Source: Gemmatimonadota bacterium (GTDB taxonomy: Bacteria; Gemmatimonadota; Gemmatimonadetes; Gemmatimonadales; Gemmatimonadaceae). From it: a stretch of 64,000 nucleotides of DNA. The stretch covers positions 186,001-250,000 of the forward strand of contig PLCA01000003.1 of the NCBI GenBank assembly GCA_003134685.1, written 5' to 3'. Position numbers and translations under genes: made by a program. Of the stretch, positions 1-64,000 are shown piece after piece; the stretch's first letter is position 1; the number at the start of each line of letters is the position of its first letter. Under the pieces are notes generated by a model. The model made no database searches, was not told the DNA's origin, and worked only from the letters and a program-made list of their open reading frames with translations.

Positions 1-534
1 AAGGGTGAAGCGCAGCCGCTTGACCCATAGTCCCAACGCGCTTTGGTCTTCCTGGAGTCCGACAATTCCGCTGATCGTCAGGCTGTTCGTGGCGAAAAAC
101 AGGAGCACGGCCACGAAGTAGGGAACAAATGCGAACTCCGATAGGGTTAGTAGGGACTCACCACCTAGAAACCGATAAGAGACCACCACCACGCTTGACG
201 CGAACAGAGATGCTGCTGTATTAAATACGACTTTGATCGGTGGTCGGCGGCGAATCAATTCCGCGACGAGTGCTGACGCAGTTGCGCCAAGAACCCCAGT
301 CCAATGTGGGACAAGGACGAGCCCTGTGAGTACTGGAAGGTACGCGATCGATCCCGAAGTGTTTCTTGAGGAACGATAGGACATGGAACTCGCCATCACT
401 CCGAACACGAAGAAACACAGTGCAGGCAGCAGATAGCCAGCCGGAATACTGGGGTCAATCAGATACAACGCGCCGAAAAGTAAAATCCCGGCGATCGTCA
501 CACCCGTCACGTAGCGTTGAATCTTGGGCTGCAT
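1..534 (-). CDS. Multi-pass membrane protein, N-terminal part only (probable sensor region of a signalling protein)
   Basis: The frame is open from an ATG at 534 to the left edge, giving 178 residues with no stop, so the C-terminus lies outside the window. The visible part is almost entirely hydrophobic, with about five to six membrane segments (roughly residues 8-26, 34-51, 64-93, 105-122, 135-153). Arg-rich cytoplasmic turns include ELIRRRPPIKVVFN. This arrangement resembles the membrane input region of HD-GYP or GGDEF proteins, but no catalytic domain is visible, so that is inference. The start codon lies four bases after a T-run that ends a structured leader RNA (538-745), suggesting regulation by transcript structure. 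The unknown gene at 862-1656 is upstream on the same strand. Confidence 0.7.
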   Translation of the reverse strand, partial: MQPKIQRYVTGVTIAGILLFGALYLIDPSIPAGYLLPALCFFVFGVMASSMSYRSSRNTSGSIAYLPVLTGLVLVPHWTGVLGATASALVAELIRRRPPIKVVFNTAASLFASSVVVVSYRFLGGESLLTLSEFAFVPYFVAVLLFFATNSLTISGIVGLQEDQSALGLWVKRLRFTL

Positions 535-537
535 ATG

Positions 538-745
538 AAAAAAACCCCCGCCCTGGCTAGTCCCATGTTGCCGTATCAGCCCTCAAAAAGCTGAAAAACA
601 AGGCCAGAAATAAGTTCACTTTGCGTCACCCCCCTAAAGTTCAGTCGCATTCAGCAACTGCTGAAATGCGCTACTAGGTGGCTCCGCTCGTGTAACTCGG
701 CTTACCCGCTCAACTCGTCTCGTTGCCGGGACGGGGGTTTTATTT
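538..745 (-). ncRNA. Candidate structured leader RNA or riboswitch
   Basis: This 327-base gap between two minus-strand genes holds no credible ORF but folds well as minus-strand RNA. A long-range helix pairs 726-737 with 545-556 (12 positions, one mismatch, one G-U), and its 3' strand runs directly into seven U (544-538), the geometry of an intrinsic terminator. Inside are a hairpin at 646-670 (CGCATTCAGCA against TGCTGAAATGCG), helices 690-696/614-619, 677-680/627-630, 603-607/553-557 and 590-593/577-580. A GACGCAAAG box sits at 627-619, opposite the 677-696 strand. That box also occurs in c-di-GMP-I aptamers, but the flanking helices do not match that class. It could also be a free-standing small RNA. 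Confidence 0.5.
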
Positions 746-861
746 TTCCTCTAGGATTCGTGTTAAGGTGAACCTTCTCACAACGATCCCTTCAACTTCA
801 CCAGGTCGAATCGACCCGCTTTCAATTTCCAGCTATTCCTGCACCGGGCATTTGAGCCCGC

Positions 862-1656
862 TTACTCTCCCTGATCAACCCATCGGTTCGTCGCCGACAG
901 TACCGCCAGAGCGCTCGCTGTCTCCGCGCTCCCCTTGATCTCGCAATTCCCTACCAGCAAGTGACTGTCGCGACCCGCGCGCACCGTTACACCCACGAAC
1001 ACGTACTCGCGGTCGAAAGCCTCCATCACCTTCACGCCCTCCACCGCCAGCTGCCCTTCTCTGCCCTCGGCCGAGCCGATCGCGAACACCGTCGCTCGCG
1101 CGGCTAGATCGAGGCGAGATCTGTCCCCCTCGATCCCATGAGCTTCGCCAATGTAGGACTCCTCACCCTTTCTCAGGGTAACTCTGCAGGAGAGCCCTTT
1201 CGTCCGAGACCCCCTGACCTCCACGTCCTCGAAATAGAGCCGGCGGGCCGTATACCGCTTGACCCCGCCCTCCGAGGCCGGACCCACCGCAAACTGGCTC
1301 CGGGGCGTCGGATGCGACGCCTGAGGCTGCGCCGGCGTCGGCCTCAACTTGGCCTCGCTCGTTATCGCTACGGAAATCTTTCGGTGATCCACCCTCATCG
1401 CCAAATGCGCCATCAGCGCACTCTCGATGTTTCTAACCACTTGTTTAGGCGTGAGCTCGGCCGTGGTCAGAACATGAATCTGTTCGACCGCGCCACTCTC
1501 ACTCTCTATGATTTTTGCGGACACCACTCCCGGAAGCGTCAGGATCAGCTCTTCAGCACGCTTGATCGGGAGTACGCTGCCAGCGATGTTGTTCAAATTC
1601 AATTTGTTAGGCGGATTGGAGAGGGCGCGAAACAGGTGACCAATATTGCAGACCAC
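862..1656 (-). CDS. Uncharacterised two-domain protein
   Basis: The 264-residue product has no signal peptide or membrane segment. Residues about 33-100 form an alpha/beta domain (LPGVVSAKII, then a basic stretch ending in KISVAIT) that resembles small ACT- or ferredoxin-fold modules. A Pro/Ser-rich linker covers about 105-130. Residues about 133-262 form a second alpha/beta domain with a repeated strand pattern (RRLYFEDVEVRG, then EYVFVGVTVRAG). I do not recognise a named family. It lies upstream of the structured leader and the membrane protein at the left edge, on the same strand, and downstream of the sigma-54 activator. The ATG at 1656 is the first in frame; later TTG codons are possible starts because the first 25 residues look atypical. 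Confidence 0.65.
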   Translation of the reverse strand: MVCNIGHLFRALSNPPNKLNLNNIAGSVLPIKRAEELILTLPGVVSAKIIESESGAVEQIHVLTTAELTPKQVVRNIESALMAHLAMRVDHRKISVAITSEAKLRPTPAQPQASHPTPRSQFAVGPASEGGVKRYTARRLYFEDVEVRGSRTKGLSCRVTLRKGEESYIGEAHGIEGDRSRLDLAARATVFAIGSAEGREGQLAVEGVKVMEAFDREYVFVGVTVRAGRDSHLLVGNCEIKGSAETASALAVLSATNRWVDQGE

Positions 1657-1863
1657 TGGGGTTTAATCAAGCAATAAATCACGCCAGTCTCCCCCAGGAA
1701 AAATGTGATTTCCGGGGAGCGCGAACGACGCTTCGCCGAGCGCGCAGATGTGTGTTTCATATCACCGGGATGCTTGTTTCATTGCAGCAGAACAGTAGAC
1801 GATGCGAATCGCCGGCAGTAACACGACAATTTTGTTCGCGGTTGTAAAGCCAACCGGGCAGAC

Positions 1864-3423
1864 TCACTTCGCCTCCGCGACTTCCTCTGTCGGAATCCCG
1901 TAGTCGCGAAGCTTCCGGTAAAGAGTCCGCTCGCCGATGTCGAGCATCTCCGCCGCCTTTCTCCGGTTTCCCCGCGTGTCCCTGAGCGCGCCCTCGATCG
2001 CCGCCCTCTCGATTTCCGCCATCGTCATCCCCGGAGCCAGCGTAATCACGCTTGGTGGCGCCGGCTGGTCGGGAGGCTCGATCGCGCGCGCCGTCGCTCC
2101 TGACCCCAGCGCGCCCGTCGGCTGCACCTCGCCCACCCAGTCGCGGTGATCGTGACTCTCGTCGTCGAGACGCCGCCGCAGCTCCTCCACCTGGAGCCGC
2201 AGCTCCAGCATGCTCCTCACGAGGAACTCCAGCTCGCGACCCTCGGTGCCAACGGTGCCGCGTACCACAGGCCCCACGTGCACCGGTAGGAAGCGCGCCG
2301 CTCCGCCCTCCCGAATCGGACGCGGAATGTCTTCGGGTCCGATCTCGCGCCCCGGCGCCAGCACCACCATGCTCTCCACCAGATTCCGCAGCTCGCGCAC
2401 ATTGCCCGGCCACGGATAAGTCATGAGGATCTGCATCGCCTCCGCCGAAACGCCGTGGAACGGACGGTCGTGCTGCGACGAGAACTCCTTGATGAAGCGG
2501 CGCACGAGGAGCGGAATGTCCTCCGGCCTCTCGCGCAGCGGCGGCATGTACATGCTGAGGACGTTCAGCCGATAATACAGATCGGCTCGGAATCTTCCCT
2601 CCTCCATGCTCTCGCGCAGCGGACGATTCGTCGCCGCTACCACTCGCACGTTGATCGGGATCTGAGTCGTTCCACCGACGCGCGTGAGCTTTCTCTCCTC
2701 GAGCACGCGCAGGAGCTTCACCTGCGTCGATGGCGGAATCTCCCCGATCTCGTCGAGAAATAGTGTTCCTTCGTCGGCCAGCTCGAACCGTCCTATGCGC
2801 CGTTCCGCTGCTCCCGTGAATGCGCCCTTCTCGTGCCCGAACAGCTCGCTCTCGATCAGCGACTCCGGCAGCGCGCCGGCGTTCACCGCGATGAACGGCT
2901 TTCCACGGCGTGGACTGAGCTTGTGGACCGCCTGCGCGACCAGCTCCTTGCCCGTGCCGCTCTCTCCCTCGATGATCACGGTGCTCGAGACCGGCGCGAT
3001 CTGTTCGATCTTGAGCAGCACTTCTCCGATCGCTACCGATTGTCCGATCAGCCCCGTCGCCTCGGTGAGACGCTTGCGGTCGAGCACACGCCGCACCGCC
3101 AGATACAATTCGTCCGAGGTGACAGGCTTCGTGTACACGTCGGTGAATCCGATTGTGCGAAGGCGCTCGCGCAGCTGCGGATCCTCCACGTCGGCCAAGC
3201 CGATCACCGCGGTGCCGTTCCACAGCTGGTCCCGCACGATCTGCATGTTGCCAGGATCGCCGAGGTTGCCGGTGAGGACGATGAGATCCGGCTTGAAGCG
3301 CTTGATCTCGCCCCGCAGATCGTCGAGCGGAGAGACGACCTCGGTCTTGGTCCCCGCCGCCTCGAGCACCGCGTTCAGCCTGACCGCCGGCTCGACGTCC
3401 GCAAGCGTGATCAGAACCTTCAC
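1864..3423 (-). CDS. Sigma-54-dependent transcriptional activator with degenerate receiver domain
   Basis: The 519-residue protein has the NtrC layout: receiver-like domain (1-120), AAA+ ATPase (about 125-365), linker with a predicted coiled coil (about 395-425), and a Fis-type helix-turn-helix at the C-terminus (TRGNRRKAAEMLDIGERTLYRKL). The ATPase has the Walker A motif GESGTGKE, the sigma-54 contact loop GAFTGA and LFLDEIGE. The receiver lacks the usual acidic cluster (LADVEP instead of DDE), and the phospho-acceptor position is Thr51 (DLIVLTGN), although Lys99 of the KP motif is kept. It is therefore unlikely to be activated by ordinary Asp phosphorylation. The gene follows mogA by 37 bases on the same strand. 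The target promoters are unknown. Confidence 0.9.
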   Translation of the reverse strand: MKVLITLADVEPAVRLNAVLEAAGTKTEVVSPLDDLRGEIKRFKPDLIVLTGNLGDPGNMQIVRDQLWNGTAVIGLADVEDPQLRERLRTIGFTDVYTKPVTSDELYLAVRRVLDRKRLTEATGLIGQSVAIGEVLLKIEQIAPVSSTVIIEGESGTGKELVAQAVHKLSPRRGKPFIAVNAGALPESLIESELFGHEKGAFTGAAERRIGRFELADEGTLFLDEIGEIPPSTQVKLLRVLEERKLTRVGGTTQIPINVRVVAATNRPLRESMEEGRFRADLYYRLNVLSMYMPPLRERPEDIPLLVRRFIKEFSSQHDRPFHGVSAEAMQILMTYPWPGNVRELRNLVESMVVLAPGREIGPEDIPRPIREGGAARFLPVHVGPVVRGTVGTEGRELEFLVRSMLELRLQVEELRRRLDDESHDHRDWVGEVQPTGALGSGATARAIEPPDQPAPPSVITLAPGMTMAEIERAAIEGALRDTRGNRRKAAEMLDIGERTLYRKLRDYGIPTEEVAEAK

Positions 3424-3460
3424 CGTACCACCGCCGAGAAGGCTGGGACGCGGCGAAGCC

Positions 3461-3964
3461 TCATCGCGCCGGCACCGCCGCGAGAGTATGCTCCGTCACT
3501 TTGCCGCTCAGGACATCGCACGCGTGCTGAATGATCGGATCCAGCGCGTCCAGCCCATCGCGCGCGCCACTCGGCGAGCCCGGCAGATTCACGATCAGCG
3601 ATTTGCCCCGCACTCCGGCAACACCACGGCCCAGGGCGGCGCGTGGAAAGGTCGCGAGCGCCAGTACGCGAATCCGCTCCGCGATCCCGGGAGCTTCACG
3701 CTCGATTACGGCCCGGGTAGCCTCCGGGGTGACGTCGCGCGAAGCGAGCCCCGTGCCCCCGGTGGTAAGCACGAGATCCGCGCCCTCAGTATCGCACGCG
3801 CGAATGAGTGCGCGCACGATCTCCACGGTCTCATCGGCGCATTTCGCCGCGGAGACAAGCTCATATTTCTTCGCCTTCACCCAGCCAGCGACGACCGCGC
3901 CCGAAGTGTCCTGGCGATCGCCGCGCACGACGGAATCGGAGACCGTGATGACCGCTACGCGCAC
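3461..3964 (-). CDS. mogA: Molybdopterin adenylyltransferase / MoaB-MogA family protein
   Basis: This 167-residue cytoplasmic protein is full length for the MoaB/MogA family, which adenylates molybdopterin before molybdate insertion. The family signature TTGGTGLASRDVTPEAT is at 67-83, and a second conserved loop, NLPGSPSGA, lies near 125-133. It starts four bases after the gcvT stop and precedes the sigma-54 activator on the same strand. A molybdenum enzyme of the sulfite-oxidase/MsrP type is encoded at 16917-17663, consistent with a working cofactor pathway. MogA and MoaB cannot be separated reliably by sequence alone, so the symbol is tentative. Confidence 0.88.
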   Translation of the reverse strand: MRVAVITVSDSVVRGDRQDTSGAVVAGWVKAKKYELVSAAKCADETVEIVRALIRACDTEGADLVLTTGGTGLASRDVTPEATRAVIEREAPGIAERIRVLALATFPRAALGRGVAGVRGKSLIVNLPGSPSGARDGLDALDPIIQHACDVLSGKVTEHTLAAVPAR

Positions 3965-3968
3965 GTGA

Positions 3969-5075
3969 TCAGAGCCTGCTGCCGTTCTTGTAGAACGGCA
4001 TCTTTTGCACTGTCGCAGAAATGCGCTTGCCGCGAATCTCGATTTCCAGCGCGGCTCCTTCCGCCGCCGACGCGGGCGGAACGTAGGCGGTGCCGATCGG
4101 AATCCCCAGCGTCGGGCTCATCGTCCCGCTCCTCACCTCTCCGCTCGGCCGCCCAGCGGCGAACACCGGATATCCGTGCCGCGGGAATGATCTCTCCGCG
4201 GTCGTGAATCCAACCAGCTTGCGCTCGAGCCCGCGCTCCTTCTGCTTTGCCAGCGCATCGCGCCCGACGAAATCGCCTTTCTTCATTTTCACCAGCCAGC
4301 CGAGCGATGCTTCGAGCGGCGTCGTGGTGTCGTCGAGGTCGTTCCCGTAGAGCGCCATTCCCATCTCGAGCCGCAGCGAGTCGCGCGCGCCGAGTCCGGT
4401 TGGCGTGACTTCACCCGAGGCGGTCAGCGCGTTCCAGATTCTCACGGCGTGCTCGCCCCCGAAGTAGAGCTCGAATCCATCTTCACCGGTGTAGCCGGTG
4501 CGGGAGATGTAGACCTTCTCCACCCCGGCGACCTTGCCGATAATGAATTCGTAGTACTTGATCTTCGAGAGATCGGTGTCCGTGAGCTTCTGCAGGATTC
4601 TGGCGGCGTCGGGTCCCTGGAGCGCGAGGAGCGCGATCTTGTCGCTGATGTCCTCGAGCGTCGCGTTGAACTTCTTGACGAATCGCGAGATGTGCGCGAA
4701 GTCCTTGTCGATGTTCGATCCGTTCACGACCATCAGCACACGATCTTCGACGCGGTAGACCAGGCAGTCGTCCACGATCGTTCCATCTTCCCGGAGAATC
4801 GTCGAGTACTGCGCCTGCCCCGGCGCGAGCGCGGCGACATCGTTCGTGGTCACGTAGTTCACGAAGTCCACCGCCTGCGGGCCGCGCACGACGAACTCCC
4901 CCATGTGGCTGACGTCGAACAGCCCCGCCTTCTCTCGCACCGCCTTGTGCTCGGCCGTAATGCCGGTCGGGTACTGGACCGGCATCTCGAACCCGGCGAA
5001 GGGGACGATCTTGGCGCCCAGGGCCACGTGGACGTCGTAGAGGGGCGTTCGCTTGAGCGTCGTTGTGTCAACCAT
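3969..5075 (-). CDS. gcvT: Glycine cleavage system aminomethyltransferase (T protein)
   Basis: The protein transfers the aminomethyl carbon of glycine from the H-protein lipoyl arm to tetrahydrofolate. I take the ATG at 5075 ([14 protein letters not shown]), giving 368 residues, the usual length. The longer frame upstream runs through a stem-loop and is Arg-rich and unlike the family. Typical motifs are LFDVSHMGE, the folate-binding segment around GQAQYSTIL with the conserved Asp pair in [10 protein letters not shown], and the C-terminal barrel with GYPVF. No gcvH or gcvP is in the window. mogA follows after four bases, so the two are probably co-transcribed. Confidence 0.95.
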
Positions 5076-5121
5076 TACTGGACGGCCTGCGGTATGGGGG
5101 TCTCGCCCCAATATGCGCGAA

Positions 5122-5145
5122 GCGCCCCTCGATTTCGAGGGGCGC
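5122..5145 (-). terminator. Perfect 10-bp GC-rich stem-loop
   Basis: GCGCCCCTCG (5122-5131) pairs with CGAGGGGCGC (5136-5145) across a four-base loop. It lies between the PNPOx-like gene and gcvT, both on the minus strand. There is no clear T-run after it on either strand, so it may be a transcript-end or processing hairpin, or an attenuator in the gcvT leader, and not a strong intrinsic terminator. Confidence 0.45.
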
Positions 5146-5181
5146 CGTGACAATTTGGCAGAAAAAGCGGAAAAGCTCTGC

Positions 5182-5739
5182 CTAATCCATCAATTCCGCG
5201 CCGGTGATCTCCTTCACGTCGCCCATGCGGGCGGGTGAGCCGGTCATCTTCGCTTTGAGCACTTCGAACAGGATGATCGGTCGGAGTTTATTCACCTTCA
5301 TATAGGTAGCCATCTCGGCCTCGACCATGATGAGCGCGATTCGTGGGTCGTTGGGGCCGCCGTCCCTGTCGCCGCCCTCGTCATCGAACCAGGCTTTCCA
5401 CTCTTCCTTATAGAGCTGACGGACCTTGTTCCGGTTCTTCGAAACGTGCGCGAGACCCACGACCGAAACCCATTCGTGAGTCCTGTTGTTGTAGTAGGCG
5501 CAGTTGACGTGCGGGTCGAGTGCAAGCTCGTCGAGCTTGTGGGTCTCGGCGTTGGTCACGAACCAGAGGTCGGTGCCCTCGATTCGGTCCTGCGTTGCCA
5601 TCGGTCGAGAGAAGAGCTGACCCGTCGGCCGGCGAGTGGTGAACATCGCCGTCTCGATGCCCTTGATGAGGTCGTAGAGCTCGTCGATTTTCTTGGAGGC
5701 TGTCATGGTTTTGGGATGTGCAGAAGACATGCCGGGCAC
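5182..5739 (-). CDS. Pyridoxamine-5'-phosphate-oxidase-like flavoprotein (general stress protein 26 type)
   Basis: This soluble protein of up to 185 residues has the split-barrel fold of the PNPOx-like group, which binds FMN or F420-type cofactors. Recognisable parts are the first strand pair (AMFTTRRPTGQLFSRPMATQ), WFVTNAETHKLDEL, and NCAYYNNRTHEWVSVVGLAHV. The acidic stretch near residues 125-135 (DDEGGDRDGGPNDPR) is a known position for a variable loop in the stress protein 26 group. True start options are 5739, 5730 or 5706; MTASKKIDELYDL from 5706 would begin exactly at the conserved helix. The substrate is unknown. It is separated from gcvT by a stem-loop. Confidence 0.85.
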   Translation of the reverse strand: MPGMSSAHPKTMTASKKIDELYDLIKGIETAMFTTRRPTGQLFSRPMATQDRIEGTDLWFVTNAETHKLDELALDPHVNCAYYNNRTHEWVSVVGLAHVSKNRNKVRQLYKEEWKAWFDDEGGDRDGGPNDPRIALIMVEAEMATYMKVNKLRPIILFEVLKAKMTGSPARMGDVKEITGAELMD

Positions 5740-5825
5740 GCGCCCGACCGAGTGGAAAAGAACGAGGGCGAAGCGCTGATCGCGCTCCGCCCTGCGTTCG
5801 CTTACTTCTGTCGAGCGCTCAGGCG

Positions 5826-7817
5826 CTAGCGGCAGGGGATGACGTTCTTGATACGGGCTACGTCAGCAAGGATCTGCGCGCTTTTCGCCGCCGGGATCAC
5901 GGCCGGTGTTTTGGCCCGCACCAACGCCGCGATCACGTTCAGCGCCGGGCAAGCACCGCGGGTGCTGCGTGAATTGCCTAGCCCCGACGAGAGGGCAGAA
6001 TAGATCTGGTCCCCGTGCGGCCCCGCATGTTGATAGCTCCGATGATCATCGTTGTTCCCGTGTCCATCATTACCCTGATGGTCATCGGACTCTCCTGCTC
6101 CAATCGGCAATAATCCGTTGATGGATTCCATCAGGTTGACTAACTGCTGCGCGGCGCCAAGTACGGTCACCGAGAACAAAGCTGGCGCTGACATGTTACC
6201 CGCGGCATCGACGGCCGAGCATGACACCGAAGTCCGTCCGATCGGGAATCTCGTTCCGGATATGCGAGTGCAAGAGAATGACGTTACACCAACATTGTCA
6301 TGACCGAAGCTGGCGAATGACACCACGGCGCCGGCCGGACTCGTAGCGTTCACCGTGAGGCCTGAGGAGGGCAGGTCGATAGTGGGAGCCTCGACGTCCT
6401 TGACCGTCACCAGCTGCGTGGCGGAACTCGTGTTACCCGACTCGTCGGTCGCCGTCCAGACAACCTGCGTGATGCCGACTGGATAGACGCCATTGGCCGG
6501 AGCGCTGATCGAGAAATTCGGACAGTTGTCTTCCACCTGCGCGACGCCGACGTTCACGACGGCGGTCGCGAGGCCGGGGTCGTTGCCGACCACGACGTTC
6601 GCGGGAAGGGTGATGTGTGGCGCTTCATGATCCGCCACTGTGACGGACTGAGTCGCAAATTCGGTCGTGCCGACCGCGTCCGTAGCGGTCCAGGTGATAG
6701 TCGTCGCGCCTTTCGGAAAGCCAGCGTCCAGCGCGAGTCCGTCGCTACGGTGACCCGCGACCGTAAGGCCGGCGCCGCCGCCCGAAACAGTGGGCTGGGT
6801 GAGCGCAACCGTGGCGAAGCACGCGCCTGCATTGGTGCCCAGCTGGAGGCTCGGCGGCGCGACGATGGTGATCGGATTGCCTGTCGGACGGATTCTGAAG
6901 CGAATCGCGTCGTTGGAGAGAGTGAACTGCGTCTGGACCCTGCCCGGATCGGCAGCGTCGAGCGGGGGGAGATACTCCGCCTCGCTGCCGTCGGCGTTCT
7001 GGATGCCCTGAGTCACCATGTGCCACTGGTTGGTGACGTTCATCGAGGTCGTGTACATCGTGATGTCGCTCGATCCCTCAGACAGAACGAGCTGCGCGGT
7101 CACGTGTCCCGTCCCGGGGATGTATTCCGGAACGTTGTTCCACTGCAGGACGAACTTGCGGTTGGGCGCAGTGCCCTGGGTTTCGACTGTAACGGGGGCG
7201 AGTGCCGACGGGGTCCAGTCCGTCCACGCGAGGGCGATGATGTTGTTGTACATGGCGGTGGGGTCGTTGCTGGGAATCCCCCAGCCCGAGCAGCAGCCGT
7301 CCTGCGGTAACGCCTCTGTGCCCAACGCTGACCCCAAGCCGATGAGTCCGTTGGACGAGACATCAAGCTCAGTGTAGCTGTTGCCGTAGAAAGTGAACGC
7401 AAAGCCGATCGGCACGTGAAAGGCGACGCAGTCTCCGCAGTCGACCGTGGGATCGCCAGGTTGCGTGCTGATCAGGACGTTGCTGGGCGACGGCTCCGGA
7501 TTGAACGCGACGGTCGAGACCGTGTACGTCGAAGGAGCTGCCGCTGCGCCTGGCGCGGCGGTGACGTCGCGCGAGGTGTGCAGCGCGCCGAGCATCTTGT
7601 TGGTGGCCGGGGCTTGGAGCCACGGATTCTTGACGGCGTCGGGAACGTGCACAACGACCACCTTGACACCGTCCAGCGCGGGATCGCGGGTGGAAAGCGC
7701 AGAAGAAGGCGCAGTCGCGCTATCCGAGCACGAGAGAATCGCCGCACTGAGTGTTATCGCGGCGGAACCTGCTCTCAGAAGGCTCAAGAACCCTGAAATC
7801 CCGGTCGAACGGCCCAT
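5826..7817 (-). CDS. Secreted lipoprotein with nidogen-like region and HYR repeats
   Basis: The 663-residue product has an N-terminal signal with a lipobox ending at Cys30 (AILSC), so it is probably lipid-anchored in the outer membrane. Residues about 105-300 include a nidogen-like beta-sandwich pattern (IGFAFTFYGNSY, LDVSSNGLIGLGS, ALAWTDWTP). After it come about three HYR-type immunoglobulin-like repeats (about 318-395, 396-477, 478-550) with the recurring TWTATDAVG / WTATDESGNTS / SAVDAAGN signature. Near residues 575-600 is a His/Asp-rich, low-complexity patch (DDHQGNDGHGNNDDH) that could bind metal. The Cys-rich C-terminus ends VIPCR. A role in adhesion or matrix building is inferred from HYR proteins elsewhere. 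No operon partner is seen. Confidence 0.8.
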   Translation of the reverse strand: MGRSTGISGFLSLLRAGSAAITLSAAILSCSDSATAPSSALSTRDPALDGVKVVVVHVPDAVKNPWLQAPATNKMLGALHTSRDVTAAPGAAAAPSTYTVSTVAFNPEPSPSNVLISTQPGDPTVDCGDCVAFHVPIGFAFTFYGNSYTELDVSSNGLIGLGSALGTEALPQDGCCSGWGIPSNDPTAMYNNIIALAWTDWTPSALAPVTVETQGTAPNRKFVLQWNNVPEYIPGTGHVTAQLVLSEGSSDITMYTTSMNVTNQWHMVTQGIQNADGSEAEYLPPLDAADPGRVQTQFTLSNDAIRFRIRPTGNPITIVAPPSLQLGTNAGACFATVALTQPTVSGGGAGLTVAGHRSDGLALDAGFPKGATTITWTATDAVGTTEFATQSVTVADHEAPHITLPANVVVGNDPGLATAVVNVGVAQVEDNCPNFSISAPANGVYPVGITQVVWTATDESGNTSSATQLVTVKDVEAPTIDLPSSGLTVNATSPAGAVVSFASFGHDNVGVTSFSCTRISGTRFPIGRTSVSCSAVDAAGNMSAPALFSVTVLGAAQQLVNLMESINGLLPIGAGESDDHQGNDGHGNNDDHRSYQHAGPHGDQIYSALSSGLGNSRSTRGACPALNVIAALVRAKTPAVIPAAKSAQILADVARIKNVIPCR

Positions 7818-7987
7818 CGTAGTCTCCCATTGGGGTGGCTACGTAATGGACGACCAACTCGCCCAAGCTCAACCGCAGTTGGGGCCAGCTAAGCAGGCCT
7901 AACTCGTTGTCACAGAATAGCTTGGAAAAGCGTGTTTGTGATGCCACGCGAGTCGTTCTGCGCCCGGGGCCGGGCGTCACCGGGCCG

Positions 7988-8923
7988 CTAAATCTTTTCG
8001 CCGCCCATCAATACCGCCATGATTGCCTTCTGGATGTGCAGGCGGTTCTCGGCCTCGTCCCAGACCCTGCTCTGCGGTCCGTCGATGACCTCGGCGGCCA
8101 CTTCCTCGCCCCGATGCGCGGGCAGGCAATGGAGAAAGATCGCGTCCTCCTTTGCGCGCTTCATGATCGCTTCGTCGACGCGGAAGCCCTTGAACGCCTT
8201 CTCCCGGATCGCCTGCTCCTCCTCCTGTCCCATCGAGGCCCAGACATCGGTGTTGATGACGTCCGCCTTGTCGGCTGCTTCGGCGGGATCGCGCACGATT
8301 CTCACCTTGGCCTTCGATGCCGCCCGCTGGAAAATCATCGGGTCGGGGTCGTAGCCTTCGGGGCATGCGAGCGTGAGCTCGAACCCGAGCACGAATGCGG
8401 CGTTGAGCCACGAGTTCGCCATGTTGTTGCCGTCGCCGATCCAGGCGATGCGTTTCCCCTTGTAGCCGCCAAGGTGCTGCTTGACGGTGAGGACATCGGC
8501 GAGCACCTGGCACGGGTGCACGAGGTCCGTGAGCCCGTTGATGATTGGCACGTCGGCGTAGCGCGCCAGCTCCTCGATCTCCGAGTGAGCGAAGGTCCTG
8601 ATCATGATTCCGTCCACGTAGCGCGAGAGCACGCGGGCGGTATCGGCAATCGGCTCGCCGCGCCCGAGCTGCACGTCACGAGGAGAGAGAAAAAGTGCGT
8701 GGCCGCCCAGCTGCCAGGCGCCGACCTCGAAGGAGACGCGGGTGCGGGTAGATGACTTCATGAAGATCATTGCCAACGACTTGCCGGCCAGCGGCTTCTT
8801 TTTGTACTTCCCCGCCCGCATCAATTCAGCGATCGAGAACAGCTTGTCTATTTCTTTGGCGGAGTAGTCAGCGATCTGAAGAAAATCGCGGTGGAGACGT
8901 TCTTTGCGGACGATTCGGGGCAT
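7988..8923 (-). CDS. argF: Ornithine carbamoyltransferase
   Basis: The enzyme joins carbamoyl phosphate and ornithine to form citrulline in arginine synthesis. The 311-residue protein is full length, with the carbamoyl-phosphate motif STRTR at 58-62, the HPCQ motif near 136 and the ornithine-site motif HCLPAHRG near 270, which carries the catalytic Cys. These separate it from aspartate carbamoyltransferase. The gene is alone on the minus strand. It is divergent from the sugar-dehydrogenase-like gene at 9009 and converges with nothing nearby. Its start ATG at 8923 matches the usual N-terminus. Confidence 0.95.
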   Translation of the reverse strand: MPRIVRKERLHRDFLQIADYSAKEIDKLFSIAELMRAGKYKKKPLAGKSLAMIFMKSSTRTRVSFEVGAWQLGGHALFLSPRDVQLGRGEPIADTARVLSRYVDGIMIRTFAHSEIEELARYADVPIINGLTDLVHPCQVLADVLTVKQHLGGYKGKRIAWIGDGNNMANSWLNAAFVLGFELTLACPEGYDPDPMIFQRAASKAKVRIVRDPAEAADKADVINTDVWASMGQEEEQAIREKAFKGFRVDEAIMKRAKEDAIFLHCLPAHRGEEVAAEVIDGPQSRVWDEAENRLHIQKAIMAVLMGGEKI

Positions 8924-9008
8924 GTGAGTTGCGCGTACCAGTTGTGGAAGTTCTGTGCGTCGGAAATATACTCATGTCCGTCGCTCCCTCTTTTTGAGAC
9001 ATGCGACG

Positions 9009-10178
9009 ATGTCACGCCCTGTTCGTGTTCTGTGCGCCGCCTTTGCTGTGCTCGCGGGCACGGCCTGTCACTCCGATTCCACTGGTCCGGGCGACGGCGG
9101 ATCTCCATTGCCGCCGGGTATCGGGCTCCAGCTGAATCCTTTCATCACCGCCGGCCTCACGAGCCCCGTTTTTCTGACACAGCCCCTCGACGACGGACGC
9201 ATTTTCGTCGTTGAGCAGGGTGGCAGGATTCGCGTCGTTCGAAACGGCGTGCTCCAGACGACGCCGTTTCTCGACATCTCCACGAGAGTGCTGAGTGGTG
9301 GAGAGCAAGGACTGTTGAGTGTCGCCTTTCATCCGCAGTATGCGACAAATCATTTCTTCTACGTCTATTTCACGACGCAGACCAACGGCGACATTCGGAT
9401 CGAGCGATTCACGACGACGTCGAATGCGGAAGTGGCGGACCCGACAACATCCAAGCTCATCATCACGGCGCCACACTCGACCTACGCCAATCACAACGGC
9501 GGGCTCCTGACGTTCGGCCCCGACGGAATGCTGTACGCCGGCCTCGGTGACGGCGGCAGCGGTGGAGACCCACTCGGCAACGGCCAGAACTTCAATTCCC
9601 TACTTGGCTCGCTTCTCCGGCTCGACGTCGATCACGGCGATCCTTACGCAATTCCGGCGAGCAATCCGTTCGTGGGGCAGGCCAACCATCGGGGAGAGGT
9701 CTGGGCGAAGGGGTTGAGAAATCCGTGGCGCTACGCCTTCGATGCGGCCACGGCTCTCCTCTACATCGCCGACGTCGGACAGAATCTGCACGAGGAAGTG
9801 AACGTCGTCGCCGCGAACAGCGCCGGTCTCAACTACGGCTGGAACGTGTGGGAAGGCCCGAGCTGCTACAACACTGCGACTTGCTCGTCGACCGGCTTTC
9901 AGGCGCCGATTCTGGACTACGGCCACGGTCCCGCGTGCTCGATTACCGGCGGCTACGTTTATCGCGGAACCGCAATTCCGGCGATTCGCGGCCACTATTT
10001 CTATTCCGACTATTGCGCCGGCTTTCTCCGGAGCTTCAGATATGAGAACGGCGTCCCGGTAGATCAGAAAGATTGGGGACTGACGTCGAGCGCGGTTGAG
10101 TCCTTCGGGATGGATTTTGGTGGCGAGCTGTACATGATCACGGGGAACACCGTTGTAAAGATCGCGCCGGTGAGTTAG
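9009..10178 (+). CDS. PQQ-dependent sugar dehydrogenase-like (GDSL/Hip-type) secreted lipoprotein
   Basis: The six-bladed beta-propeller of the glucose/sorbosone dehydrogenase family is evident: FVVEQGGRIRVVRNG, GEQGLLSVAFHPQY, NHNGGLLTFGPDGMLYAGLGDGGSGGDP, and KGLRNPWRYAFD with GLNYGWNVWEG. I choose the ATG at 9009 (MSRPVRVLCA) because it gives a compact lipoprotein signal ending at Cys20, followed by Asp/Ser and a Gly/Pro-rich spacer; the ATG at 8955 adds 18 basic residues before it. The product is probably anchored outside the cytoplasm and oxidises a sugar or polyol with PQQ as cofactor. No pqq biosynthesis genes are visible. The family also has members without proven enzyme activity. Confidence 0.88.
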   Translation: MSRPVRVLCAAFAVLAGTACHSDSTGPGDGGSPLPPGIGLQLNPFITAGLTSPVFLTQPLDDGRIFVVEQGGRIRVVRNGVLQTTPFLDISTRVLSGGEQGLLSVAFHPQYATNHFFYVYFTTQTNGDIRIERFTTTSNAEVADPTTSKLIITAPHSTYANHNGGLLTFGPDGMLYAGLGDGGSGGDPLGNGQNFNSLLGSLLRLDVDHGDPYAIPASNPFVGQANHRGEVWAKGLRNPWRYAFDAATALLYIADVGQNLHEEVNVVAANSAGLNYGWNVWEGPSCYNTATCSSTGFQAPILDYGHGPACSITGGYVYRGTAIPAIRGHYFYSDYCAGFLRSFRYENGVPVDQKDWGLTSSAVESFGMDFGGELYMITGNTVVKIAPVS

Positions 10179-10181
10179 GCG

Positions 10182-10198
10182 CCGCGCCTATGGCGCGG
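10182..10198 (+). terminator. GC-rich hairpin after the sugar-dehydrogenase-like gene
   Basis: CCGCGCC and GGCGCGG form a perfect seven-base stem with a three-base loop, four bases after the stop codon. There is no T-run after it, and the next plus-strand gene starts 22 bases later with a good ribosome site (AGGAGG), so readthrough is likely. Confidence 0.35.
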
Positions 10199-10220
10199 TA
10201 GTAAGGCAGGAGGCTGCATA

Positions 10221-11339
10221 ATGCTTCGAGCGTTCCTTTGCGGTCCGGTTTTCGGCGCGTGCGTTTTGACTTCGAGCGCTCGAGGTCAGGAGGCGACGAC
10301 CGAGCTGAGGATCAGGCTGAACGGGATGGACGGAGCGCCCTTGAGCGGCGCGCTGGTCGCTCTCCTCAACGCCCGTGACAGCGTCGTAGCCGAAGGATTG
10401 AGCGCGGAATCGGGCGGGCGAGTTCTTCGCGCCACGCCGGGCGTCTACCGGGTTCGTGTCAGACGCATCGGATATTTGCCTTTCCTATCAGGTCCTGTGT
10501 CGCTCCCCCGCGAGAGCGCGCTCTCGCTGAACGTCGAAAGCCAGCGCGTCGTCCTGGAGCGAATCGTCGTCAACTCGAAATCCCCCTGCGCGCGAAACGA
10601 TCCGAGCGCTGACGCGCTTTCGACCGTTTGGGACGAGATAGACAAGGCGCTCAGGTCGAGCCAGCTCACTACGGAAGATCTCTTGGGTATCGGGCGGGCT
10701 CGCACATACCGCAAAGAGGTCGGCATTGACGGAACGGTGATCAGCGCCGACACGACCTACCTTTCACTCATCGACCGGCGACCCTTCGGCGCAATCGATC
10801 CGGTGACTCTCGCGAACAATGGTTACGTCCTCGGCGACGCGGAGGCGGGCTGGCACTATTTCGCCCCCGACGAAACGGTGTTGCTGTCGGAGCCGTTTGG
10901 CGCGACCCACTGCTTCCGGGTGGTACGCCAACGGGACCGTACCGGGCAGATCGGTGTTTCGTTCGAGCCGGTACCGCGGCGTCGAATGGCGGACATCACC
11001 GGCGTGCTGTGGGTAGATCAGGAGACGTCGCAGCTGCGTGAAGTCGTGTTCCGTTTCGTGAACGCCGGCGCGATGAGCCAGTTCGACGCCGGCGGATTCA
11101 CTCACTTCCGCCGCATGCCATCGGGTGCCTGGATCGTCGACGAGTGGAAGCTTAGCGCGCCCCGACTCTCGGTAGCGCAGCGCGCAGTCCAGGATGGGTA
11201 CTCGTCGACAGCGCCCCAGCAGTTCATCGCCATCGGTCGTATCGAAAATGGCGGGGGGATCTTCGCACCCGCTGAGCTGGCCGGCGAGCAGCATCGACAA
11301 ATCCGGGCGGCCGCGGATACCTTGAACAGGAAGCATTGA
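10221..11339 (+). CDS. Secreted protein with carboxypeptidase-regulatory-like N-terminal domain
   Basis: The 372-residue product starts with a signal peptide (about residues 1-22, ending SARGQ). Residues about 26-110 form a beta-sandwich of the carboxypeptidase regulatory-like type (GAPLSGALVALLNARDSVVAEGL, GVYRVRVRRIGYLPF). Residues 125-360 are a larger beta-rich domain of unknown function that contains a single Cys pair region (SPCARND, ATHCF). Proteins of this build are frequent in Gemmatimonadota and Bacteroidota exported proteomes, but the function is unknown. An AGGAGG ribosome site precedes the ATG. It is probably co-transcribed with the preceding sugar-dehydrogenase-like gene and the small membrane protein that follows. 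Confidence 0.72.
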   Translation: MLRAFLCGPVFGACVLTSSARGQEATTELRIRLNGMDGAPLSGALVALLNARDSVVAEGLSAESGGRVLRATPGVYRVRVRRIGYLPFLSGPVSLPRESALSLNVESQRVVLERIVVNSKSPCARNDPSADALSTVWDEIDKALRSSQLTTEDLLGIGRARTYRKEVGIDGTVISADTTYLSLIDRRPFGAIDPVTLANNGYVLGDAEAGWHYFAPDETVLLSEPFGATHCFRVVRQRDRTGQIGVSFEPVPRRRMADITGVLWVDQETSQLREVVFRFVNAGAMSQFDAGGFTHFRRMPSGAWIVDEWKLSAPRLSVAQRAVQDGYSSTAPQQFIAIGRIENGGGIFAPAELAGEQHRQIRAAADTLNRKH

Positions 11340-11374
11340 GCGTCGCTTCGCCACATTTTACGGAGGGCCGGACC

Positions 11375-11575
11375 ATGCGCCGCTACGAGCTTGTCTCAGG
11401 AACCGTCTTTGCCATTGTCTGTCTCGCACAGCTCACGCGCATCCTAATGGGCTGGCCAGTGCAGATCGATCTTTTCACCGTTCCGATCTGGTTTTCCGGC
11501 GTCGCGTTCCTCGGGTCGGGCGCTCTAGCCCTCTGGGCTTTCCGCTCCGCGGGCCGGCGTGCAGTGCCGGTGTAG
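11375..11575 (+). CDS. Small two-pass membrane protein
   Basis: From the ATG at 11375 (MRRYELVSGTV), preceded by a GGAGG ribosome site, the frame gives 66 residues with two hydrophobic segments (about residues 7-24 and 33-54) and a basic C-terminus. The longer frame from 11336 would overlap the preceding stop and has no ribosome site. I do not recognise a named family. It lies between a secreted protein and a conserved small basic protein on the same strand. Confidence 0.65.
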   Translation: MRRYELVSGTVFAIVCLAQLTRILMGWPVQIDLFTVPIWFSGVAFLGSGALALWAFRSAGRRAVPV

Positions 11576-11604
11576 TCCGGACACGCTGCCGATCGGGTGC
11601 GTCG

Positions 11605-11757
11605 ATGATCCGTAAGCTGAAATCCGGGGAGTACCGCCTTTACTCCGGAAAGAAGAATCCGAAAACCGGCCGGCGCCGGAATCTGGGCACGTTCAAGAGC
11701 CTCGCCGCGGCAAAGAAGCACGAGCGCGCTGTGCAGTTTTTCAAGCGGCGCGGCTGA
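11605..11757 (+). CDS. Conserved 50-residue basic protein
   Basis: This short frame reads MIRKLKSGEYRLYS, then a Lys/Arg-rich middle (KKNPKTGRRRNLGTFKS) and a helical end (KKHERAVQFFKRRG). I recognise this layout from a widespread family of tiny proteins of unknown function found in many Gram-negative genomes, which supports it being real despite its size. The strong basic charge suggests nucleic-acid or ribosome contact, but that is inference. It sits between the small membrane protein and the kinase gene, all on the plus strand. Confidence 0.7.
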   Translation: MIRKLKSGEYRLYSGKKNPKTGRRRNLGTFKSLAAAKKHERAVQFFKRRG

Positions 11758-11792
11758 AAGCCCGGGCCCTCGCTCAGGGCTATATTCCGGCC

Positions 11793-14048
11793 ATGAGCGA
11801 CGCCCCGGTCTCCCTCGCTAACGCGCTCTCCGATCGGTACACGATCGAGCGTCTCCTGGGCTATGGCGGCATGGCAACCGTGCATCTTGCCGAGGAGCGG
11901 AAGCACAAGCGCAAAGTTGCGATAAAAATCCTGAAGCAGGAGTTCGGCGCGTCGGTGGGCGCCGAGCGATTCCTGCGCGAGATCGGGATCGCCGCGCGTC
12001 TCTCGCATCCGCACATCGTGCCGCTGATCGACTCGGGTGAATCCGAGGGATCGCTCTATTACGTCTCGCCCTATATCGCGGGTGGATCTCTGCGCGACCG
12101 GCTCAACCGCGAGAAAATCCTTCCGATCGACGACGCGCTCCGCATCGTGAACGAGATCGGCACGGCTTTGGACTACGCCCATCGCAACGGCTTCGTTCAC
12201 CGCGACGTGAAGCCGGAGAACATTCTGTTCGCGGACGACCACGCGCTGCTTGCTGACTTCGGCATCGCCCACATCGCGTCTACATCAGCGGACGAGCCGC
12301 TGACGCTGAGCGGGTTTGCGCTCGGCACTCCGGAATACATGAGTCCCGAGCAGGCATCGGGTGAAACCGAGATCGGAGTTCCGGGCGACGTTTATGGCCT
12401 CGCCTGCGTTTTCTACGAGATGCTGGCGGGCCAGCCGCCCCTCAAGGGAGCGACGCCCCGCGCGACGATGGCGAAGCAGGTCACCGAGAAGCCGCGTCCG
12501 GTGCGAACACTCCGCCCTGATGCGCCCACCGGTTTCGAGAGAGTGCTCGAGCGCGCCCTCGCAAAGAATCCGGCACGGCGGTTCTCCAGCATTACTCAAT
12601 TCTGCGAAGCCCTGACGCACGCGAGGTCCGAGCCGAATCGGCCGTTCACCGCGATGACGCGCACCATCGCCGTCCTCCCATTCGTGAACTCGAGCCCCGA
12701 TCCCGACAACGAGTATCTGAGCGACGGAATCACCGACGAGCTGATCAACGCGCTCGCAAAAGTCGACGGACTGCGCGTTGCGTCCCGCACCTCAGTGTTC
12801 GCGCTCAAGGGCAAAGCACAGGATGTGCGCGCGATCGGCGCGCTGCTCGAGGCATCCGAAGTGCTGGAGGGATCGGTGCGCCGCTCCGGGGAGAATCTTC
12901 GCATCACGGTGCAGCTCACATCGACGGACGACGGGCGCTTGATGTGGTCCGAGCGCTACGACCGCAGGCTGATCGACGTCTTCGCCATTCAGGATGAGAT
13001 CGCGCGCACCATCGTCACGACGCTTCGCTCGACATCGTTCGCTGAGATCGCGCCAACTCCGACGAATCGACACACCGAGAACGTCCTCGCATACGGGCTG
13101 TACCTTCGCGGCCGCTACGCCTGGAACAAGCGTACGTCCGAGGGAGTCTTCGAAGGCATCAAGTACTTCGAGGAGGCAATCGCGCTCGATCCGACATACG
13201 CGCTGGCGTACACGGGGCTCGCGGACTCATACTCGCTTCACATCGACTACCGGAACGTCCCGGTACACGAAGGTCACCAGAAGGCAAAGTCATACGCGAG
13301 GAAAGCGATCGAGCTGGATGACAGCCTCGCCGAGGCGCACGCGTCGCTAGCGTGGAGCTCCTTCGTCTACGATTGGGACTGGGACGGGGCAGCCAGGGAA
13401 TTCCGTCGCGCCATCGAGCTCGATCCCCGCTACGCGCCGGCGCACCAGTGGTACGCCTTCATGCTCGCATCGCAGGGAAATTTCGACGAGGCGCTGCTCG
13501 AAGCCCACACAGCGCAGGAGAACGATCCCTCGTCGGTGTCGGTGCGGCGCAGTCTGGGCTATGCCTATTTCTATGCCCGGAAATACGAGCAGGCGCACTA
13601 TCACCTCGACCGGGCGATCGCGATGAATCCGACCGCTGAAGAGAGTTTCCGGGTTCAGGGATTGATTCTCACGCTTCAGAAGCAGTTCCCCGCCGCCGAG
13701 AGAGTGTTGCGCGAGGCTGTGGCGCTGGCGCCCGAGTGCGGGTCGTACACCAAGGCAACGCTCGCGTACTCTCTCGCGGCCGCCGGCGATCCTTCCTATG
13801 CGCGACAGCTCGCAGCGGAGCTGGAAGAAAGGCTGAACGTCGAGTACGTCTCCCCCGTCGAGCAGGCGATAGTGTACATCGCCCTCGGCGACAAGCAGAC
13901 GGCTCTCGATTGGACGGAGCGCGCGATCGATGAGCGGCGCGGCTGGGTGGCCTACCTGCGCGTCCATCCAATTGTCGATTCGCTGCGGGGTGAGCCGCGA
14001 TTCGACGCGCTCGTTCAAAGGATGAAATTCGGCGTGCCTACCGCTTGA
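11793..14048 (+). CDS. Serine/threonine protein kinase with TolB-like domain and TPR repeats
   Basis: The 751-residue protein begins with a Hanks-type kinase domain (about 16-270): glycine loop GYGGMATV (24-30), Lys45, HRD at 136-138, DFG at 155-157 and GTPEYMSPEQA. Residues about 285-425 form the TolB-like domain often found with adenylate cyclases and kinases (AVLPFVNSSPDPDNEYLSDG, EVLEGSVRRSG). The rest, to about 720, is a series of TPR helices. No membrane segment is evident, so it should be cytoplasmic. It probably phosphorylates Ser/Thr targets and uses the TPRs as a scaffold. The ATG at 11793 follows a weak ribosome site. The DUF2784 gene overlaps its stop by four bases, so the two are probably translated together. 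Confidence 0.9.
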   Translation: MSDAPVSLANALSDRYTIERLLGYGGMATVHLAEERKHKRKVAIKILKQEFGASVGAERFLREIGIAARLSHPHIVPLIDSGESEGSLYYVSPYIAGGSLRDRLNREKILPIDDALRIVNEIGTALDYAHRNGFVHRDVKPENILFADDHALLADFGIAHIASTSADEPLTLSGFALGTPEYMSPEQASGETEIGVPGDVYGLACVFYEMLAGQPPLKGATPRATMAKQVTEKPRPVRTLRPDAPTGFERVLERALAKNPARRFSSITQFCEALTHARSEPNRPFTAMTRTIAVLPFVNSSPDPDNEYLSDGITDELINALAKVDGLRVASRTSVFALKGKAQDVRAIGALLEASEVLEGSVRRSGENLRITVQLTSTDDGRLMWSERYDRRLIDVFAIQDEIARTIVTTLRSTSFAEIAPTPTNRHTENVLAYGLYLRGRYAWNKRTSEGVFEGIKYFEEAIALDPTYALAYTGLADSYSLHIDYRNVPVHEGHQKAKSYARKAIELDDSLAEAHASLAWSSFVYDWDWDGAAREFRRAIELDPRYAPAHQWYAFMLASQGNFDEALLEAHTAQENDPSSVSVRRSLGYAYFYARKYEQAHYHLDRAIAMNPTAEESFRVQGLILTLQKQFPAAERVLREAVALAPECGSYTKATLAYSLAAAGDPSYARQLAAELEERLNVEYVSPVEQAIVYIALGDKQTALDWTERAIDERRGWVAYLRVHPIVDSLRGEPRFDALVQRMKFGVPTA

Positions 14049-14416
14049 TCTACCGGGCGCTCGCGGATCTGGTGCTCGTCGTGCACCTCGCGTTTGTCCT
14101 CTTCGTGGTGCTGGGAGGGCTGCTGGTACTCAGGTGGCCGCGTCTGGCGTGGCTTCACGTGCCGGCCGCCGTATGGGGTGTCCTGATCGAGTACACGGGT
14201 TGGATCTGCCCGCTTACCCCACTCGAGAATTCACTCAGGGAGCGCGGCGGCGGCGCGGGCTATAGCGGCGGATTCCTCGAGCACTACATACAGCCGGTGC
14301 TCTATCCGGCTGGGCTTACACGTGGAACGCAGATTGTGCTTGGAAGTCTTGCGCTGCTCGTCAACCTGACCGCCTACGGCGTGGTAGTCGCGAGAAGAGG
14401 CCGCTTCAGGCCGTGA
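14045..14416 (+). CDS. DUF2784 membrane protein
   Basis: The 123-residue product has about three membrane segments (8-30, 38-56, 96-117). The family pattern is visible: ALADLVLVVHLAFVLFVVLGG, WICPLTPLENSLRERGG with the conserved Cys-Pro-Leu-Thr-Pro, and FLEHYIQPVLYP. This is full length for DUF2784, whose function is unknown. The TTG start at 14045 overlaps the preceding kinase stop (TTGA), which suggests translational coupling. The downstream hslU gene converges with it. Confidence 0.88.
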   Translation: MIYRALADLVLVVHLAFVLFVVLGGLLVLRWPRLAWLHVPAAVWGVLIEYTGWICPLTPLENSLRERGGGAGYSGGFLEHYIQPVLYPAGLTRGTQIVLGSLALLVNLTAYGVVVARRGRFRP

Positions 14417-14440
14417 GCTCTCCGCTGATCCGCGCGCCGG

Positions 14441-15898
14441 CTAGAGAATGTAGCGTCTGAGGTCTTCGTCGTCGGCGATCGTCTTGAGGCGGCTCTGCAC
14501 CAGCTCCTGATCGACGCGCACCGTCTTCGCCCCGCTCTCGGGAAGTCCGAACAGCACGTCCTCGAGCAGCGTCGTCATCACAGTGTGAAGCCTGCGCGCT
14601 CCAATATTCTCCATCCGGTCGTTGACATGCGCGGCAATCTTCGCAATCTCCGCGATGCCGTCCGTCGTGAACTCGAGCTTCGCGCCCTCGGCCTCGACCA
14701 GCGCCGAGTACTGCTTGGTGAGCGCATTCTCGGGCTCGGTCATGATGCGCACGAAATCCGCTTCTGTTAGGGACTGGAGTTCTACCCGGATCGGGAATCT
14801 TCCCTGCAGCTCCGGAATCAGATCGCTCGGCTTGGCGACGTGGAACGCGCCCGCTGCGATGAACAGCACGTGGTCGGTCTTTACCATCCCGTGCTTGGTC
14901 TGCACGTTGGAGCCTTCGACGATCGGGAGGAGATCCCGCTGTACTCCCTCGCGCGAGACGTCAGGTCCGCCGGCAGCGGTACCACGTTGGCCCGCAATTT
15001 TATCAATTTCGTCGAGGAAGATGATGCCCATGCTCTGCACTCTGTCGAGCGCATCAGCTGTGACGTCCTCCTTGTTGATCAACTTTTCGAGCTCCTCGCT
15101 GAGCAAGATGCGTCGCGCCTCGGAGACCTTTACGGTTCTCTTCTTTTTTCGCTTGGGCAGCATGTCCTGGAGCATCTCGGAGAGATTGTCCATGCCCTCC
15201 GGCGCCCCCTGCGGAACCATCATGTCGAACATCACGGGCGTCTGCTGCGTGACCTCGATCTCGATCTCGCGCTCGTCGAGCTGTCCGTCGATCAGGAGCT
15301 GCTTGAGCTTCTCTCGCGTTCTCTTATAGCGCACCTCGGTGGCGTCGGTCTCGCTAGAGACAGATCCGGCCGGTGAGACGACGAAGAGATGCGCTCCCCC
15401 GCCGGCGGGGGCCGTTGGATTGTGCGCGGACTGCTTGATGTCGGGCGGCGTTGGCAGCAGGAGATCGAGCAGTCGCTCCTCCACCTTTTGCTTTGCTACC
15501 TCGTTCACTTCGGTCTCGCGCTCGCCGCGCACCATGTTGATCGCGCTCTCCACCAGGTCGCGCACCATCGATTCGACATCGCGGCCAACGTAGCCCACCT
15601 CGGTGAACTTGGATGCTTCGACCTTTACGAACGGCGCGCCGACGAGACGCGCGAGCCTGCGCGCGATCTCCGTCTTCCCGACGCCCGTTGGGCCGACGAG
15701 AATGATGTTGTTGGGCGAGATCTCATCCCGGATTGCATCCGGCGTGCGCTGGCGCCGCCAGCGGTTTCTGAGCGCGATCGCGACCGCTTTCTTTGCGTCG
15801 GCCTGCCCGACGATATAGCGATCGAGCTCTTCGACGATCTGCCTCGGCGTGAGATCGGCCAGGCGCTCCAGCGCCTGCTGTGTGCGCGGCGATGACAT
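14441..15898 (-). CDS. hslU: HslU, ATPase subunit of the HslUV protease
   Basis: This AAA+ unfoldase feeds proteins into the HslV peptidase in the cytoplasm. The 485-residue length fits, with Walker A GPTGVGKT at 69-76 and Walker B in [11 protein letters not shown]. The intermediate (I) domain lies between them and includes an acidic and Lys/Arg-rich region ([12 protein letters not shown]). The C-terminal tail DLRRYIL is the one known to insert into HslV and activate it. The start ATG overlaps the hslV stop by one base (TGATG), so the pair is translationally coupled. It is the last gene of this minus-strand cluster. Confidence 0.97.
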
Positions 15899-16440
15899 CA
15901 GGTGGGCTCGAGGACAGTGATGTTCGCGTTCGTGTAGATGCAGATCTCGGCGGCGATCTCGAGTCCTTTTCTCACGATATCACGCGCGGGAAGATCCGTG
16001 TTCTCGAGGAGCGCGCGCGCCGATGCAAGGGCGTAGGGGCCGCCAGATCCGATCGCGAGGATGCCGTCTTCGGGCTCGATGATGTCGCCCGTTCCCGAGA
16101 TGATGAAACCGTGCTGCCTATCGGTTATGGCAAGCAGGGCGTCGAGACGCCGCAACACACGATCACTCCGCCAGTCCTTCGCCAGTTCCACCGCGGCGCG
16201 CTGCAGGTTTCCGGGATAGCGCTCCAGCTTCTCCTCGAACTTCTCGAAAAGGGTGAACGCATCCGCCGCGGCGCCCGCGAAACCAGCGAGCAGCTTGCCA
16301 TCGTGAAGACTCCGGACCTTCTGCGCATTCGACTTCATCACCGTCTGGCCGACAGTGACCTGGCCGTCGCCTCCGAGTGCGACCTGTCCGTCGCGGCGCA
16401 CCGCGAGGATGGTAGTCGACCGCACACGCTCGAGCTTCAT
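15898..16440 (-). CDS. hslV: HslV, threonine peptidase subunit of the HslUV protease
   Basis: The product is the proteasome-like peptidase of HslUV. I take the ATG at 16440 ([14 protein letters not shown]); the longer frame upstream adds 27 unrelated residues. This gives 180 residues with a short propeptide, so the N-terminal nucleophile would be Thr9 after processing. Conserved parts are [27 protein letters not shown] and [15 protein letters not shown]-like [13 protein letters not shown]. It is coupled to hslU by a one-base overlap. A plus-strand membrane protein diverges upstream, leaving 83 bases for the promoter. Confidence 0.95.
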
Positions 16441-16523
16441 CGCTTCAAAATAACAGCCTTGCGGCGCGTTGGGCGCGTCTACGGGGCCTCGAAACGCGCC
16501 CCCTTCTTGCATTTCAACCAACC

Positions 16524-16907
16524 ATGAAGCTGGAGCAGCTGCCGATCCTTCTCGGCGTATTAATCGCCCTCGTCGGGCTCAGCATCCTTCTCGATGCCTG
16601 GCAGGCGGGCGGGGTGGCCCCTCTGCGCGAGCGTCGCCGGCGCATCCGCGCCGTGCCACACAAGGCGGGGCAATCGCTCGTGGCGCTGGGGACGCTGTGT
16701 ATGGCTGCTGCCCTGATCGGGCGCGATACGTGGCGTTGGGGAACGATCTCGGTGCTCGCTGGCGTCCTGCTGCTCGTGATCGGCGCGATCATGAACCGTG
16801 CGTACCTCAAGGAGGTACTGCTGTTCCGCGGTGCGGCGAGGAGGGGCACGGGCGAGACGAACTCGCGCCTTAACCAGACGCCCCAGAAGGGCACGCGGAT
16901 TCGCTAG
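16524..16907 (+). CDS. Small membrane protein of unknown function
   Basis: The 127-residue product has an N-terminal hydrophobic helix (about 7-24), a basic cytoplasmic loop ([15 protein letters not shown]), and two further helices (about 47-64 and 71-90), followed by a polar tail. I do not recognise a family. It is the only plus-strand gene within a long minus-strand block, divergent from hslV and tail-to-tail with the oxidoreductase at 16917. Confidence 0.65.
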
Positions 16908-16916
16908 TCGTCCGCG

Positions 16917-17663
16917 CTAAGTGCCGCCATACCATTCGTAGCCGGCATCACTCCAGTACCCCCCGTTCATTTTCGGCATGAACACGATTTTCGTCAGGTA
17001 CTTCGTGTTCTTGTAGCCAAGCTTCACGGGAGAATAGACACGCGCCGGCGCGCCGTGAGCGGGCTCCAGCATCTTTCCGTCGAGACCGTAGGCGACCACG
17101 GTCTGCTTGTGCATCGCGCTCTCGATGTCCCAGCTCTCGTGGTAGTCGTCGTCGAACGACTGAAAATCGACGTAGTGCGCCAGCGGGTCGGCGTGCACCA
17201 GGCGAGCCAGCTCCGTGAACGGAACGCCGGTCCAGGTCTCGACCGCCGTCCATCCTTCGACACAGTAGTGATTCACGCGATTGGAGACCTGCGGGAGTTG
17301 TTGCAGCTCCTCGATCGTGAGCCGCACCGGATTGCCGACGAGCCCGCTCACTTCTAGCGCCCATTTCCCTCGCACGCTCTCATCCCAGACCGGCACTGTC
17401 CGCGAGATGAAGTAACTCGGCAATTTGTTGACGGCGTCGTGGGCACCCGCCTGGACCGCATCCATCGAGGTGTGACGCAAAAGCTTCCGTTCAATGACGA
17501 GATTCTTCCGCTCAGCGTACTTGAGCAGCCTGTCCGCTGCCTTGGGTCCACGGGAATTGCAAGCAGCGAGAAAAACCGCAGATACAAGTCCGCTTCCCCG
17601 AAGCAAAAAGTCGCGGCGGTCGATTCCGTTGATCGAGATGAACTTGCGCGGATCGATGTTCAC
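16917..17663 (-). CDS. Molybdopterin-dependent oxidoreductase, sulfite-oxidase / MsrP (YedY) type
   Basis: The 248-residue protein carries a twin-arginine signal (RRDFLLRG, 16-23) followed by a lipobox-like Cys35, so it is exported folded, perhaps as a lipoprotein. The molybdopterin domain of the sulfite oxidase fold has the metal-ligand Cys134 in NHYCVEGW, and a typical end segment with VKLGYKNTKYLTKI. It is shorter than most MsrP proteins. It is translationally coupled (GTGA overlap) to the cytochrome b gene, so electrons probably pass between the membrane haem protein and this periplasmic enzyme. The substrate could be methionine sulfoxide, but this is not certain. Start is GTG at 17663. 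Confidence 0.88.
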   Translation of the reverse strand: MNIDPRKFISINGIDRRDFLLRGSGLVSAVFLAACNSRGPKAADRLLKYAERKNLVIERKLLRHTSMDAVQAGAHDAVNKLPSYFISRTVPVWDESVRGKWALEVSGLVGNPVRLTIEELQQLPQVSNRVNHYCVEGWTAVETWTGVPFTELARLVHADPLAHYVDFQSFDDDYHESWDIESAMHKQTVVAYGLDGKMLEPAHGAPARVYSPVKLGYKNTKYLTKIVFMPKMNGGYWSDAGYEWYGGT

Positions 17664-18475
17664 GTCGCCGCCGGCGGAGGTGGCGCGGCTGCCGCACGCG
17701 CGCGCCTGGGAAAGAGATGGTAGAACGGCCGCGCGTTCCGGGCTTCAGGAGAGAGCGACGGGTCGTAGTTGCCGGTGATCATCGACGTCATCGAGTACGG
17801 ATCGACCGCAAACACCATGAAGACATGAACGACGCTCAGGATGACGATCGCGAGCATGGCGATGAAGTGCCAGTATCGGGCCCACACGTATCCGCCGAAA
17901 ACCGCGGTGAGCGGCGCGAGCTCCACCGGCTTCCAGATGGCGATTCCGGTAAGGACCGCGAGCGCCCCGAACACCGGCAGCAGGAAGTACGCGGTTTTCT
18001 GCAGCGCGTTGTGCTTCCCCTGGTGCGGGTGATCCTTCCGCCTGAAGGTGTAGAACTTGACCATCTGCAGGCTGTCGCGAATGTCGCCCCTGCGAGGAAC
18101 GAGATCGCGCCATTCGCCGTGGAGATAGATGAAGGTGAGGTAAACGAGTCCGTTGACGACGAGCACCCACATCATCGCGAAGTGCCAGTGCCGGGCTCCG
18201 CCGAGCCAACCGCCGAATGTCAGCCAATCCGGAATCGGCTTGTGCTCGAACGGATAGCAGCAGAACATCTCGCCCTTCCGCGCGAACGCCGGATAGGCGT
18301 TGAAGATGCGGAGACCACTGCCGACCATGATGATGATTGCCACCACGTTTACCCAGTGCGTAGTGCGCACAATCCAGTGGTGCCGCTTTCTAATCAAGGA
18401 ACACTGTCCAGGCGATGCCGCTTCTTCCCCAGAATCTCCTCCGTTCCGCTCGCGGGGGAAATTACACCGCGTCAC
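17660..18475 (-). CDS. Cytochrome b561-type membrane haem protein partner of the Mo enzyme
   Basis: This 271-residue protein has four membrane segments and the His residues expected for b-type haem ligands (RTTHWVNV, ARHWHFAMMW, ARYWHFIAML, SVVHVF). It belongs to the Ni-Fe hydrogenase/formate dehydrogenase type of cytochrome b (DUF4405-like). The GTG start at 18475 overlaps the xerC stop (GTGA), which supports that start, although the first 30 residues are unlike the family; a TTG about 27 codons later (LIRKRHHW) is an alternative. The end overlaps the Mo-enzyme start by four bases. Together they look like a MsrPQ- or sulfite-dehydrogenase-like membrane redox module. Confidence 0.87.
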   Translation of the reverse strand: MTRCNFPRERNGGDSGEEAASPGQCSLIRKRHHWIVRTTHWVNVVAIIIMVGSGLRIFNAYPAFARKGEMFCCYPFEHKPIPDWLTFGGWLGGARHWHFAMMWVLVVNGLVYLTFIYLHGEWRDLVPRRGDIRDSLQMVKFYTFRRKDHPHQGKHNALQKTAYFLLPVFGALAVLTGIAIWKPVELAPLTAVFGGYVWARYWHFIAMLAIVILSVVHVFMVFAVDPYSMTSMITGNYDPSLSPEARNARPFYHLFPRRARAAAAPPPPAAT

Positions 18476-19395
18476 GCACGCGGGTGAGCCTTCTGGTACA
18501 CCTGCTTCAACCGCTCGATACTGGTGTGGGTGTAAATCTGGGTGGTCGAGATGGAAGCGTGCCCGAGCAGCTCCTGCACCGCGCGAAGATCTGCGCCGGC
18601 ATCGAGCAAATGCGTAGCGAAGGTGTGGCGAAGCGAGTGAGTGGAAAGCCCCGAGTTTTCGTCGATCTTGTCGAGGAAACCCTTCACCGCGTTCTGGATC
18701 GCCCGCACGGAGATGCGCTTCCCGCGATTGCTGAGAAAGAACGCCGTGCGGTCTCCCACCGGTCCGATCACACGCAACAGCTCGTCCCGCTTCGATTCAT
18801 AGTTTCTGAGCGCCAGCTGCGCGTGATCGCCGATTGGGATGATGCGCTCCTTCCTCCCCTTCCCGCGCACCTTCACCTGCTGTGACATCAGGTCGATGTC
18901 CATCCGATTGATCCCGCGCAGCTCCGACAGCCGCATTCCGGTCGAGTAGAACAGCTCCAGGATCGAGGAGTTGCGCACGTCGCCAAAGCGTCCCTCCCGC
19001 GCCTTGAGCTCCGCCGACTGGAAGAGCAGCTCGATCTGCGCGCGATCCAGATAGCCCGGCAGGTACTTGTCCTGTTTCGGCGTGTTGACGCCGCGCGCCG
19101 GATTTGCTTCGACCTGCTCGTTCCGATGGAGGTATTTGTAAAAGCTTCTGACCGCCGAGAGGTTTCGCGCGATCGATCGCTTGTTGAGTTTCTTCCGCGT
19201 CAGATGCGCGAGAAATCCGCGGATCGCGAGTCGATCCAGCCCCTGCCACGACCATTGCTCCGCCCCGAAGTAGCGCCCAAGGAACGAAACGAATTCCTCG
19301 AGATCCCGCCGGTAGGCTATGAGAGTATTGGGAGAGACGTCACGCTCTTTTTCGAGGTGCGTCAGGAACTCTTCGACCGCCTGCGGCTGGCTCAT
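18472..19395 (-). CDS. xerC: Tyrosine recombinase XerC/XerD
   Basis: The cytoplasmic recombinase resolves chromosome dimers. From the ATG at 19395 it is 307 residues, with the N-terminal SAM-like domain (1-100) and catalytic residues Arg155, Lys179, His253, Arg256, His279 and nucleophile Tyr288. The longer frame upstream is discarded because this ATG overlaps the trmFO stop (ATGA). It is a housekeeping recombinase, not an integrase: no mobile genes surround it, and the order topA-trmFO-xerC is widely conserved. XerC versus XerD cannot be settled from sequence alone; the gene context favours XerC. Confidence 0.92.
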   Translation of the reverse strand: MSQPQAVEEFLTHLEKERDVSPNTLIAYRRDLEEFVSFLGRYFGAEQWSWQGLDRLAIRGFLAHLTRKKLNKRSIARNLSAVRSFYKYLHRNEQVEANPARGVNTPKQDKYLPGYLDRAQIELLFQSAELKAREGRFGDVRNSSILELFYSTGMRLSELRGINRMDIDLMSQQVKVRGKGRKERIIPIGDHAQLALRNYESKRDELLRVIGPVGDRTAFFLSNRGKRISVRAIQNAVKGFLDKIDENSGLSTHSLRHTFATHLLDAGADLRAVQELLGHASISTTQIYTHTSIERLKQVYQKAHPRA

Positions 19396-20744
19396 GCGCG
19401 GGCCGAGAGCGCGCCGTGGATGCTGTTGGCCTCGATCCACGCCTGCATGTCTCGCAGCGCCCGCTCGGAGAAAACCTCCCGCTTCCGCTTTTTGTCACGG
19501 ATCTGTTCCGGAAGCTCGTCGAGCAAACCGAAGTTCGCGTTCATCGGCTGGAAGTGCCTGGGGTCCGCCTCGTTCATGTAGCGATAGAGCGCGCCGATCA
19601 TCGTCGTCGGTGGGGGAATTACCGGATCGTCGCCCGAAAGAATTCGCGCCAGGTTGATCCCCGCCAGCAATCCCGTGGCGGAGCTCTCCGTGTACCCCTC
19701 GACGCCCGTGATCTGACCCGCGAAAAGAAGCGCCGGCTCGTCGCGAACAGCCAGGTGGGCGCTCAGCGCCGCGGGAGAGTTGAGGTAGGAATTGCGGTGA
19801 ATCGACCCGTACCGTAGAAATTCCGCGTCGGCGAGGCCAGGAATCATCCTGAGGACGCGCTGCTGCTCGGGAATCCGCAGGCGCGTCTGAAAGCCGACCA
19901 GGTTCCACATGCGGCCGGCGCGATCCTCCTGGCGAAGCTGCACCACGGCGTGCGCTTCGTAGCCTGTGCGCGGGTCACGCAGCCCGACCGGCTTGAGCGG
20001 ACCAAACCGCATCGTCTCGCGTCCGCGCTTCGCCATCACCTCGACCGGCATGCACCCCTCGAAGTACGGGACTTCATCGAATTCGTGGCCGTGATACTGA
20101 TCGGCGGAAATCAGCGCATCGAGAAACGCGTCGTATTGCTCGCGCGACATCGGGCAGTTGAGATAGGCGCCATCGTCACCAGCGCCCTCCATCGTCTCCT
20201 TGCCGTACCGCGACCCTCGGAAGACGAGGGAGTCGTCGATCGAATCTCGGGCGATGATCGGCGCGATCGCGTCGTAAAAAGCCAGGGCGCCAACTCCCAG
20301 ACGGGTGCGGATGGCCTCGGCCAGCTTCTCCGAGGTGAGCGGACCGGTGGCGATCACACAGGGAGCCGCGATACTCGCGACCTCTTCGCGCACCACGGTG
20401 ATTCGGTCATCGGACGCGATGCGCTCGGTCACCGCGGCCGAGAAGACATCGCGATCGACTGCCAGCGCGCTGCCAGCGGCGACTCGCGCGCCGTCGGCTG
20501 CATCGAGGATCAGCGAGCCGAGCAGCCGCATCTCGGCCTTGAGGAGGCCGTGTGCGTTGGTGAGCTCCGTGCTCTTGAACGTGTTCGAGCAAACGAGTTC
20601 AGCGAGTCTGTCGGTTTTGTGCGCCGGCGTTGTCGTGACCGGACGCATTTCGTGCAGCGATACCTCGAACCCGCGGGTGGCGAGCTGCCAAGCGGCCTCT
20701 GAGCCGGCGAGGCCGCCGCCGACAACCGTGACTCGCTGCGTCAC
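19392..20744 (-). CDS. trmFO: Methylenetetrahydrofolate-tRNA (uracil-5-)-methyltransferase TrmFO
   Basis: This FAD-dependent enzyme uses methylenetetrahydrofolate to make m5U54 in tRNA. The 450-residue length fits, with the dinucleotide-binding motif VVGGGLAGSEAAW at 6-18 and family segments VCSNTFKS, NCPMSREQYDAF, EGCMPVEVMA, GPLKPVGL, and GQITGVEGYTES. It overlaps topA upstream and xerC downstream by four bases each (ATGA), which suggests one co-translated operon. No SAM-dependent trmA-like gene is visible. Confidence 0.96.
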   Translation of the reverse strand: MTQRVTVVGGGLAGSEAAWQLATRGFEVSLHEMRPVTTTPAHKTDRLAELVCSNTFKSTELTNAHGLLKAEMRLLGSLILDAADGARVAAGSALAVDRDVFSAAVTERIASDDRITVVREEVASIAAPCVIATGPLTSEKLAEAIRTRLGVGALAFYDAIAPIIARDSIDDSLVFRGSRYGKETMEGAGDDGAYLNCPMSREQYDAFLDALISADQYHGHEFDEVPYFEGCMPVEVMAKRGRETMRFGPLKPVGLRDPRTGYEAHAVVQLRQEDRAGRMWNLVGFQTRLRIPEQQRVLRMIPGLADAEFLRYGSIHRNSYLNSPAALSAHLAVRDEPALLFAGQITGVEGYTESSATGLLAGINLARILSGDDPVIPPPTTMIGALYRYMNEADPRHFQPMNANFGLLDELPEQIRDKKRKREVFSERALRDMQAWIEANSIHGALSARA

Positions 20745-23152
20745 ACCGCCACAGCTTCAGGCGTCGGCGCGACATCCCAGTCGTTCGCGCACTTGATGCA
20801 GCGACGGTAGTCGCCGCGCGCTTTCGTGAACTTCGACTCGGCGCCAACGTAGCCGCACTCGGGGCAGGTCTCCGCAACCGGCTTGTCCCACACCACGAAG
20901 TCGCACTTAGGATAGTTCGAGCAGCCGTAGAAAGCCTTCCCGCGCTTCTTCGAGCGACGCACGGCGATGTCACCACCGTCTTTCGGACACTTGACGCCGG
21001 TTGGCATCGATCGCGTGCCGCGGCACTTCGGGAATGTGCTGCAGCCGAGAAATTCTCCGGAGCGGCCATGACGTATTACCATTGGCGAGCCGCACTCGTG
21101 GCAAATCTCGTCCGTGGGCTGCGCCGGCTTGCGATCGCCGCGTAGCGGCCGCGTGAACTTGCAGTCTTTCGGATGGTTCTCGCACGCCAGGAACGGACCG
21201 AAGAATCCGCCGCGTGGAACCAGTTTCCCCCCGCACGTCGGACATCTCTCGGTCTCGAGCATGGACAGATCGTGCGCCTCGCCGATGAGCGATTCGATGT
21301 CCGCGCTCTTCACGGATTCTGCGAACGGTCCGTAGAAATCCTTGAGCATCTTCCGCCAGTTCACGTCGCCGTCCTCGATCTTGTCGAGATCGGTTTCCAT
21401 GTGGGACGTGAACCTGACGTTGAACACATCGGGAAAGCTCTTCACCATTACCCGCTCGACCTGTTCGCCGAGGAAGGTGGGGAAAAACCGCCGCTGCTCG
21501 AGCATCGCGTAGCGGCGATCGACGAGCGTCGAGACGATCGATGCGTAGGTCGACGGACGGCCGATGCCGAGGCGCTCCAGCTCCTTGACCAGACTGGCCT
21601 CCGAATAGCGCGGCGGCGGTTCCGTGAAATGCTGCGACGGCGTGATTGCCTTGACCGGGATATCCTCTCCCTTCTGGACCACCGGCAGTCCCTGCTCTTC
21701 TTCGAGCGCTTTCCCTTCCTCGGCTTCGCGCGATTCCTTGTAGAGGCGCTGGTAGCCATCGAACTTGACCACGCTGCCGGTCGCCCTGAACAGGAACCGG
21801 TCGAAGTCGAAGTCGACCGTGGTTGTGTCGAAGATCGCGGGGGTCATTTGCGACGCCATGAACCGCTGCCAGATCAGCTCATAGAGGCGATACTGGTCTT
21901 CCTTGAGATACTTGCGGATGTGCTCGGGGCGGCGCGTCGGATCCGTCGGACGGACGGACTCGTGCGCATCCTGCGCGTTCTTCGATTTGGCCTCGGCATA
22001 GAGTCTTGGAGCATCGGGAAGATAGGACTCGCCGTACATCATCTTGATATACTCGCGCGCCTGTTCGGCGGCCGAAGACGCGACGCGCGTCGAGTCGGTG
22101 CGCATGTAGGTGATGAGACCAACCGCGCCCTCCTCGCCGATCTCTATTCCTTCGTAGAGATCCTGCGCCAGTCGCATCGTTCGCTTCGATCCGAAGCCAA
22201 GCTTCTTCGCCGCGTCCTGCTGGAGCGTGCTGGTCGTGAACGGCGCCGCCGGGTTTTTCCTCCGCTCGCGGCGCTTGACCTCGGTGACCTGGAACGTCTT
22301 CCTTGATTTGAGCGCGTCGAGAATCGCGTTCGCTTCCGTCTCGTTGGTGATTACCGGCTTTTTGCCATCAAGCAGATGCAGCTTCGCCGTGAACTGCTGC
22401 CCGGCCTCCTCGAGGAGCGCCTCGACGGTCCAGTACTCGACCGGCTTGAACGCTCGGATCTCGCGTTCCCTTTCCACAAGCAGCCGCAGCGCGACGGTCT
22501 GCACGCGGCCGGCTGAAATCCCCTTCTTCACGGTCTTCCAGAGAACCGGGCTCGCCTTGTATCCGACGAGGCGGTCGAGGACGCGGCGCGCCTGCTGCGC
22601 GTCGACTTTCCGCTCGTCGATCTTCCCAGCGCTGGCGATCGCCAACACCACGGCGTCGCGCGTGATTTCGTGAAACAGGACGCGCCTCATCGGCGCTCCA
22701 TTCTTGGTTTTTATTGCCTGGGCAACGTGCCACGCAATCGCCTCGCCCTCGCGGTCCGGATCGGTCGCGAGAAAGATCTCGCGCGAATCCCTGGCCGCGC
22801 TCTTGAGATCGGCGACGGTCTTCTCCTTTCCCGGGATCGTCACGTATTCCGGCTCGAAGCCGTTCTCGATGTCGATTCCCATCTTCTTCTCGGGCAGATC
22901 GCGCACGTGACCGACCGTCGCGCGCACTTTGTACGCGCGCCCGAGATACTTCCCGATGGTCTTGGCCTTCGCGGGTGACTCGACGATCACGAGCGATGTC
23001 GAGCCCGGCTCGGATGGACCTTCGTCTTCGACGATTTTAGCCGCCGCGCTTTTTCTCGCACGCGTCGGTTTGATCGCGCCGCTCTTGGCAGCGATGCTCT
23101 TGCTCGCGCGCTTCGCGGTTGTTTTCGCTTTAGCTGTCTTGGCTTTCGCCAT
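20741..23152 (-). CDS. topA: DNA topoisomerase I
   Basis: The type IA enzyme relaxes negative supercoils. The 803-residue protein begins with a Lys/Ala-rich extension (1-45) reminiscent of histone-like tails, then the TOPRIM domain (VIVESPAKAKTIGKYL) and the catalytic domain with the active Tyr in GLITYMRTDSTR near residue 355. From about residue 640 there are four Cys4 zinc-ribbon motifs (CPTCGGKL, CHECGSPM, CPKDGGDI, CPECGYVG). The Lys-rich start is a real feature, coded without a gap from the ATG at 23152, which directly follows the upstream stop. The trmFO start overlaps its stop. Confidence 0.97.
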   Translation of the reverse strand: MAKAKTAKAKTTAKRASKSIAAKSGAIKPTRARKSAAAKIVEDEGPSEPGSTSLVIVESPAKAKTIGKYLGRAYKVRATVGHVRDLPEKKMGIDIENGFEPEYVTIPGKEKTVADLKSAARDSREIFLATDPDREGEAIAWHVAQAIKTKNGAPMRRVLFHEITRDAVVLAIASAGKIDERKVDAQQARRVLDRLVGYKASPVLWKTVKKGISAGRVQTVALRLLVEREREIRAFKPVEYWTVEALLEEAGQQFTAKLHLLDGKKPVITNETEANAILDALKSRKTFQVTEVKRRERRKNPAAPFTTSTLQQDAAKKLGFGSKRTMRLAQDLYEGIEIGEEGAVGLITYMRTDSTRVASSAAEQAREYIKMMYGESYLPDAPRLYAEAKSKNAQDAHESVRPTDPTRRPEHIRKYLKEDQYRLYELIWQRFMASQMTPAIFDTTTVDFDFDRFLFRATGSVVKFDGYQRLYKESREAEEGKALEEEQGLPVVQKGEDIPVKAITPSQHFTEPPPRYSEASLVKELERLGIGRPSTYASIVSTLVDRRYAMLEQRRFFPTFLGEQVERVMVKSFPDVFNVRFTSHMETDLDKIEDGDVNWRKMLKDFYGPFAESVKSADIESLIGEAHDLSMLETERCPTCGGKLVPRGGFFGPFLACENHPKDCKFTRPLRGDRKPAQPTDEICHECGSPMVIRHGRSGEFLGCSTFPKCRGTRSMPTGVKCPKDGGDIAVRRSKKRGKAFYGCSNYPKCDFVVWDKPVAETCPECGYVGAESKFTKARGDYRRCIKCANDWDVAPTPEAVAV

Positions 23153-23413
23153 CTAATGCACCGTAGTGTTGTCGCCGCTTCCGGACGAGTCTTCCAGGCC
23201 AGTTCCCTCGAGCAGTCCACGCAGATCGTCGAGTGCAATCCGTCCCTCGAACTGCATGAGGGCTCTCTCGATGATGTGCTCCAGCTCCAGCCCGTTGATT
23301 GCGCCCGAGCCGTTGAGTGAGAGCAGATGACCCCACGCTTCCGGGGCAAAGCGCCCCCGCTCGTGCGGGCCCATCACGCGAAATGTGGTCTGTACAGGAA
23401 TCCGTTCGTCCAT
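23153..23413 (-). CDS. Smg/DUF494-like protein, C-terminal half only
   Basis: The 86-residue product resembles the C-terminal half of Smg (DUF494): EAWGHLLSLNGSGAINGLELEHIIERALM matches the family pattern of a Phe/Leu-rich helix before EXXX-VIERA, and ALDDLRGLLE corresponds to the ELDDLKW segment. Full Smg proteins are about 150 residues, so the N-terminal half is missing or diverged. In many bacteria smg stands immediately upstream of topA, as here: its TAG stop is followed directly by the topA ATG. The function of the family is unknown. Confidence 0.75.
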   Translation of the reverse strand: MDERIPVQTTFRVMGPHERGRFAPEAWGHLLSLNGSGAINGLELEHIIERALMQFEGRIALDDLRGLLEGTGLEDSSGSGDNTTVH

Positions 23414-23425
23414 TGGCGTTCGTAG

Positions 23426-23962
23426 TTATTTAATGGTCGAGGTAAGCTCGACGACCTTCGCTATAAGTTGTTGCCGTGCAAGGCTTTCCGTATCGAGAAC
23501 AATATCGGCTGTCTCGTAGAGGGCCTGCCTTTTCTGGTACAGCTCCCTGAGTGCCACCACCGGGTCGCGCCCAGCCAGCAGCGGCCTGGTCTCCACCCGG
23601 CGCAGCCGGCGAGCAACTGCCTCGGGTGACGCTCTAAGGTATATGATACGTCCAGCCGAACGCAAAAGTTCGACTGACCTCTTCTGTGTGATCCACCCCC
23701 CGCCGGGTGACAGCACCATTCCACCAGTGGCGCTCAGCTCTTTCGTCAGCGTGAATTCCATCTCCCGAAATTGCTCCTCGCCCTTCAGGCGAAAGATCTC
23801 GCGCACATCCATTCCGGCCCGCCGCTCGATCTCCTGATCAAAATCGAGAAACTGTCTTCCGAGCTTCCGCGCAACCGCTCTCCCGATCGTCGTCTTCCCC
23901 ACTCCGGGGAGTCCGACGAGGATCAGATGTGGAGCCGACGAGCTATCGTCCCTGTCTGTCAC
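23426..23962 (-). CDS. aroK: Shikimate kinase
   Basis: The 178-residue cytoplasmic enzyme phosphorylates shikimate in aromatic amino-acid synthesis. It has the P-loop GLPGVGKTT (17-25), the substrate Asp pair in LDFDQEIE, the shikimate-binding glycine motif SPGGGW, and RPLLAG in the lid. It overlaps the end of aroC by 20 bases, so the two are coupled. The next gene, the Smg-like protein, follows 12 bases downstream. No other shikimate-pathway gene is in the window. Confidence 0.96.
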   Translation of the reverse strand: MTDRDDSSSAPHLILVGLPGVGKTTIGRAVARKLGRQFLDFDQEIERRAGMDVREIFRLKGEEQFREMEFTLTKELSATGGMVLSPGGGWITQKRSVELLRSAGRIIYLRASPEAVARRLRRVETRPLLAGRDPVVALRELYQKRQALYETADIVLDTESLARQQLIAKVVELTSTIK

Positions 23963-25130
23963 TTAAGCCAGAGACGTAATTCTCATAATTGCGTCGCGTC
24001 TCCCGCAGCGAATCCCCACCGAACTTCTCGAGCAATGCTTGGGCGACGACGAACGCTGTCATGGCCTCAGCGATAACCCCCATCGCTGGAACGGCGGTGA
24101 CATCACTTCGTTCCGCGACCGCCTGGGCCGGCTCGCGCGTCTTCATTTCGATCGTCGCCAGTGGCCGCATCAGTGTGCTGATCGGCTTCATCGCCGCACG
24201 GAGCACGATCTGCTCGCCGTTGCTGATGCCGCCTTCCATTCCTCCCGCGCGGTTGCTTCGTCTGCGCACGCGCCCCGTTTTCACGTTTCGCTCGTCCGCG
24301 TCGATCTCGTCGTGAACGTCGGATCCCTTGCGCCGCGCGCATTCCACGCCGAGGCCGATCTCTACCGCCTTTACGGCGGGAATGGACATGAGAGCCGCGG
24401 CGAGTCTGCCATCGAGCTTTCGGTCCCACGAGACGTGGGAACCAAGTCCCACCGGTACGCCGTCGCAGATCACTTCTGCGATACCGCCGAGTGTGTTGCC
24501 TTCCGCCTTCGCGGCGTCGATTCGGGCGATCATCTCTTTCTCGGCCGCAGCATCGAGAGTACGGAGAGGCGACGCGTCGGCGGCTGCGTTGATGTCCGCC
24601 GGCATATTGTCGGGCCTCCTTGCGTCGACCCCGCCAAGTTGCACAACGTGGCTTCCGAGGGTGATGCCGAACTCGCGCAGAAAACGCCTGCAAACAGCCC
24701 CGGCGGCCACTCGCGCGGTAGTTTCGCGGGCGGACGCGCGCTCCAGCACATCCCGGGCATCGTCCCGATCGTACTTGAGCATCCCTGACAGATCGACGTG
24801 TCCCGGGCGCGGGCGGGTAACCGCCCGCCTCCGCTCCGGATCCCCCTCACGGGGGGCCGGATCCATTATCTCCTGCCAGTTCTTCCAATCGCGATTCTGA
24901 ATCAGCATCGCGATCGGGGAGCCGAGCGTCTCGCCGGCGCGAACGCCGGAGAGGAACTCCGCATGGTCGGACTCGATCTTCATACGCCTGCCCCGCCCGT
25001 AGCCTTGCTGCCTCCGAGCCAGCTCCGCATCAACGTCAGCGGTGGCCAGGGACAGGCCCGCGACCATTCCTTCAAGGATGGCGACGAGCCCGGGCCCGTG
25101 TGACTCGCCTGCGGTGGTGAAGTGCAGCAT
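23943..25130 (-). CDS. aroC: Chorismate synthase
   Basis: This FMN-dependent enzyme makes chorismate from EPSP. The 395-residue frame shows the family starts LHFTTAGESHGPGLVAILEGM and motifs RPGHVDLSGMLKYDRDDARDVLERASARETTARVAAGA, and RRSNRAGGMEGGISNG. It heads the minus-strand block aroC-aroK-smg-like-topA. A strong terminator (25155-25191) separates it from the pilus cluster upstream. Between them is only about 20 bases, so the aroC promoter must lie within or very near the terminator region. Confidence 0.97.
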   Translation of the reverse strand: MLHFTTAGESHGPGLVAILEGMVAGLSLATADVDAELARRQQGYGRGRRMKIESDHAEFLSGVRAGETLGSPIAMLIQNRDWKNWQEIMDPAPREGDPERRRAVTRPRPGHVDLSGMLKYDRDDARDVLERASARETTARVAAGAVCRRFLREFGITLGSHVVQLGGVDARRPDNMPADINAAADASPLRTLDAAAEKEMIARIDAAKAEGNTLGGIAEVICDGVPVGLGSHVSWDRKLDGRLAAALMSIPAVKAVEIGLGVECARRKGSDVHDEIDADERNVKTGRVRRRSNRAGGMEGGISNGEQIVLRAAMKPISTLMRPLATIEMKTREPAQAVAERSDVTAVPAMGVIAEAMTAFVVAQALLEKFGGDSLRETRRNYENYVSGLSDRQGR

Positions 25131-25154
25131 GGTCCCAAAAAGAACGGGACGGGG

Positions 25155-25191
25155 AGAAAAAAGAAAGCCCGCCGGAAATTTCCGGCGGGCT
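25155..25191 (-). terminator. Intrinsic terminator of the minor-pilin operon
   Basis: A 26-base perfect palindrome (25166-25191; half-site AGCCCGCCGGAAA) is followed on the minus strand by the T-rich run TTTCTTTTTTC. It ends transcription coming from the PilX-like gene, whose stop is at 25224, before aroC starts at 25130. Confidence 0.88.
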
Positions 25192-25223
25192 CTCCAGACC
25201 TGTTTCTGTTCTTTTTTTCGCGA

Positions 25224-27137
25224 TTAGTTCGGCGTCAGACCTGCGAACAGCGCCGAGATGTTGTAACGAACCGGGTCGATCTCGTAGTAGCGGTTCTCCA
25301 GGTAACGTCCCGTCGTCGGGAAGTACGGCGGCGGGTTGGAGACCGCGCAGTGATCGTAGCTGTACCGCTTGATGTATCCTTCGCCGCTGGTGAGCCCCAC
25401 GGCGCCTCTGCTCTCCTGAATAAGACCGCCGTTCAGAAAGAGACAACCGCGGCCGTTATTCGTGCCTTGGCAACCCGTGGCGTTGTTCGGACCCGAGCTG
25501 TAGTTCTCGACACCGAAAGAAGTGTTGATTGCCATCAGCACGCCGTGAATGAAGAGGTCCTGAGTGGTGGCCTCGTTCCTGTACCCGCCGCTTACTGGCA
25601 CAGGATCGTTCAGCGCATTGTCGGCAATTGTAATGTTGTTGGCAGCGATGATGCCCAGCATGTCTGCGCACGTGCCCAGGGAGGGGTCGGTCGCATAACG
25701 TTGGTCATCGAGTATGACGACGGTGCCGGTAGCGTACACTGTCACCTTACCGCGAAGCACGCCGCTGATACCGACCGTTCCGGTGACCGCGATTACACCC
25801 TTCGTGCCGGGGTTGAGACCGCGGTATATCGGGAACAAATACGCGGCATCCGCGGGACGACGCGCCGCCAGCCGTGGGTCAATTGCGCCGGGGTATGCGA
25901 GCCACTTGCCGTGCACACCTGTAGGTGTGAACGTCGAGGTATCGCCACCGATCTGTTTCTGAGCAACGGTGAAAGCGGCGCTGTTGCGCTCCTCCGCTAC
26001 GAGCATCGGGTCGCCACCGAGATAGCAGCGGGACGTCGCTTGCGACATGATCTGATCCAGGGAATAATTGCCTACAGTGGTCGCCTGGGTACTGGTCATT
26101 CCGCCAGCGATTAGCAGCGTCTTCATCCAGGCTTGTCCGTGGACGGAAGCCGGGAAGAACTTCAGCGGGCCGCCCACAGTGACTTTGTACGCCGCGCCGC
26201 AGGTCTTGGTGGTGGCCTTGTTACCGTTCCAGTCGCCGCGGGTCCATGGTTCCTCGCCCGCGTTCGCCTGATAGATCTTGACGAAGCCTTCATCGACACC
26301 AGTGGAGTCAGTAGTACCGGTGCCAAGGTCTATTGCGACGAATTCCAGGCGCAGCCTGACGGTCGACGCATCGCCATTGGATGGCGCCACGAAGTTGGTG
26401 AAGCCGGCCGTCGCGTAGCCTGCGAGTTTGCTCAACACTGTGTTAGTGGGGAGCGTAATCGCCGGCTGGTTTTCCGTATAGCCCTTGTCAAAGGTGCCGT
26501 AGCTCTTGCCCGTAATGGTTTTTGCGGTTCCCACGTCGCCGTGGAACTTTGCGCCGCTGGACGCGATGCTGATGACATCGTTCGACCAGACCGGACCCCA
26601 AAGATTGTCGTTATTGGCGAACCAGATCGTAGAACCGTTGTTCGTTTCCTTGTCGGACCAGTAGGCGAACTTAGCGAAGCTTTCCTGCGTGAGCTCGAGA
26701 CGGCGGACGAAGCGCGCGCCAGTTGCGTCGCGCGCTTCGGCGACAACGCTGGCAAAGCGCCCGAACTGTCCGCTGGTGGAACCCGTCGGGCCAACGTACA
26801 GGTTGACGTTCACCCCAGGCAGGTACTGCCCGTCGGCGCCCATCACCTGCTGGTTGGACATCAGCGTTACGTAGCCAGTGTCCGGCAGCGCCAGCGGATC
26901 GACATTGAGCCGGCTCTTGCCCATAGCCATCGCGGCTTCGGCTCCGTACTTGAACTCGCGCTCGCGGTCAGTGGACGTAGTAAGAAGTCCGGCATTGCCC
27001 GCGAGGTAAACGGCGGAAGCCGCAAGTGCAGCCATGCCGAGCGTCATGATGATAACGGTCAGGAGCGCAAACCCACGGCGCTCACTGCCGACGAAGTTTT
27101 TCGAGTTCATAACCGATCCGATGCGGGTAAGGGACAT
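25224..27137 (-). CDS. Large PilX-like type IV pilus-associated protein
   Basis: The 637-residue product starts with a prepilin-like hydrophobic helix (about 21-46, RRGFALLTVIIMTLGMAALAASAVYLAG), followed by a residue pattern GAEAAMAMGKSRLN typical of PilX/GspK helices. The bulk (50-637) is a beta-rich exported region with a small number of Cys (about 4-6) and the segment VTVYATGTVVILDD, like the repeat regions of the pilus-associated 'DUF4900/PilX' group. It is much larger than standard PilX (about 200 residues), so it could act as a tip or adhesin subunit. GAGG precedes the ATG at 27137. It is the last gene of a four-gene minor-pilin operon. Confidence 0.72.
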   Translation of the reverse strand: MSLTRIGSVMNSKNFVGSERRGFALLTVIIMTLGMAALAASAVYLAGNAGLLTTSTDREREFKYGAEAAMAMGKSRLNVDPLALPDTGYVTLMSNQQVMGADGQYLPGVNVNLYVGPTGSTSGQFGRFASVVAEARDATGARFVRRLELTQESFAKFAYWSDKETNNGSTIWFANNDNLWGPVWSNDVISIASSGAKFHGDVGTAKTITGKSYGTFDKGYTENQPAITLPTNTVLSKLAGYATAGFTNFVAPSNGDASTVRLRLEFVAIDLGTGTTDSTGVDEGFVKIYQANAGEEPWTRGDWNGNKATTKTCGAAYKVTVGGPLKFFPASVHGQAWMKTLLIAGGMTSTQATTVGNYSLDQIMSQATSRCYLGGDPMLVAEERNSAAFTVAQKQIGGDTSTFTPTGVHGKWLAYPGAIDPRLAARRPADAAYLFPIYRGLNPGTKGVIAVTGTVGISGVLRGKVTVYATGTVVILDDQRYATDPSLGTCADMLGIIAANNITIADNALNDPVPVSGGYRNEATTQDLFIHGVLMAINTSFGVENYSSGPNNATGCQGTNNGRGCLFLNGGLIQESRGAVGLTSGEGYIKRYSYDHCAVSNPPPYFPTTGRYLENRYYEIDPVRYNISALFAGLTPN

Positions 27138-27148
27138 GGTTTCATTCC

Positions 27149-28318
27149 TCAGGGCACTATGACCAGAGGAGCCGAATTCACTGCTGAAGATTGACCGCCG
27201 CAGTCGACCGCGGCAATTCCGTAAACGAGCGAGTTACCGCTCTGCACCTGCGTGTCGGTGAACGTGTAGGTGGGAGTACCGCTCGGTATGCTGGCGAGGG
27301 GCTCGGTGAAGAGCGGGTTGGCGCTCGAGCGGCGATAGATCGAGTACTGTTCGACGTCCTTTTCACCGGAAGACTGATCGACGGCCGAGTTCCACGTTAC
27401 GACGACCTTTGTGGACGGTATGGTTGACACCACGGCGAGGACCGGCGAGGTGAAAATCGGCGGGTCACCGCAGGTGTGAAAATGAAGGAGTCCGGCGTTC
27501 ATGATCCGAACACCCGTTTCAACCGGACGCGCGTTCTTGACGCCCTTGCGATCGATGAATTGACCAGTGATGCGCACGCGGACGACTCTGATGCTGTCCG
27601 TCAGCGCAGACTTGGCCGTGTCAGCCTTTGAGTTGTGAATCGCCGCAGAGTGATAGATCGGCAGCATGCTTTGTGGGATCTCCACGAGCTGGCCGAGCGT
27701 GTCTGCTTTGAAGTATCTGAATGCTGGCTCGCCCGTCGGCAGAACAAGAGCCTTCGCCACGACTGTGGCCGGCATCGCGTTCACGCGACGGAAGAGAGCG
27801 TAAGTTCCATTGGCGGACGGGTCCGGATCGGGTGCGACCCAGAAAGAGACGGTCTCCGCCTCACTGGGCACGCCGACAGCCTGGTTGTAGTTCGAGTCAG
27901 GATACTGTACCGCCGACAACGGCAGCGTGATCTTGGAAGTCTTCGGCAGCGATGCGGCTGCGTTCGGGTCAATATCAGGATCGTAGTACGTGGCGCCCCT
28001 GTCGTTGATGTCGCGGCTGACGAGGTCGACGTTGAACGTGATCGCGTAAGGCGCGGCCTGCACGATGAGCGGCTGCGGATCTACGACTCCGACGCCCGCA
28101 ACGCGAAGCTCGCGGTCGATCATGGTGACACCGTAACGCGCGTTCTGTTGCGCGTCGTCACGACCGGCAATGTTTCCGAACGCCTGTACTTCGGTGCGGA
28201 AGAACGGAACGGTGAGCCCGAGTGCGATCGCCATCACTGTCATGGCGATGATCATTTCGAGCAGTGTGAAACCGCTGCGATCTCTGGCTGGAGTAGACGA
28301 CTTCATGAGGTTTTTCAT
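27149..28318 (-). CDS. PilW-like minor prepilin with extended C-terminal domain
   Basis: The prepilin cleavage region RSGFTLLEMIIAM (about 15-27) places the mature N-terminus at Phe, with Glu at +5 as needed. The product (389 residues) is larger than usual for PilW; the C-terminal part (about 290-385) resembles a fibronectin type III-like repeat (PVLAVVSTIPSTKVVVTWNSAVDQSSGEKDVEQYSIYRR). This might add a ligand-binding domain to the pilus tip. Start ATG at 28318 follows the pilV-like stop directly. Confidence 0.82.
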   Translation of the reverse strand: MKNLMKSSTPARDRSGFTLLEMIIAMTVMAIALGLTVPFFRTEVQAFGNIAGRDDAQQNARYGVTMIDRELRVAGVGVVDPQPLIVQAAPYAITFNVDLVSRDINDRGATYYDPDIDPNAAASLPKTSKITLPLSAVQYPDSNYNQAVGVPSEAETVSFWVAPDPDPSANGTYALFRRVNAMPATVVAKALVLPTGEPAFRYFKADTLGQLVEIPQSMLPIYHSAAIHNSKADTAKSALTDSIRVVRVRITGQFIDRKGVKNARPVETGVRIMNAGLLHFHTCGDPPIFTSPVLAVVSTIPSTKVVVTWNSAVDQSSGEKDVEQYSIYRRSSANPLFTEPLASIPSGTPTYTFTDTQVQSGNSLVYGIAAVDCGGQSSAVNSAPLVIVP

Positions 28319-28762
28319 TTAGAATATGCTGATGATGGTGGTCTTCTTGGACGGAGTCTTGAGACCGGGTCCATTTACGATGACGGTTACTGTCTTGTAG
28401 TCGTAGAGCGAAGGCGCGGCGCCGCCAGTGTGTGTGACGATCGTCTGGCGAGTCAGGCCCGGGTGTCCCACAATCGTGGGCTCGGTCTTCGCATAAACGC
28501 TGTCGATGACCGAATACTTGATCGCGCCCTTCACTTCTTCGAGCCGGTCGGCGACGAGCTCATTGGCCTCGGTGCGGCGCTGCGTTGCGCCGGACACGTT
28601 TGCGTACCTGGCAATGAAGGCACCCATCGACAGCATGGCCCCGGTCAACAGCACCATCGCCACGATTACTTCGATGAGCGTCATGCCTGAGCGGTTGGAA
28701 CCGATAATCGCCTGGCTCTCAGCCGGCGCATTTCGCGAACGATTGGACATTGCGAGCTTCAT
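28319..28762 (-). CDS. PilV/GspI-like minor prepilin
   Basis: The 147-residue product has the prepilin motif SGMTLIEVIVAMVLLTGAMLSM (about 25-46) with the Glu at position 5 after the cleavage site. It resembles PilV/GspI-type minor pilins. It overlaps the preceding FimT-like gene by four bases (ATGA) and is followed without gap by the PilW-like gene, so the operon is tightly coupled. The leader before the motif is long (about 25 residues), and a second ATG at 28750 is possible. Confidence 0.8.
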   Translation of the reverse strand: MKLAMSNRSRNAPAESQAIIGSNRSGMTLIEVIVAMVLLTGAMLSMGAFIARYANVSGATQRRTEANELVADRLEEVKGAIKYSVIDSVYAKTEPTIVGHPGLTRQTIVTHTGGAAPSLYDYKTVTVIVNGPGLKTPSKKTTIISIF

Positions 28763-29382
28763 GCTCCACCTCTCTTCCAGGTTCCGGTACTGTAGCTGTA
28801 GTAGTCGACGTGACCCGTGGATTGCGTCACGCTGAGGCCCTTGAAATCAGTAGCGTTGGGACGCGATGACGTGATGTAGACCTGCGCGTCCGTGCTTGTG
28901 GCGCCGTCGCGATGGAAAATGATCGACGGATACCCACCGAGCGTCTGGAGCTTTGCGCCAGCGACTGCGGCGACGGTGCCACCACCGATTGCGGCGGGGG
29001 GTACAGCGAAGCGAATAAAGTCCTCGAGCGGCCGGACCATAACTTTCTCGCCTGGATCCGTCGCGCCGTTGTTGTTCAGGTCGTCGATGAGCAGGACGCG
29101 ATTGCCAGGAACATCAAAGCTCACGATCATGTCGTGTTGACGCTGCACGGCGTACCGCTCGGCCTGCATGAGTGCGCCTTGTACAACGCGCACGCCAGCG
29201 TCGATGCGGAATTGGTGCAGGTTGAGCTTGGGCAGCGCGATCGTCGCGAGAATGCTGATCAGAGCCATCACGATCAGCAGCTCGATAACGGTAAAAGCGC
29301 GTGGACCGCCGACTTTGGAGTCAGCGTGGCCTGATATACGGCGCATCTGGGCGCCCCGATAAAAGCTCATGTGTATGGACAT
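28759..29382 (-). CDS. FimT/GspH-like minor prepilin
   Basis: The prepilin motif is RAFTVIELLIVMALISILATIALPKL (about 28-53), with Ala instead of the usual Gly before the cleavage site. The globular part has VQRQHDMIVSFD and NRVLLIDDLNNNGATDPGEKV, as in GspH/FimT proteins with the basic/Asp-rich loop; a Ca-like loop is visible (DDLNNNGATD). The product is 207 residues from the ATG at 29382; the ATG at 29346 (MRRISGHADS) gives a shorter leader and has GGGG upstream, so it may be the true start. It heads the four-gene minor-pilin operon. Confidence 0.8.
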   Translation of the reverse strand: MSIHMSFYRGAQMRRISGHADSKVGGPRAFTVIELLIVMALISILATIALPKLNLHQFRIDAGVRVVQGALMQAERYAVQRQHDMIVSFDVPGNRVLLIDDLNNNGATDPGEKVMVRPLEDFIRFAVPPAAIGGGTVAAVAGAKLQTLGGYPSIIFHRDGATSTDAQVYITSSRPNATDFKGLSVTQSTGHVDYYSYSTGTWKRGGA

Positions 29383-29631
29383 AACACTCGATGGACTAGC
29401 TCAGGCACGGCCGCGTAACTGCCCATAGGTTCATGGCCAGTTGCTCTTGAGCTTAAGTCTCTGATACTTAATGAGTTGCGCGCTCCAAGCCCCGTCGTGC
29501 TGAAGGTTTAGAACATGCTTTCCGAGTGGCCCGAAATTTGATTTGCCAAGTGCGAATAAATGTGATACCTGGCTCTGCGCTGACCTTGGCCGGCTTCCGC
29601 CGCCTAGCCCTCAGACACACCCACCAAAAGA
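29383..29631. other. Intergenic region upstream of the minor-pilin operon
   Basis: No ORF is credible here. It should hold the promoter of the FimT-PilV-PilW-PilX operon on the minus strand. I saw no clear sigma-70 or sigma-54 promoter; one GG-N10-GC match occurs near 29416-29430 but lacks the rest of the sigma-54 consensus. Confidence 0.5.
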
Positions 29632-29660
29632 GGCGAGCCCGGCAGGTCACCGGGCTCGCC
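29632..29660 (-). terminator. Intrinsic terminator after the beta-propeller lipoprotein gene
   Basis: GGCGAGCCCGG (29632-29642) pairs with CCGGGCTCGCC (29650-29660) across a seven-base loop, followed on the minus strand by TCTTTT. It ends the pilMNOPQ-lipoprotein transcript and separates it from the minor-pilin operon. A second hairpin, CCTGTCCG/CGGACAGG at 29680-29700, overlaps the stop codon of the same gene. Confidence 0.85.
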
Positions 29661-29689
29661 GTGCTCCTTTGCCTGCCTTCCTGTCCGTT

Positions 29690-32164
29690 TTACGGACAGG
29701 TCGTTGTGAATGTATTCGGGAGCTGAGCGATCACTACACCGCGTGCCGTGGCGCCCACCAGCACCAGCTGGCCGGTGCTCTGGCGGAACGCCGCTTTAAG
29801 CGGTCCGATGATCGGATCCCTGATCGGGATCGTTCCAACTCTCTGATAGCAATGCGTGTCGAAGATCTCGATCAGCGGCTCGGCCGACGCCGCAAAGGCG
29901 AGGCGTGTGGTGAGCGGGAATGAATTCGGACCTGTATTTAGCGGATGGAAGTCGAGACCCGCGTTGCTCGCGGTGGTACCGAGCACACCCTGCAGTCTCA
30001 AATTCGGGTTGATTATATACGTCGAGTCGCCGCGGATTCCAGCGAGCGAGCCGTCAAAGTTGATCGCGGCACCCTTCACCTGGGCGAAGCTGTTCGCGGT
30101 CCAGTCCGTAACCTCCTGCGGCTGCGATATGCCGAGGTCGATCGCCGGGATCGGGAGCGGAGCGAGAGCGCCAGCCGGCGTCACCGCCATGGTCTCGAAA
30201 CCAGTGGTCGCGTCGAAGGTCATGGCCCGGCTGCCAAGGACGCTGCCGCCCTCCCCGATGACTGCGCGCTGGAAGTTGCCCGAGTTCCTGACGAACGTGG
30301 TGTCTCGGAACGCGAGACTGCCGATGGCTATGACGATGGAGTAGAACCCTGTATCGGGCGCGACACCGAACTTCTGCCTGTACGGCACGATCGTCGTGGC
30401 AACACCGGTATTCGCGTCGTAGCGAATTACCTCGAGCGTATCCCCTCGGCCCGCTGACTGCCCAATCGCCTGCTCGAAAAAGAAGTGTGAAGTTCCGAGA
30501 GTGAGGTTTTCCCACCGGACGGTACCGTTGTTGTTGGCAAACGGAGCCGATTGCCCCTGGGTGGGAGTCGTGGAATACGCCATCACGACTTCCGAGCAGC
30601 CAGTCCCGACGGTAATGCAGGTGGCGGCGAGGAACTGCGGGCGGTCGCTGAAATCGTACTTGGTTCGCTGCTGAATGGGCGGTCCATTGGGCGCGGTCGT
30701 GGATGTCACGCTCGTCACCGAGAACGCAATGATGTTCGGCAGTGCGTACCGGAAGACTTCGAGGCCGCTGCCGCTGGCGCCCGCGTCTAGGTCCACATAG
30801 CTGATGTCCGTGCCGCCAGAGTTCGCCACGAGCAGCGTATCGCCCATGGTACCGTTGCGGTCACGCGGCCAAGCCGTGATTCCCCACGGGCGCGAGCCCA
30901 CAATCACTGGTGCTTTGAAGGAAGAATCCGCGAGGTTGAATACCTCGACGCGATTGAGCTGGATGTTGGTTAGATAGAGTCGATCTTTGGTCGGATGATA
31001 CAGCGCATCTGCGACCTCTCCACCGAACGGAAGGTTACGGGTGACGCCGGCTACCACGGTCACTGTATCGATGCGGTCTGCCCCGCTGGCGAGCTTGGCG
31101 TAGGCCCGGACTCCATTGGAGTTGCGCGCAAAGACCTGAACGAATGCGATCGTCGGAAAAATTGTGTACGGCAGGCGCATCTGGAACGTGTGCGAGTTGA
31201 AGGTCAGCTGACCGTTCGACACAAACGTCGCCGAGTCATCAATCGCGCCGCCTGCGGTACTTCTTACCTCATAGCCAAGCCCGATGATGCCGCTCGGATC
31301 ATCAGCTTCGACGTGCATACTGTCGCTGACCTCGACCCGTATGCCGTGACCGCACGCGTTGTCGAATGCCTGGCTGCCGACACAATACTGGTTGACCACC
31401 GGGACCGAGTTGATCTGGGCCGCGGTCTGAACCGTAATAGTGATGCTCGGACCAACAGCGCGCTGGCCGAGTGAATCTCTCAGGAAGGGCGTTATGGTAA
31501 GCGTTCCAGGAGCCGCAGCCGCGGGTATGGCGATCGTGTCCTGCATCGTGAGGGAATCACGAAGAGGGCTCGAATAAAGGATTGAGTCCGCGAGCACCAC
31601 AGGTCCCGTCGTCATCAAGCCGAGCGAGCGAACCTTGATCGCAGTCTTACCCATGACAGTCACAAGGATCGACTTGCCCAGCACCGCCGAGCTTCCGGAG
31701 AAGGGGCTGATGACTTTGACGTCAGGCGGGGGAACGTTTCCGGTCGCCATTCTTAGAGTGTCGACGCCAGACGAGTTGCCGGCGCCGTCGATCGTGCTGG
31801 CAGTAATCGTCACGGGAGTGCCCGGTGGAACCGCGCGCGACGCAAAAAGTTTGAACGGAAACGAGATGTCCGTCACCGCGCTGGTGAACGTCGTGTCGAA
31901 AACAATGCCAACCGCGCCAATTGCCTGAACATGGACGGTCCTGAGACCGATATTGTCCTTCGCCTGGGCGCTGAAGGCGATCACTGTGTCAGCCTGTCCG
32001 GTGACGGGCGTCAGTGAAATGGTAGGCGGCGTACGGTCCTTCGTCGCGTCCGTCAACGTCGTGTCATTGCACGCCGCGACCGCTAGAGAGACTGACGCCG
32101 CCACTGCGGCCATGACAACGCTGCGGCACAGGCCGCCAGAGAGATTCGTATACATGCGAGTCAC
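29690..32164 (-). CDS. Large lipoprotein with Ig-like repeats and beta-propeller, pilus-linked
   Basis: The 824-residue protein has a signal ending in Ala-Ala-Cys (Cys32), so it is probably a lipoprotein. The N-terminal third has bacterial immunoglobulin-like repeats (TPPTISLTPVTGQADTVIAFSAQAKDN, TLTITPFLRDSLG). Residues about 365-510 show a YVTN/YncE-like beta-propeller pattern (PTKDRLYLTNIQLNRVEVFNLADSS, RPWGITAWPRDRNG), and the last 300 residues add more blades (FDGSLAGIRGDSTYIINPNLRLQG). It starts two bases after the pilQ stop and should be made with PilQ. The role is unknown; it may scaffold the secretin or bind substrates at the cell surface. Confidence 0.78.
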   Translation of the reverse strand: MTRMYTNLSGGLCRSVVMAAVAASVSLAVAACNDTTLTDATKDRTPPTISLTPVTGQADTVIAFSAQAKDNIGLRTVHVQAIGAVGIVFDTTFTSAVTDISFPFKLFASRAVPPGTPVTITASTIDGAGNSSGVDTLRMATGNVPPPDVKVISPFSGSSAVLGKSILVTVMGKTAIKVRSLGLMTTGPVVLADSILYSSPLRDSLTMQDTIAIPAAAAPGTLTITPFLRDSLGQRAVGPSITITVQTAAQINSVPVVNQYCVGSQAFDNACGHGIRVEVSDSMHVEADDPSGIIGLGYEVRSTAGGAIDDSATFVSNGQLTFNSHTFQMRLPYTIFPTIAFVQVFARNSNGVRAYAKLASGADRIDTVTVVAGVTRNLPFGGEVADALYHPTKDRLYLTNIQLNRVEVFNLADSSFKAPVIVGSRPWGITAWPRDRNGTMGDTLLVANSGGTDISYVDLDAGASGSGLEVFRYALPNIIAFSVTSVTSTTAPNGPPIQQRTKYDFSDRPQFLAATCITVGTGCSEVVMAYSTTPTQGQSAPFANNNGTVRWENLTLGTSHFFFEQAIGQSAGRGDTLEVIRYDANTGVATTIVPYRQKFGVAPDTGFYSIVIAIGSLAFRDTTFVRNSGNFQRAVIGEGGSVLGSRAMTFDATTGFETMAVTPAGALAPLPIPAIDLGISQPQEVTDWTANSFAQVKGAAINFDGSLAGIRGDSTYIINPNLRLQGVLGTTASNAGLDFHPLNTGPNSFPLTTRLAFAASAEPLIEIFDTHCYQRVGTIPIRDPIIGPLKAAFRQSTGQLVLVGATARGVVIAQLPNTFTTTCP

Positions 32165-32166
32165 CT

Positions 32167-34230
32167 TTAGCGGGTGGCTGGTGGGATCGGATTCGACGAA
32201 GCGCCCGGAATCGGTGCGCCGTCGTCGATGATGTGTGGTGTTACGAGAATGAGGAGATCGCGCTTTTCGTCGTCGGTACGCGTTTCGCCGAACAGTCTGC
32301 CGATGATCGGCAGATCGACGAGCAGCGGAATTCCCGACTTCGATTGCGTGGTCTGCGTGACGGTGAGCCCACCGATGACCGCGGTCTCGCCATCTCCGAC
32401 CAAGAGTTGCGTGTCGCCCGACTGCTTGCCGAAGATGAATCCGACATCGGAAGCCGCCAGTTGTGCGTCGGAGTTCTCCGCATGCAGCAGCAGCAGGATC
32501 TGGCGATTGTTGGTGATGTGCGGCGTAACGGTCAGGATGATACCGACCTGCTTCATCTGAACCGTGGCTCTCGGCTGGGCGTTCGGAGTCGTCGCGCCAC
32601 TGAGATTAGCCGTATTTGCGTCGAGCACTCTGATCGGGATTTCCTGACCGACCTGGATCGATGCCTGTCTGTTGTCGAGCGTCACGATGCTCGGCTCCGC
32701 CTGAAGATCGGCGAGACGAACTTCCTGGAGCGCGTCGAGGAAGCTGGTAAGCTGGAACTTGCCGAGCGCGGTCGAGAACACCACGCTGAGCGCCGGGTTG
32801 ACGACTCTCGCATTGGCGTTCGCGATCGCGGACAGCGCGTTACCGCCGAGGAGGATTCTGTCTCCCGGGAATGGAGTGCCCCCTCCCAATGCGTTCGGAA
32901 CTCCGCTACCGTCGGTAGAGATCGGCACCAGTGTCGAGGGATCCGTGCGCTTGACTAGCTGGCTGAAGAACTGATCCGTGCCCGTGCCAAGATCGTAGGA
33001 AAGACCGATATCTTCGATGTTCGTTCTATTGACGAAGATGATCTTCGCCTTGATGCCGACCTGCGGAGTGCGAACGTCGAGATTGCGGACATACTGCAGG
33101 ACTTCGGCGAGGCGCGAAGCCGTCTCCGTGATGATGAGCGTGTTGGTCGTGCTGTCGGCGGCAACCAGTCCGCGAGCAATGCACATCGGCCTGGCGTTGC
33201 TGACGACGTTCCCGCTGCTTGGAATCTGCGGGCAGTCCTTCTGCAGGAGCGACTGGATCGTTGGCACCAGCGCCATCGCCCGCGCGTAGTTGATCGAAAC
33301 GAGCTGCGTCTGCAGCGGTTCGGAAGCCTGGCGATTCAGGATGTTGGCGTAGCTGTCAACCGTTATGATCCCGGAGAGAGCATCTTCCGACGCCGCGAGA
33401 CCCTGACCCTGAAGGATCGCGCGCAACGCGACATCCCAGGGTTGATTACGGATTTCCGCGGTGACGGTGCCGACCACATCCTTGCCGACGACGATCGTGC
33501 GTCCCGAGAAGGCCGCGAACGACGCGATCACATCGCGAATGTCGGTGTCCTGGAACGTTACAGTGATTGGTGGCTGCTGCGACTGCTGTGCCTGCGAGAA
33601 GAGCGCGACCGGCTTGTCGTAAGTGGCCGTTCTGACCGGGGCCGGCTCGGCGGGTGTCGTGTAGTCTGGTGTTTCAACCTGCAAGCTGGTCGACTCGACC
33701 TGTGAGACGACCTTTGCCGTGTTCTGGACCGACGTCGGCGTCGAGGTCACTTCGGATGTCTGAGCCACCGCGCGTGTGCTGACGGCGCGCGTCGGGGGCG
33801 CCTTCGGAGCGGCAACGTACCCCGGCTTGTTGTTCGACGACCACGACGTGTAGTCGGCGGTCTTTCCGCCGGTGACTGAGATGCGAACCTCGCCATCATT
33901 GCGCTTCACGTCATATGGGTGCTTCGCGTCCATTTCGATGACGACGCGAACCACATTGGGACGAAACTGCGAATAGCGAATGTTGGTGATGCCGCCGCGC
34001 GCAACCTTGTCGTAGGTGCTGCGCGACATATCCAGAATGGCTCCTTTCAGATCGACTACCACACGGGCCGGCGCGTCGAGAGTGAAGTCCTGCACATCGA
34101 CGGCAGCATTGACGCCGATCACCACTTCAGTCTTCCCGGATGACGGGACTACACTGAGTGAGTGAACGGTCGCTGCAGATGAGGGCAGGAACAGGAGCGC
34201 CGCTGCTGGCAGCGCTTTGAGAAAGCTCAT
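32167..34230 (-). CDS. pilQ: Type IV pilus secretin PilQ
   Basis: The outer membrane secretin channels the pilus. The 687-residue product has a signal peptide (1-20), one AMIN domain (about 22-120, for peptidoglycan binding), a Pro/Thr-rich linker (130-220), a secretin N0/STN domain (FQDTDIRDVIASFAAFSGRTIVVG, about 233-285), N1 domains, and the beta-barrel secretin domain with the typical IRVLDANTANLSG and VILTVTPHITNN. It overlaps pilP by four bases. Only one AMIN domain is visible, fewer than in Myxococcus or Pseudomonas PilQ. Confidence 0.93.
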   Translation of the reverse strand: MSFLKALPAAALLFLPSSAATVHSLSVVPSSGKTEVVIGVNAAVDVQDFTLDAPARVVVDLKGAILDMSRSTYDKVARGGITNIRYSQFRPNVVRVVIEMDAKHPYDVKRNDGEVRISVTGGKTADYTSWSSNNKPGYVAAPKAPPTRAVSTRAVAQTSEVTSTPTSVQNTAKVVSQVESTSLQVETPDYTTPAEPAPVRTATYDKPVALFSQAQQSQQPPITVTFQDTDIRDVIASFAAFSGRTIVVGKDVVGTVTAEIRNQPWDVALRAILQGQGLAASEDALSGIITVDSYANILNRQASEPLQTQLVSINYARAMALVPTIQSLLQKDCPQIPSSGNVVSNARPMCIARGLVAADSTTNTLIITETASRLAEVLQYVRNLDVRTPQVGIKAKIIFVNRTNIEDIGLSYDLGTGTDQFFSQLVKRTDPSTLVPISTDGSGVPNALGGGTPFPGDRILLGGNALSAIANANARVVNPALSVVFSTALGKFQLTSFLDALQEVRLADLQAEPSIVTLDNRQASIQVGQEIPIRVLDANTANLSGATTPNAQPRATVQMKQVGIILTVTPHITNNRQILLLLHAENSDAQLAASDVGFIFGKQSGDTQLLVGDGETAVIGGLTVTQTTQSKSGIPLLVDLPIIGRLFGETRTDDEKRDLLILVTPHIIDDGAPIPGASSNPIPPATR

Positions 34231-34772
34231 TGACGGGGCCTCGTTTTGGTCGAATCGGCGATGATCGGCAGGATTTCCTGGCGACTGTAACCGAACTCTT
34301 CAATCGTGAAAATCACAGCTTTCTCCTGGATGGCGGCGACCCGCATTCTGCCGATCGTCTGGCCAACTCGCACTCTGTACTGGTCTTTAGACGTGACATC
34401 ACGCAAAACCGCAACAGAGTTTTGCCCCCGAGGGTCGAAAGCCACGGCAACCAGTTTCAGGTCGGTCAGGAGAGGCCTCAGATCGGAAGTCGTCAGAAGC
34501 GACACAAATGGGTCGCGCCTGCCGTCCCCGTCATACGCGAAGATCTCGCGGTTGATCAACACCCGGGGCGTGGTGTCGACGGCCGGAATCGGCGCCGTCG
34601 AGACAGCCGGCTTCCTGGTATCGAGAGGAGGTGGCACCGGCGCCTTGGGCGTGGTGGCTTTGGCGGCTGTTTTCGCATTCGGCCTTGGGGCGGCCTGGGC
34701 GCGTGCCTGCGCGGAGGCTCCTGTCGCCAGCGCCGCTACAAAGACCACGGCGAACGAGATTGAGCGCTTCAT
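34227..34772 (-). CDS. pilP: Pilus assembly protein PilP
   Basis: The product (181 residues) has a signal peptide (1-21) but no lipobox Cys, unlike typical lipoprotein PilP. A Pro/Ala/Lys-rich linker (25-68) is followed by the beta-sandwich domain with YDGDGRRDPFVSLL, the family signature, and QYRVRVGQTIGRMRVAAIQEKAVIF. PilP links the inner-membrane PilMNO to the PilQ secretin. The gene is fused by overlap to pilO (TAATG) and pilQ (ATGA). Confidence 0.88.
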   Translation of the reverse strand: MKRSISFAVVFVAALATGASAQARAQAAPRPNAKTAAKATTPKAPVPPPLDTRKPAVSTAPIPAVDTTPRVLINREIFAYDGDGRRDPFVSLLTTSDLRPLLTDLKLVAVAFDPRGQNSVAVLRDVTSKDQYRVRVGQTIGRMRVAAIQEKAVIFTIEEFGYSRQEILPIIADSTKTRPRQ

Positions 34773-35389
34773 TATTGTTTCACCGTGGACGGTACGTATG
34801 GCGTCGTCCGAGCGACGTAGGTCTGCACCTGGAACTCGGTGTCTATGAGCGATTCGCCCTTCCTTGTGCGGGCCTTCGTCTTGTCAGCGATTGGATGCAG
34901 CTTGATCGCCATTGTGACGGGCGCGATGATGCGGTTGAGCGAGCCGACGTTGCTGAGGAACTGGCCAACCGGATGGTACCCGCCGATTACGGCGAGCTTG
35001 TACCGATAGGTATCGAACTGCTCGCCCGGCAGAACCGGCATCGGCTCCACGGTAGCCAGGTCGAGTCCGACGCGGCGCGCCGCCGTCGAGATGTCCTCGA
35101 GCAGGGCTGGCACCTCATTGCTCCTTGGAACGAGCTGGCGCATCACTTTGAGGCTCTGTTCGTATTCAGCGGACTGCGCGCGGAGCTTCTGCAAGCTGCC
35201 CGTCGCGATGTCTGCTTTCGCCTGCTGATTCTTCCTGTCCAGCGAGTCGACGTGGATCTGGGTAGCGTTCAGCTCCTGCGCCTTCGGCTTGTACAGGAAA
35301 TACCAGTACAGAGCGAGCACCAGCACGGCGGCGACACCTACGCCGCCGAGCTTCTTTTCGCGAACGGTCATGTTTGCGAGACTTGCCAT
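34772..35389 (-). CDS. pilO: Pilus assembly protein PilO
   Basis: This 205-residue inner membrane protein has a short cytoplasmic start, one membrane helix (about 14-31), a coiled-coil (about 38-85, LDRKNQQAKADIATGSLQKLRAQSAEYEQSL), and a ferredoxin-like C-terminal domain (GYHPVGQFLSNVGSLNRII). PilO pairs with PilN through its coiled coil. The start follows the pilN stop after one base. Confidence 0.9.
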   Translation of the reverse strand: MASLANMTVREKKLGGVGVAAVLVLALYWYFLYKPKAQELNATQIHVDSLDRKNQQAKADIATGSLQKLRAQSAEYEQSLKVMRQLVPRSNEVPALLEDISTAARRVGLDLATVEPMPVLPGEQFDTYRYKLAVIGGYHPVGQFLSNVGSLNRIIAPVTMAIKLHPIADKTKARTRKGESLIDTEFQVQTYVARTTPYVPSTVKQ

Positions 35390-35390
35390 G

Positions 35391-36191
35391 TTAGTGCGCC
35401 GCCGATACTACGAGTGGAACCGTCTTGATCGCGAAGGCGGGGGGAGATTGCGTCTCCGCCTCGAGAGTGAACTCCGTGACTTCCTTTCCTTCCGCCTGAA
35501 CCAGATCGGAGCGACTTAGCTGCACGTTCTGGATGAACGGCGACGCTTCGAGCGACTTCATGAACCGCGTGAGCGCCTGGATGTCCACCGTGTGACCGAC
35601 GATCTTGAACTTCAGGTCCTTCGCGGTCGCGAGCAGCGAGTCGGATCGCGCCTTCAGTGCGCGATTCCTTTCCGCCGCCCTCTTCTCCGGTGATTGCGTG
35701 CTATCGGTAACAGCCACTTTCTTCAGTGTGTCGACTGCGGCTGCGCTTCGAGGCGCGCTCGTCTGAGTGATCTCGGTCAGCCAGGTGTACTGCGGCAATG
35801 CGTTGCTGATCTCGTACATGAGATGCGACCAGAGGTAGCGGGAATCATCGATCGACTTGATGATCGCGATCTGCTGATACAGCGAATCGCGCGAGGCTTC
35901 GGCCTTGGCCTTCGCCATGAGGACGGCGCTGAACTGGGTCGAATCCTTCAGAGCTTTGGTCTCTCTCGCTTCCAGTCCGCTTGCCTGCGCCGCCTGATGG
36001 ATGAACATGAAGGCGATCAGCGCAGCGGATACACCCGCCGCGCCAACCGCGCCGAGCATGTATTTGTCGGTGATCTTGGCCGCGAGTCCGGCGAAAAGAT
36101 CCATAGGCCTGATTTCGAATTTCAGCCCTTTGGTCGAATTCGCGCGGCGCTTTTTCTTCCCGTCCCCGGGTAGGAGATTGATCTCGATCAT
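35391..36191 (-). CDS. pilN: Pilus assembly protein PilN
   Basis: The product begins with the PilM-binding cytoplasmic motif MIEINLLPGDG. Its 266 residues then include a basic stretch, one membrane helix (about 51-70), a coiled coil, and the PilN periplasmic domain with LKFKIVGHTVDIQALTRF. A short insertion near 150-175 (AAERNRALKARSD) is charged. It sits 18 bases after pilM and one base before pilO. Confidence 0.9.
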   Translation of the reverse strand: MIEINLLPGDGKKKRRANSTKGLKFEIRPMDLFAGLAAKITDKYMLGAVGAAGVSAALIAFMFIHQAAQASGLEARETKALKDSTQFSAVLMAKAKAEASRDSLYQQIAIIKSIDDSRYLWSHLMYEISNALPQYTWLTEITQTSAPRSAAAVDTLKKVAVTDSTQSPEKRAAERNRALKARSDSLLATAKDLKFKIVGHTVDIQALTRFMKSLEASPFIQNVQLSRSDLVQAEGKEVTEFTLEAETQSPPAFAIKTVPLVVSAAH

Positions 36192-36209
36192 GGTGTCAGT
36201 GGTCCGGGG

Positions 36210-37250
36210 TCAGTTCTTACGAAGGGCAAGACCGATCGCGAGCATCAGGAGTGGCGCGACCTCGTCGGTCACGAGAGACTCCAATGCGCCATCCCTTACC
36301 GACATATTGGCCAGCGGGTTGGCGAGCTCGACCGGCTTCTTCAGGCGTTGCCCAAGTGATTCGGTCAGTCCTGGCGTGCGTGAACCACCGCCGCAGGTAT
36401 AAACGGCCTTCATCTGTCCGTCGCCCTTGAGCGACGTGGACAGGAACGCGATGGCCCGCTCGAGTCCGGTTGCGATTTCTTCGGTGCGCTGCAGAATCAC
36501 CGAGTCGAGCTGGGGAGAGCGGTCGTATCCTCTGATCAGCGCTTCCGCGTCGGCGGCCGAAAGTCCGTGCTCGCGCTGGAGGTCTTCGCGAATACGGCGG
36601 GTGCCGATGGGAAGGTCGCGGGTCAGGATCGGGACCCCGTCGTCCAGAATGTTGATGTTGGTGACCTCGTGCCCAATGTTCACGAGTCCTACGGCGCCAC
36701 TCATCGCGTCCGGATAGTTGAGCTCGAAGGCGTTGTGGAGCGCGAACGCGTCCACGTCCATCGAGCTCGGCGTGATGCCGGCCTCGGCGAGGATGCGGAG
36801 CTTGGCTTCCACCAGATCACGCTTGGCTGCGACGAGAAGAACGCTCATTTCGTCTCTGCCATCGCCGTCCTCATCGAGAATCTGGAAATCGAGCTCGACC
36901 GAGTCGACATCGGGGACGTGCTGTTCCGCTTCCCAGCGCATGAGCTCGCGGGCCTGGGCCTCTTTCACCCTTTCGGTCTTGATCCGCTTGATGATGACAT
37001 CGCGTCCGCCGACAGCGGCGACCACGGCCTTCGTGTTCGCATCTACCGACTCAATGGTTGAGCGGATGACATCCGAAACGAGATGCGGATCCATCACTTC
37101 GCCTTCCACGATGGCATCATCGGGAAGCGGAGTGATTGCAACCTTGATCAGTTCTGGTGTCGACTTCGAGTGATCGATGACAGCGACCTTAACCAGGCCG
37201 GAGCCGATATCGAGCCCTACGGTAGTCTTCTTCCGGCCAAACAACCCCAT
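36210..37250 (-). CDS. pilM: Pilus assembly protein PilM (actin-like)
   Basis: The 346-residue cytoplasmic ATPase-fold protein binds PilN and the pilus motor. The start MGLFGRKKTTVGLDIGSGLVKVAVID contains the phosphate-1 loop (GLDIGSG). LVNIGHEVTNINILDDG and YTCGGGSRTPGLTESLGQRL are the other nucleotide-binding segments. It heads pilMNOPQ, and a hairpin-rich leader (37359-37400) lies upstream. A U8 run lies only about 10 bases before its start, which is unusual for a leader. Confidence 0.94.
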   Translation of the reverse strand: MGLFGRKKTTVGLDIGSGLVKVAVIDHSKSTPELIKVAITPLPDDAIVEGEVMDPHLVSDVIRSTIESVDANTKAVVAAVGGRDVIIKRIKTERVKEAQARELMRWEAEQHVPDVDSVELDFQILDEDGDGRDEMSVLLVAAKRDLVEAKLRILAEAGITPSSMDVDAFALHNAFELNYPDAMSGAVGLVNIGHEVTNINILDDGVPILTRDLPIGTRRIREDLQREHGLSAADAEALIRGYDRSPQLDSVILQRTEEIATGLERAIAFLSTSLKGDGQMKAVYTCGGGSRTPGLTESLGQRLKKPVELANPLANMSVRDGALESLVTDEVAPLLMLAIGLALRKN

Positions 37251-37358
37251 CGCGCCCTTGGTAAATGAAAAAAAAGAGGGTGTTTCCAGGGTTGCGCGCT
37301 ACTTCTTTACCTTCTTGAAGCGTGCGATCCCAAAGACCCTGTTTGCCTGCACTTGCAT

Positions 37359-37400
37359 GGAGACCAACCGCGTGGCGGTTCCGCCTTTTGGTCAGGCTCC
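37359..37400 (-). ncRNA. Candidate structured leader element of pilM
   Basis: In the 211-base gap before pilM the RNA would fold as a stem: GACCAA/TTGGTC (62-67 and 88-93 of this hundred, i.e. 37362-37367/37388-37393) plus GGA/TCC at the outer ends, enclosing a perfect inner hairpin GGCGG-TT-CCGCC (37374-37385). It lies about 110-150 bases upstream of the pilM start. No ORF is credible here. It may be a regulatory leader, a binding site, or the terminator-like end of the upstream transcript (37462). Confidence 0.4.
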
Positions 37401-37461
37401 AAGGTGTTCGAAATAAGACACGATTCAATTGGCGGGAAAGTAACGGTGGGCTCCGGCCGTC

Positions 37462-37950
37462 TCAGAAAAGCTCCGACCACGATCGCTCTGAAATTCGGTC
37501 GATAGTTATCGAATGATCGGCCCTCGCCGGCACCCTCACGACGACTCCGATCCGGCGCGACACCCGCGAGCCGTTAGACGGAGCAGTTGCATCGGCAATG
37601 ATCCAGTATAGAGTGGAATCGAGACGGGTGATGTGGACCACGACAGGTGCCTCCAACTCTCCGACAGCGGCGGTTCTCGTCACACCGATGTCGATGCTAC
37701 CGATCGATTCCCTGCTCCACCCTGCGATCGTCAACTCGATGGCCGACTCCGCAGCCGACAACGTGAGCTGACGCTCAGCCGACGCTGCGCCAATATGCGT
37801 CTCCTCCGTTGCCGCGAAGAACACTCCGGTTACGAGGGCGGCAATCAGGAGCAGCGCGAGGAGCGCGGCGGCGAGCGCGAATCCGTTGCGCAGCCCGGGC
37901 ACCGAGCTGCGGTCAAAGGAAGTCGAATGGCCACGGATCTCGCCGTTCAT
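37462..37950 (-). CDS. PilX/GspK-type minor pilin-like protein
   Basis: The 162-residue protein has a prepilin-like hydrophobic helix (NGFALAAALLALLLIAALVTGVFFAA, about 22-47), then the helical pattern ETHIGAASAERQLTLSAAESAIELTIAGW found in PilX/GspK proteins. The Asn-Gly-Phe-Ala junction (21-25) would be the cleavage site, but Glu at +5 is missing. It overlaps the end of the upstream pilW-like gene by four bases. This second minor-pilin set is distinct from the operon at 25.2-29.4 kb. Confidence 0.72.
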   Translation of the reverse strand: MNGEIRGHSTSFDRSSVPGLRNGFALAAALLALLLIAALVTGVFFAATEETHIGAASAERQLTLSAAESAIELTIAGWSRESIGSIDIGVTRTAAVGELEAPVVVHITRLDSTLYWIIADATAPSNGSRVSRRIGVVVRVPARADHSITIDRISERSWSELF

Positions 37951-38909
37951 GGTCGGCGATTCCGCACCGCGACGGACACCGTCGCTGAATCGGCCGGCAT
38001 CACGGTGCGACCTTCAACTGTGAGTCGATGCCGGCTCTCCGCCCGGGCCGTGATGTCAACCCTCGCGAGCGTGAGTGGAGAAGAAGCGGCGCCGAGACGC
38101 CCGCCAAGCTCATCGAAGAACTCGAAGAGCAATCCAGTTGAGCGTGGGCTGCTGCTGTAGGCACGGTACGGCCCGCTCAACGGCTGAATCGCGCCACACA
38201 CCCGTGACCCCACCGCGTTGCATCGTCGATACCCGAGATACCAGTCTCCGTCAGGGGAATGGTACAGGCTGTACCGTCCGTGTCTGATGAACCGCACCGG
38301 GGCGCCGCGGCTGACATGGCCACTCAAGGGAGTGGAGAGCGTAATCAGGAATCCACTCGCCCCCGCATCGGCATCCTGCGGCGTCGTAAACCCGGTCGAC
38401 GCAGGGCATGCCGCGGCCAGGGAGCGGGCGGTGAAGCCGGCGATTCTATGCCGTTCCCACTGACTGCCACCCTCGATCGAGTCCCGGTAGAAGAGCACGA
38501 TGTCGCCCGTGTCGGGCTGCGTGACGAAGGCCGTCAGCGTATTTCCGGGGAGAGGAACTGCTCTGGGCAATCCGATCTCCGCGCCCGCAACCTGGCAAAC
38601 GACTGAGCTGCCGATGCTTGCAAACAGCTCCACTGCGGAGTCGGCAAGCAGTCCCGCGGTATCGGCCGTAGACATTCCTCGGATGTCTGTCGAGAGCAGC
38701 TCGATCGCATCGCGTACTCCTTCGCGCGCGTAAAGCAGCTCCGCTGCTCCACGGTAGAAGCGCTGCTGCCGCAACAGCGTGAGCCCGATCGCGCTGCCAA
38801 CCACACCGAGGATAACAAGCACCACCGCGAGCTCGATGAGTGTGAATCCCCGTCGGCCTTGCCCGTCCGCCTTGTGGCCGGCTCGGTCTGGACTTCTCAG
38901 CGGCGGCAC
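37947..38909 (-). CDS. PilW/GspJ-like minor prepilin
   Basis: The prepilin motif GRRGFTLIELAVVLVILGVVGSAIGL lies about 25 residues from the GTG at 38909, and I take that as the start because it overlaps the pilV-like stop (38897) as tightly coupled genes do. The longer open frame to 39287 runs antisense to nothing but in another frame of the pilV-like gene and is not credible. The remainder (to 320 residues) has GspJ-like segments (LLYAREGVRDAIELLSTDIRG, SGFLITLSTPLSGHVS). It is coupled to the PilX-like gene by ATGA. Confidence 0.78.
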   Translation of the reverse strand: MPPLRSPDRAGHKADGQGRRGFTLIELAVVLVILGVVGSAIGLTLLRQQRFYRGAAELLYAREGVRDAIELLSTDIRGMSTADTAGLLADSAVELFASIGSSVVCQVAGAEIGLPRAVPLPGNTLTAFVTQPDTGDIVLFYRDSIEGGSQWERHRIAGFTARSLAAACPASTGFTTPQDADAGASGFLITLSTPLSGHVSRGAPVRFIRHGRYSLYHSPDGDWYLGYRRCNAVGSRVCGAIQPLSGPYRAYSSSPRSTGLLFEFFDELGGRLGAASSPLTLARVDITARAESRHRLTVEGRTVMPADSATVSVAVRNRRP

Positions 38910-39250
38910 GGCAACACCGCCCGAAACAGATCTGTTCGTCGGCCCTGCGGCGAGGGGTAGCTCACAGATTCGACGACACTCAGGCGCGCTGAATCGAGAG
39001 TAGTCACCGACCACTCGGATTCGATTTGCTGCAATGTCTCTCGCCCGCTCGCCGTATGGTGACAGGCGGCGCCAATGATTTCGAGCCGGCTCGCGGCGAT
39101 CCGCGATGCCCGCTCGCGAACGGCATTCGTGTTCATCGCCCGCCCAACCACGGCGCTCGTCGTCACCAGCGCCAGACCGCCAATCGCGAAAAGGAGCAGG
39201 GCGACCACGATCTCGATCAGAGTGTATCCGGCGGTCCTGGCTGTGGTCAT
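38897..39250 (-). CDS. PilV/GspI-like minor prepilin
   Basis: The product (117 residues) starts MTTARTAGYTLIEIVVALLLFAIGGLAL: a prepilin leader of eight residues with Gly-Tyr at the cleavage site and Glu at +5. The rest shows GspI/PilV-like helical features (AMNTNAVRERASRIAASRLEI). It begins a second minor-pilin cluster (this gene, PilW-like, PilX-like) located between pilA and pilM. Confidence 0.78.
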   Translation of the reverse strand: MTTARTAGYTLIEIVVALLLFAIGGLALVTTSAVVGRAMNTNAVRERASRIAASRLEIIGAACHHTASGRETLQQIESEWSVTTLDSARLSVVESVSYPSPQGRRTDLFRAVLPCRR

Positions 39251-39327
39251 GTGGTGACAATGCAGTATTCGGCGACATTCGCGTCACTGCTCGTCAACGG
39301 GCGAAACCAAATTCATTCCCGCCAAAA

Positions 39328-39366
39328 AGAAAAAGGGGGAGCGGCTAAGCCGCTCCCCCTTTCTCT
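39328..39366 (-). terminator. Intrinsic terminator of pilA
   Basis: A 14-base stem (39332-39345 with 39349-39362; core GGGGGAGCGGC/GCCGCTCCCCC) with a three-base loop is followed on the minus strand by TTTTTCTTTTT. It lies 16 bases after the pilA stop and would isolate the highly expressed pilin mRNA from the second minor-pilin cluster. Confidence 0.93.
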
Positions 39367-39381
39367 TGCAACCAGATCAAA

Positions 39382-39747
39382 TTAGGCGCAGGTGATCACG
39401 CCGTTGACCATCGTGCAAACCTGGGCTGACTGCGAGTGCGTAGCAGTTCCGCTCCACGAAGGCGGCGGGCCGGCGAGGTTCGTGATGACGACCGTCACGT
39501 TCTGCGACGGGCTGAAGCCCTGCAGAGGAGCCAAGCTGGTGGCGGTTCCACCGAAGTACGCGCCGTTGTTGTCAGCAGCGTACTGCTCTTCGTAGGTCGC
39601 CATGTTGCGCAGGTCAGACTTCATCGCTGCCACATACGCCTTGTCCTTCGTGCTCGCGAACTTAGGAATCGCAATCGCGGCAAGAATGCCGATGATGACG
39701 ACTACGATCAAAAGCTCAATAAGGGTAAAACCCTTTTTGTTGCTCAT
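39382..39747 (-). CDS. pilA: Major type IV pilin PilA
   Basis: From the ATG at 39747 (preceded by AGGGAG) the 121-residue prepilin has a five-residue basic leader MSNKKG, cleavage before Phe, Glu at +5 and the long hydrophobic helix FTLIELLIVVVIIGILAAIAIPKF. The globular part is small (about 75 residues) and has two Cys near the C-terminus (QVCTMVNGVITCA) that can make the typical D-region loop. The upstream ATG at 39810 is discarded as out of the usual leader length. It is the final product of PilR/PilS-type control (neighbour genes). Confidence 0.95.
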   Translation of the reverse strand: MSNKKGFTLIELLIVVVIIGILAAIAIPKFASTKDKAYVAAMKSDLRNMATYEEQYAADNNGAYFGGTATSLAPLQGFSPSQNVTVVITNLAGPPPSWSGTATHSQSAQVCTMVNGVITCA

Positions 39748-39780
39748 TTGTGTCTCCCTGAGACGTTGAATGACTGTTGT

Positions 39781-39812
39781 GAATGCAACTGCGGTGAAAT
39801 GCACTTGCATTC
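39781..39812. promoter_or_regulatory. Inverted repeat in the pilA leader
   Basis: GAATGCAACTGC (39781-39792) and GCACTTGCATTC (39801-39812) are inverted with one mismatch around an eight-base spacer, 34-65 bases upstream of the pilA start. A nested repeat, GTGAAATGCA/TGCATTCAC (39794-39814), overlaps it. These could be a protein-binding site or an mRNA hairpin. Confidence 0.4.
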
Positions 39813-39863
39813 ACCTATGGTAAAGACGCCTCAGCTACAGAGAGGCAAGGCACACTAGTCACT

Positions 39864-39875
39864 CACGGTACCGTG
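39864..39875. promoter_or_regulatory. Palindrome CACGGTACCGTG upstream of pilA
   Basis: A perfect 12-base palindrome lies 117 bases upstream of the pilA start, in the gap between pilA and pilR. It shares its GGTACC centre with a second, 14-base palindrome at 39930-39943. Confidence 0.35.
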
Positions 39876-39929
39876 CAAAGGCATTGGGGCGTAACTCGCG
39901 ATGCTGTCTAGATTTACGAGACTACAGAA

Positions 39930-39943
39930 CGTCGGTACCGACG
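39930..39943. promoter_or_regulatory. Palindrome CGTCGGTACCGACG between pilA and pilR
   Basis: A perfect 14-base palindrome, centred on GGTACC, 67 bases from the one at 39864. Possible paired binding sites for a pilA regulator such as the PilR-type activator; no known PilR consensus was tested. Confidence 0.35.
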
Positions 39944-39986
39944 CATATGCCGCCGCAATTTGCGAGGCTATCGCAATTCGCGACAC

Positions 39987-41360
39987 TTATGTAGGCAGGC
40001 CGTACCTGAAGAGCTTCCGATACAACGTCGACGGATCGATCCCGAGGACCTCCGCGGTGCGCGGCTTGTTTCCGCCTTCGTTCTCCAGAACCCACAGGAT
40101 GTAGGCTCGCTCGATGGTGTCCAGAGTGGGGTTTGCCTGCACAGCGTCGCTGACGAATGGGTCCGACTTGGGCGCGACGACGCGCTCGGGAAGCGCCGAA
40201 AGCGGAATCGTGTCCCCCTTGACCAGAATCGCTGCTCGCTCGAGGGCGTTCTCGAGCTCGCGCACGTTCCCCGGCCACGAGTACCGCTGCATCGCCTCCA
40301 GGGCATCGGCCGCCAGGATCCTTGGCGCTTCGCCGCGGACTTCGCCGGCACGCTTGAGGAATGAGTCCGACAGTAGCTGGATATCGTCGGGGCGAGTCCT
40401 AAGCGGCGGTAGCACGATGGAAATCACGTTCAGCCGGTAGTAGAGATCGCTTCGGAAATTCCCCCGTTTGATTTCATCCTCGAGATCGCGATTCGTAGCC
40501 GCGATCACTCTTGCGGTCACCGGCTTCGCCTCGGTAGCCCCGACGGGAATCACTTCGCGCTGCTGCAGCACGCGCAGGAGCTTTACCTGTGTTGCCGGTG
40601 TGGTCTCTCCGATTTCGTCGAGCAGGAAGGTTCCTTCTCCGGCCGCGAAGAACAACCCTTCCTTGTCGCGCGTCGCTCCGGTAAACGATCCCTTGACGTG
40701 CCCGAACAGCTCGCTCTCCAGAAGGCTCTCCGGTAATGCGCCGCAGTTGATGGAGAGGAATGGCTTGGTCGCGCGTGCCGAGAGGTCGTGGATATATCGC
40801 GCCACGACTTCCTTTCCGGTTCCGGATTCGCCCTGCAGAAGAACCGTCGAGTCCGTGCCGGCGACCGATTCCGCGACGTGCAGCGCATCCAGCCACGGCT
40901 TGCTGGCGCCAATCGGGCGCGCCGACTTGTCGCGACGCTTCATCTCCGCCTTGAGCGTTTTGTTCTCGCGCCTAAGCGTGCGATGCTCTGCTGCACGCCG
41001 CACGATCGTCACCAGCTCTTCATTCTTGAACGGCTTCTGGATGTAATAGAAGGCGCCGTTGTTCACCGCCCCAATGGCCGACTGAAGGCTGGCCTGCGCA
41101 GTCATCAGAATCACGACCGCTTCGGGGTCGTGCGCCCGAACCGAGGCGAGAATGTCGAGGCCTGTCACGTCGGGCATTCTGACGTCGGTGAGTATGAGAT
41201 CGGGCTTCAATGCAGCTATCTGCTCGAGCCCTTTCTTGCCGCCAAGGGCCGTGTATGGTATGAACCCCTCGTTCTTGAGCAGAATGCGGATCGTGTCGAG
41301 GATACCCATCTCGTCATCGATGATGAGAACGGTCGGAGCCGAGGTAGCTGCGGCCGTCAT
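39987..41360 (-). CDS. pilR: PilR-like sigma-54-dependent response regulator
   Basis: The 457-residue protein has an intact receiver (Asp15-Asp16, phospho-acceptor Asp59 in LILTDVRMP, Lys in YYIQKPF), an AAA+ domain (GESGTGKE, sigma-54 contact loop GSFTGA, a common variant of GAFTGA) and a C-terminal Fis-type helix-turn-helix (NKPRTAEVLGIDPSTLYRKLFRYGL). The sensor kinase gene overlaps its start by four bases. In other bacteria PilSR activates pilA; here pilA is divergent in order but lies on the same strand just downstream, so control of pilA is likely. A canonical sigma-54 promoter upstream of pilA was not found. Confidence 0.92.
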   Translation of the reverse strand: MTAAATSAPTVLIIDDEMGILDTIRILLKNEGFIPYTALGGKKGLEQIAALKPDLILTDVRMPDVTGLDILASVRAHDPEAVVILMTAQASLQSAIGAVNNGAFYYIQKPFKNEELVTIVRRAAEHRTLRRENKTLKAEMKRRDKSARPIGASKPWLDALHVAESVAGTDSTVLLQGESGTGKEVVARYIHDLSARATKPFLSINCGALPESLLESELFGHVKGSFTGATRDKEGLFFAAGEGTFLLDEIGETTPATQVKLLRVLQQREVIPVGATEAKPVTARVIAATNRDLEDEIKRGNFRSDLYYRLNVISIVLPPLRTRPDDIQLLSDSFLKRAGEVRGEAPRILAADALEAMQRYSWPGNVRELENALERAAILVKGDTIPLSALPERVVAPKSDPFVSDAVQANPTLDTIERAYILWVLENEGGNKPRTAEVLGIDPSTLYRKLFRYGLPT

Positions 41361-42760
41361 TGCTCGCTCTTTGCCGAGGCGCGCGGGCTCTTGCGGGCTC
41401 CTTCGCCACCGAGCCTCGGCAGAATTACCGTAAACCTCGTGCCCGCGCCCTTGCTATCTCGACCGACGAGAATGAAGCCATGGTGCGCCTCCACGGCACG
41501 GTGTACGATCGAGAGCCCGAGCCCCGTGCCGCCCGTTTTCGTGGTAACGAAGGGCTCGAAGAGCCGCTCCTTGATCGAGTCGGCTATTCCCTTTCCCTGG
41601 TCGGTTACCTGCACCATCATCGCCCCGCGTGTGAAGCGCTCAGCCTGCGCCGGGAGCTGGTGGTACGAGAGTTCCGCTGCTTCGAGCCGTACCTCGCCGC
41701 CGGGCGGAGACGCCTGGACTGCGTTGAGGAGGAGATTGAAAATCGCGCGATGGAGCAAATCATCATCGCCAACGACGACCAGCGGCGTCGAAGGAAACAG
41801 CTCGCGAATGGTCACGTTTTCGGGTTTGTCGGGGTGCGCGCTGACGAGCGCGGCGGCGTGATGCGCAATGTCAACGAGGTCGACCCTGCGCACGCTGGTA
41901 ACGCCGGTTCGCGCAAAATCGAGGAATTCCGAAAGCAATCGCGACAATCTGTCGGACTCGCGTTGAACGAGCGTCGTGAGCGTTCGCGTGTCGTCGTCGG
42001 CACCCGGCACTTTCGCGAGCAGCTCCGTGGCGCTTCTGATCGACGCCAGTGGATTCTTTATCTCGTGGGCCAGCGACGCGCTCAGCTCTGCGACTGCCTC
42101 GAGCCGTTCCGCTCGCGTGTGGAGTCTCTCGATGTCCGCTTCGCGGAGACGGAAAGCCGCCAGCTCGGCCGCCATTTCTTCCCGTCCCGCGTGCGCTTGG
42201 CGGAGTCGCGCGCCAATGTAGCCGCATCCGAGGGCGACAGCTCCGAATATTCCGAGCTGTATCAGCACCGGCAGATCGAACGCCCTGGCCTGATCGAAGA
42301 TCGTCACGGCGAAGTAAAGGACATCGCCGAGCCCCGCGACCAGGAGCACTCCGGCGGGCGGCAGAACCAGCGCGCTCACGGCGATGACCAGGATGTACAG
42401 CGGCGCGAGCTGAGATGGCGTGCCCGTCTGCGTGAGATGCACGACTGTGGTCACGAGGAATAGATCGAAGATTACCTGGACGTAGAAAAAGGTGTCCGCG
42501 AGGACACCCTGCCTGCGGCCGCTGTAGAACATCGAACCAGCGGTGAACAAAAGGGCCGCGACGAAGGCGAGTGTCGCCACCAGTGTCGCGCTACTGTCGG
42601 CACGTCGCCAGACCGCGATGGCAGCGACGAAGATCGCCGTCGCCAGCGACAAGCGGCCGAGATAAAGGACTCGAAGGACCCCCTCCCGCCCGTCTCCAAG
42701 GGGGCGAGAGAGTGCCAGAGCCAGCGGAACCGCAGGTGTTATTGGGACGGCCGGGAGCAA
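41357..42760 (-). CDS. pilS: PilS-like membrane sensor histidine kinase
   Basis: The 467-residue protein starts with about six membrane segments (residues 30-190), followed by a coiled-coil stretch, the HisKA helix with the phospho-acceptor in SLAHEIKNPLASIRS, and a HATPase domain with the N box (HRAIFNLLLNAVQAS) and G boxes (DQGKGI, GGTGLGLSIV). The six-helix input region resembles PilS and senses pilin levels in Pseudomonas. It overlaps the pilR start (ATGA), so the two are one operon. It diverges from the CNNM transporter gene. Confidence 0.92.
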   Translation of the reverse strand: MLPAVPITPAVPLALALSRPLGDGREGVLRVLYLGRLSLATAIFVAAIAVWRRADSSATLVATLAFVAALLFTAGSMFYSGRRQGVLADTFFYVQVIFDLFLVTTVVHLTQTGTPSQLAPLYILVIAVSALVLPPAGVLLVAGLGDVLYFAVTIFDQARAFDLPVLIQLGIFGAVALGCGYIGARLRQAHAGREEMAAELAAFRLREADIERLHTRAERLEAVAELSASLAHEIKNPLASIRSATELLAKVPGADDDTRTLTTLVQRESDRLSRLLSEFLDFARTGVTSVRRVDLVDIAHHAAALVSAHPDKPENVTIRELFPSTPLVVVGDDDLLHRAIFNLLLNAVQASPPGGEVRLEAAELSYHQLPAQAERFTRGAMMVQVTDQGKGIADSIKERLFEPFVTTKTGGTGLGLSIVHRAVEAHHGFILVGRDSKGAGTRFTVILPRLGGEGARKSPRASAKSEQ

Positions 42761-42802
42761 GGGTTCCTTATGCGGGGGTTTGGCACTGCCGTCAATTAGA
42801 CG

Positions 42803-42820
42803 CTTAGGCAGGCACCTAAG
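42803..42820. promoter_or_regulatory. Inverted repeat CTTAGG-N6-CCTAAG in a divergent promoter region
   Basis: In the 98 bases between pilS and the CNNM transporter gene there is a perfect six-base inverted repeat with a six-base spacer, followed by the only clearly AT-rich patch nearby (TATATAGAATAGAAT, 42830-42844), which looks like a -10 region for the plus strand. The spacing is compatible with a repressor operator or a stem-loop. Confidence 0.35.
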
Positions 42821-42858
42821 TCTCTACTACTATATAGAATAGAATACATTACAGGCAT

Positions 42859-44223
42859 ATGGTCCTTGGACTTGTTGCTGCGGAGGCCGCCAATCCTCCG
42901 TCGATGGCAGTGGCGGTGAGCAGCATGATTGCCGTACTTGGACTGGTCGCGCTGAACGCGTTCTTCGTGGCCGCGGAGTTCTCCCTCGTCGCCGCCCGGC
43001 GCAGCAAGCTCGATGAGATGATCGCCCAGGGCGATCGCGCCGCACGAACGGTTCAAACGGCACTTCAGCATCTCGACCGGTACATCGCGGCTACCCAACT
43101 CGGCATAACCATCGCTTCCCTTGCTCTGGGATGGATTGGCGAGCCGGTGCTCGCCCAGATGTTCGACCGGGTCTTTCGGGCAATTGGACTGAATCCATCA
43201 CCGACGGCGGTGCACGTCGCTGCCGTCCCGGTGGCGTTCTTCATACTGACGTTCTTCCATATCGTGCTCGGAGAGCTGGCGCCCAAATCCATCGCGCTGA
43301 CGAGTCCGGAAAAGACTGCGCGCGCTGTGGTGCGCCCTCTCCTGGTCTTCTCGCGCGTGATGTCTCCATTTATCTGGGTCTTCAACGGCGCGGCGAATTC
43401 CCTGCTTCGGATATTCGGGGTGGAGCCCATAAATGATCCGGAGGGACACAGCCCGGATGAGATCCGTTTTCTGGTGATGCAGGCGCACGCCCGTGGCACG
43501 CTGGACGAGTCCGACCGCGCGATGCTGGCAGGAGTTCTCGATTTCCATGAGAAGAAGGCACGGGACGTAATGCGCCCTCGAACAGAAGTGGTTGCATTGG
43601 ACATTGAGGCCACCGAGGAAGAGGTCTGGGAGATCCTGCGGCGCGAGCGATACTCCCGTTATCCGGTTTACCGCGACTCCCTGGATGATGTGACCGGCGT
43701 GTTCCTGGCCAAGGACCTGTGGCTGCACTCGGGAGACGCGCCGTTCAATCTCGCGGACTTTGTGCGTGAGCCAATGTACGTCCCCGACAGCCGTCCGGCG
43801 GAGCGGGTGCTCGACGACCTGAGAAAGACACGGGCGCACATGGCCGTCGTGCTCGACGAGTATGGAGGCACCGCCGGCATCGTCACGATGGAGGATCTGG
43901 TCGAGGAGGTCGTCGGTGACATCGCCGACGAATACGACTTCGCCTCGCGCGAATCAATCGTCACGGACGGAGTGCTGGAGCTTGCCGGATCTCTGTCGCT
44001 GATCGATGTGCGTTCCGACTACCGAATCCAGATCCCCGACGGAGATTGGACGACGCTGGGGGGCTTCGCCTTCGCAAAGCTGGGACGCCTGCCTCGCATG
44101 GGGGATCGGATCCCCATCCCGGGAGGGGAAATGGAAGTTGTGGCAATGGATGGTCGCCGCATCGCCGCTCTAAGAATACACCGCGCCGGCATCAGACAAC
44201 CGGTGGTCGCACAGACCGTCTAG
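42859..44223 (+). CDS. CNNM/CBS-domain hemolysin-C-type membrane transporter (CorC family)
   Basis: The 454-residue protein has the CNNM (DUF21) domain with about four membrane helices (20-45, 75-100, 115-145) and the family segment GELAPKSIALTSPEK. A pair of CBS domains lies around 205-345 (VMRPRTEVVALDIEATEEEVWEILRRERYSRYPVY), and a CorC/HlyC C-terminal domain around 360-450 (GGFAFAKLGRLPRMGDRIPIPG). Members are linked to magnesium, cobalt or sodium transport; the substrate is unsettled. The start may be 42859 or 42904 (MAVAVSS). It overlaps the tail of the O-antigen ligase by four bases. Confidence 0.92.
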   Translation: MVLGLVAAEAANPPSMAVAVSSMIAVLGLVALNAFFVAAEFSLVAARRSKLDEMIAQGDRAARTVQTALQHLDRYIAATQLGITIASLALGWIGEPVLAQMFDRVFRAIGLNPSPTAVHVAAVPVAFFILTFFHIVLGELAPKSIALTSPEKTARAVVRPLLVFSRVMSPFIWVFNGAANSLLRIFGVEPINDPEGHSPDEIRFLVMQAHARGTLDESDRAMLAGVLDFHEKKARDVMRPRTEVVALDIEATEEEVWEILRRERYSRYPVYRDSLDDVTGVFLAKDLWLHSGDAPFNLADFVREPMYVPDSRPAERVLDDLRKTRAHMAVVLDEYGGTAGIVTMEDLVEEVVGDIADEYDFASRESIVTDGVLELAGSLSLIDVRSDYRIQIPDGDWTTLGGFAFAKLGRLPRMGDRIPIPGGEMEVVAMDGRRIAALRIHRAGIRQPVVAQTV

Positions 44224-46643
44224 AGCTTCCGGCGGAACACCCCGCACGCGCCGAGTGCAATCGCGTCCCTCGACCGGGCGTTGCGTGCCGTGCTGCACGG
44301 GAGGAGCGAGCTTTTCGCTACCCAGTTTGCCCGATGCCGCGAACCGACGTCTGACACGAATCGATCGACGATGGCGTCCCGCGACGGATCGAACGCTGAG
44401 AGTGCAGCCGCCGTCTTGATCGCGAGCTCACTCTCACTGGCGCGCATGTACAGCAGCGGGAGATGCGCGGCGACGGCGATGTCGGCGGTTGGTACGGGTC
44501 CATCGATTGCCTCGGAGCGGTTCCATACGGCTTCGGTGTACTTGGCCTCGAGGTAATCGGAGTAAAGTTTCGCGGCAGTAGTGTTTCTCCCCGAGAACTC
44601 GAGACGTTTCCCCATCGACAGATACGTCTCAGGCGCGCCCACGTATCCAAGCCTGAGTGAGCTCTGGAGCATCGCCAGTGCGGAGTCGGCATGCCCAGCC
44701 CCGACATAAGCCTCCGCCAGTCTATAGCGCGGCTCGCCAAGCAGCGGATCATTCTTCACGGCATCGATTAACACCACGAGCGCACGCTCATAGTCGCGAT
44801 TACCCGTGTACACGCTGGCAAGCGCGAGGCGCTGCTCGATGCGATGTGGACTGAGCTCGATCGCCTTGTGAAACGCGTCGATCGCCTGCTGCTGGTACAA
44901 AGCCGCTCCGTAGAACTGCGCGGCCTCGACAAGCAAGCCGCCTTCGTGCGTGTAAAGTCGGTCGTTCAAGGTGTCGCGGTAGATCTCGCGCGCGAACGCG
45001 GTGAAAGACTCCGCGAATGCGCGGTCGAGCATTCGCCGCTGGCCCGGATTGGTACGTATCTCCTGCAATCGGGGGCGAAGCGAGCCGATGAACTGGGCCA
45101 TCAGGATCGGCGTATGCGCGGTCTGCCGGGCATGGGAGCTCGAGAGGACATCGAGCTCGGAGAGTGTCTGGACCAACGATCCCCTCGGCACGTCAATTCC
45201 TGCGAGAGCCCGATTCGCGCGTAGGGGCGTGTAGACTTCGCCATAGAGCGCCGCCACGAGAACGGCAATCGAAGCGAAGGCCAGCGCGGGCCGAGGCGTC
45301 GCCCGCTCCGTGTCGTGACCGCTTGCCTCCAGTACAATCGACCCCACGGTACCTCGCGATGCGATCAACGCGGCAATCAGAATCCAGAGCATCGTCGAAT
45401 TGAGATCGACGAACCAGAAGAACAAGTACGTCGCATACGCGACCTGGAGTCCCGCCAGGACCGCGATCGCGGAAGCGGAGAGTCTGCCGGCCCGGTACGC
45501 CCTGGTGAGCGTCAACCCGATCGCGAACCAAATGCCGAGAAACGCAACGGCGCCGATCAGCCCGGTGGTGGCGAGCGTCTCCAGGAACTGATTGTGCGTG
45601 CGATCAAATACGTCCGTGGTGAGTCCGTAGATCCCGGGATCGAAGTGCGCGCTCCAGACGAGATTGTGGTTCTCCAATCCGTAGCCGAGTAGCGGACGGT
45701 CCTTGAATCCATCGATGGCGGCGCGCCATTGCATCGTACGCGACTCGTCCGCGCCCGCGGGATTGGTCAGGGCCAGCCGCTTCAACACCGTCGGAACGTA
45801 CCGCGCCGCCGGGCTCGCTGGAAAAGCTCTCACGCCGGCGGAGACTCCAGCGACCACGACCGCGAATGTCCCCGCCACGGCGAGAGCGATCCACTTCTTC
45901 CTCGACGCCGCTCCAAGCGCCGCGAAGATGAGTCCTCCCACTATCGTCCCCAAGACCAGGCCGATTACCGTGCTCCTGTTCTCGGCAAAAAACATTGCGA
46001 GCAGATTCAATCCGCCGGCGGCGAGATAAAGCAGACGGAATCGCGCGCTCGTCGCGGCGAGATATCCCGCCAGCGCGACGTTCATCAGCAGATATGCCGC
46101 GAGAAGCCCTGAATTGCCCAGCGTGGAAGAACTGGCCGCAACAACGGCATCGGAGAGATGAGCCAGCGACGCTATTGCCGAGTGCTGCCCGATCGCGCTC
46201 AAGCTGACGAAAAGACTCACCGCGAGCGCCGCGTTGAGGACCCGGCTCCAGTCTCCGTCGCGAAGTGTTCTTAGCAGCAGGAAGAAGAGAACGAGATGGA
46301 GCCAGGCCCAAACTCCGCCCATCCGCTCGAAATCCCCAAAGAAGCTGTGCGTGGGCGCCGGCGAGAATAGCGCGGAGAGAGATGCGGCAGCGAGAAACGC
46401 CACCAGGGACCACAAAATCGGTTCGTCGCGCAGGTCGAGCGTGTTTCGCCCTAAACAGAGCGCCAGGACGAGTGAGGCGGCTCCGACTTCAACGACGACG
46501 CGGAAGAAGATGTTTCGCGGCACCACGTACGGAAAGAAGAAGTCCGTCGCGACGATCAGCGGCACCGCGAGCGATGCGAGCAGCAGCGCCATGACAGCGG
46601 TGCGCCACGAGAGCTCAGGTAACCGCGCGGCGGAAATTCGCAC
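44220..46643 (-). CDS. O-antigen ligase / Wzy-type polymerase with C-terminal TPR
   Basis: The 807-residue protein has about 12 predicted membrane helices in residues 15-480, with the large periplasmic loop containing ADESRTMQWRAAIDGFKDRPLLGYGLEN and NQFLETLATTGLIG, typical of the Wzy_C/O-antigen ligase family. Residues 560-790 contain TPR-type repeats (FHKAIELSPHRIEQRLALASVY, YERALVVLIDAVKNDPLLGEPRYRLAEAY). Such fusions occur in cell-surface polysaccharide or exopolysaccharide systems of several phyla. The substrate is unknown. No glycosyltransferase genes are nearby. Confidence 0.88.
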   Translation of the reverse strand: MRISAARLPELSWRTAVMALLLASLAVPLIVATDFFFPYVVPRNIFFRVVVEVGAASLVLALCLGRNTLDLRDEPILWSLVAFLAAASLSALFSPAPTHSFFGDFERMGGVWAWLHLVLFFLLLRTLRDGDWSRVLNAALAVSLFVSLSAIGQHSAIASLAHLSDAVVAASSSTLGNSGLLAAYLLMNVALAGYLAATSARFRLLYLAAGGLNLLAMFFAENRSTVIGLVLGTIVGGLIFAALGAASRKKWIALAVAGTFAVVVAGVSAGVRAFPASPAARYVPTVLKRLALTNPAGADESRTMQWRAAIDGFKDRPLLGYGLENHNLVWSAHFDPGIYGLTTDVFDRTHNQFLETLATTGLIGAVAFLGIWFAIGLTLTRAYRAGRLSASAIAVLAGLQVAYATYLFFWFVDLNSTMLWILIAALIASRGTVGSIVLEASGHDTERATPRPALAFASIAVLVAALYGEVYTPLRANRALAGIDVPRGSLVQTLSELDVLSSSHARQTAHTPILMAQFIGSLRPRLQEIRTNPGQRRMLDRAFAESFTAFAREIYRDTLNDRLYTHEGGLLVEAAQFYGAALYQQQAIDAFHKAIELSPHRIEQRLALASVYTGNRDYERALVVLIDAVKNDPLLGEPRYRLAEAYVGAGHADSALAMLQSSLRLGYVGAPETYLSMGKRLEFSGRNTTAAKLYSDYLEAKYTEAVWNRSEAIDGPVPTADIAVAAHLPLLYMRASESELAIKTAAALSAFDPSRDAIVDRFVSDVGSRHRANWVAKSSLLPCSTARNARSRDAIALGACGVFRRKL

Positions 46644-46646
46644 GTG

Positions 46647-47384
46647 TCAGCCCCTCGCCGCTTCGGTCAGGCGCATCAGTACTTCGGGGATAACTTCGTG
46701 GCCGCCATCGAATCTGATGGTTGTATGTGGGACGCCCAGCTGCCGGAGCCGCGCCTCCTGAACCGCAATCAGCGCCGGGCTGGCGAAGTCATCGCTTGTG
46801 CCGAGCGCGATCGTCAGCGGCGAGCGTCGCGTCAGACGAGCGGCGCCCTCCGCATCGAGCTCAGGGGGCAAGACACCCGCGTACAGCACGACCCTGTCCG
46901 GATCGACCTTTCCATAGGCCGCCCACCGCGCAACAGTCGCTACACCCTGCGAAAAGCCGAGCACCCACAGCCGCACCTTCGCGCGATCGACGACGGAGAA
47001 GATCTCGTCATGGAGTACATCGAGATAGTTCACATAGTCGTGTATCTCTGACTCGCGATCCTCGGAGGTCATCCAGCTGGCCCCGACTGGTGTGTTGGCT
47101 GGATGCGGTCCCCCGACCGGCGGCGATAGGTAGTAGCGCGATAGCGCTTCAGGGGCGATGAAGAGTCGGTCGGACCGCTCGAGCGGCAAAAACCGGGAGA
47201 TGAAGCGTCTGGCCAGCTGCCCGTGACCATGGCAGACTATCCACACTTCGCTCAAATCTCCCTCGATGGACCCCATTATCGCATATCGCGCGGACCGCGG
47301 GATCTGGAGGTGGCGCTGCTCAAACGTGCGGTGCTTTTTTTCCGGCGCGGCGGGGACGTGCAAGGAAACGCTCGACTTGGGCAA
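46647..47384 (-). CDS. Alpha/beta hydrolase (carboxylesterase/phospholipase-like)
   Basis: The 245-residue protein has the Ser hydrolase motif GFSQG with its nucleophile at about residue 145, the catalytic Asp region GTSDDFASP, and the His in GGHEVIPE. It resembles the phospholipase/carboxylesterase (YpfH/EstB) group but without a signal peptide. WIVCHGHGQLARRF supplies the oxyanion region. It is divergent from a putative M48 peptidase gene (64 bases) and lies immediately downstream, on the same strand, of nothing else. The stop is three bases from the start of the O-antigen ligase gene, so co-transcription is possible. Confidence 0.85.
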   Translation of the reverse strand: MPKSSVSLHVPAAPEKKHRTFEQRHLQIPRSARYAIMGSIEGDLSEVWIVCHGHGQLARRFISRFLPLERSDRLFIAPEALSRYYLSPPVGGPHPANTPVGASWMTSEDRESEIHDYVNYLDVLHDEIFSVVDRAKVRLWVLGFSQGVATVARWAAYGKVDPDRVVLYAGVLPPELDAEGAARLTRRSPLTIALGTSDDFASPALIAVQEARLRQLGVPHTTIRFDGGHEVIPEVLMRLTEAARG

Positions 47385-47448
47385 CGGTTTGACCTGGTGG
47401 GGGCTGGAACATGTCTTGCCCCCATGAATGTACCATTCCTGCTAAGAA

Positions 47449-48267
47449 ATGATTCGTTCCTACGCTCTGTCAGCGCTTTTTATTCTTCTCGCTGCCTGCT
47501 CCGTGTCGGAGGACCAGGAGGTTGCGCTCGGCCGCCAGGACGCCGATGAGATAAATGCCCAGCTTCCCATCGTCACCGATCCCGCCATCACTGGCTACAT
47601 CCAGGCACTGGGCGAGTCCATCGCGAAGAAAACGAGCCGGTCGGACCTTGACTGGCACTTCTACGTCGTCAACACGAGACAGGTCAACGCCTTCGCGCTG
47701 CCGGGCGGATTCATCTACGTGAACCGCGGGCTCATCGAGAGCGCTGACCAGCTCGACGAGCTCACAGGCTCCCTTGGGCACGAGATCGGCCACGTGATCG
47801 AGCGGCATGCGGTGAAGCAGATGGAGAGCGCGCGGAAGGCGAATCTCGGAGTCGCCGTCGTGTGCACGCTCACCAGCATCTGTCATAGCGGACTCGCCCA
47901 AGCAGCGGTTCAGGTCGGCGGAACGGCGCTATTTGCCAGGTACAGCCGGCTCGACGAGCTTCAGGCGGACTCTGAGGGCGTCGTGAATGTCACGCGGGCC
48001 GGCTACGACCCACAGGGGATCCCGGACCTGTTTCAGGTGCTGCTGAAGGAACGGGAATATCAACCGACAGTGGTCGAGGGATGGTTTGCATCTCATCCCC
48101 TCGAGGAAGCGCGCATCCAGAGGGCGAAGGCGTTGATCGCGCAATTGCCGCTTGATCGATCGGACAGGCTGGTCGTCGATACACCCGAATTTCAGGCGTT
48201 CAAGACGCGCGTGTCCGGGCTTCCTGTGCCACCGCCACCGCGGCAGCTCCCGAGCGACCAGCAGTAG
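47449..48267 (+). CDS. M48 family metalloprotease lipoprotein (BepA/LoiP-like)
   Basis: The 272-residue product has a lipobox (LLAAC, Cys17). The zinc motif HEIGHVIERH (about 104-113) and the third ligand in YSRLDELQADSEGV are present. It is similar to periplasmic M48 proteins such as BepA or LoiP that cut misfolded outer membrane proteins; no TPR domain is present, so it is closer to LoiP. After about residue 230 there is a Pro-rich tail. Start ATG at 47449. It is convergent with the lipoprotein gene that follows. Confidence 0.9.
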   Translation: MIRSYALSALFILLAACSVSEDQEVALGRQDADEINAQLPIVTDPAITGYIQALGESIAKKTSRSDLDWHFYVVNTRQVNAFALPGGFIYVNRGLIESADQLDELTGSLGHEIGHVIERHAVKQMESARKANLGVAVVCTLTSICHSGLAQAAVQVGGTALFARYSRLDELQADSEGVVNVTRAGYDPQGIPDLFQVLLKEREYQPTVVEGWFASHPLEEARIQRAKALIAQLPLDRSDRLVVDTPEFQAFKTRVSGLPVPPPPRQLPSDQQ

Positions 48268-48270
48268 TAA

Positions 48271-49146
48271 CTAGCGTCGCTCCGGAAGGGAGTCGGAAAG
48301 ACTGTCGCGCGAAGAGCGGCGTAGAGATTCGCGCGAGTCGCCCCAGGAATCGTGCGCCGCGTCACGCCGCGCGCGTGCAGGCTCTCGACGGTGACTCTCC
48401 AGCGCTGCCTCGATCTCCCGCTGCATACGTTTCTGTACCTCCCGGATTGTGCGCTCGCTCTCCGCTTGCGCGGTCCGCTCGGCGTTCATCGCATCGACCT
48501 GCAGCCTCGCCTCGGCGGATTCCTGTTCCCGAACTTCGGCCTGCATTTCCGGCTGCATGTCGAAGCTTTCGGCGGACGACTCAGGAGGCTCAGGAGGCTC
48601 CGCGGGCTCAGGCGTCTCGGGCGTCTCGGGCGTCTCGGGCGGCTCCGTGCTTTCCGCGCGCAGGCCGCCAGCCCGGTATTGCCGAACAAACTGGTAATTG
48701 TCAGCCAGAATGGGCATCGAACTCGTCGACTTGCCCGTTTGGGCTGACTCCGTAGCCTGAGCCAGTGCAATCGTCTCGAGAACGAATTCCCTTACCGAGA
48801 TTCCGGCGCTTTCGATCGCCTGCCGTGCGGGCGGACTCGATTGCAGGCGCGCAACGGCGCGATCGACGGCGGTCCGCCCCGACGCTGGGCTGGATCGTAT
48901 GGATGAACGCGGAAGTTGGTCGAGATTTTCCTGCGCCTCCTGCCACCGCGAGAAATTGTCTTCGGTGATTCGATAGTCAATCGGGCTTGTCAGCGCTTCG
49001 CGCGCGTCCGGAGAGGCGTTATCGAAAATCAACGAAGCTACGAGTGGATTCGTCGTCTCCCGAGTCTGCCCCGTGCAGGCAGCGGCGCCGAACGAAAAGG
49101 CCGCCACCGCTACGGCACGCCAGTCAACCGCGAATGAGCCGATCAC
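48271..49146 (-). CDS. Putative lipoprotein with Pro-Glu-Thr repeats and basic coiled-coil tail
   Basis: The 291-residue product has a signal ending AAAC (Cys24), so it may be a lipoprotein. Residues about 165-195 carry tandem Pro-Glu-Thr/Pro-Glu-Pro units. Residues 200-250 are rich in Glu, Arg and Gln and likely form a coiled coil. The end is very basic and Ser-rich (RESLRRSSRDSLSDSLPERR). I do not recognise a family. The repeats, at 48581-48646, look like a recent expansion of a nine-base unit. It is tail to tail with the M48 peptidase. Confidence 0.62.
   Translation of the reverse strand: MIGSFAVDWRAVAVAAFSFGAAACTGQTRETTNPLVASLIFDNASPDAREALTSPIDYRITEDNFSRWQEAQENLDQLPRSSIRSSPASGRTAVDRAVARLQSSPPARQAIESAGISVREFVLETIALAQATESAQTGKSTSSMPILADNYQFVRQYRAGGLRAESTEPPETPETPETPEPAEPPEPPESSAESFDMQPEMQAEVREQESAEARLQVDAMNAERTAQAESERTIREVQKRMQREIEAALESHRREPARARRDAAHDSWGDSRESLRRSSRDSLSDSLPERR
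48581..48646 (-). repeat. Nine-base tandem repeats coding Pro-Glu-Thr/Pro-Glu-Pro
   Basis: Three exact copies of GGCGTCTCG (48611-48637) are preceded by two exact copies of CTCAGGAGG-type units (48581-48598). The units keep the reading frame of the lipoprotein gene. The identity of the copies suggests recent slippage and likely length variation between strains. Confidence 0.7.
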
Positions 49147-49267
49147 AGTAAGCCTCCCGTCCAGGTAAAATCACGAGTCACACCACACGCCCGGCAGCGG
49201 ATCGGGCGTTGCGCGAATAGAATTATCGTTCCCTGTAATCCTGGCCACGAACCCGAGCACCGTCCTG

Positions 49268-50674
49268 ATGAATCGCAACGCACTGACAATCGGTCTTACC
49301 GTCTGCCTGGCCGGCGCCCCGAAGTTGCCGGCGCAAGCTACACCCATCGACTGGACCGCTCTCGCACGCGAGTCGCAGGCAGTCCTATCCGACTACCTCC
49401 GCGTCAACACCACCAATCCTCCTGGCAACGAGATCCTCGGGGCGAGGTTTCTGAAGACCATCCTCGATCGGGAAGGCATCGAAGCCCGGATATTGGACAC
49501 TACGGAGGTGGGGCCGAATCGTGCCAACTTTTATGCGCGCTTACGCGGGAACGGCAGCAAACGCGCGATCGCCCTTGTCCATCACATGGACGTCGTTCCA
49601 GCCACACCGTCTTCGTGGTCGGTCGATCCGTTCTCGGGTGAGCTCAAGGATGGCTACATCTGGGGGCGCGGCGCGATCGACATGAAGGGGAACGGGGTCG
49701 CCCAGCTCATGGCGATGATCGCCCTCAAGCGATCCGGCGTGCCCCTTACGCGCGACATCGTCTTCATCGGAAACGCCGACGAGGAGCTGGGCTCGACCGG
49801 CGCGTTGGTGTTCGTGAAGATGCATCCGGATCTGCTTCGCGACGTCGAGTACCTGATCACCGAAGGTGCCGACAACGTCCTCGACGACAAGGGGAATGTC
49901 GTCTATTTCGGGGTTGGTGTCTCGGAGAAAAGGACCTTCTGGCAGCGCCTCACTGTCAACGGAGTGCCATCACACGGATCGCGTCCTACTAAGCAGAATC
50001 CGGTTCCCCGGCTCGTCACCGCGCTGTACAAGATATCGCAGTACGAGACTCCGCTTCATGTAACTCAGGGGGTGGAGAAATTCTTTCGCGACATCGCGCG
50101 GACTTACCCCGAGCCGCAGCGTTCGTGGCTCTCCAACGTGACCGCTGCGCTCGAGAATCCACGTGCGCGTGATTGGATACTAAGTGATGTGTCCTGGAAC
50201 GCGGTTCTCCGAAACACGATCTCGCTGACCGGTCTCGCCGGCTCGAACAAGACGAATGTCATTCCTGGAATCGCCACCGCCGAGATCGATGTGAGATTGT
50301 TGCCCGATCAGGACACGACGGAGTTCCTGAAGACGCTACAGGCGATCGTCGGCGATACGGCGGTGCACTTCACGCATTTGGCCAACACCAAGGCACCGCT
50401 CGAGAGTCCCGTCGACACAGATCTCTTCCGCGCCATTGAAAAAGCGGCTCACGATCGAGAGCCGGGCGCATTCGTTACAACTCCAATGGAGACGGCGGCG
50501 ACGGACAGGCCTACCTATCGCAAGGTGGGGATAACGACCTATGGGTTCAGTCCGTTCAAGATTCCGCGACCAGAGATCCAGCGCGGGATGCACGGCAACG
50601 ACGAGCGCCTGTCGGTTGAGAACGTCGGTTACGGCGTGCGTTTCTATTACGACATACTGCGTTACGCGCAGTAG
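49268..50674 (+). CDS. M20 family secreted metallopeptidase
   Basis: The product has 468 residues and begins with a probable signal peptide (1-24; AGAPKLPAQA). Zinc ligands and catalytic residues of the M20/ArgE/DapE family are visible: LVHHMDVVPA, WGRGAIDMKGNG, GNADEELGSTGA (Glu as general base). The dimerisation domain follows. It probably hydrolyses a peptide or acyl amino acid outside the cytoplasm. It is isolated, and the next gene (infA) converges with it. Confidence 0.9.
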   Translation: MNRNALTIGLTVCLAGAPKLPAQATPIDWTALARESQAVLSDYLRVNTTNPPGNEILGARFLKTILDREGIEARILDTTEVGPNRANFYARLRGNGSKRAIALVHHMDVVPATPSSWSVDPFSGELKDGYIWGRGAIDMKGNGVAQLMAMIALKRSGVPLTRDIVFIGNADEELGSTGALVFVKMHPDLLRDVEYLITEGADNVLDDKGNVVYFGVGVSEKRTFWQRLTVNGVPSHGSRPTKQNPVPRLVTALYKISQYETPLHVTQGVEKFFRDIARTYPEPQRSWLSNVTAALENPRARDWILSDVSWNAVLRNTISLTGLAGSNKTNVIPGIATAEIDVRLLPDQDTTEFLKTLQAIVGDTAVHFTHLANTKAPLESPVDTDLFRAIEKAAHDREPGAFVTTPMETAATDRPTYRKVGITTYGFSPFKIPRPEIQRGMHGNDERLSVENVGYGVRFYYDILRYAQ

Positions 50675-50694
50675 CCGGAACGCGAGCTAGCGCG

Positions 50695-50916
50695 TCAGCT
50701 CTTGTGGCGGAAGGTGATGCGTCCTCTCGTCAGGTCGTAAGGCGACACCTCGAGGGTTACGCGATCTCCTGCTAGAACGCGGATACGAAACCTCCGCATC
50801 TTTCCCGCGATCGTGGCGTGCACGTCGTGGCCGTTGTTCACCTGCACGCGAAACGTCGCATCGGGCAGCACTTCAGTAACGGTTCCTTCCAGCTCGATCG
50901 CTTCTTCCTTCGCCAT
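50695..50916 (-). CDS. infA: Translation initiation factor IF-1
   Basis: The 73-residue OB-fold protein matches IF-1: [73 protein letters not shown]-type layout with the conserved GKMRR and SPYDL segments (quoted in parts from the product). It lies 39 bases downstream of the cold-shock gene terminator and is monocistronic on the minus strand, apart from ribosomal operons where it often sits. Confidence 0.96.
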
Positions 50917-50949
50917 AATCCCCCGTAAGTGTTTTGCAGCTGTGCAAAT

Positions 50950-50990
50950 AAAAAGCGGGGCCGGCCTGGAGTTGTCCAGATCGGCCCCGC
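50950..50990 (-). terminator. Intrinsic terminator of the cold-shock gene
   Basis: GCGGGGCCG (50955-50963) pairs with CGGCCCCGC (50982-50990), followed on the minus strand by TTTTTATTT. It ends the csp transcript and sits just before infA. Confidence 0.92.
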
Positions 50991-51020
50991 CCTTCTATCC
51001 TGCGTTCAGCAAGCTACGAC

Positions 51021-51233
51021 TTAAGCGCCGAGCTTGGTGACGTTTTCAGCCGCGGGGCCCTTCTGGCCCTGCACGACGTCGAATTCAACGCGCTCGCCCT
51101 CAGCCAACGACTTGAAGCCGTTGCCCTGAATGGCGGAGTGATGAACGAAGCAATCCTTCTGTCCGTTCTCGGGGGTGATGAAGCCAAAGCCCTTGGCGTC
51201 GTTGAACCATTTTACTTTGCCGGTGGTACGCAT
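51021..51233 (-). CDS. csp: Cold-shock protein (CspA family)
   Basis: From the ATG at 51233 the 70-residue OB-fold protein has both RNA-binding motifs KGFGFIT (RNP1) and CFVHHSAI (RNP2-like), with the family start [19 protein letters not shown]. It ends NVTKLGA. The ATG at 51254 would add seven residues and is less likely. The upstream region contains a minus-strand terminator and hairpins, which may belong to its 5' leader. Confidence 0.95.
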
Positions 51234-51303
51234 GTTCGGTACATCCTCATTCAATTGTGTCGGAGTGCCGTGTTTGCGGTACCTGTCCGACTACTGTTTG
51301 TTC

Positions 51304-51320
51304 GCGGCCGAAATGGCCGC
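51304..51320 (-). promoter_or_regulatory. Hairpin in the cold-shock gene leader
   Basis: GCGGCC (51304-51309) and GGCCGC (51315-51320) with a five-base loop lie about 70-87 bases upstream of the csp start on the minus strand, between the terminator at 51338 and the gene. Such hairpins in csp leaders can act in cold regulation; this is inference. Confidence 0.4.
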
Positions 51321-51337
51321 ATTTGTTCGCCAGAAAC

Positions 51338-51366
51338 CAAAAAAGACCTGGCAAACTTCCCAGGTC
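51338..51366 (-). terminator. Minus-strand intrinsic terminator upstream of the cold-shock gene
   Basis: GACCTGG (51345-51351) and CCAGGTC (51360-51366) form a perfect stem followed on the minus strand by TTTTTT. No minus-strand gene lies directly upstream (the PhzF-family gene is on the other strand), so it would end a short leader or a small RNA. GCGCAA/TTGCGC (51391-51396/51400-51405) adds a further hairpin inside that transcript. Confidence 0.6.
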
Positions 51367-51533
51367 CCTCTACAGTTCGCTGGCTCCGATGCGCAATCGT
51401 TGCGCTTCAGGGTTTAAACCTAACCTCTCTGGGCCTTGCCGTCAATGAAAAATGAGGCCCCGCCTTCTGGCCGGGCGGACCCGTGGCTCGGCTGGTAGCC
51501 GGGAGGCCCAGCTCTTCGCACATTCTTGGGCGC

Positions 51534-52466
51534 ATGGCCTACGCCTTTCACACCGCCGACGTCTTCACTGATCACCTTCACGGTGGAAACCCACTCGCCG
51601 TGATTCCGGACGCGCGCGGCCTGTCGGAAACGCAGATGCAGGCCATCACCCGCGAGTTCAACTACTCGGAAACCGTCTTCGTTTTCCCGCCTCAACAGAG
51701 CGCCAATACACGGCGAGTACGAATTTTCACGCCCGGATCGGAGCTGCCGTTCGCGGGGCATCCGACCGTGGGGTGCGCATTCGTCCTCGCGTCGATCGGC
51801 GAGATCTCCCTCAATGGCGACGAGACGCACATCGTACTGGAAGAGGGTGTGGGACCCGTGCCCGTCCTCATTCGGGCCAAAGATGGAAAGCCCGTCTTCG
51901 CGCAGCTCACGTCCGCGAAGCTTCCCGAAATCAATGATCCACCGCCTCCGCCGGAAACGTTGTGCGAGATCCTCTCGCTCGAGCCGAGCCATATAGTGGC
52001 GGACGACATGATCGAGCCGGAAGCGGTGTCGTGCGGCGTTCCCTTTCTCTTTATCCCAATCCAAAAGCCCGAGATGCTCTCCTGGGTGAAGGTGGACATC
52101 GCGAAATGGGAACAGGGGCTGCGCGACTACTGGGCGCCCGAGATGTTCGTATTCAGCACGGACGAGTGGAGCAACATCTTCGAAGGCGGCCATATCCGGG
52201 CGCGAATGTTCGCGCCCGGATATGGCATCGGAGAGGATCCGGCAACCGGGAGCGCGTGCGCGGCGCTGGCCGGCTTCCTGGCACTGCGGTCGGAGACGCG
52301 CGATGGAACGCTCAGCTGGAGCGTCGATCAGGGAGTCGAGATGGGCCGACCGAGCAGGCTCGAGCTGGAGGTCGATCTGAAGCGGGGACAACTCGCCGCG
52401 ATAAGAGTGGGGGGCTCCTCGGTGCTCGTCAGCTCAGGAACACTGCACATCGAAGGCGAAGCTTAG
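51534..52466 (+). CDS. PhzF family isomerase/epimerase
   Basis: The 310-residue protein matches the PhzF family, related to diaminopimelate epimerase. From the ATG at 51534 (MAYAFHTADVF) motifs are the proton-shuttling Glu46 in FNYSETVFV, RIFTPGSELPFAGHPTVG, and GIGEDPATGSACAALAGF. The first ATG at 51483 adds an unrelated tail. The exact reaction is unknown; phenazine genes are absent, so PhzF is used only as a family name. Confidence 0.92.
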   Translation: MAYAFHTADVFTDHLHGGNPLAVIPDARGLSETQMQAITREFNYSETVFVFPPQQSANTRRVRIFTPGSELPFAGHPTVGCAFVLASIGEISLNGDETHIVLEEGVGPVPVLIRAKDGKPVFAQLTSAKLPEINDPPPPPETLCEILSLEPSHIVADDMIEPEAVSCGVPFLFIPIQKPEMLSWVKVDIAKWEQGLRDYWAPEMFVFSTDEWSNIFEGGHIRARMFAPGYGIGEDPATGSACAALAGFLALRSETRDGTLSWSVDQGVEMGRPSRLELEVDLKRGQLAAIRVGGSSVLVSSGTLHIEGEA

Positions 52467-52490
52467 CCGCGGAGCCCCGCTTCGATCGCC

Positions 52491-52814
52491 CTACTCGAGG
52501 TAGTTGTAGAGCCCGTATAGCGCCATGCCGGCGCCGCCGATCATAATTATTGTTCCGGCGGTGTGTTGAACGAGCGCGCCCACGATCATCGCACCTACGC
52601 CTACCACCATGAGCGCCACATCCTGTCCCTCATGGGGACGAATCGGGGCCGCGGTAACCTTGGTCGATGCGTCAACCTTCACGTCGCTCACGCGAAAACC
52701 GATCGACGCCGCCTGCACCGTCGGGCCTTTTACTGAGTTTTGAACGGACTGCTGGGCACCAGATGCGGCGGGCAGTAAAGCAAGAGCACAGAAGCTGATT
52801 GCCAGAAAGCGCAT
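52491..52814 (-). CDS. Small exported membrane-anchored protein
   Basis: The 107-residue product begins with a signal peptide (1-20, ending ASGAQ). Its C-terminal half is glycine-rich and hydrophobic, with about two membrane passes (LMVVGVGAMIVGALV, TIIMIGGAGMALYGLYNYL). I do not recognise a family. It is tail to tail with the PhzF-family gene and on the same strand as the DUF4097 gene upstream. Confidence 0.65.
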   Translation of the reverse strand: MRFLAISFCALALLPAASGAQQSVQNSVKGPTVQAASIGFRVSDVKVDASTKVTAAPIRPHEGQDVALMVVGVGAMIVGALVQHTAGTIIMIGGAGMALYGLYNYLE

Positions 52815-52952
52815 TTAGTTCTCCGTTGAAGGCGGGAAGAAAATTCGTGAGGAGACGCTCAATCGCGTAATCCGCATTCCCGCACAGTTTGGGGCGATGT
52901 GCGGCAATAAACGTGCACGCAGTCGCGCAACCACCGCCCCATCAACAAAAGA

Positions 52953-53768
52953 CTACCGCTCGTCGCCTCCGCGATGCCGCTCGCGGCGGCGCTCGGGAAT
53001 GTCAACGCGGCCAGACACTTCGGCGTAGTCGATGCTGCCGCCGCCCTTCGATTCGACTCTGAAGTCCTTGCCGACCTTGTTCACGTCGATGCTTCCCGAT
53101 CCATCGCTCTGCACGATCACCGAGCCTCGCACGTCGGTGGCATAGATGCCGCCCGACCCATCGCTCTCGACCGTGAAGGATCCGGTCACGTTGCGGACGT
53201 TGATATCGCCCGAGCCGTCGTTCACCGTCACATCGCCGCCGACGTTCTCGATCGTTAGATCCCCCGAGCCGTCAGTAATACGAACCGATCCAGCGGCACC
53301 GATCACGGAAAACGACCCCGAGCCATCATTCGCTTCGAGCGAGCCGACGTTCGTGATCTTCGTCTCGCCGCTGCCGTCAGAGACATCGGCGTTGATGCCC
53401 TGTGGAACCTCGATCACGAGATCGAGCGCGGCGGAGAAGTTGTCGTAGTTGTAGTCCCGCTCGCTGTCGGGAATGTCCGCCTTGATGAACACGACATCCC
53501 CGCGCCGCTCGGCGATAAGCTTGATCCTGGCGAGGAATTGCTGCGACGATGACCGCGCAGTGCCTGTCACCTGCACCTGCCGCAGGCCCGCCTTGCCTTC
53601 GACGCGGAGCGATCCCGCGGCCGCGTCGACTTCGACCGTTCTGGCACCGGTCGCGTCGACTACAGCATTCCTCGGCGCCGTATACCGGCTGGACTCTTGT
53701 GCAAACGCTGTCGAGCCGATTAGAAAAGGTGCGGCCGCGAAGGCTGCACCGCGAAACTGTCGCTTCAT
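52953..53768 (-). CDS. DUF4097-like exported beta-solenoid protein with Asp-Gly-Ser-Gly repeats
   Basis: From the ATG at 53768 the 271-residue protein has a signal peptide (1-23). From about residue 130 it carries about seven repeats of 19-21 residues with the core DGSG (NDGSGSFSVIGAAGSVRI, TDGSGDLTIENVGGDVTV, SDGSGSIDVNKVGKDFRV). These should stack as a beta-helix or solenoid typical of putative adhesins. The end is strongly basic (ERRRERHRGGDER). The upstream extension to 53897 is out of the usual signal-peptide pattern. Function unknown; repeats suggest a structural or cell-surface role. Confidence 0.8.
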   Translation of the reverse strand: MKRQFRGAAFAAAPFLIGSTAFAQESSRYTAPRNAVVDATGARTVEVDAAAGSLRVEGKAGLRQVQVTGTARSSSQQFLARIKLIAERRGDVVFIKADIPDSERDYNYDNFSAALDLVIEVPQGINADVSDGSGETKITNVGSLEANDGSGSFSVIGAAGSVRITDGSGDLTIENVGGDVTVNDGSGDINVRNVTGSFTVESDGSGGIYATDVRGSVIVQSDGSGSIDVNKVGKDFRVESKGGGSIDYAEVSGRVDIPERRRERHRGGDER

Positions 53769-53838
53769 TGACACTCCGTTCGGGTGTGACAGGGTTAGAC
53801 AATCCATGTCACCCTTACGGTTTGAAGGGGGGTGGGTT

Positions 53839-55017
53839 TCAGTTTGGTACCGGCCCGAGCTCCCAAATCCCGTTGAGCATGTCGGAGGCAAAAACACGCA
53901 ATCCGACCAGCTTCACGCCCCAGACGTAGACGGGCCCCACCCCGTCGGGCCCGTGCGCGAGTTCCCGACCCATTTTGGCGAGGTCGCAGCGCCCGTCCGG
54001 GCTCTTGTCCGCGTCAGCGCAGCTCGACAGGTCGCCGGTGACGTTGATGGCCCGCACGCCACCATTGTAGTAGGCGGCGTACAGAATCCCGCGATTCTCA
54101 TCGACCGAGAAGTTGTGCGTGCCCGCGCCATCGACGTGGAAAAACGCAACCTCGTGCGGTGACGCGAAGTTGCTGACGTCGACGACGTGAATGTCACCGC
54201 TGGCCGAGACGCCGATCGCGCCGGGCCCTTCCTCGCCGACAAAGGCGAACCGCTTCTCTCCGTTGAGGGCATTGTGAAACCACCAGACGTTGTGAGCCTT
54301 TCCTCCGACGGTGACGACGCTTCCGAGCGCGATCGGATTCGCAACCGTTCCACTCCCAGCGCCGCCAATGTCCCAGATGGTGATTCCCTGATTCCAGAGT
54401 GCCGTGATGAGAATCCCATCTCGTACGTAGACGTCATGCACGTAGGGACTCCCCATCGCGGCGGTAAAGACCTGGGTGGGTGCGGCTGGATTTGTCAGAT
54501 CGACGATCACAAGACGGGCGGCACTTCCGCTGGCGGGATCGATGCAAAGGAACGCGTACAATTTGCCGTTCACGCGTTGCACTTCGGCGGTGTGCACTCC
54601 AGGATCCGTGAGTGCGGTGGTATAGCGCGAGATCAGCTGCGGCTTCACGGGATTCGCGAGATCGTAGATCATTATCGACCCTGGCGAGAACTCAGTGGCC
54701 ACGATCAACAACTGGCCGTCGTCGCTCGTCTGAATGTCGCCGAGGGTACTCGCACCAGGGACGATGAGGGAATCAACGAGCGACGGTATGTTGCCCGAGA
54801 CGTCCCAGATCTTTACAGCGTTCCCCGGAGCATTGCGAAATCCCCAGGTCGTCGTGTAAGCGACGTTCCCCTGTACCCAGATCTCTCCGGTGTATCGGTC
54901 CGGGACGACTCCCTCTCCGAACACGGTCAGAGCTTGAGAGCCCGTCACAGGGGTTACTGGGCTGTCGGATCCGCACGCCAGCGTGAAGATCGCGCACGTC
55001 AGGATCGCGACGCGCAT
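53839..55017 (-). CDS. LVIVD-repeat lipoprotein (beta-propeller)
   Basis: The 392-residue protein has a lipobox at Cys15 (FTLAC). It carries LVIVD-type repeats that form a beta-propeller (KIWDVSGNIPSLVDS, MIYDLANPVKPQLISRY, LVIVDLTNPAAPTQVF, IHVVDVSNFASPHEVAFF). The C-terminal portion (about 325-345) contains a Cys pair (SSCADADKSPDGRCDL) with a spacing like a metal or disulfide site. It is one base from the beta-barrel gene upstream, so the two may work together at the outer membrane. Confidence 0.85.
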   Translation of the reverse strand: MRVAILTCAIFTLACGSDSPVTPVTGSQALTVFGEGVVPDRYTGEIWVQGNVAYTTTWGFRNAPGNAVKIWDVSGNIPSLVDSLIVPGASTLGDIQTSDDGQLLIVATEFSPGSIMIYDLANPVKPQLISRYTTALTDPGVHTAEVQRVNGKLYAFLCIDPASGSAARLVIVDLTNPAAPTQVFTAAMGSPYVHDVYVRDGILITALWNQGITIWDIGGAGSGTVANPIALGSVVTVGGKAHNVWWFHNALNGEKRFAFVGEEGPGAIGVSASGDIHVVDVSNFASPHEVAFFHVDGAGTHNFSVDENRGILYAAYYNGGVRAINVTGDLSSCADADKSPDGRCDLAKMGRELAHGPDGVGPVYVWGVKLVGLRVFASDMLNGIWELGPVPN

Positions 55018-55018
55018 T

Positions 55019-56272
55019 CTACATATCCTCCATCTTCATACCGTCCATTTTAGCGTCCGGTTTTCGTGTTGTCGCGACACCATACCGCCCCATTCGCATG
55101 TGAGACATGCCGAACGCCAGCTTCGCACCGACCGATACACTCCATATGCGATCGGATCCATAAAACTGGCGCGGGTCGAATCCCGACGGCCGCAGCGTTG
55201 GGCTGACTCGAGCGCGCGCCACTTCGGCGAACGGCTCGATCGTGAAAGCCCTGGCATTCACGAGAGAGACAGCGGCGCGCGCGGTGACGATCGTCCAGCG
55301 CGAGCGGCCGGCAATGCTGAGATCGGTAGCGGGAATCGGAGTTCTGAACGGGTCGACGAGACGTTGCTCATCGGGCCGCTCCGTTCGCTCGATTCTGAGC
55401 GCGCCGTTCACCCTGTCGTATCGTGCCCAGGTCTCCGCAAGGAGGGACGTGAAGGCGAACGTGCGTTCCGATCCGACGTAGTCCCCGGTATGTGCCCATT
55501 CCAACAGAGCGTAACCCGAATGTTGAACATTTTCGAGGCGGATCGAAGCGCTCTGCTTCCTCTGATCCGCGCCGCCGCCCGCCGGATTCTCGGGCGATTT
55601 CACTCGCGCATAGCTGGTCTGGAATTCTCCCTGTGGCCAGGGAACGAAGGTGATACGGCCCGACCACGAATCCCAATATCGATTCCGATTGGGGGTATCT
55701 CCCGGACTGGTTGGCTCATCCCCATTGAACGCCCCTCCCTCGACGATCCAGCTGCCAGCGCGCAGCGCGCCGATCGCGACGGCGCGCTCGAGGATCTGCG
55801 CAAGGTGGTGGTTGATCGGATACTTCTCGAACGGCCGCGCCATCGGGTCATCGGTGCCGAAGGGCGCAAAACCCTTCCCCACCGTAATGGAAGCGCCACT
55901 GACGCCATCCCCGCCAAATCTTTTCGCCGATGTGAGCACGAGCTCGTGGAGGTAAGTGTGCGGATGTCGGCGATCTATGTATCCCTCACCGGCAATGCCG
56001 GCGTTCAGCTCCCCTCGCTTCAGCGTGACTCCTTCGAGATTGAGGGTTCCCTTTAACGAGAGCAGCCCCTTCCAAGGGTCGAGCTCCGCCATGATTGCAG
56101 GTTGGGTCAGGTAACCCTCAGTGAGAGCCCGACCTTGAATCGCGGGTGACTCGCGCGTCACCACCCCGATTGCCTGAGCGCCTACGTCGAGAACGTCGGT
56201 GAAATGTTGACCGACCTGCGCGTTGGCTGTCAGCGGAAGGAAGAGCGCGAGTACAGTCAGCCGGGACAGCAT
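55019..56272 (-). CDS. Outer-membrane beta-barrel-like protein with Met-rich tail
   Basis: From the ATG at 56272 (MLSRLTVLALFLPLTANAQ) the 417-residue product has a clear signal peptide. The rest alternates short beta-strand-like stretches, which fit a porin-like barrel (ASITVGKGFAPFGTDD, SASIRLENVQHSGYALLEWAHTG). The C-terminus, KPDAKMDGMKMEDM, is Met/Asp-rich, as in metal-binding tails of copper proteins; this is not proof. The LVIVD lipoprotein begins one base downstream. The longer start at 56350 lacks a signal pattern. Confidence 0.7.
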   Translation of the reverse strand: MLSRLTVLALFLPLTANAQVGQHFTDVLDVGAQAIGVVTRESPAIQGRALTEGYLTQPAIMAELDPWKGLLSLKGTLNLEGVTLKRGELNAGIAGEGYIDRRHPHTYLHELVLTSAKRFGGDGVSGASITVGKGFAPFGTDDPMARPFEKYPINHHLAQILERAVAIGALRAGSWIVEGGAFNGDEPTSPGDTPNRNRYWDSWSGRITFVPWPQGEFQTSYARVKSPENPAGGGADQRKQSASIRLENVQHSGYALLEWAHTGDYVGSERTFAFTSLLAETWARYDRVNGALRIERTERPDEQRLVDPFRTPIPATDLSIAGRSRWTIVTARAAVSLVNARAFTIEPFAEVARARVSPTLRPSGFDPRQFYGSDRIWSVSVGAKLAFGMSHMRMGRYGVATTRKPDAKMDGMKMEDM

Positions 56273-56495
56273 TGGGACCGCTCCGAGCGAACGCTGGATG
56301 CCTCCGAAGCGGCCGTCGAGCTCAATGAAGGGGGTAGATTGCAATTGCAATAGCTAGCCGTGGAATGGTTCGGGATGTAGACTCCGTGACGTCTGGGAGT
56401 CGCGACTGCTAACTGGCATGTGCGCCACTGACAACTCGCATCCCGTTCGGTTGTAATCTGCAGTTCTTTCGAAATATCGCACCGGGGATTCAACC

Positions 56496-57113
56496 ATGCT
56501 CGTTCGAGCAAGTCTCGCAACTCTGACAATTACCACCGCGGCGTTTCTTGTGACCGCCGGTCAAGTCGCGCGCGCGCAGCAGCCCGCGCTTGCGGCCGCG
56601 GTGGTGCCCGCCGGCCCAGCTGTCAACGACGTCGCCCCCGATTTCACTCTCGCCGGCGCCGACAGGTATGGGCTTCTCAAGACGCCGGTCAGGCTCTTCG
56701 ACTATCGCGGACGTACGGTCGTTCTTGCCTTCTTCTATCAGGCGCGAACCAAGGGCTGAACCATCCAAATGGAGGCGTACCGTGATCAGTACGCCACGCT
56801 CTTCAACAACGGACGAAACGTCGTCGTCATCGGTATCAGCGTCGATCCCGACACCGCGCTCGCGTCCTGGGCACGCGACGAGGACTTCCCCGTTCTATTC
56901 GCCAGCGACCCAGGCGGAAAAGTCGGCCAGTCGTACGCCGCCTTCGATGCCAAGAACAAGTTGGACAACCGGTCTCTGTTTGTTGTCCGTCCCGACGGGC
57001 GTATCGCCTACGTGACCAAGCCGTTCAAGGTTCTCACTCCTTCAGCGTACAGCGATCTCGCCGCGGTGGTGGACAGTCTGGCTCCTCCACCCAAGCCGGA
57101 TTCGACCAAGTAA
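56496..57113 (+). CDS. Selenocysteine-containing secreted peroxiredoxin-like (AhpC/TSA) protein
   Basis: The 205-residue reading passes through an in-frame TGA at 56757-56759 (residue 88), read as selenocysteine. Residues 1-28 are a signal peptide. The thioredoxin fold follows: VNDVAPDFTLAGA, VVLAFFYQARTKG-U-TIQMEAYRDQY, NVVVIGISVDPDTALASWARD, and FVVRPDGRIAYVTKPF. The TGA falls exactly where the family has its peroxidatic Cys (Thr-x-x-Cys), and the frame continues with normal family sequence on both sides. A SECIS-like hairpin follows (56774-56795). The product has no Cys at all, so without Sec it would have no redox-active residue. The alternatives are a nonsense mutation or a sequencing error. 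Confidence 0.85.
56774..56795 (+). promoter_or_regulatory. Bacterial SECIS-like stem-loop after the in-frame TGA
   Basis: GGCGTAC (56774-56780) and GTACGCC (56789-56795) form a perfect seven-base stem around an eight-base loop CGTGATCA. The loop begins 21 bases after the TGA, within the usual range, and has a G at its second position, as bacterial SECIS elements require one among the first two loop positions. It is inside the coding region, as expected in bacteria. Confidence 0.78.
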
Positions 57114-57150
57114 AAAAGAGAGCCGCGGATTTCTCCGCGGCTCTCTTTTT
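57113..57150. terminator. Bidirectional intrinsic terminator
   Basis: GAGAGCCGCGGA (57118-57129) pairs perfectly with TCCGCGGCTCTC (57134-57145). T-runs follow on the plus strand (TTTTT) and, after the A-run, on the minus strand. It terminates both the selenoprotein gene and the TlpA-like gene that meet here. Confidence 0.93.
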
Positions 57151-57669
57151 CTACATTGCCTTCTTCAGCGCTGCCTCGAGATCCTGCTTTCCGCCCAGGC
57201 CCGTGTAGACGACGCGACCCGTTTTGTCGAGCACGACAACGTACGACGTGGCGGGAGCATCGAATGCGCCCGCCGCTTTGCCATCGAGATCATAGAACGT
57301 CTCATGCGGCATCGGGTTCGCGACTAGCCATCTCCGCACTCTCTCAGGCGATTGGTTGATCGCTACGGCGAGCGCCACGAACTTCACCTTCGTCCCGAAC
57401 TTCTTCTCGGCGTCGAGCAGCGCCGGCATCAGCTCCCTGCAGTTGGGGCACCACGTTGCCCAGAACTCGATCAGCATCGGCGTCTTACCGATGTAGGCTC
57501 CGAGATTGATCGGCCTGCCGTCGAGAGACTGTACCGTGACCACCGGCGCCTGCGCGCCGACTTCGATGCCGAGATCCTGCGCCAACGCGGGTGTGGATGT
57601 CAATGAAGCCGCGGAGAGAAGTAGCGTGAGCAAGACCTTCGACGACGAGAACAGCTTTCGATTGGTCAT
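57151..57669 (-). CDS. TlpA-like thioredoxin-fold exported protein
   Basis: From the ATG at 57669 (MTNRKLFSSSK) the 172-residue product has a signal peptide (1-30) and a TlpA/ResA-type thioredoxin fold with the redox pair WCPNC (about residues 74-78). It is likely a periplasmic thiol-disulfide reductant. Upstream start candidates to 57960 have no signal pattern. The CcdA-like gene lies 36 bases upstream on the same strand and should supply electrons to it. It is tail to tail with the selenoprotein. Confidence 0.9.
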   Translation of the reverse strand: MTNRKLFSSSKVLLTLLLSAASLTSTPALAQDLGIEVGAQAPVVTVQSLDGRPINLGAYIGKTPMLIEFWATWCPNCRELMPALLDAEKKFGTKVKFVALAVAINQSPERVRRWLVANPMPHETFYDLDGKAAGAFDAPATSYVVVLDKTGRVVYTGLGGKQDLEAALKKAM

Positions 57670-57704
57670 CAGGTTCGGATTGTGATTTCGATGTTGGAAG
57701 TCGC

Positions 57705-58421
57705 TCAGATGAGGAGGAGTCCCATCTGCACAAGGTAATACTCCGCAACCGCCAACATGATCAATGCGAACAGGCGCTTGATCCATACCATCCACTGCCC
57801 CGCTCTTGGAAGACGGGCGAGCGTTCCACTGAAAAGTCCGACCAGCACCAGCAGTGTGCACATTCCGAGTGAGAACACGAACAGGTAGATGAATCCGAGT
57901 ACTCCACTCTTGGTTGCGCTTACCCAGGTCAGCACTGCCGCCATTACGGGCGCCGAGCACGGAGCGGCGACCAGTCCGGACGCGGCGCCCATGACGAACA
58001 CCCCGTAAAGACTTCCTCCTTCACCCGCGGTGGCCGCGCGCGTCAGGAGCCAGGCTGGTACACGTACCGGGATGACGTCGAGCATGGCCAGCGCCGCGAT
58101 CAGGAGAAGATTTGCCATCGCGAAGTAAAGCCACGGGTTCGTGCTCACCGACCCGAACAGGGTGCCGGTAAGTCCAGCGAACAGGCCCACCGACGCGTAT
58201 GCGAGGGAGAGCCCGAGTACATAGGCGAGTGTCAGAAACACGGTCCGCGCGCGAGCGCGCGGCGCGCCGCCAACCGCGCTGCCTCCAACTATCGCCGCGG
58301 TGATTGGAATCATCGGGTAGATGCAGGGTGCGAGGCTCGTCAACACACCCGCGATGAACAGAATCGGAAGCGCGGTGAGCGGATTGGATGAGAGCTGAGT
58401 CGAGATGTGAGTGAAATCCAC
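57705..58421 (-). CDS. CcdA/DsbD-type membrane electron transporter
   Basis: The 238-residue protein has six membrane segments and two conserved Cys-Pro motifs: SLAPCIYPMIPI (about 30-41) and AAPCSAPVMA (about 150-160). This is the transmembrane domain family that passes electrons from cytoplasmic thioredoxin to periplasmic thiol proteins. It is located upstream of the TlpA-like gene on the same strand and likely co-transcribed. A possible recipient could also be the selenoprotein peroxiredoxin. Confidence 0.93.
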   Translation of the reverse strand: MDFTHISTQLSSNPLTALPILFIAGVLTSLAPCIYPMIPITAAIVGGSAVGGAPRARARTVFLTLAYVLGLSLAYASVGLFAGLTGTLFGSVSTNPWLYFAMANLLLIAALAMLDVIPVRVPAWLLTRAATAGEGGSLYGVFVMGAASGLVAAPCSAPVMAAVLTWVSATKSGVLGFIYLFVFSLGMCTLLVLVGLFSGTLARLPRAGQWMVWIKRLFALIMLAVAEYYLVQMGLLLI

Positions 58422-58495
58422 GATTGCCTTGGATGCAGAAGAGGGATGCTATTTGGGAGCACCCCCCTTTGCAATCATTCCCCGCGACTTGGGCT

Positions 58496-59314
58496 CTATT
58501 TCTTCGTCAGCAACTCCTCGAACAAATCCAGCGCACGCGGATCGTGCGACTGGCCGAGCCAGAAGAGTGCCTTCTTGCGTATCTCGGGGTCTTTGTTGGT
58601 CCGCGCAACAGCGATGAGCGCCGGAACACCTTCATCGCGGGGACGCTGGGACAGCGCGAACACCGCCTGTTCTCGCACCTCCCGATCGACGCTGTTGTCA
58701 AGGACGAGGGAATTGAGATTCGCCGTTGCCGCATCACCCGCCGCCTGACCAAGCCAAAACACGGACTGCGTCCGGGTGCTGCGGGGCAAATCGGGATTGC
58801 GCGCGACCTTGATCAGCGCCGGCCAGATGGTGGCGCTGTCCGCGATCGTAGCGGGAAAGATCGCTTTTTCACCCATGCTTCCCTTCTCGCTCTGGGCGAT
58901 CGAGACGAGATAGTCGGCCGCTTCGCGCGCCGGCACCGTGCCGAGATCGACAACGTCGGCGCCGGCCGGCCGCCAGCGCCCGCCGACGTAAAAGCGAAGA
59001 TCGGTCAGCTCGCCATTCCGGCGGTCGAGCACGACCCGCGCGGGACCGACGCTGCAATCGTTTTCCCATTCGACATCGCGCGAGTTGTTCTCGTTACCCC
59101 ACGACGTGCTGCCGCGGCCATTTGAATGCCTGATCGAGTTGCCGCTGCCGCAGATTCCCGGCTTCGCCGCGAACGTCATGCGAACCGTGCCGTTCGAGAC
59201 GCGCGCTACCTGGCTGGCGATGCTCTGCGCCGGCGCGACTCGCGCGATCCCGGCCAGAGCTGCGAGGACGACTGCTGTCGTTCCCGCGAGCGATGTCATT
59301 CGGAGTGTTGTCAT
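58496..59314 (-). CDS. Exported HEAT-repeat protein
   Basis: The 272-residue product has a signal peptide (1-29). Residues about 35-165 are a unique beta-rich region with Cys residues (GICGSG, ENDCSVG). Residues 170-272 hold three HEAT-type repeats with cores VFWLGQ, VFALSQ, LFWLGQ. The last ends SHDPRALDLF. These repeats match those of the longer upstream HEAT protein, so the two are paralogues. The start overlaps the previous stop (ATGA). It is the last gene of the ECF operon. Confidence 0.82.
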   Translation of the reverse strand: MTTLRMTSLAGTTAVVLAALAGIARVAPAQSIASQVARVSNGTVRMTFAAKPGICGSGNSIRHSNGRGSTSWGNENNSRDVEWENDCSVGPARVVLDRRNGELTDLRFYVGGRWRPAGADVVDLGTVPAREAADYLVSIAQSEKGSMGEKAIFPATIADSATIWPALIKVARNPDLPRSTRTQSVFWLGQAAGDAATANLNSLVLDNSVDREVREQAVFALSQRPRDEGVPALIAVARTNKDPEIRKKALFWLGQSHDPRALDLFEELLTKK

Positions 59315-60789
59315 TTGTTGATCAGATCAATGAGAAACTGTTGCACGCGTGGATCGCGCGACTGTCCAAGCCAGAAGATTGCCTTCTTCCGGAGTTCGGG
59401 ATCCTTCTCGCTCTTGGCAATGTCGAACAGCTTGTCCATCGCGGTCCGATCGCTCTGGCGCTGCGAGAGCACGAAGATGATCTGTTCGCGCATCTCGCTG
59501 TCGCCCATTCGGTCGTACAGCTTCGAGATTTCCGAGATCGCAACACCCGACTGACCCGCCCAGAAGAGCGCCTTCTTGCGCAGCTCGATGTCTTCCTTCG
59601 GATTGACGGCGATATTCATGAGCCACTGCTCGTTCCCGGCTCCCTTCTGTTGTGATAGAGAGAATAGGATCTTCTCCTTCAGATCCTCGTTTGTGAGCCG
59701 CGAATAGAGATTCCGCAGGAACTCCGTGTTCTCCGTCGAGCGCCGCTGGCCGAGCCAGAAGATTGCCTTCTCGCGCAGGTCGCTATTCTCGTTCTCACGC
59801 GCGGCGAAGTCCCGGAGGATCTGCGCTGCCCTCGGCTCGTTCTGCTGGGACAAAGCGAACAGCGCCTTGTCCTTGATGCTTTCGTCCCCATTGCCCTTGA
59901 GGATCTCATCCAGGAGTCCCGTAGATCCGGGCACCTGCGACAGCCAGAACACCGCCTGTTCGCGAGTTTCCTGGTCGGGGTCGCTGCGCGCGACATTCAT
60001 GAGAATGTTCGCCGTCTGGTCGGTTCTCTTCTGTGAGACCAGGAATACTGCCTTGCGACGCAACGCCACTGAGCAGGGGTCTCTGCGCGCGAGAACCTGC
60101 TGCAGAATCGGCATCGCGCGTTCGGGGTCCATCTGGATCAGCGCCATGATCGCCGCGATGCGGTCGTCGGTGCCCTCGTCCGCATCCGGAGAACAATCGC
60201 GGCCCTGCGACCCGGTTACCGGTGGGCGCGTCGGGCCAGGGTTTGTATCCCCACCCCCCTCTGCAATGCTCCCAATGGAGGCGGCGCACGACTCGTCGCC
60301 CCGTTTAGCCAGCTCGCCACACACGCGAATCTGGAGCAGCGCTCCGTCCTTTTTCGCGATTGCGGGGAAACGCTGGTTCAGCTGATTCAACCGGTCGCGC
60401 GCCGTCCTCAGATCGTCGTCACCACCACTGCGGTAGAGCGCGAACGCCTCGTAATAGAGTGCCTGTCCGGCGTATGCGGATTGTGGATACCGCTCGGGGA
60501 TCCGATGAAATATCTCCGCTGCGCGCTTGTAGTCACCACGCGAGAGCGCTTCACGCGCCAGCCGGTACAACGAATCTGCAGGGTCTGCTTTCGCCCACGG
60601 CTCGGGCGGGAGTGAAATGGCCTCCTGGTCGAGAGAGCCAAATGCCTCGCTGAGCTGCGCATCCGCGCTGGCCAGAGCGAGGGGGGCAACCGAAGAGTGG
60701 AAGGAATCGTGGCTGGCGGGAGATTGGCTGACTCCGAATCCCGCCGAGGAAATAATTGCTGCTGCCGTGAGTAGTGTTCTCATTGTCAT
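59311..60789 (-). CDS. Exported TPR and HEAT-repeat protein
   Basis: The ATG at 60789 (MTMRTLLTAAAI) is preceded by GAGG nine bases upstream and gives 492 residues with a signal peptide (about 1-22). A TPR-like pair of helices (YKRAAEIFHRIPERYPQSAYAGQALYYEA) spans about residues 75-130. From about 250 to the end are eight HEAT-type repeats, with cores alternating FLVSQ, FWLSQ, FALSQ, FWLGQ, FSLSQ, FWAGQ, FVLSQ, FWLGQ. The product is likely periplasmic. The upstream anti-sigma gene ends three bases before its TTG alternative start (60804). Confidence 0.85.
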   Translation of the reverse strand: MTMRTLLTAAAIISSAGFGVSQSPASHDSFHSSVAPLALASADAQLSEAFGSLDQEAISLPPEPWAKADPADSLYRLAREALSRGDYKRAAEIFHRIPERYPQSAYAGQALYYEAFALYRSGGDDDLRTARDRLNQLNQRFPAIAKKDGALLQIRVCGELAKRGDESCAASIGSIAEGGGDTNPGPTRPPVTGSQGRDCSPDADEGTDDRIAAIMALIQMDPERAMPILQQVLARRDPCSVALRRKAVFLVSQKRTDQTANILMNVARSDPDQETREQAVFWLSQVPGSTGLLDEILKGNGDESIKDKALFALSQQNEPRAAQILRDFAARENENSDLREKAIFWLGQRRSTENTEFLRNLYSRLTNEDLKEKILFSLSQQKGAGNEQWLMNIAVNPKEDIELRKKALFWAGQSGVAISEISKLYDRMGDSEMREQIIFVLSQRQSDRTAMDKLFDIAKSEKDPELRKKAIFWLGQSRDPRVQQFLIDLINK

Positions 60790-60800
60790 TGAAAGTGGCC

Positions 60801-61658
60801 TCAACTACCGCGCTGCGAGCCCGCGGGGATCGCGGTGCGCAGCCTCGTCATTACATGGTCGTGTTGCAAGGTCTTCTCGATCAGATCGCGATCCTGTGGC
60901 GTGCTTCCGGGCGATAGCTGGACGATCTGCACGAGCACGAGCTCGAGATCTTCCAGCAGCGGACGACGCTGCGAATCGTTGGCTACGGGAGAATCCAGTA
61001 ACAGGCGGGTGTTGCTCAAAAGCTGACGCGCCCATGATCCGAGCTGCGCGTCCATTTGCTGATCCGTCGCCGAGCGTGTTCTGAACGAAGTCAGAAGCGC
61101 CTCGGCCTCACTGAGATGCCGCACCGCCGTGAGCTGGTAGGCGGAGTTGGCAGCGGAATTGGTCGAAGGTCCGCTGAGCGCGACCTGGTTTCCGTTCCCG
61201 GTACGGTCCTTTTGCGAGTCGCGTCCGTTCGGGAGTGCTACACCTGGCGACGATGTCGTCAATCTGTCGCCCGTCGGCGTCAATGCAACGGCCGCCGGAT
61301 TTCCAGGTGCGACGCTGGCCGATGGCCCAGCGATCGAAGAAGAGGGCGAACCGGTCTTCGGCGCATTTGCCGCCGCTACCGAGGTTGGTGTGTTCGACGA
61401 AGCGCTCCACCGCCCGAGGCCGACACCGGTCGCAAGCAGGAGGACGGCTGCCGCCACCGCGCCCAGCCAGAGTCTCGAGCCGAATCTCCGCCCGGACGAT
61501 TTGCGCATCGGCGACCCTCCGCCGTACACGACACGCGGTCCCGCCGCGCGCTGTGCCTGGATCGCGCTCCACATGTCCTCGCGGGGAATACGAGCGGGCG
61601 GCACGTTGTAGCCTTGAGCCGACTTCTTCAGGAATTCCTCGAAGTTGTCTTCGGTCAT
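60801..61658 (-). CDS. Putative anti-sigma factor, single-pass membrane protein
   Basis: The ATG at 61658 (MTEDNFEEFLKKSAQGYN) overlaps the sigma-factor stop (ATGA). The 285-residue protein has a short N-terminal cytoplasmic region without a zinc-finger motif, a single membrane helix (about 66-84), a Ser/Pro/Ala/Thr-rich linker (90-150), and a helical periplasmic domain (180-270). Position next to an ECF sigma factor, topology and small cytoplasmic segment suggest an anti-sigma factor; the sequence family is not recognised. The ATG at 61667 is also possible. Confidence 0.75.
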   Translation of the reverse strand: MTEDNFEEFLKKSAQGYNVPPARIPREDMWSAIQAQRAAGPRVVYGGGSPMRKSSGRRFGSRLWLGAVAAAVLLLATGVGLGRWSASSNTPTSVAAANAPKTGSPSSSIAGPSASVAPGNPAAVALTPTGDRLTTSSPGVALPNGRDSQKDRTGNGNQVALSGPSTNSAANSAYQLTAVRHLSEAEALLTSFRTRSATDQQMDAQLGSWARQLLSNTRLLLDSPVANDSQRRPLLEDLELVLVQIVQLSPGSTPQDRDLIEKTLQHDHVMTRLRTAIPAGSQRGS

Positions 61659-62230
61659 GAAACCCACTCCGGTGCAAAATCCGCCAGCGCCACGCGCAAC
61701 TTGCTTCGTGCCTGGAAGAGGTGTGATTTCGAGGTCCCAATCGGAATGCTAAGCGTCCCGCTGATTTCCTCGTGTGTGTAACCCTCTACGTCGTGCATCA
61801 CGAATACCGCTCTGTATTTGTCCGCCAGCGCGTCGACAGCTCGCGCCAATCTCTCCTTCAGATCGGGATCGGCCTCCCTCCGCGTCACTCCGACCATCAA
61901 TCCTTCTTCCATTGGTGCCTCACGATTCCTGAGTCGCTTCGTCTTCCGTAACCCGTTCAGCGCCACCGAGACACCGATCGAATGAAGCCAGGTAGAGAGA
62001 GACGATTCGCCGCGAAAACTTCCAATCTTTTCAAACGCCCGGATGAACGTTGCCTGCGTGAAATCCCGCGCGAGCTCGTCATCACCCGCCAGACGAAACG
62101 CCAGCCGGTAAATGCGATCGACGTATGTCTCGTACAGCTCACGCTCGGCGGCGGCATCGCCGGCAACCACGCGCGTGATGAGTTGGGTATCGTTCACCGA
62201 GCTCCGAAACTCGTAGGCAGCCAGCTCCAT
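61655..62230 (-). CDS. ECF-type RNA polymerase sigma factor
   Basis: The 191-residue protein has sigma region 2 (LYETYVDRIYRLAFRLAGDDELARDFTQATFIRAFEKIGSFRGES-like helices, 30-90) and region 4 (LADKYRAVFVMHDVEGYTHEEISGTLSIPIGTSKSHLFQARSKLR-like helix-turn-helix, about 130-180). It has no region 1.1, 3 or long N-terminal extension. It heads an operon with a membrane anti-sigma protein and two exported HEAT-repeat proteins. Targets are unknown. Confidence 0.93.
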   Translation of the reverse strand: MELAAYEFRSSVNDTQLITRVVAGDAAAERELYETYVDRIYRLAFRLAGDDELARDFTQATFIRAFEKIGSFRGESSLSTWLHSIGVSVALNGLRKTKRLRNREAPMEEGLMVGVTRREADPDLKERLARAVDALADKYRAVFVMHDVEGYTHEEISGTLSIPIGTSKSHLFQARSKLRVALADFAPEWVS

Positions 62231-62520
62231 CGTCGACCTTCTGACAACCGTTGCCAGGAAAGGGTTGAGGCTCGCGCCTGGGCGTAGAGTTCGGGGCGCC
62301 TAGGAGGCATTCACAGAACCGAAGCAGGGAGCGACAAGCATAGCAGCTTTATAGCTAAGAGCTTTTCCGGTGACGTAAAGAGTCCGCCTCTCCAGCTTCG
62401 CGCGCACCTCGAACGCCTGTATGAACGCTCCCAGCCGACTAGCTTTGGTCGCTATCGGCTCCCTGCTTCAGTTCTGTGGATGTCAGCCGAGCGCCAACGT
62501 CTCGACGTGGAGAATTAGAG

Positions 62521-63495
62521 ATGAAGTACACCCAGCTGGGCCGCAGTGGACTCGAAGTCTCGCGTATCTGTCTCGGCTGCATGACTTACGGGACCCCGAA
62601 GTGGCGGCCGTGGATTCTCGACGAAGTCGATGCGCGGCCTTTTTACAAGAAAGCACTCGAGCTCGGCATTAACTTCTTCGACACGGCCGACATGTATTCG
62701 ATGGGCGTGAGCGAAGAGGTCACGGGACGCGCGCTCCGGGAGATGGCCAAGATGGATGAGATCGTCCTCGCGACCAAAGTCCATTTCCCGATGGGCGAAG
62801 GGCCGAACATGGGAGGGATCTCGCGCAAGCACATCGTGCAGGCTTGTGAGGCGAGTCTCCGCCGCCTGGGCGTCGAGACGATCGATCTCTACCAGATTCA
62901 CCGCTTCAAGAGCAGAGTGCCGATTGAAGAGACCCTCGCGGCGCTGGACCACCTCGTGCACCAGGGCAAGGTACGCTACATCGGAGCGAGCTCCGGGTAC
63001 GCGTGGCAGATGGCGCGCGCACTCAGCATTTCCGAGCGACGCGGTTGGGCGCGATTCATCTCGATGCAGAATCACTATAACCTCGTGTATAGGGAGGAAG
63101 AACGTGAGATGATTCCGCTCTGCCTCGAGGAAGGCGTCGGGGTCGTCCCCTGGTCGCCGCTGGCGCGAGGGCGACTCGCCCGCACCACGCCGTCGCCGGC
63201 CGAGGGGACAACGCGGGCCGACAGCGATACGTACGCCGTCGACCTCTATGACTCCCCCTCGGATTTGAAGGTGATCGAAGCCGTGCGCAGAGTGGCGACC
63301 GAACTTGGAGTCGCACCCTCCGAAGTGGCCCTGGCGTGGCTGCTGAAGAAACCGGGCGTCGCGGCCCCAATCGTCGGTGCCACCAAGATCGAGCATCTCG
63401 AGAGCGCGGTTCGCTCACTCGATGTCGCGCTGAGCGATGAGCACATCCGCGCAGTCGAGGAGCCGTACCAGCCGCACCCCGTGCGCGGTCACTGA
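62521..63495 (+). CDS. Aldo/keto reductase
   Basis: The 324-residue NADPH-dependent reductase has the family tetrad Asp54, Tyr59, Lys86 and His127, as in FFDTADMYS, LATKVHF and YQIHRF. The ATG at 62521 is preceded by the weak site TAGAG and gives the usual start MKYTQLGRSGLEVSRICLG. The ATG at 62476 adds 15 residues with no family match. The substrate is unknown, and similar enzymes are YajO-like or beta-subunit-like. The following DUF983 gene starts within ten bases. Confidence 0.93.
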   Translation: MKYTQLGRSGLEVSRICLGCMTYGTPKWRPWILDEVDARPFYKKALELGINFFDTADMYSMGVSEEVTGRALREMAKMDEIVLATKVHFPMGEGPNMGGISRKHIVQACEASLRRLGVETIDLYQIHRFKSRVPIEETLAALDHLVHQGKVRYIGASSGYAWQMARALSISERRGWARFISMQNHYNLVYREEEREMIPLCLEEGVGVVPWSPLARGRLARTTPSPAEGTTRADSDTYAVDLYDSPSDLKVIEAVRRVATELGVAPSEVALAWLLKKPGVAAPIVGATKIEHLESAVRSLDVALSDEHIRAVEEPYQPHPVRGH

Positions 63496-63502
63496 GATAG
63501 GC

Positions 63503-63919
63503 GTGGCTGACCCCGCGCATCCAGACATTTCGCGCCAGTCACCATGGCGCCTTCTAGGACGCGCGCTCCTGCTCCGATGTCCGAACTGTGGTTACGGCAG
63601 CCTGTTCACCGGATTCTTCGAGATGAAGGAGCGCTGCGGGCACTGCGGAATCCTGCTCGCGCGCGGTGAAGCGGATTATTTCATAGGCGCGTACACGCTC
63701 AACCTCATTGCGGTCGAGATACTGCTGGCGCTCGCATTCCTCGTGGTGGTGGTCGCCACGTGGCCCAATCCCCCCTGGAATGCGTTGCAATACGGCGGTG
63801 TCGTGCTGTCGATCCTTGGCGCCGTGTTTTGTTATCCGTTCGCCAAGACGACCTGGCTCGCGGTCGACTTGATCTTCCGCCCGCCGAACCGCGAGGATTT
63901 CATTACCCGCGTCAAATAG
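63503..63919 (+). CDS. DUF983 membrane protein with zinc ribbon
   Basis: From the GTG at 63503 the product is 138 residues: a Cys4 zinc ribbon (RCPNCGYGSLF and RCGHCGI) followed by two membrane segments (about 60-82 and 90-110). Family DUF983 has an unknown function. The longer start at 63437 lies inside the aldo/keto reductase gene and is unlikely. The right edge of the window, 63920-64000, shows no credible feature. Confidence 0.88.
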   Translation: MADPAHPDISRQSPWRLLGRALLLRCPNCGYGSLFTGFFEMKERCGHCGILLARGEADYFIGAYTLNLIAVEILLALAFLVVVVATWPNPPWNALQYGGVVLSILGAVFCYPFAKTTWLAVDLIFRPPNREDFITRVK

Positions 63920-64000
63920 CTGGAATCCTCTGGTCCCGAGTAGTCTCGGACGCTGATTGGTACGTACTACTCTCCGGCCCGATAATCCTCGGACGGCGAC

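Follow-up and report, generated by a model that had tools for sequence, protein, structure and literature searches.

The window, the whole 64-kb stretch of DNA analysed here, contains a gene (positions 56496-57113, + strand) that, by comparison with its relatives, encodes a putatively secreted peroxiredoxin of 205 residues with selenocysteine (Sec) at residue 88 (U88). We consider it likely that, as a whole, this gene is explained as a UGA-recoded, exported one-selenol peroxiredoxin, for which TlpA-CcdA is the best candidate reductant. The reading frame starts at ATG 56496, passes an in-frame TGA (56757-56759, + strand) and ends at TAA 57111-57113. Residue 88 is encoded by this TGA in the context ARTKG-U-TIQM, and alignment of the frame with homologues places it at the peroxidatic position. 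The Pfam domain AhpC-TSA covers residues 43-172, across the TGA (E 5.7e-26). The whole frame reads as one AhpC/TSA protein; the earlier note had described family-typical sequence from the TGA to the stop at 57111. The same note had proposed Sec as the only redox residue; indeed, there is no Cys codon elsewhere in the gene. A gene caller that treats TGA as a stop would cut the peroxiredoxin at 87 residues. The same genome encodes six further AhpC/TSA-domain proteins, and none of these six genes has an in-frame stop.

When 85,000 species were searched, eight Gemmatimonadota relatives were retrieved, each carrying TGA, along with two distant proteins that have Cys; in this one scan, close kin outside Gemmatimonadota were not found. 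Within the phylum, a homologue was present in 338 of 395 genomes. In the retrieved loci, nearly all of which are from Gemmatimonadota, the peroxidatic column is TGA in 162 copies, Cys in 76 and Asp or Glu in two distant copies. Five other matches lack the peroxidatic column. A few genomes contribute two entries, and one of the Cys rows comes from a distant Flavobacterium protein. The counts agree with the earlier proposal that the TGA occupies the place of the peroxidatic Cys, and the Cys copies are the homologues that it had called for. Apart from the Flavobacterium row, the mature part of both the Sec and the Cys forms has no further Cys, with the exception of one row in which a Cys adjoins a terminal stop. 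The Sec peroxiredoxin is phylum-wide and is found in most of the Gemmatimonadota relatives tested. A sequencing error (TGC or TGT read as TGA) or a pseudogene would also place a stop in the frame, and the in-frame stop is all that speaks for this explanation. The relatives refute it: TGA stands at one column in 162 copies from many genomes, and coding conservation is observed on both sides. We regard its probability as negligible.

In a quick tree of 150 rows, at least 11 changes between Sec and Cys were counted, and five of these are forced by starred branches. Single genomes can possess tandem Sec and Cys copies (for example, L062, L063, L072 and L102). Sec and Cys copies lying close together in one genome were observed at L062, L063, L072-L075, L077, L102, L106 and L162, mostly in genus g8. 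The comparison rows are not phylogenetically independent.

A hairpin with the layout of a bacterial SECIS (bSECIS) element lies just downstream of the TGA (56774-56795, + strand). The stem (56774-56780/56789-56795, GGCGUAC/GUACGCC) has seven perfect pairs, as described in the earlier note, and the loop CGUGAUCA has 8 nt and starts 21 nt past the UGA. The bSECIS model specifies a loop of 3-9 nt, a stem of 4-16 bp, a G in the first two loop bases, a spacing of 16-37 nt and an MFE of -7.5 or lower (PMC13188914). The hairpin agrees with all of these constraints (8 nt, 7 bp, 21 nt and -11.8 kcal/mol), and the G is the second base of the loop. When the RNA from the TGA to position 56800 was folded, as the note had recommended, the energy was -14 kcal/mol (z -2.7 versus dinucleotide shuffles). 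A synonymous-codon shuffle of the window gene alone gave P of about 0.06. Therefore, one sequence alone would not prove the hairpin; the comparative data do. The core stem with an MFE of -7.5 or lower is present in 151 of 152 distinct Sec genes versus 3 of 73 Cys genes. Moreover, the synonymous codons of the hairpin are frozen, and only in Sec genes. After the TGA, the 152 distinct Sec genes use GCG in 150 of 150 Ala codons, TAC in 152 of 152, CGT in 140 of 152, GAT in 150 of 152, CAG in 151 of 151 and TAC again in 151 of 152, while elsewhere in the same genes the frequencies are 20% for TAT, 10% for CGT and 29% for GAT. Compared with the rest of the same genes, the run GCG TAC CGT GAT CAG TAC gives P values from 1e-12 to 1e-104. 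The closing pair in Sec genes is G-C (71), C-G (23) or T-A (22), and A-A also occurs (25). This position is paired in 117 of 152 Sec genes (unpaired in 35), versus 55 expected from shuffling; in Cys genes there is no excess (26 paired versus 30 expected). Because this shuffle ignores kinship and the starred branches offer only two to four independent pairs, the codon freezing and the contrast between Sec and Cys genes are the stronger evidence. An Rfam search of the window gave zero matches.

The source genome, from a Gemmatimonadota soil bacterium (3.63 Mb, 98.4% complete), possesses selA, selB, selC and selD, the set whose presence the earlier note had made a check of its proposal. SelA (E 8e-144), SelB (340.8 bits; cut-off 242) and SelD (E 1e-112) were identified, and tRNA-Sec(UCA) sits about 100 bases downstream of selD. 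Across the genomes compared, SelA was found in 140 of 149 with a Sec copy versus 3 of 40 with Cys copies only (37 of 40 lack it; Fisher 3e-27). The nine genomes with a Sec copy in which SelA was not found are draft assemblies (73-96% complete). Of these, L162 (G182) is the hardest exception to explain, at 96% completeness. In three genomes from the genus of the window (G015, G306 and G350), SelA is present and a Sec copy of the peroxiredoxin was not found; these genomes probably have other selenoproteins. As a further reason for the Sec machinery, we looked for a formate dehydrogenase of the selenoprotein type; only relatives below the cut-off, without stops, were obtained.

The UGA might instead be decoded as another amino acid, or serve as a switch that gives mainly truncated protein when selenium is short. 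TGA serves as a normal stop codon for genes next to the peroxiredoxin locus and in other parts of the genome; a truncated product is therefore expected when Sec-tRNA is low. However, homologues have Cys at the column, tRNA-Sec(UCA) and SelA, SelB and SelD are present, and the hairpin is conserved in TGA copies only. These observations make such decoding, or such a switch, very improbable. The comparative data support recoding of the UGA to selenocysteine, for which SelB, tRNA-Sec and the adjacent downstream hairpin would be responsible.

The earlier note had also pointed to a signal peptide. The N-terminus (56496-56579, + strand) is signal-peptide-like, with probable cleavage at about ARA|QQ. 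In a simple heuristic scan, used in place of SignalP, a hydrophobic N-terminal segment was found in 158 of 161 Sec copies and AxA in 155 of 161. Thus, in nearly all selenocysteine copies the N-terminus looks like an export signal of the Sec pathway. We propose export of the protein and a role as a one-selenol peroxiredoxin of the cell envelope, in which the selenolate would attack peroxide to give a selenenic acid. Because a resolving Cys is absent, reduction of the oxidised enzyme would depend on a second protein or on a small thiol.

The leading candidate is a TlpA-like thioredoxin that would be kept reduced by CcdA; both genes lie tail-to-tail with the peroxiredoxin gene. Domain search identifies a TlpA/ResA-like secreted thioredoxin with WCPNC (57151-57690, - strand) and a CcdA/DsbD-beta-like membrane thiol electron transporter (57705-58421, - strand). 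Between the convergent genes, a long inverted repeat that includes runs of A and of T (57112-57150) was read from the sequence; it is absent from the terminator-scan list and is probably a two-way terminator. Where at least 1 kb of downstream sequence was available, and uncorrected for kinship, TlpA and/or CcdA is convergent downstream in 61 of 83 Sec loci of the Phe/Tyr type (see below), 0 of 29 Sec loci of the Pro type and 0 of 36 Cys loci. A close relative of CcdA is present in most genomes, Sec-form and Cys-form alike; had Cys genomes lost CcdA, this would have tied CcdA to Sec, but such loss was not seen. Because CcdA relatives are also present in most Cys-form genomes and Pro-type Sec loci lack the neighbours, it is gene order that makes the TlpA-CcdA pair a plausible envelope reductant of the Sec peroxiredoxin. 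Farther along the window, two adjacent secreted-looking genes (58496-60804, - strand) encode HEAT-like repeats in which a motif resembling REQAVFWLSQ recurs, and a sigma-factor-like gene (61655-62230) lies near them.

In the window protein, the hallmark Pro of peroxiredoxins (PxxxT/SxxC) is replaced by Tyr81 (codon TAT, 56736-56738, + strand). This replacement, the phylum-wide spread and the neighbouring TlpA-CcdA pair go beyond the earlier note. The Thr three residues before the peroxidatic residue is present (T-x-x-U); it is conserved, as are the Sec/Cys column and an Arg. All 76 Cys copies have Pro. In contrast, 125 of the 162 Sec copies have another residue: Phe in 72, Tyr in 47 (together 119) and others in 6, with Pro in 37. 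In the quick tree, the Cys copies of G036, G006, G095 and G032 lie among Phe/Tyr Sec copies, and all four have Pro. In an independent-pairs test of Sec versus Pro, two or three of six starred pairs point in the same direction and none in the opposite, too few for significance. Tentatively, Sec may have made the nearly universal Pro dispensable; the Phe/Tyr copies would then form a Sec-specialised envelope clade fed by CcdA and TlpA. Within this reading, Pro would have been regained in lineages that reverted to Cys, and thus Sec and the residue at the Pro site would be coupled.

The missing Pro bears also on another explanation, in which the protein is a genuine selenoprotein of peroxiredoxin fold with a different reductant and a main job other than removing peroxide; a selenol oxidoreductase acting on other substrates would be one example. 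The absence of a resolving Cys, and scores far below the cut-offs of the curated PrxU and PrxQ/Bcp models, are in line with this. However, Thr, Sec and Arg are in place, and the predicted fold is a high-confidence peroxiredoxin fold. An AF2 model with Cys standing for Sec gave pLDDT 95.6 and pTM 0.89. Its nearest solved fold is AhpE from M. tuberculosis, a 1-Cys peroxiredoxin (Z 23.6, rmsd 1.5-1.6), followed by Bcp-type proteins. By domain and fold, the window protein is an AhpC/TSA protein of the peroxiredoxin superfamily despite Tyr81. We therefore judge a main job other than peroxide removal unlikely and favour the one-selenol peroxiredoxin.

Gemmatimonadota are best known from soils. One selenoprotein family runs through much of this phylum, with many switches between Sec and Cys and with both forms sometimes adjacent within one genome. 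These peroxiredoxins offer a natural setting in which to ask why Sec is retained and how the active site changes with it. According to a 2026 review, retention of selenoproteins is rare among aerobic bacteria (PMC13188914). Gemmatimonadota are not named in the selenoprotein surveys that were searched, and no report of such a protein was found in papers that mention both selenoprotein and Gemmatimonadota; subscription papers and preprints lay outside the search and may hold an earlier report. Because Sec-containing peroxiredoxins with TxxU have long been known (PMC1088965, PMC9312934, PMC13188914), the kind is not new. The Gemmatimonadota form represents a little-noticed branch of a known enzyme family; the branch spans the phylum, and its Sec form has often lost the Pro that all Cys copies here retain.

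Among known systems, PrxU (NF040737) resembles the window protein in its AhpC/TSA fold, its peroxidatic Sec and its TxxU motif, and is the best NCBIfam match. However, the score is 55 bits against a cut-off of 270, and the window protein has Tyr for Pro in PxxxTxxU, a putative signal peptide and another lineage. The PrxU of E. acidaminophilum (TxxU, COG1225) was reportedly described by Sohling in 2001. PrxQ/Bcp proteins share the GCT-Q active-site context and a similar fold; the two-Cys members have a resolving Cys, whereas the window gene has no second Cys codon. AhpE, the closest solved structure, likewise has a single redox residue, but its identity is about 30% and the residue is Cys, in contrast to Sec in the window protein. 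The reductants of AhpE are mycothiol and mycoredoxin (PMC8945050). The Caulobacter-type peroxiredoxin, likened by description rather than by sequence, shares the envelope site, and its electrons are also thought to come through a DsbD-family transporter; in contrast to our proposal, it uses Cys and ScsB, not CcdA. This envelope enzyme was reportedly shown by Cho in 2012, in a study cited in PMC4491210, to be served by ScsB, and is said to have a link to TlpA.
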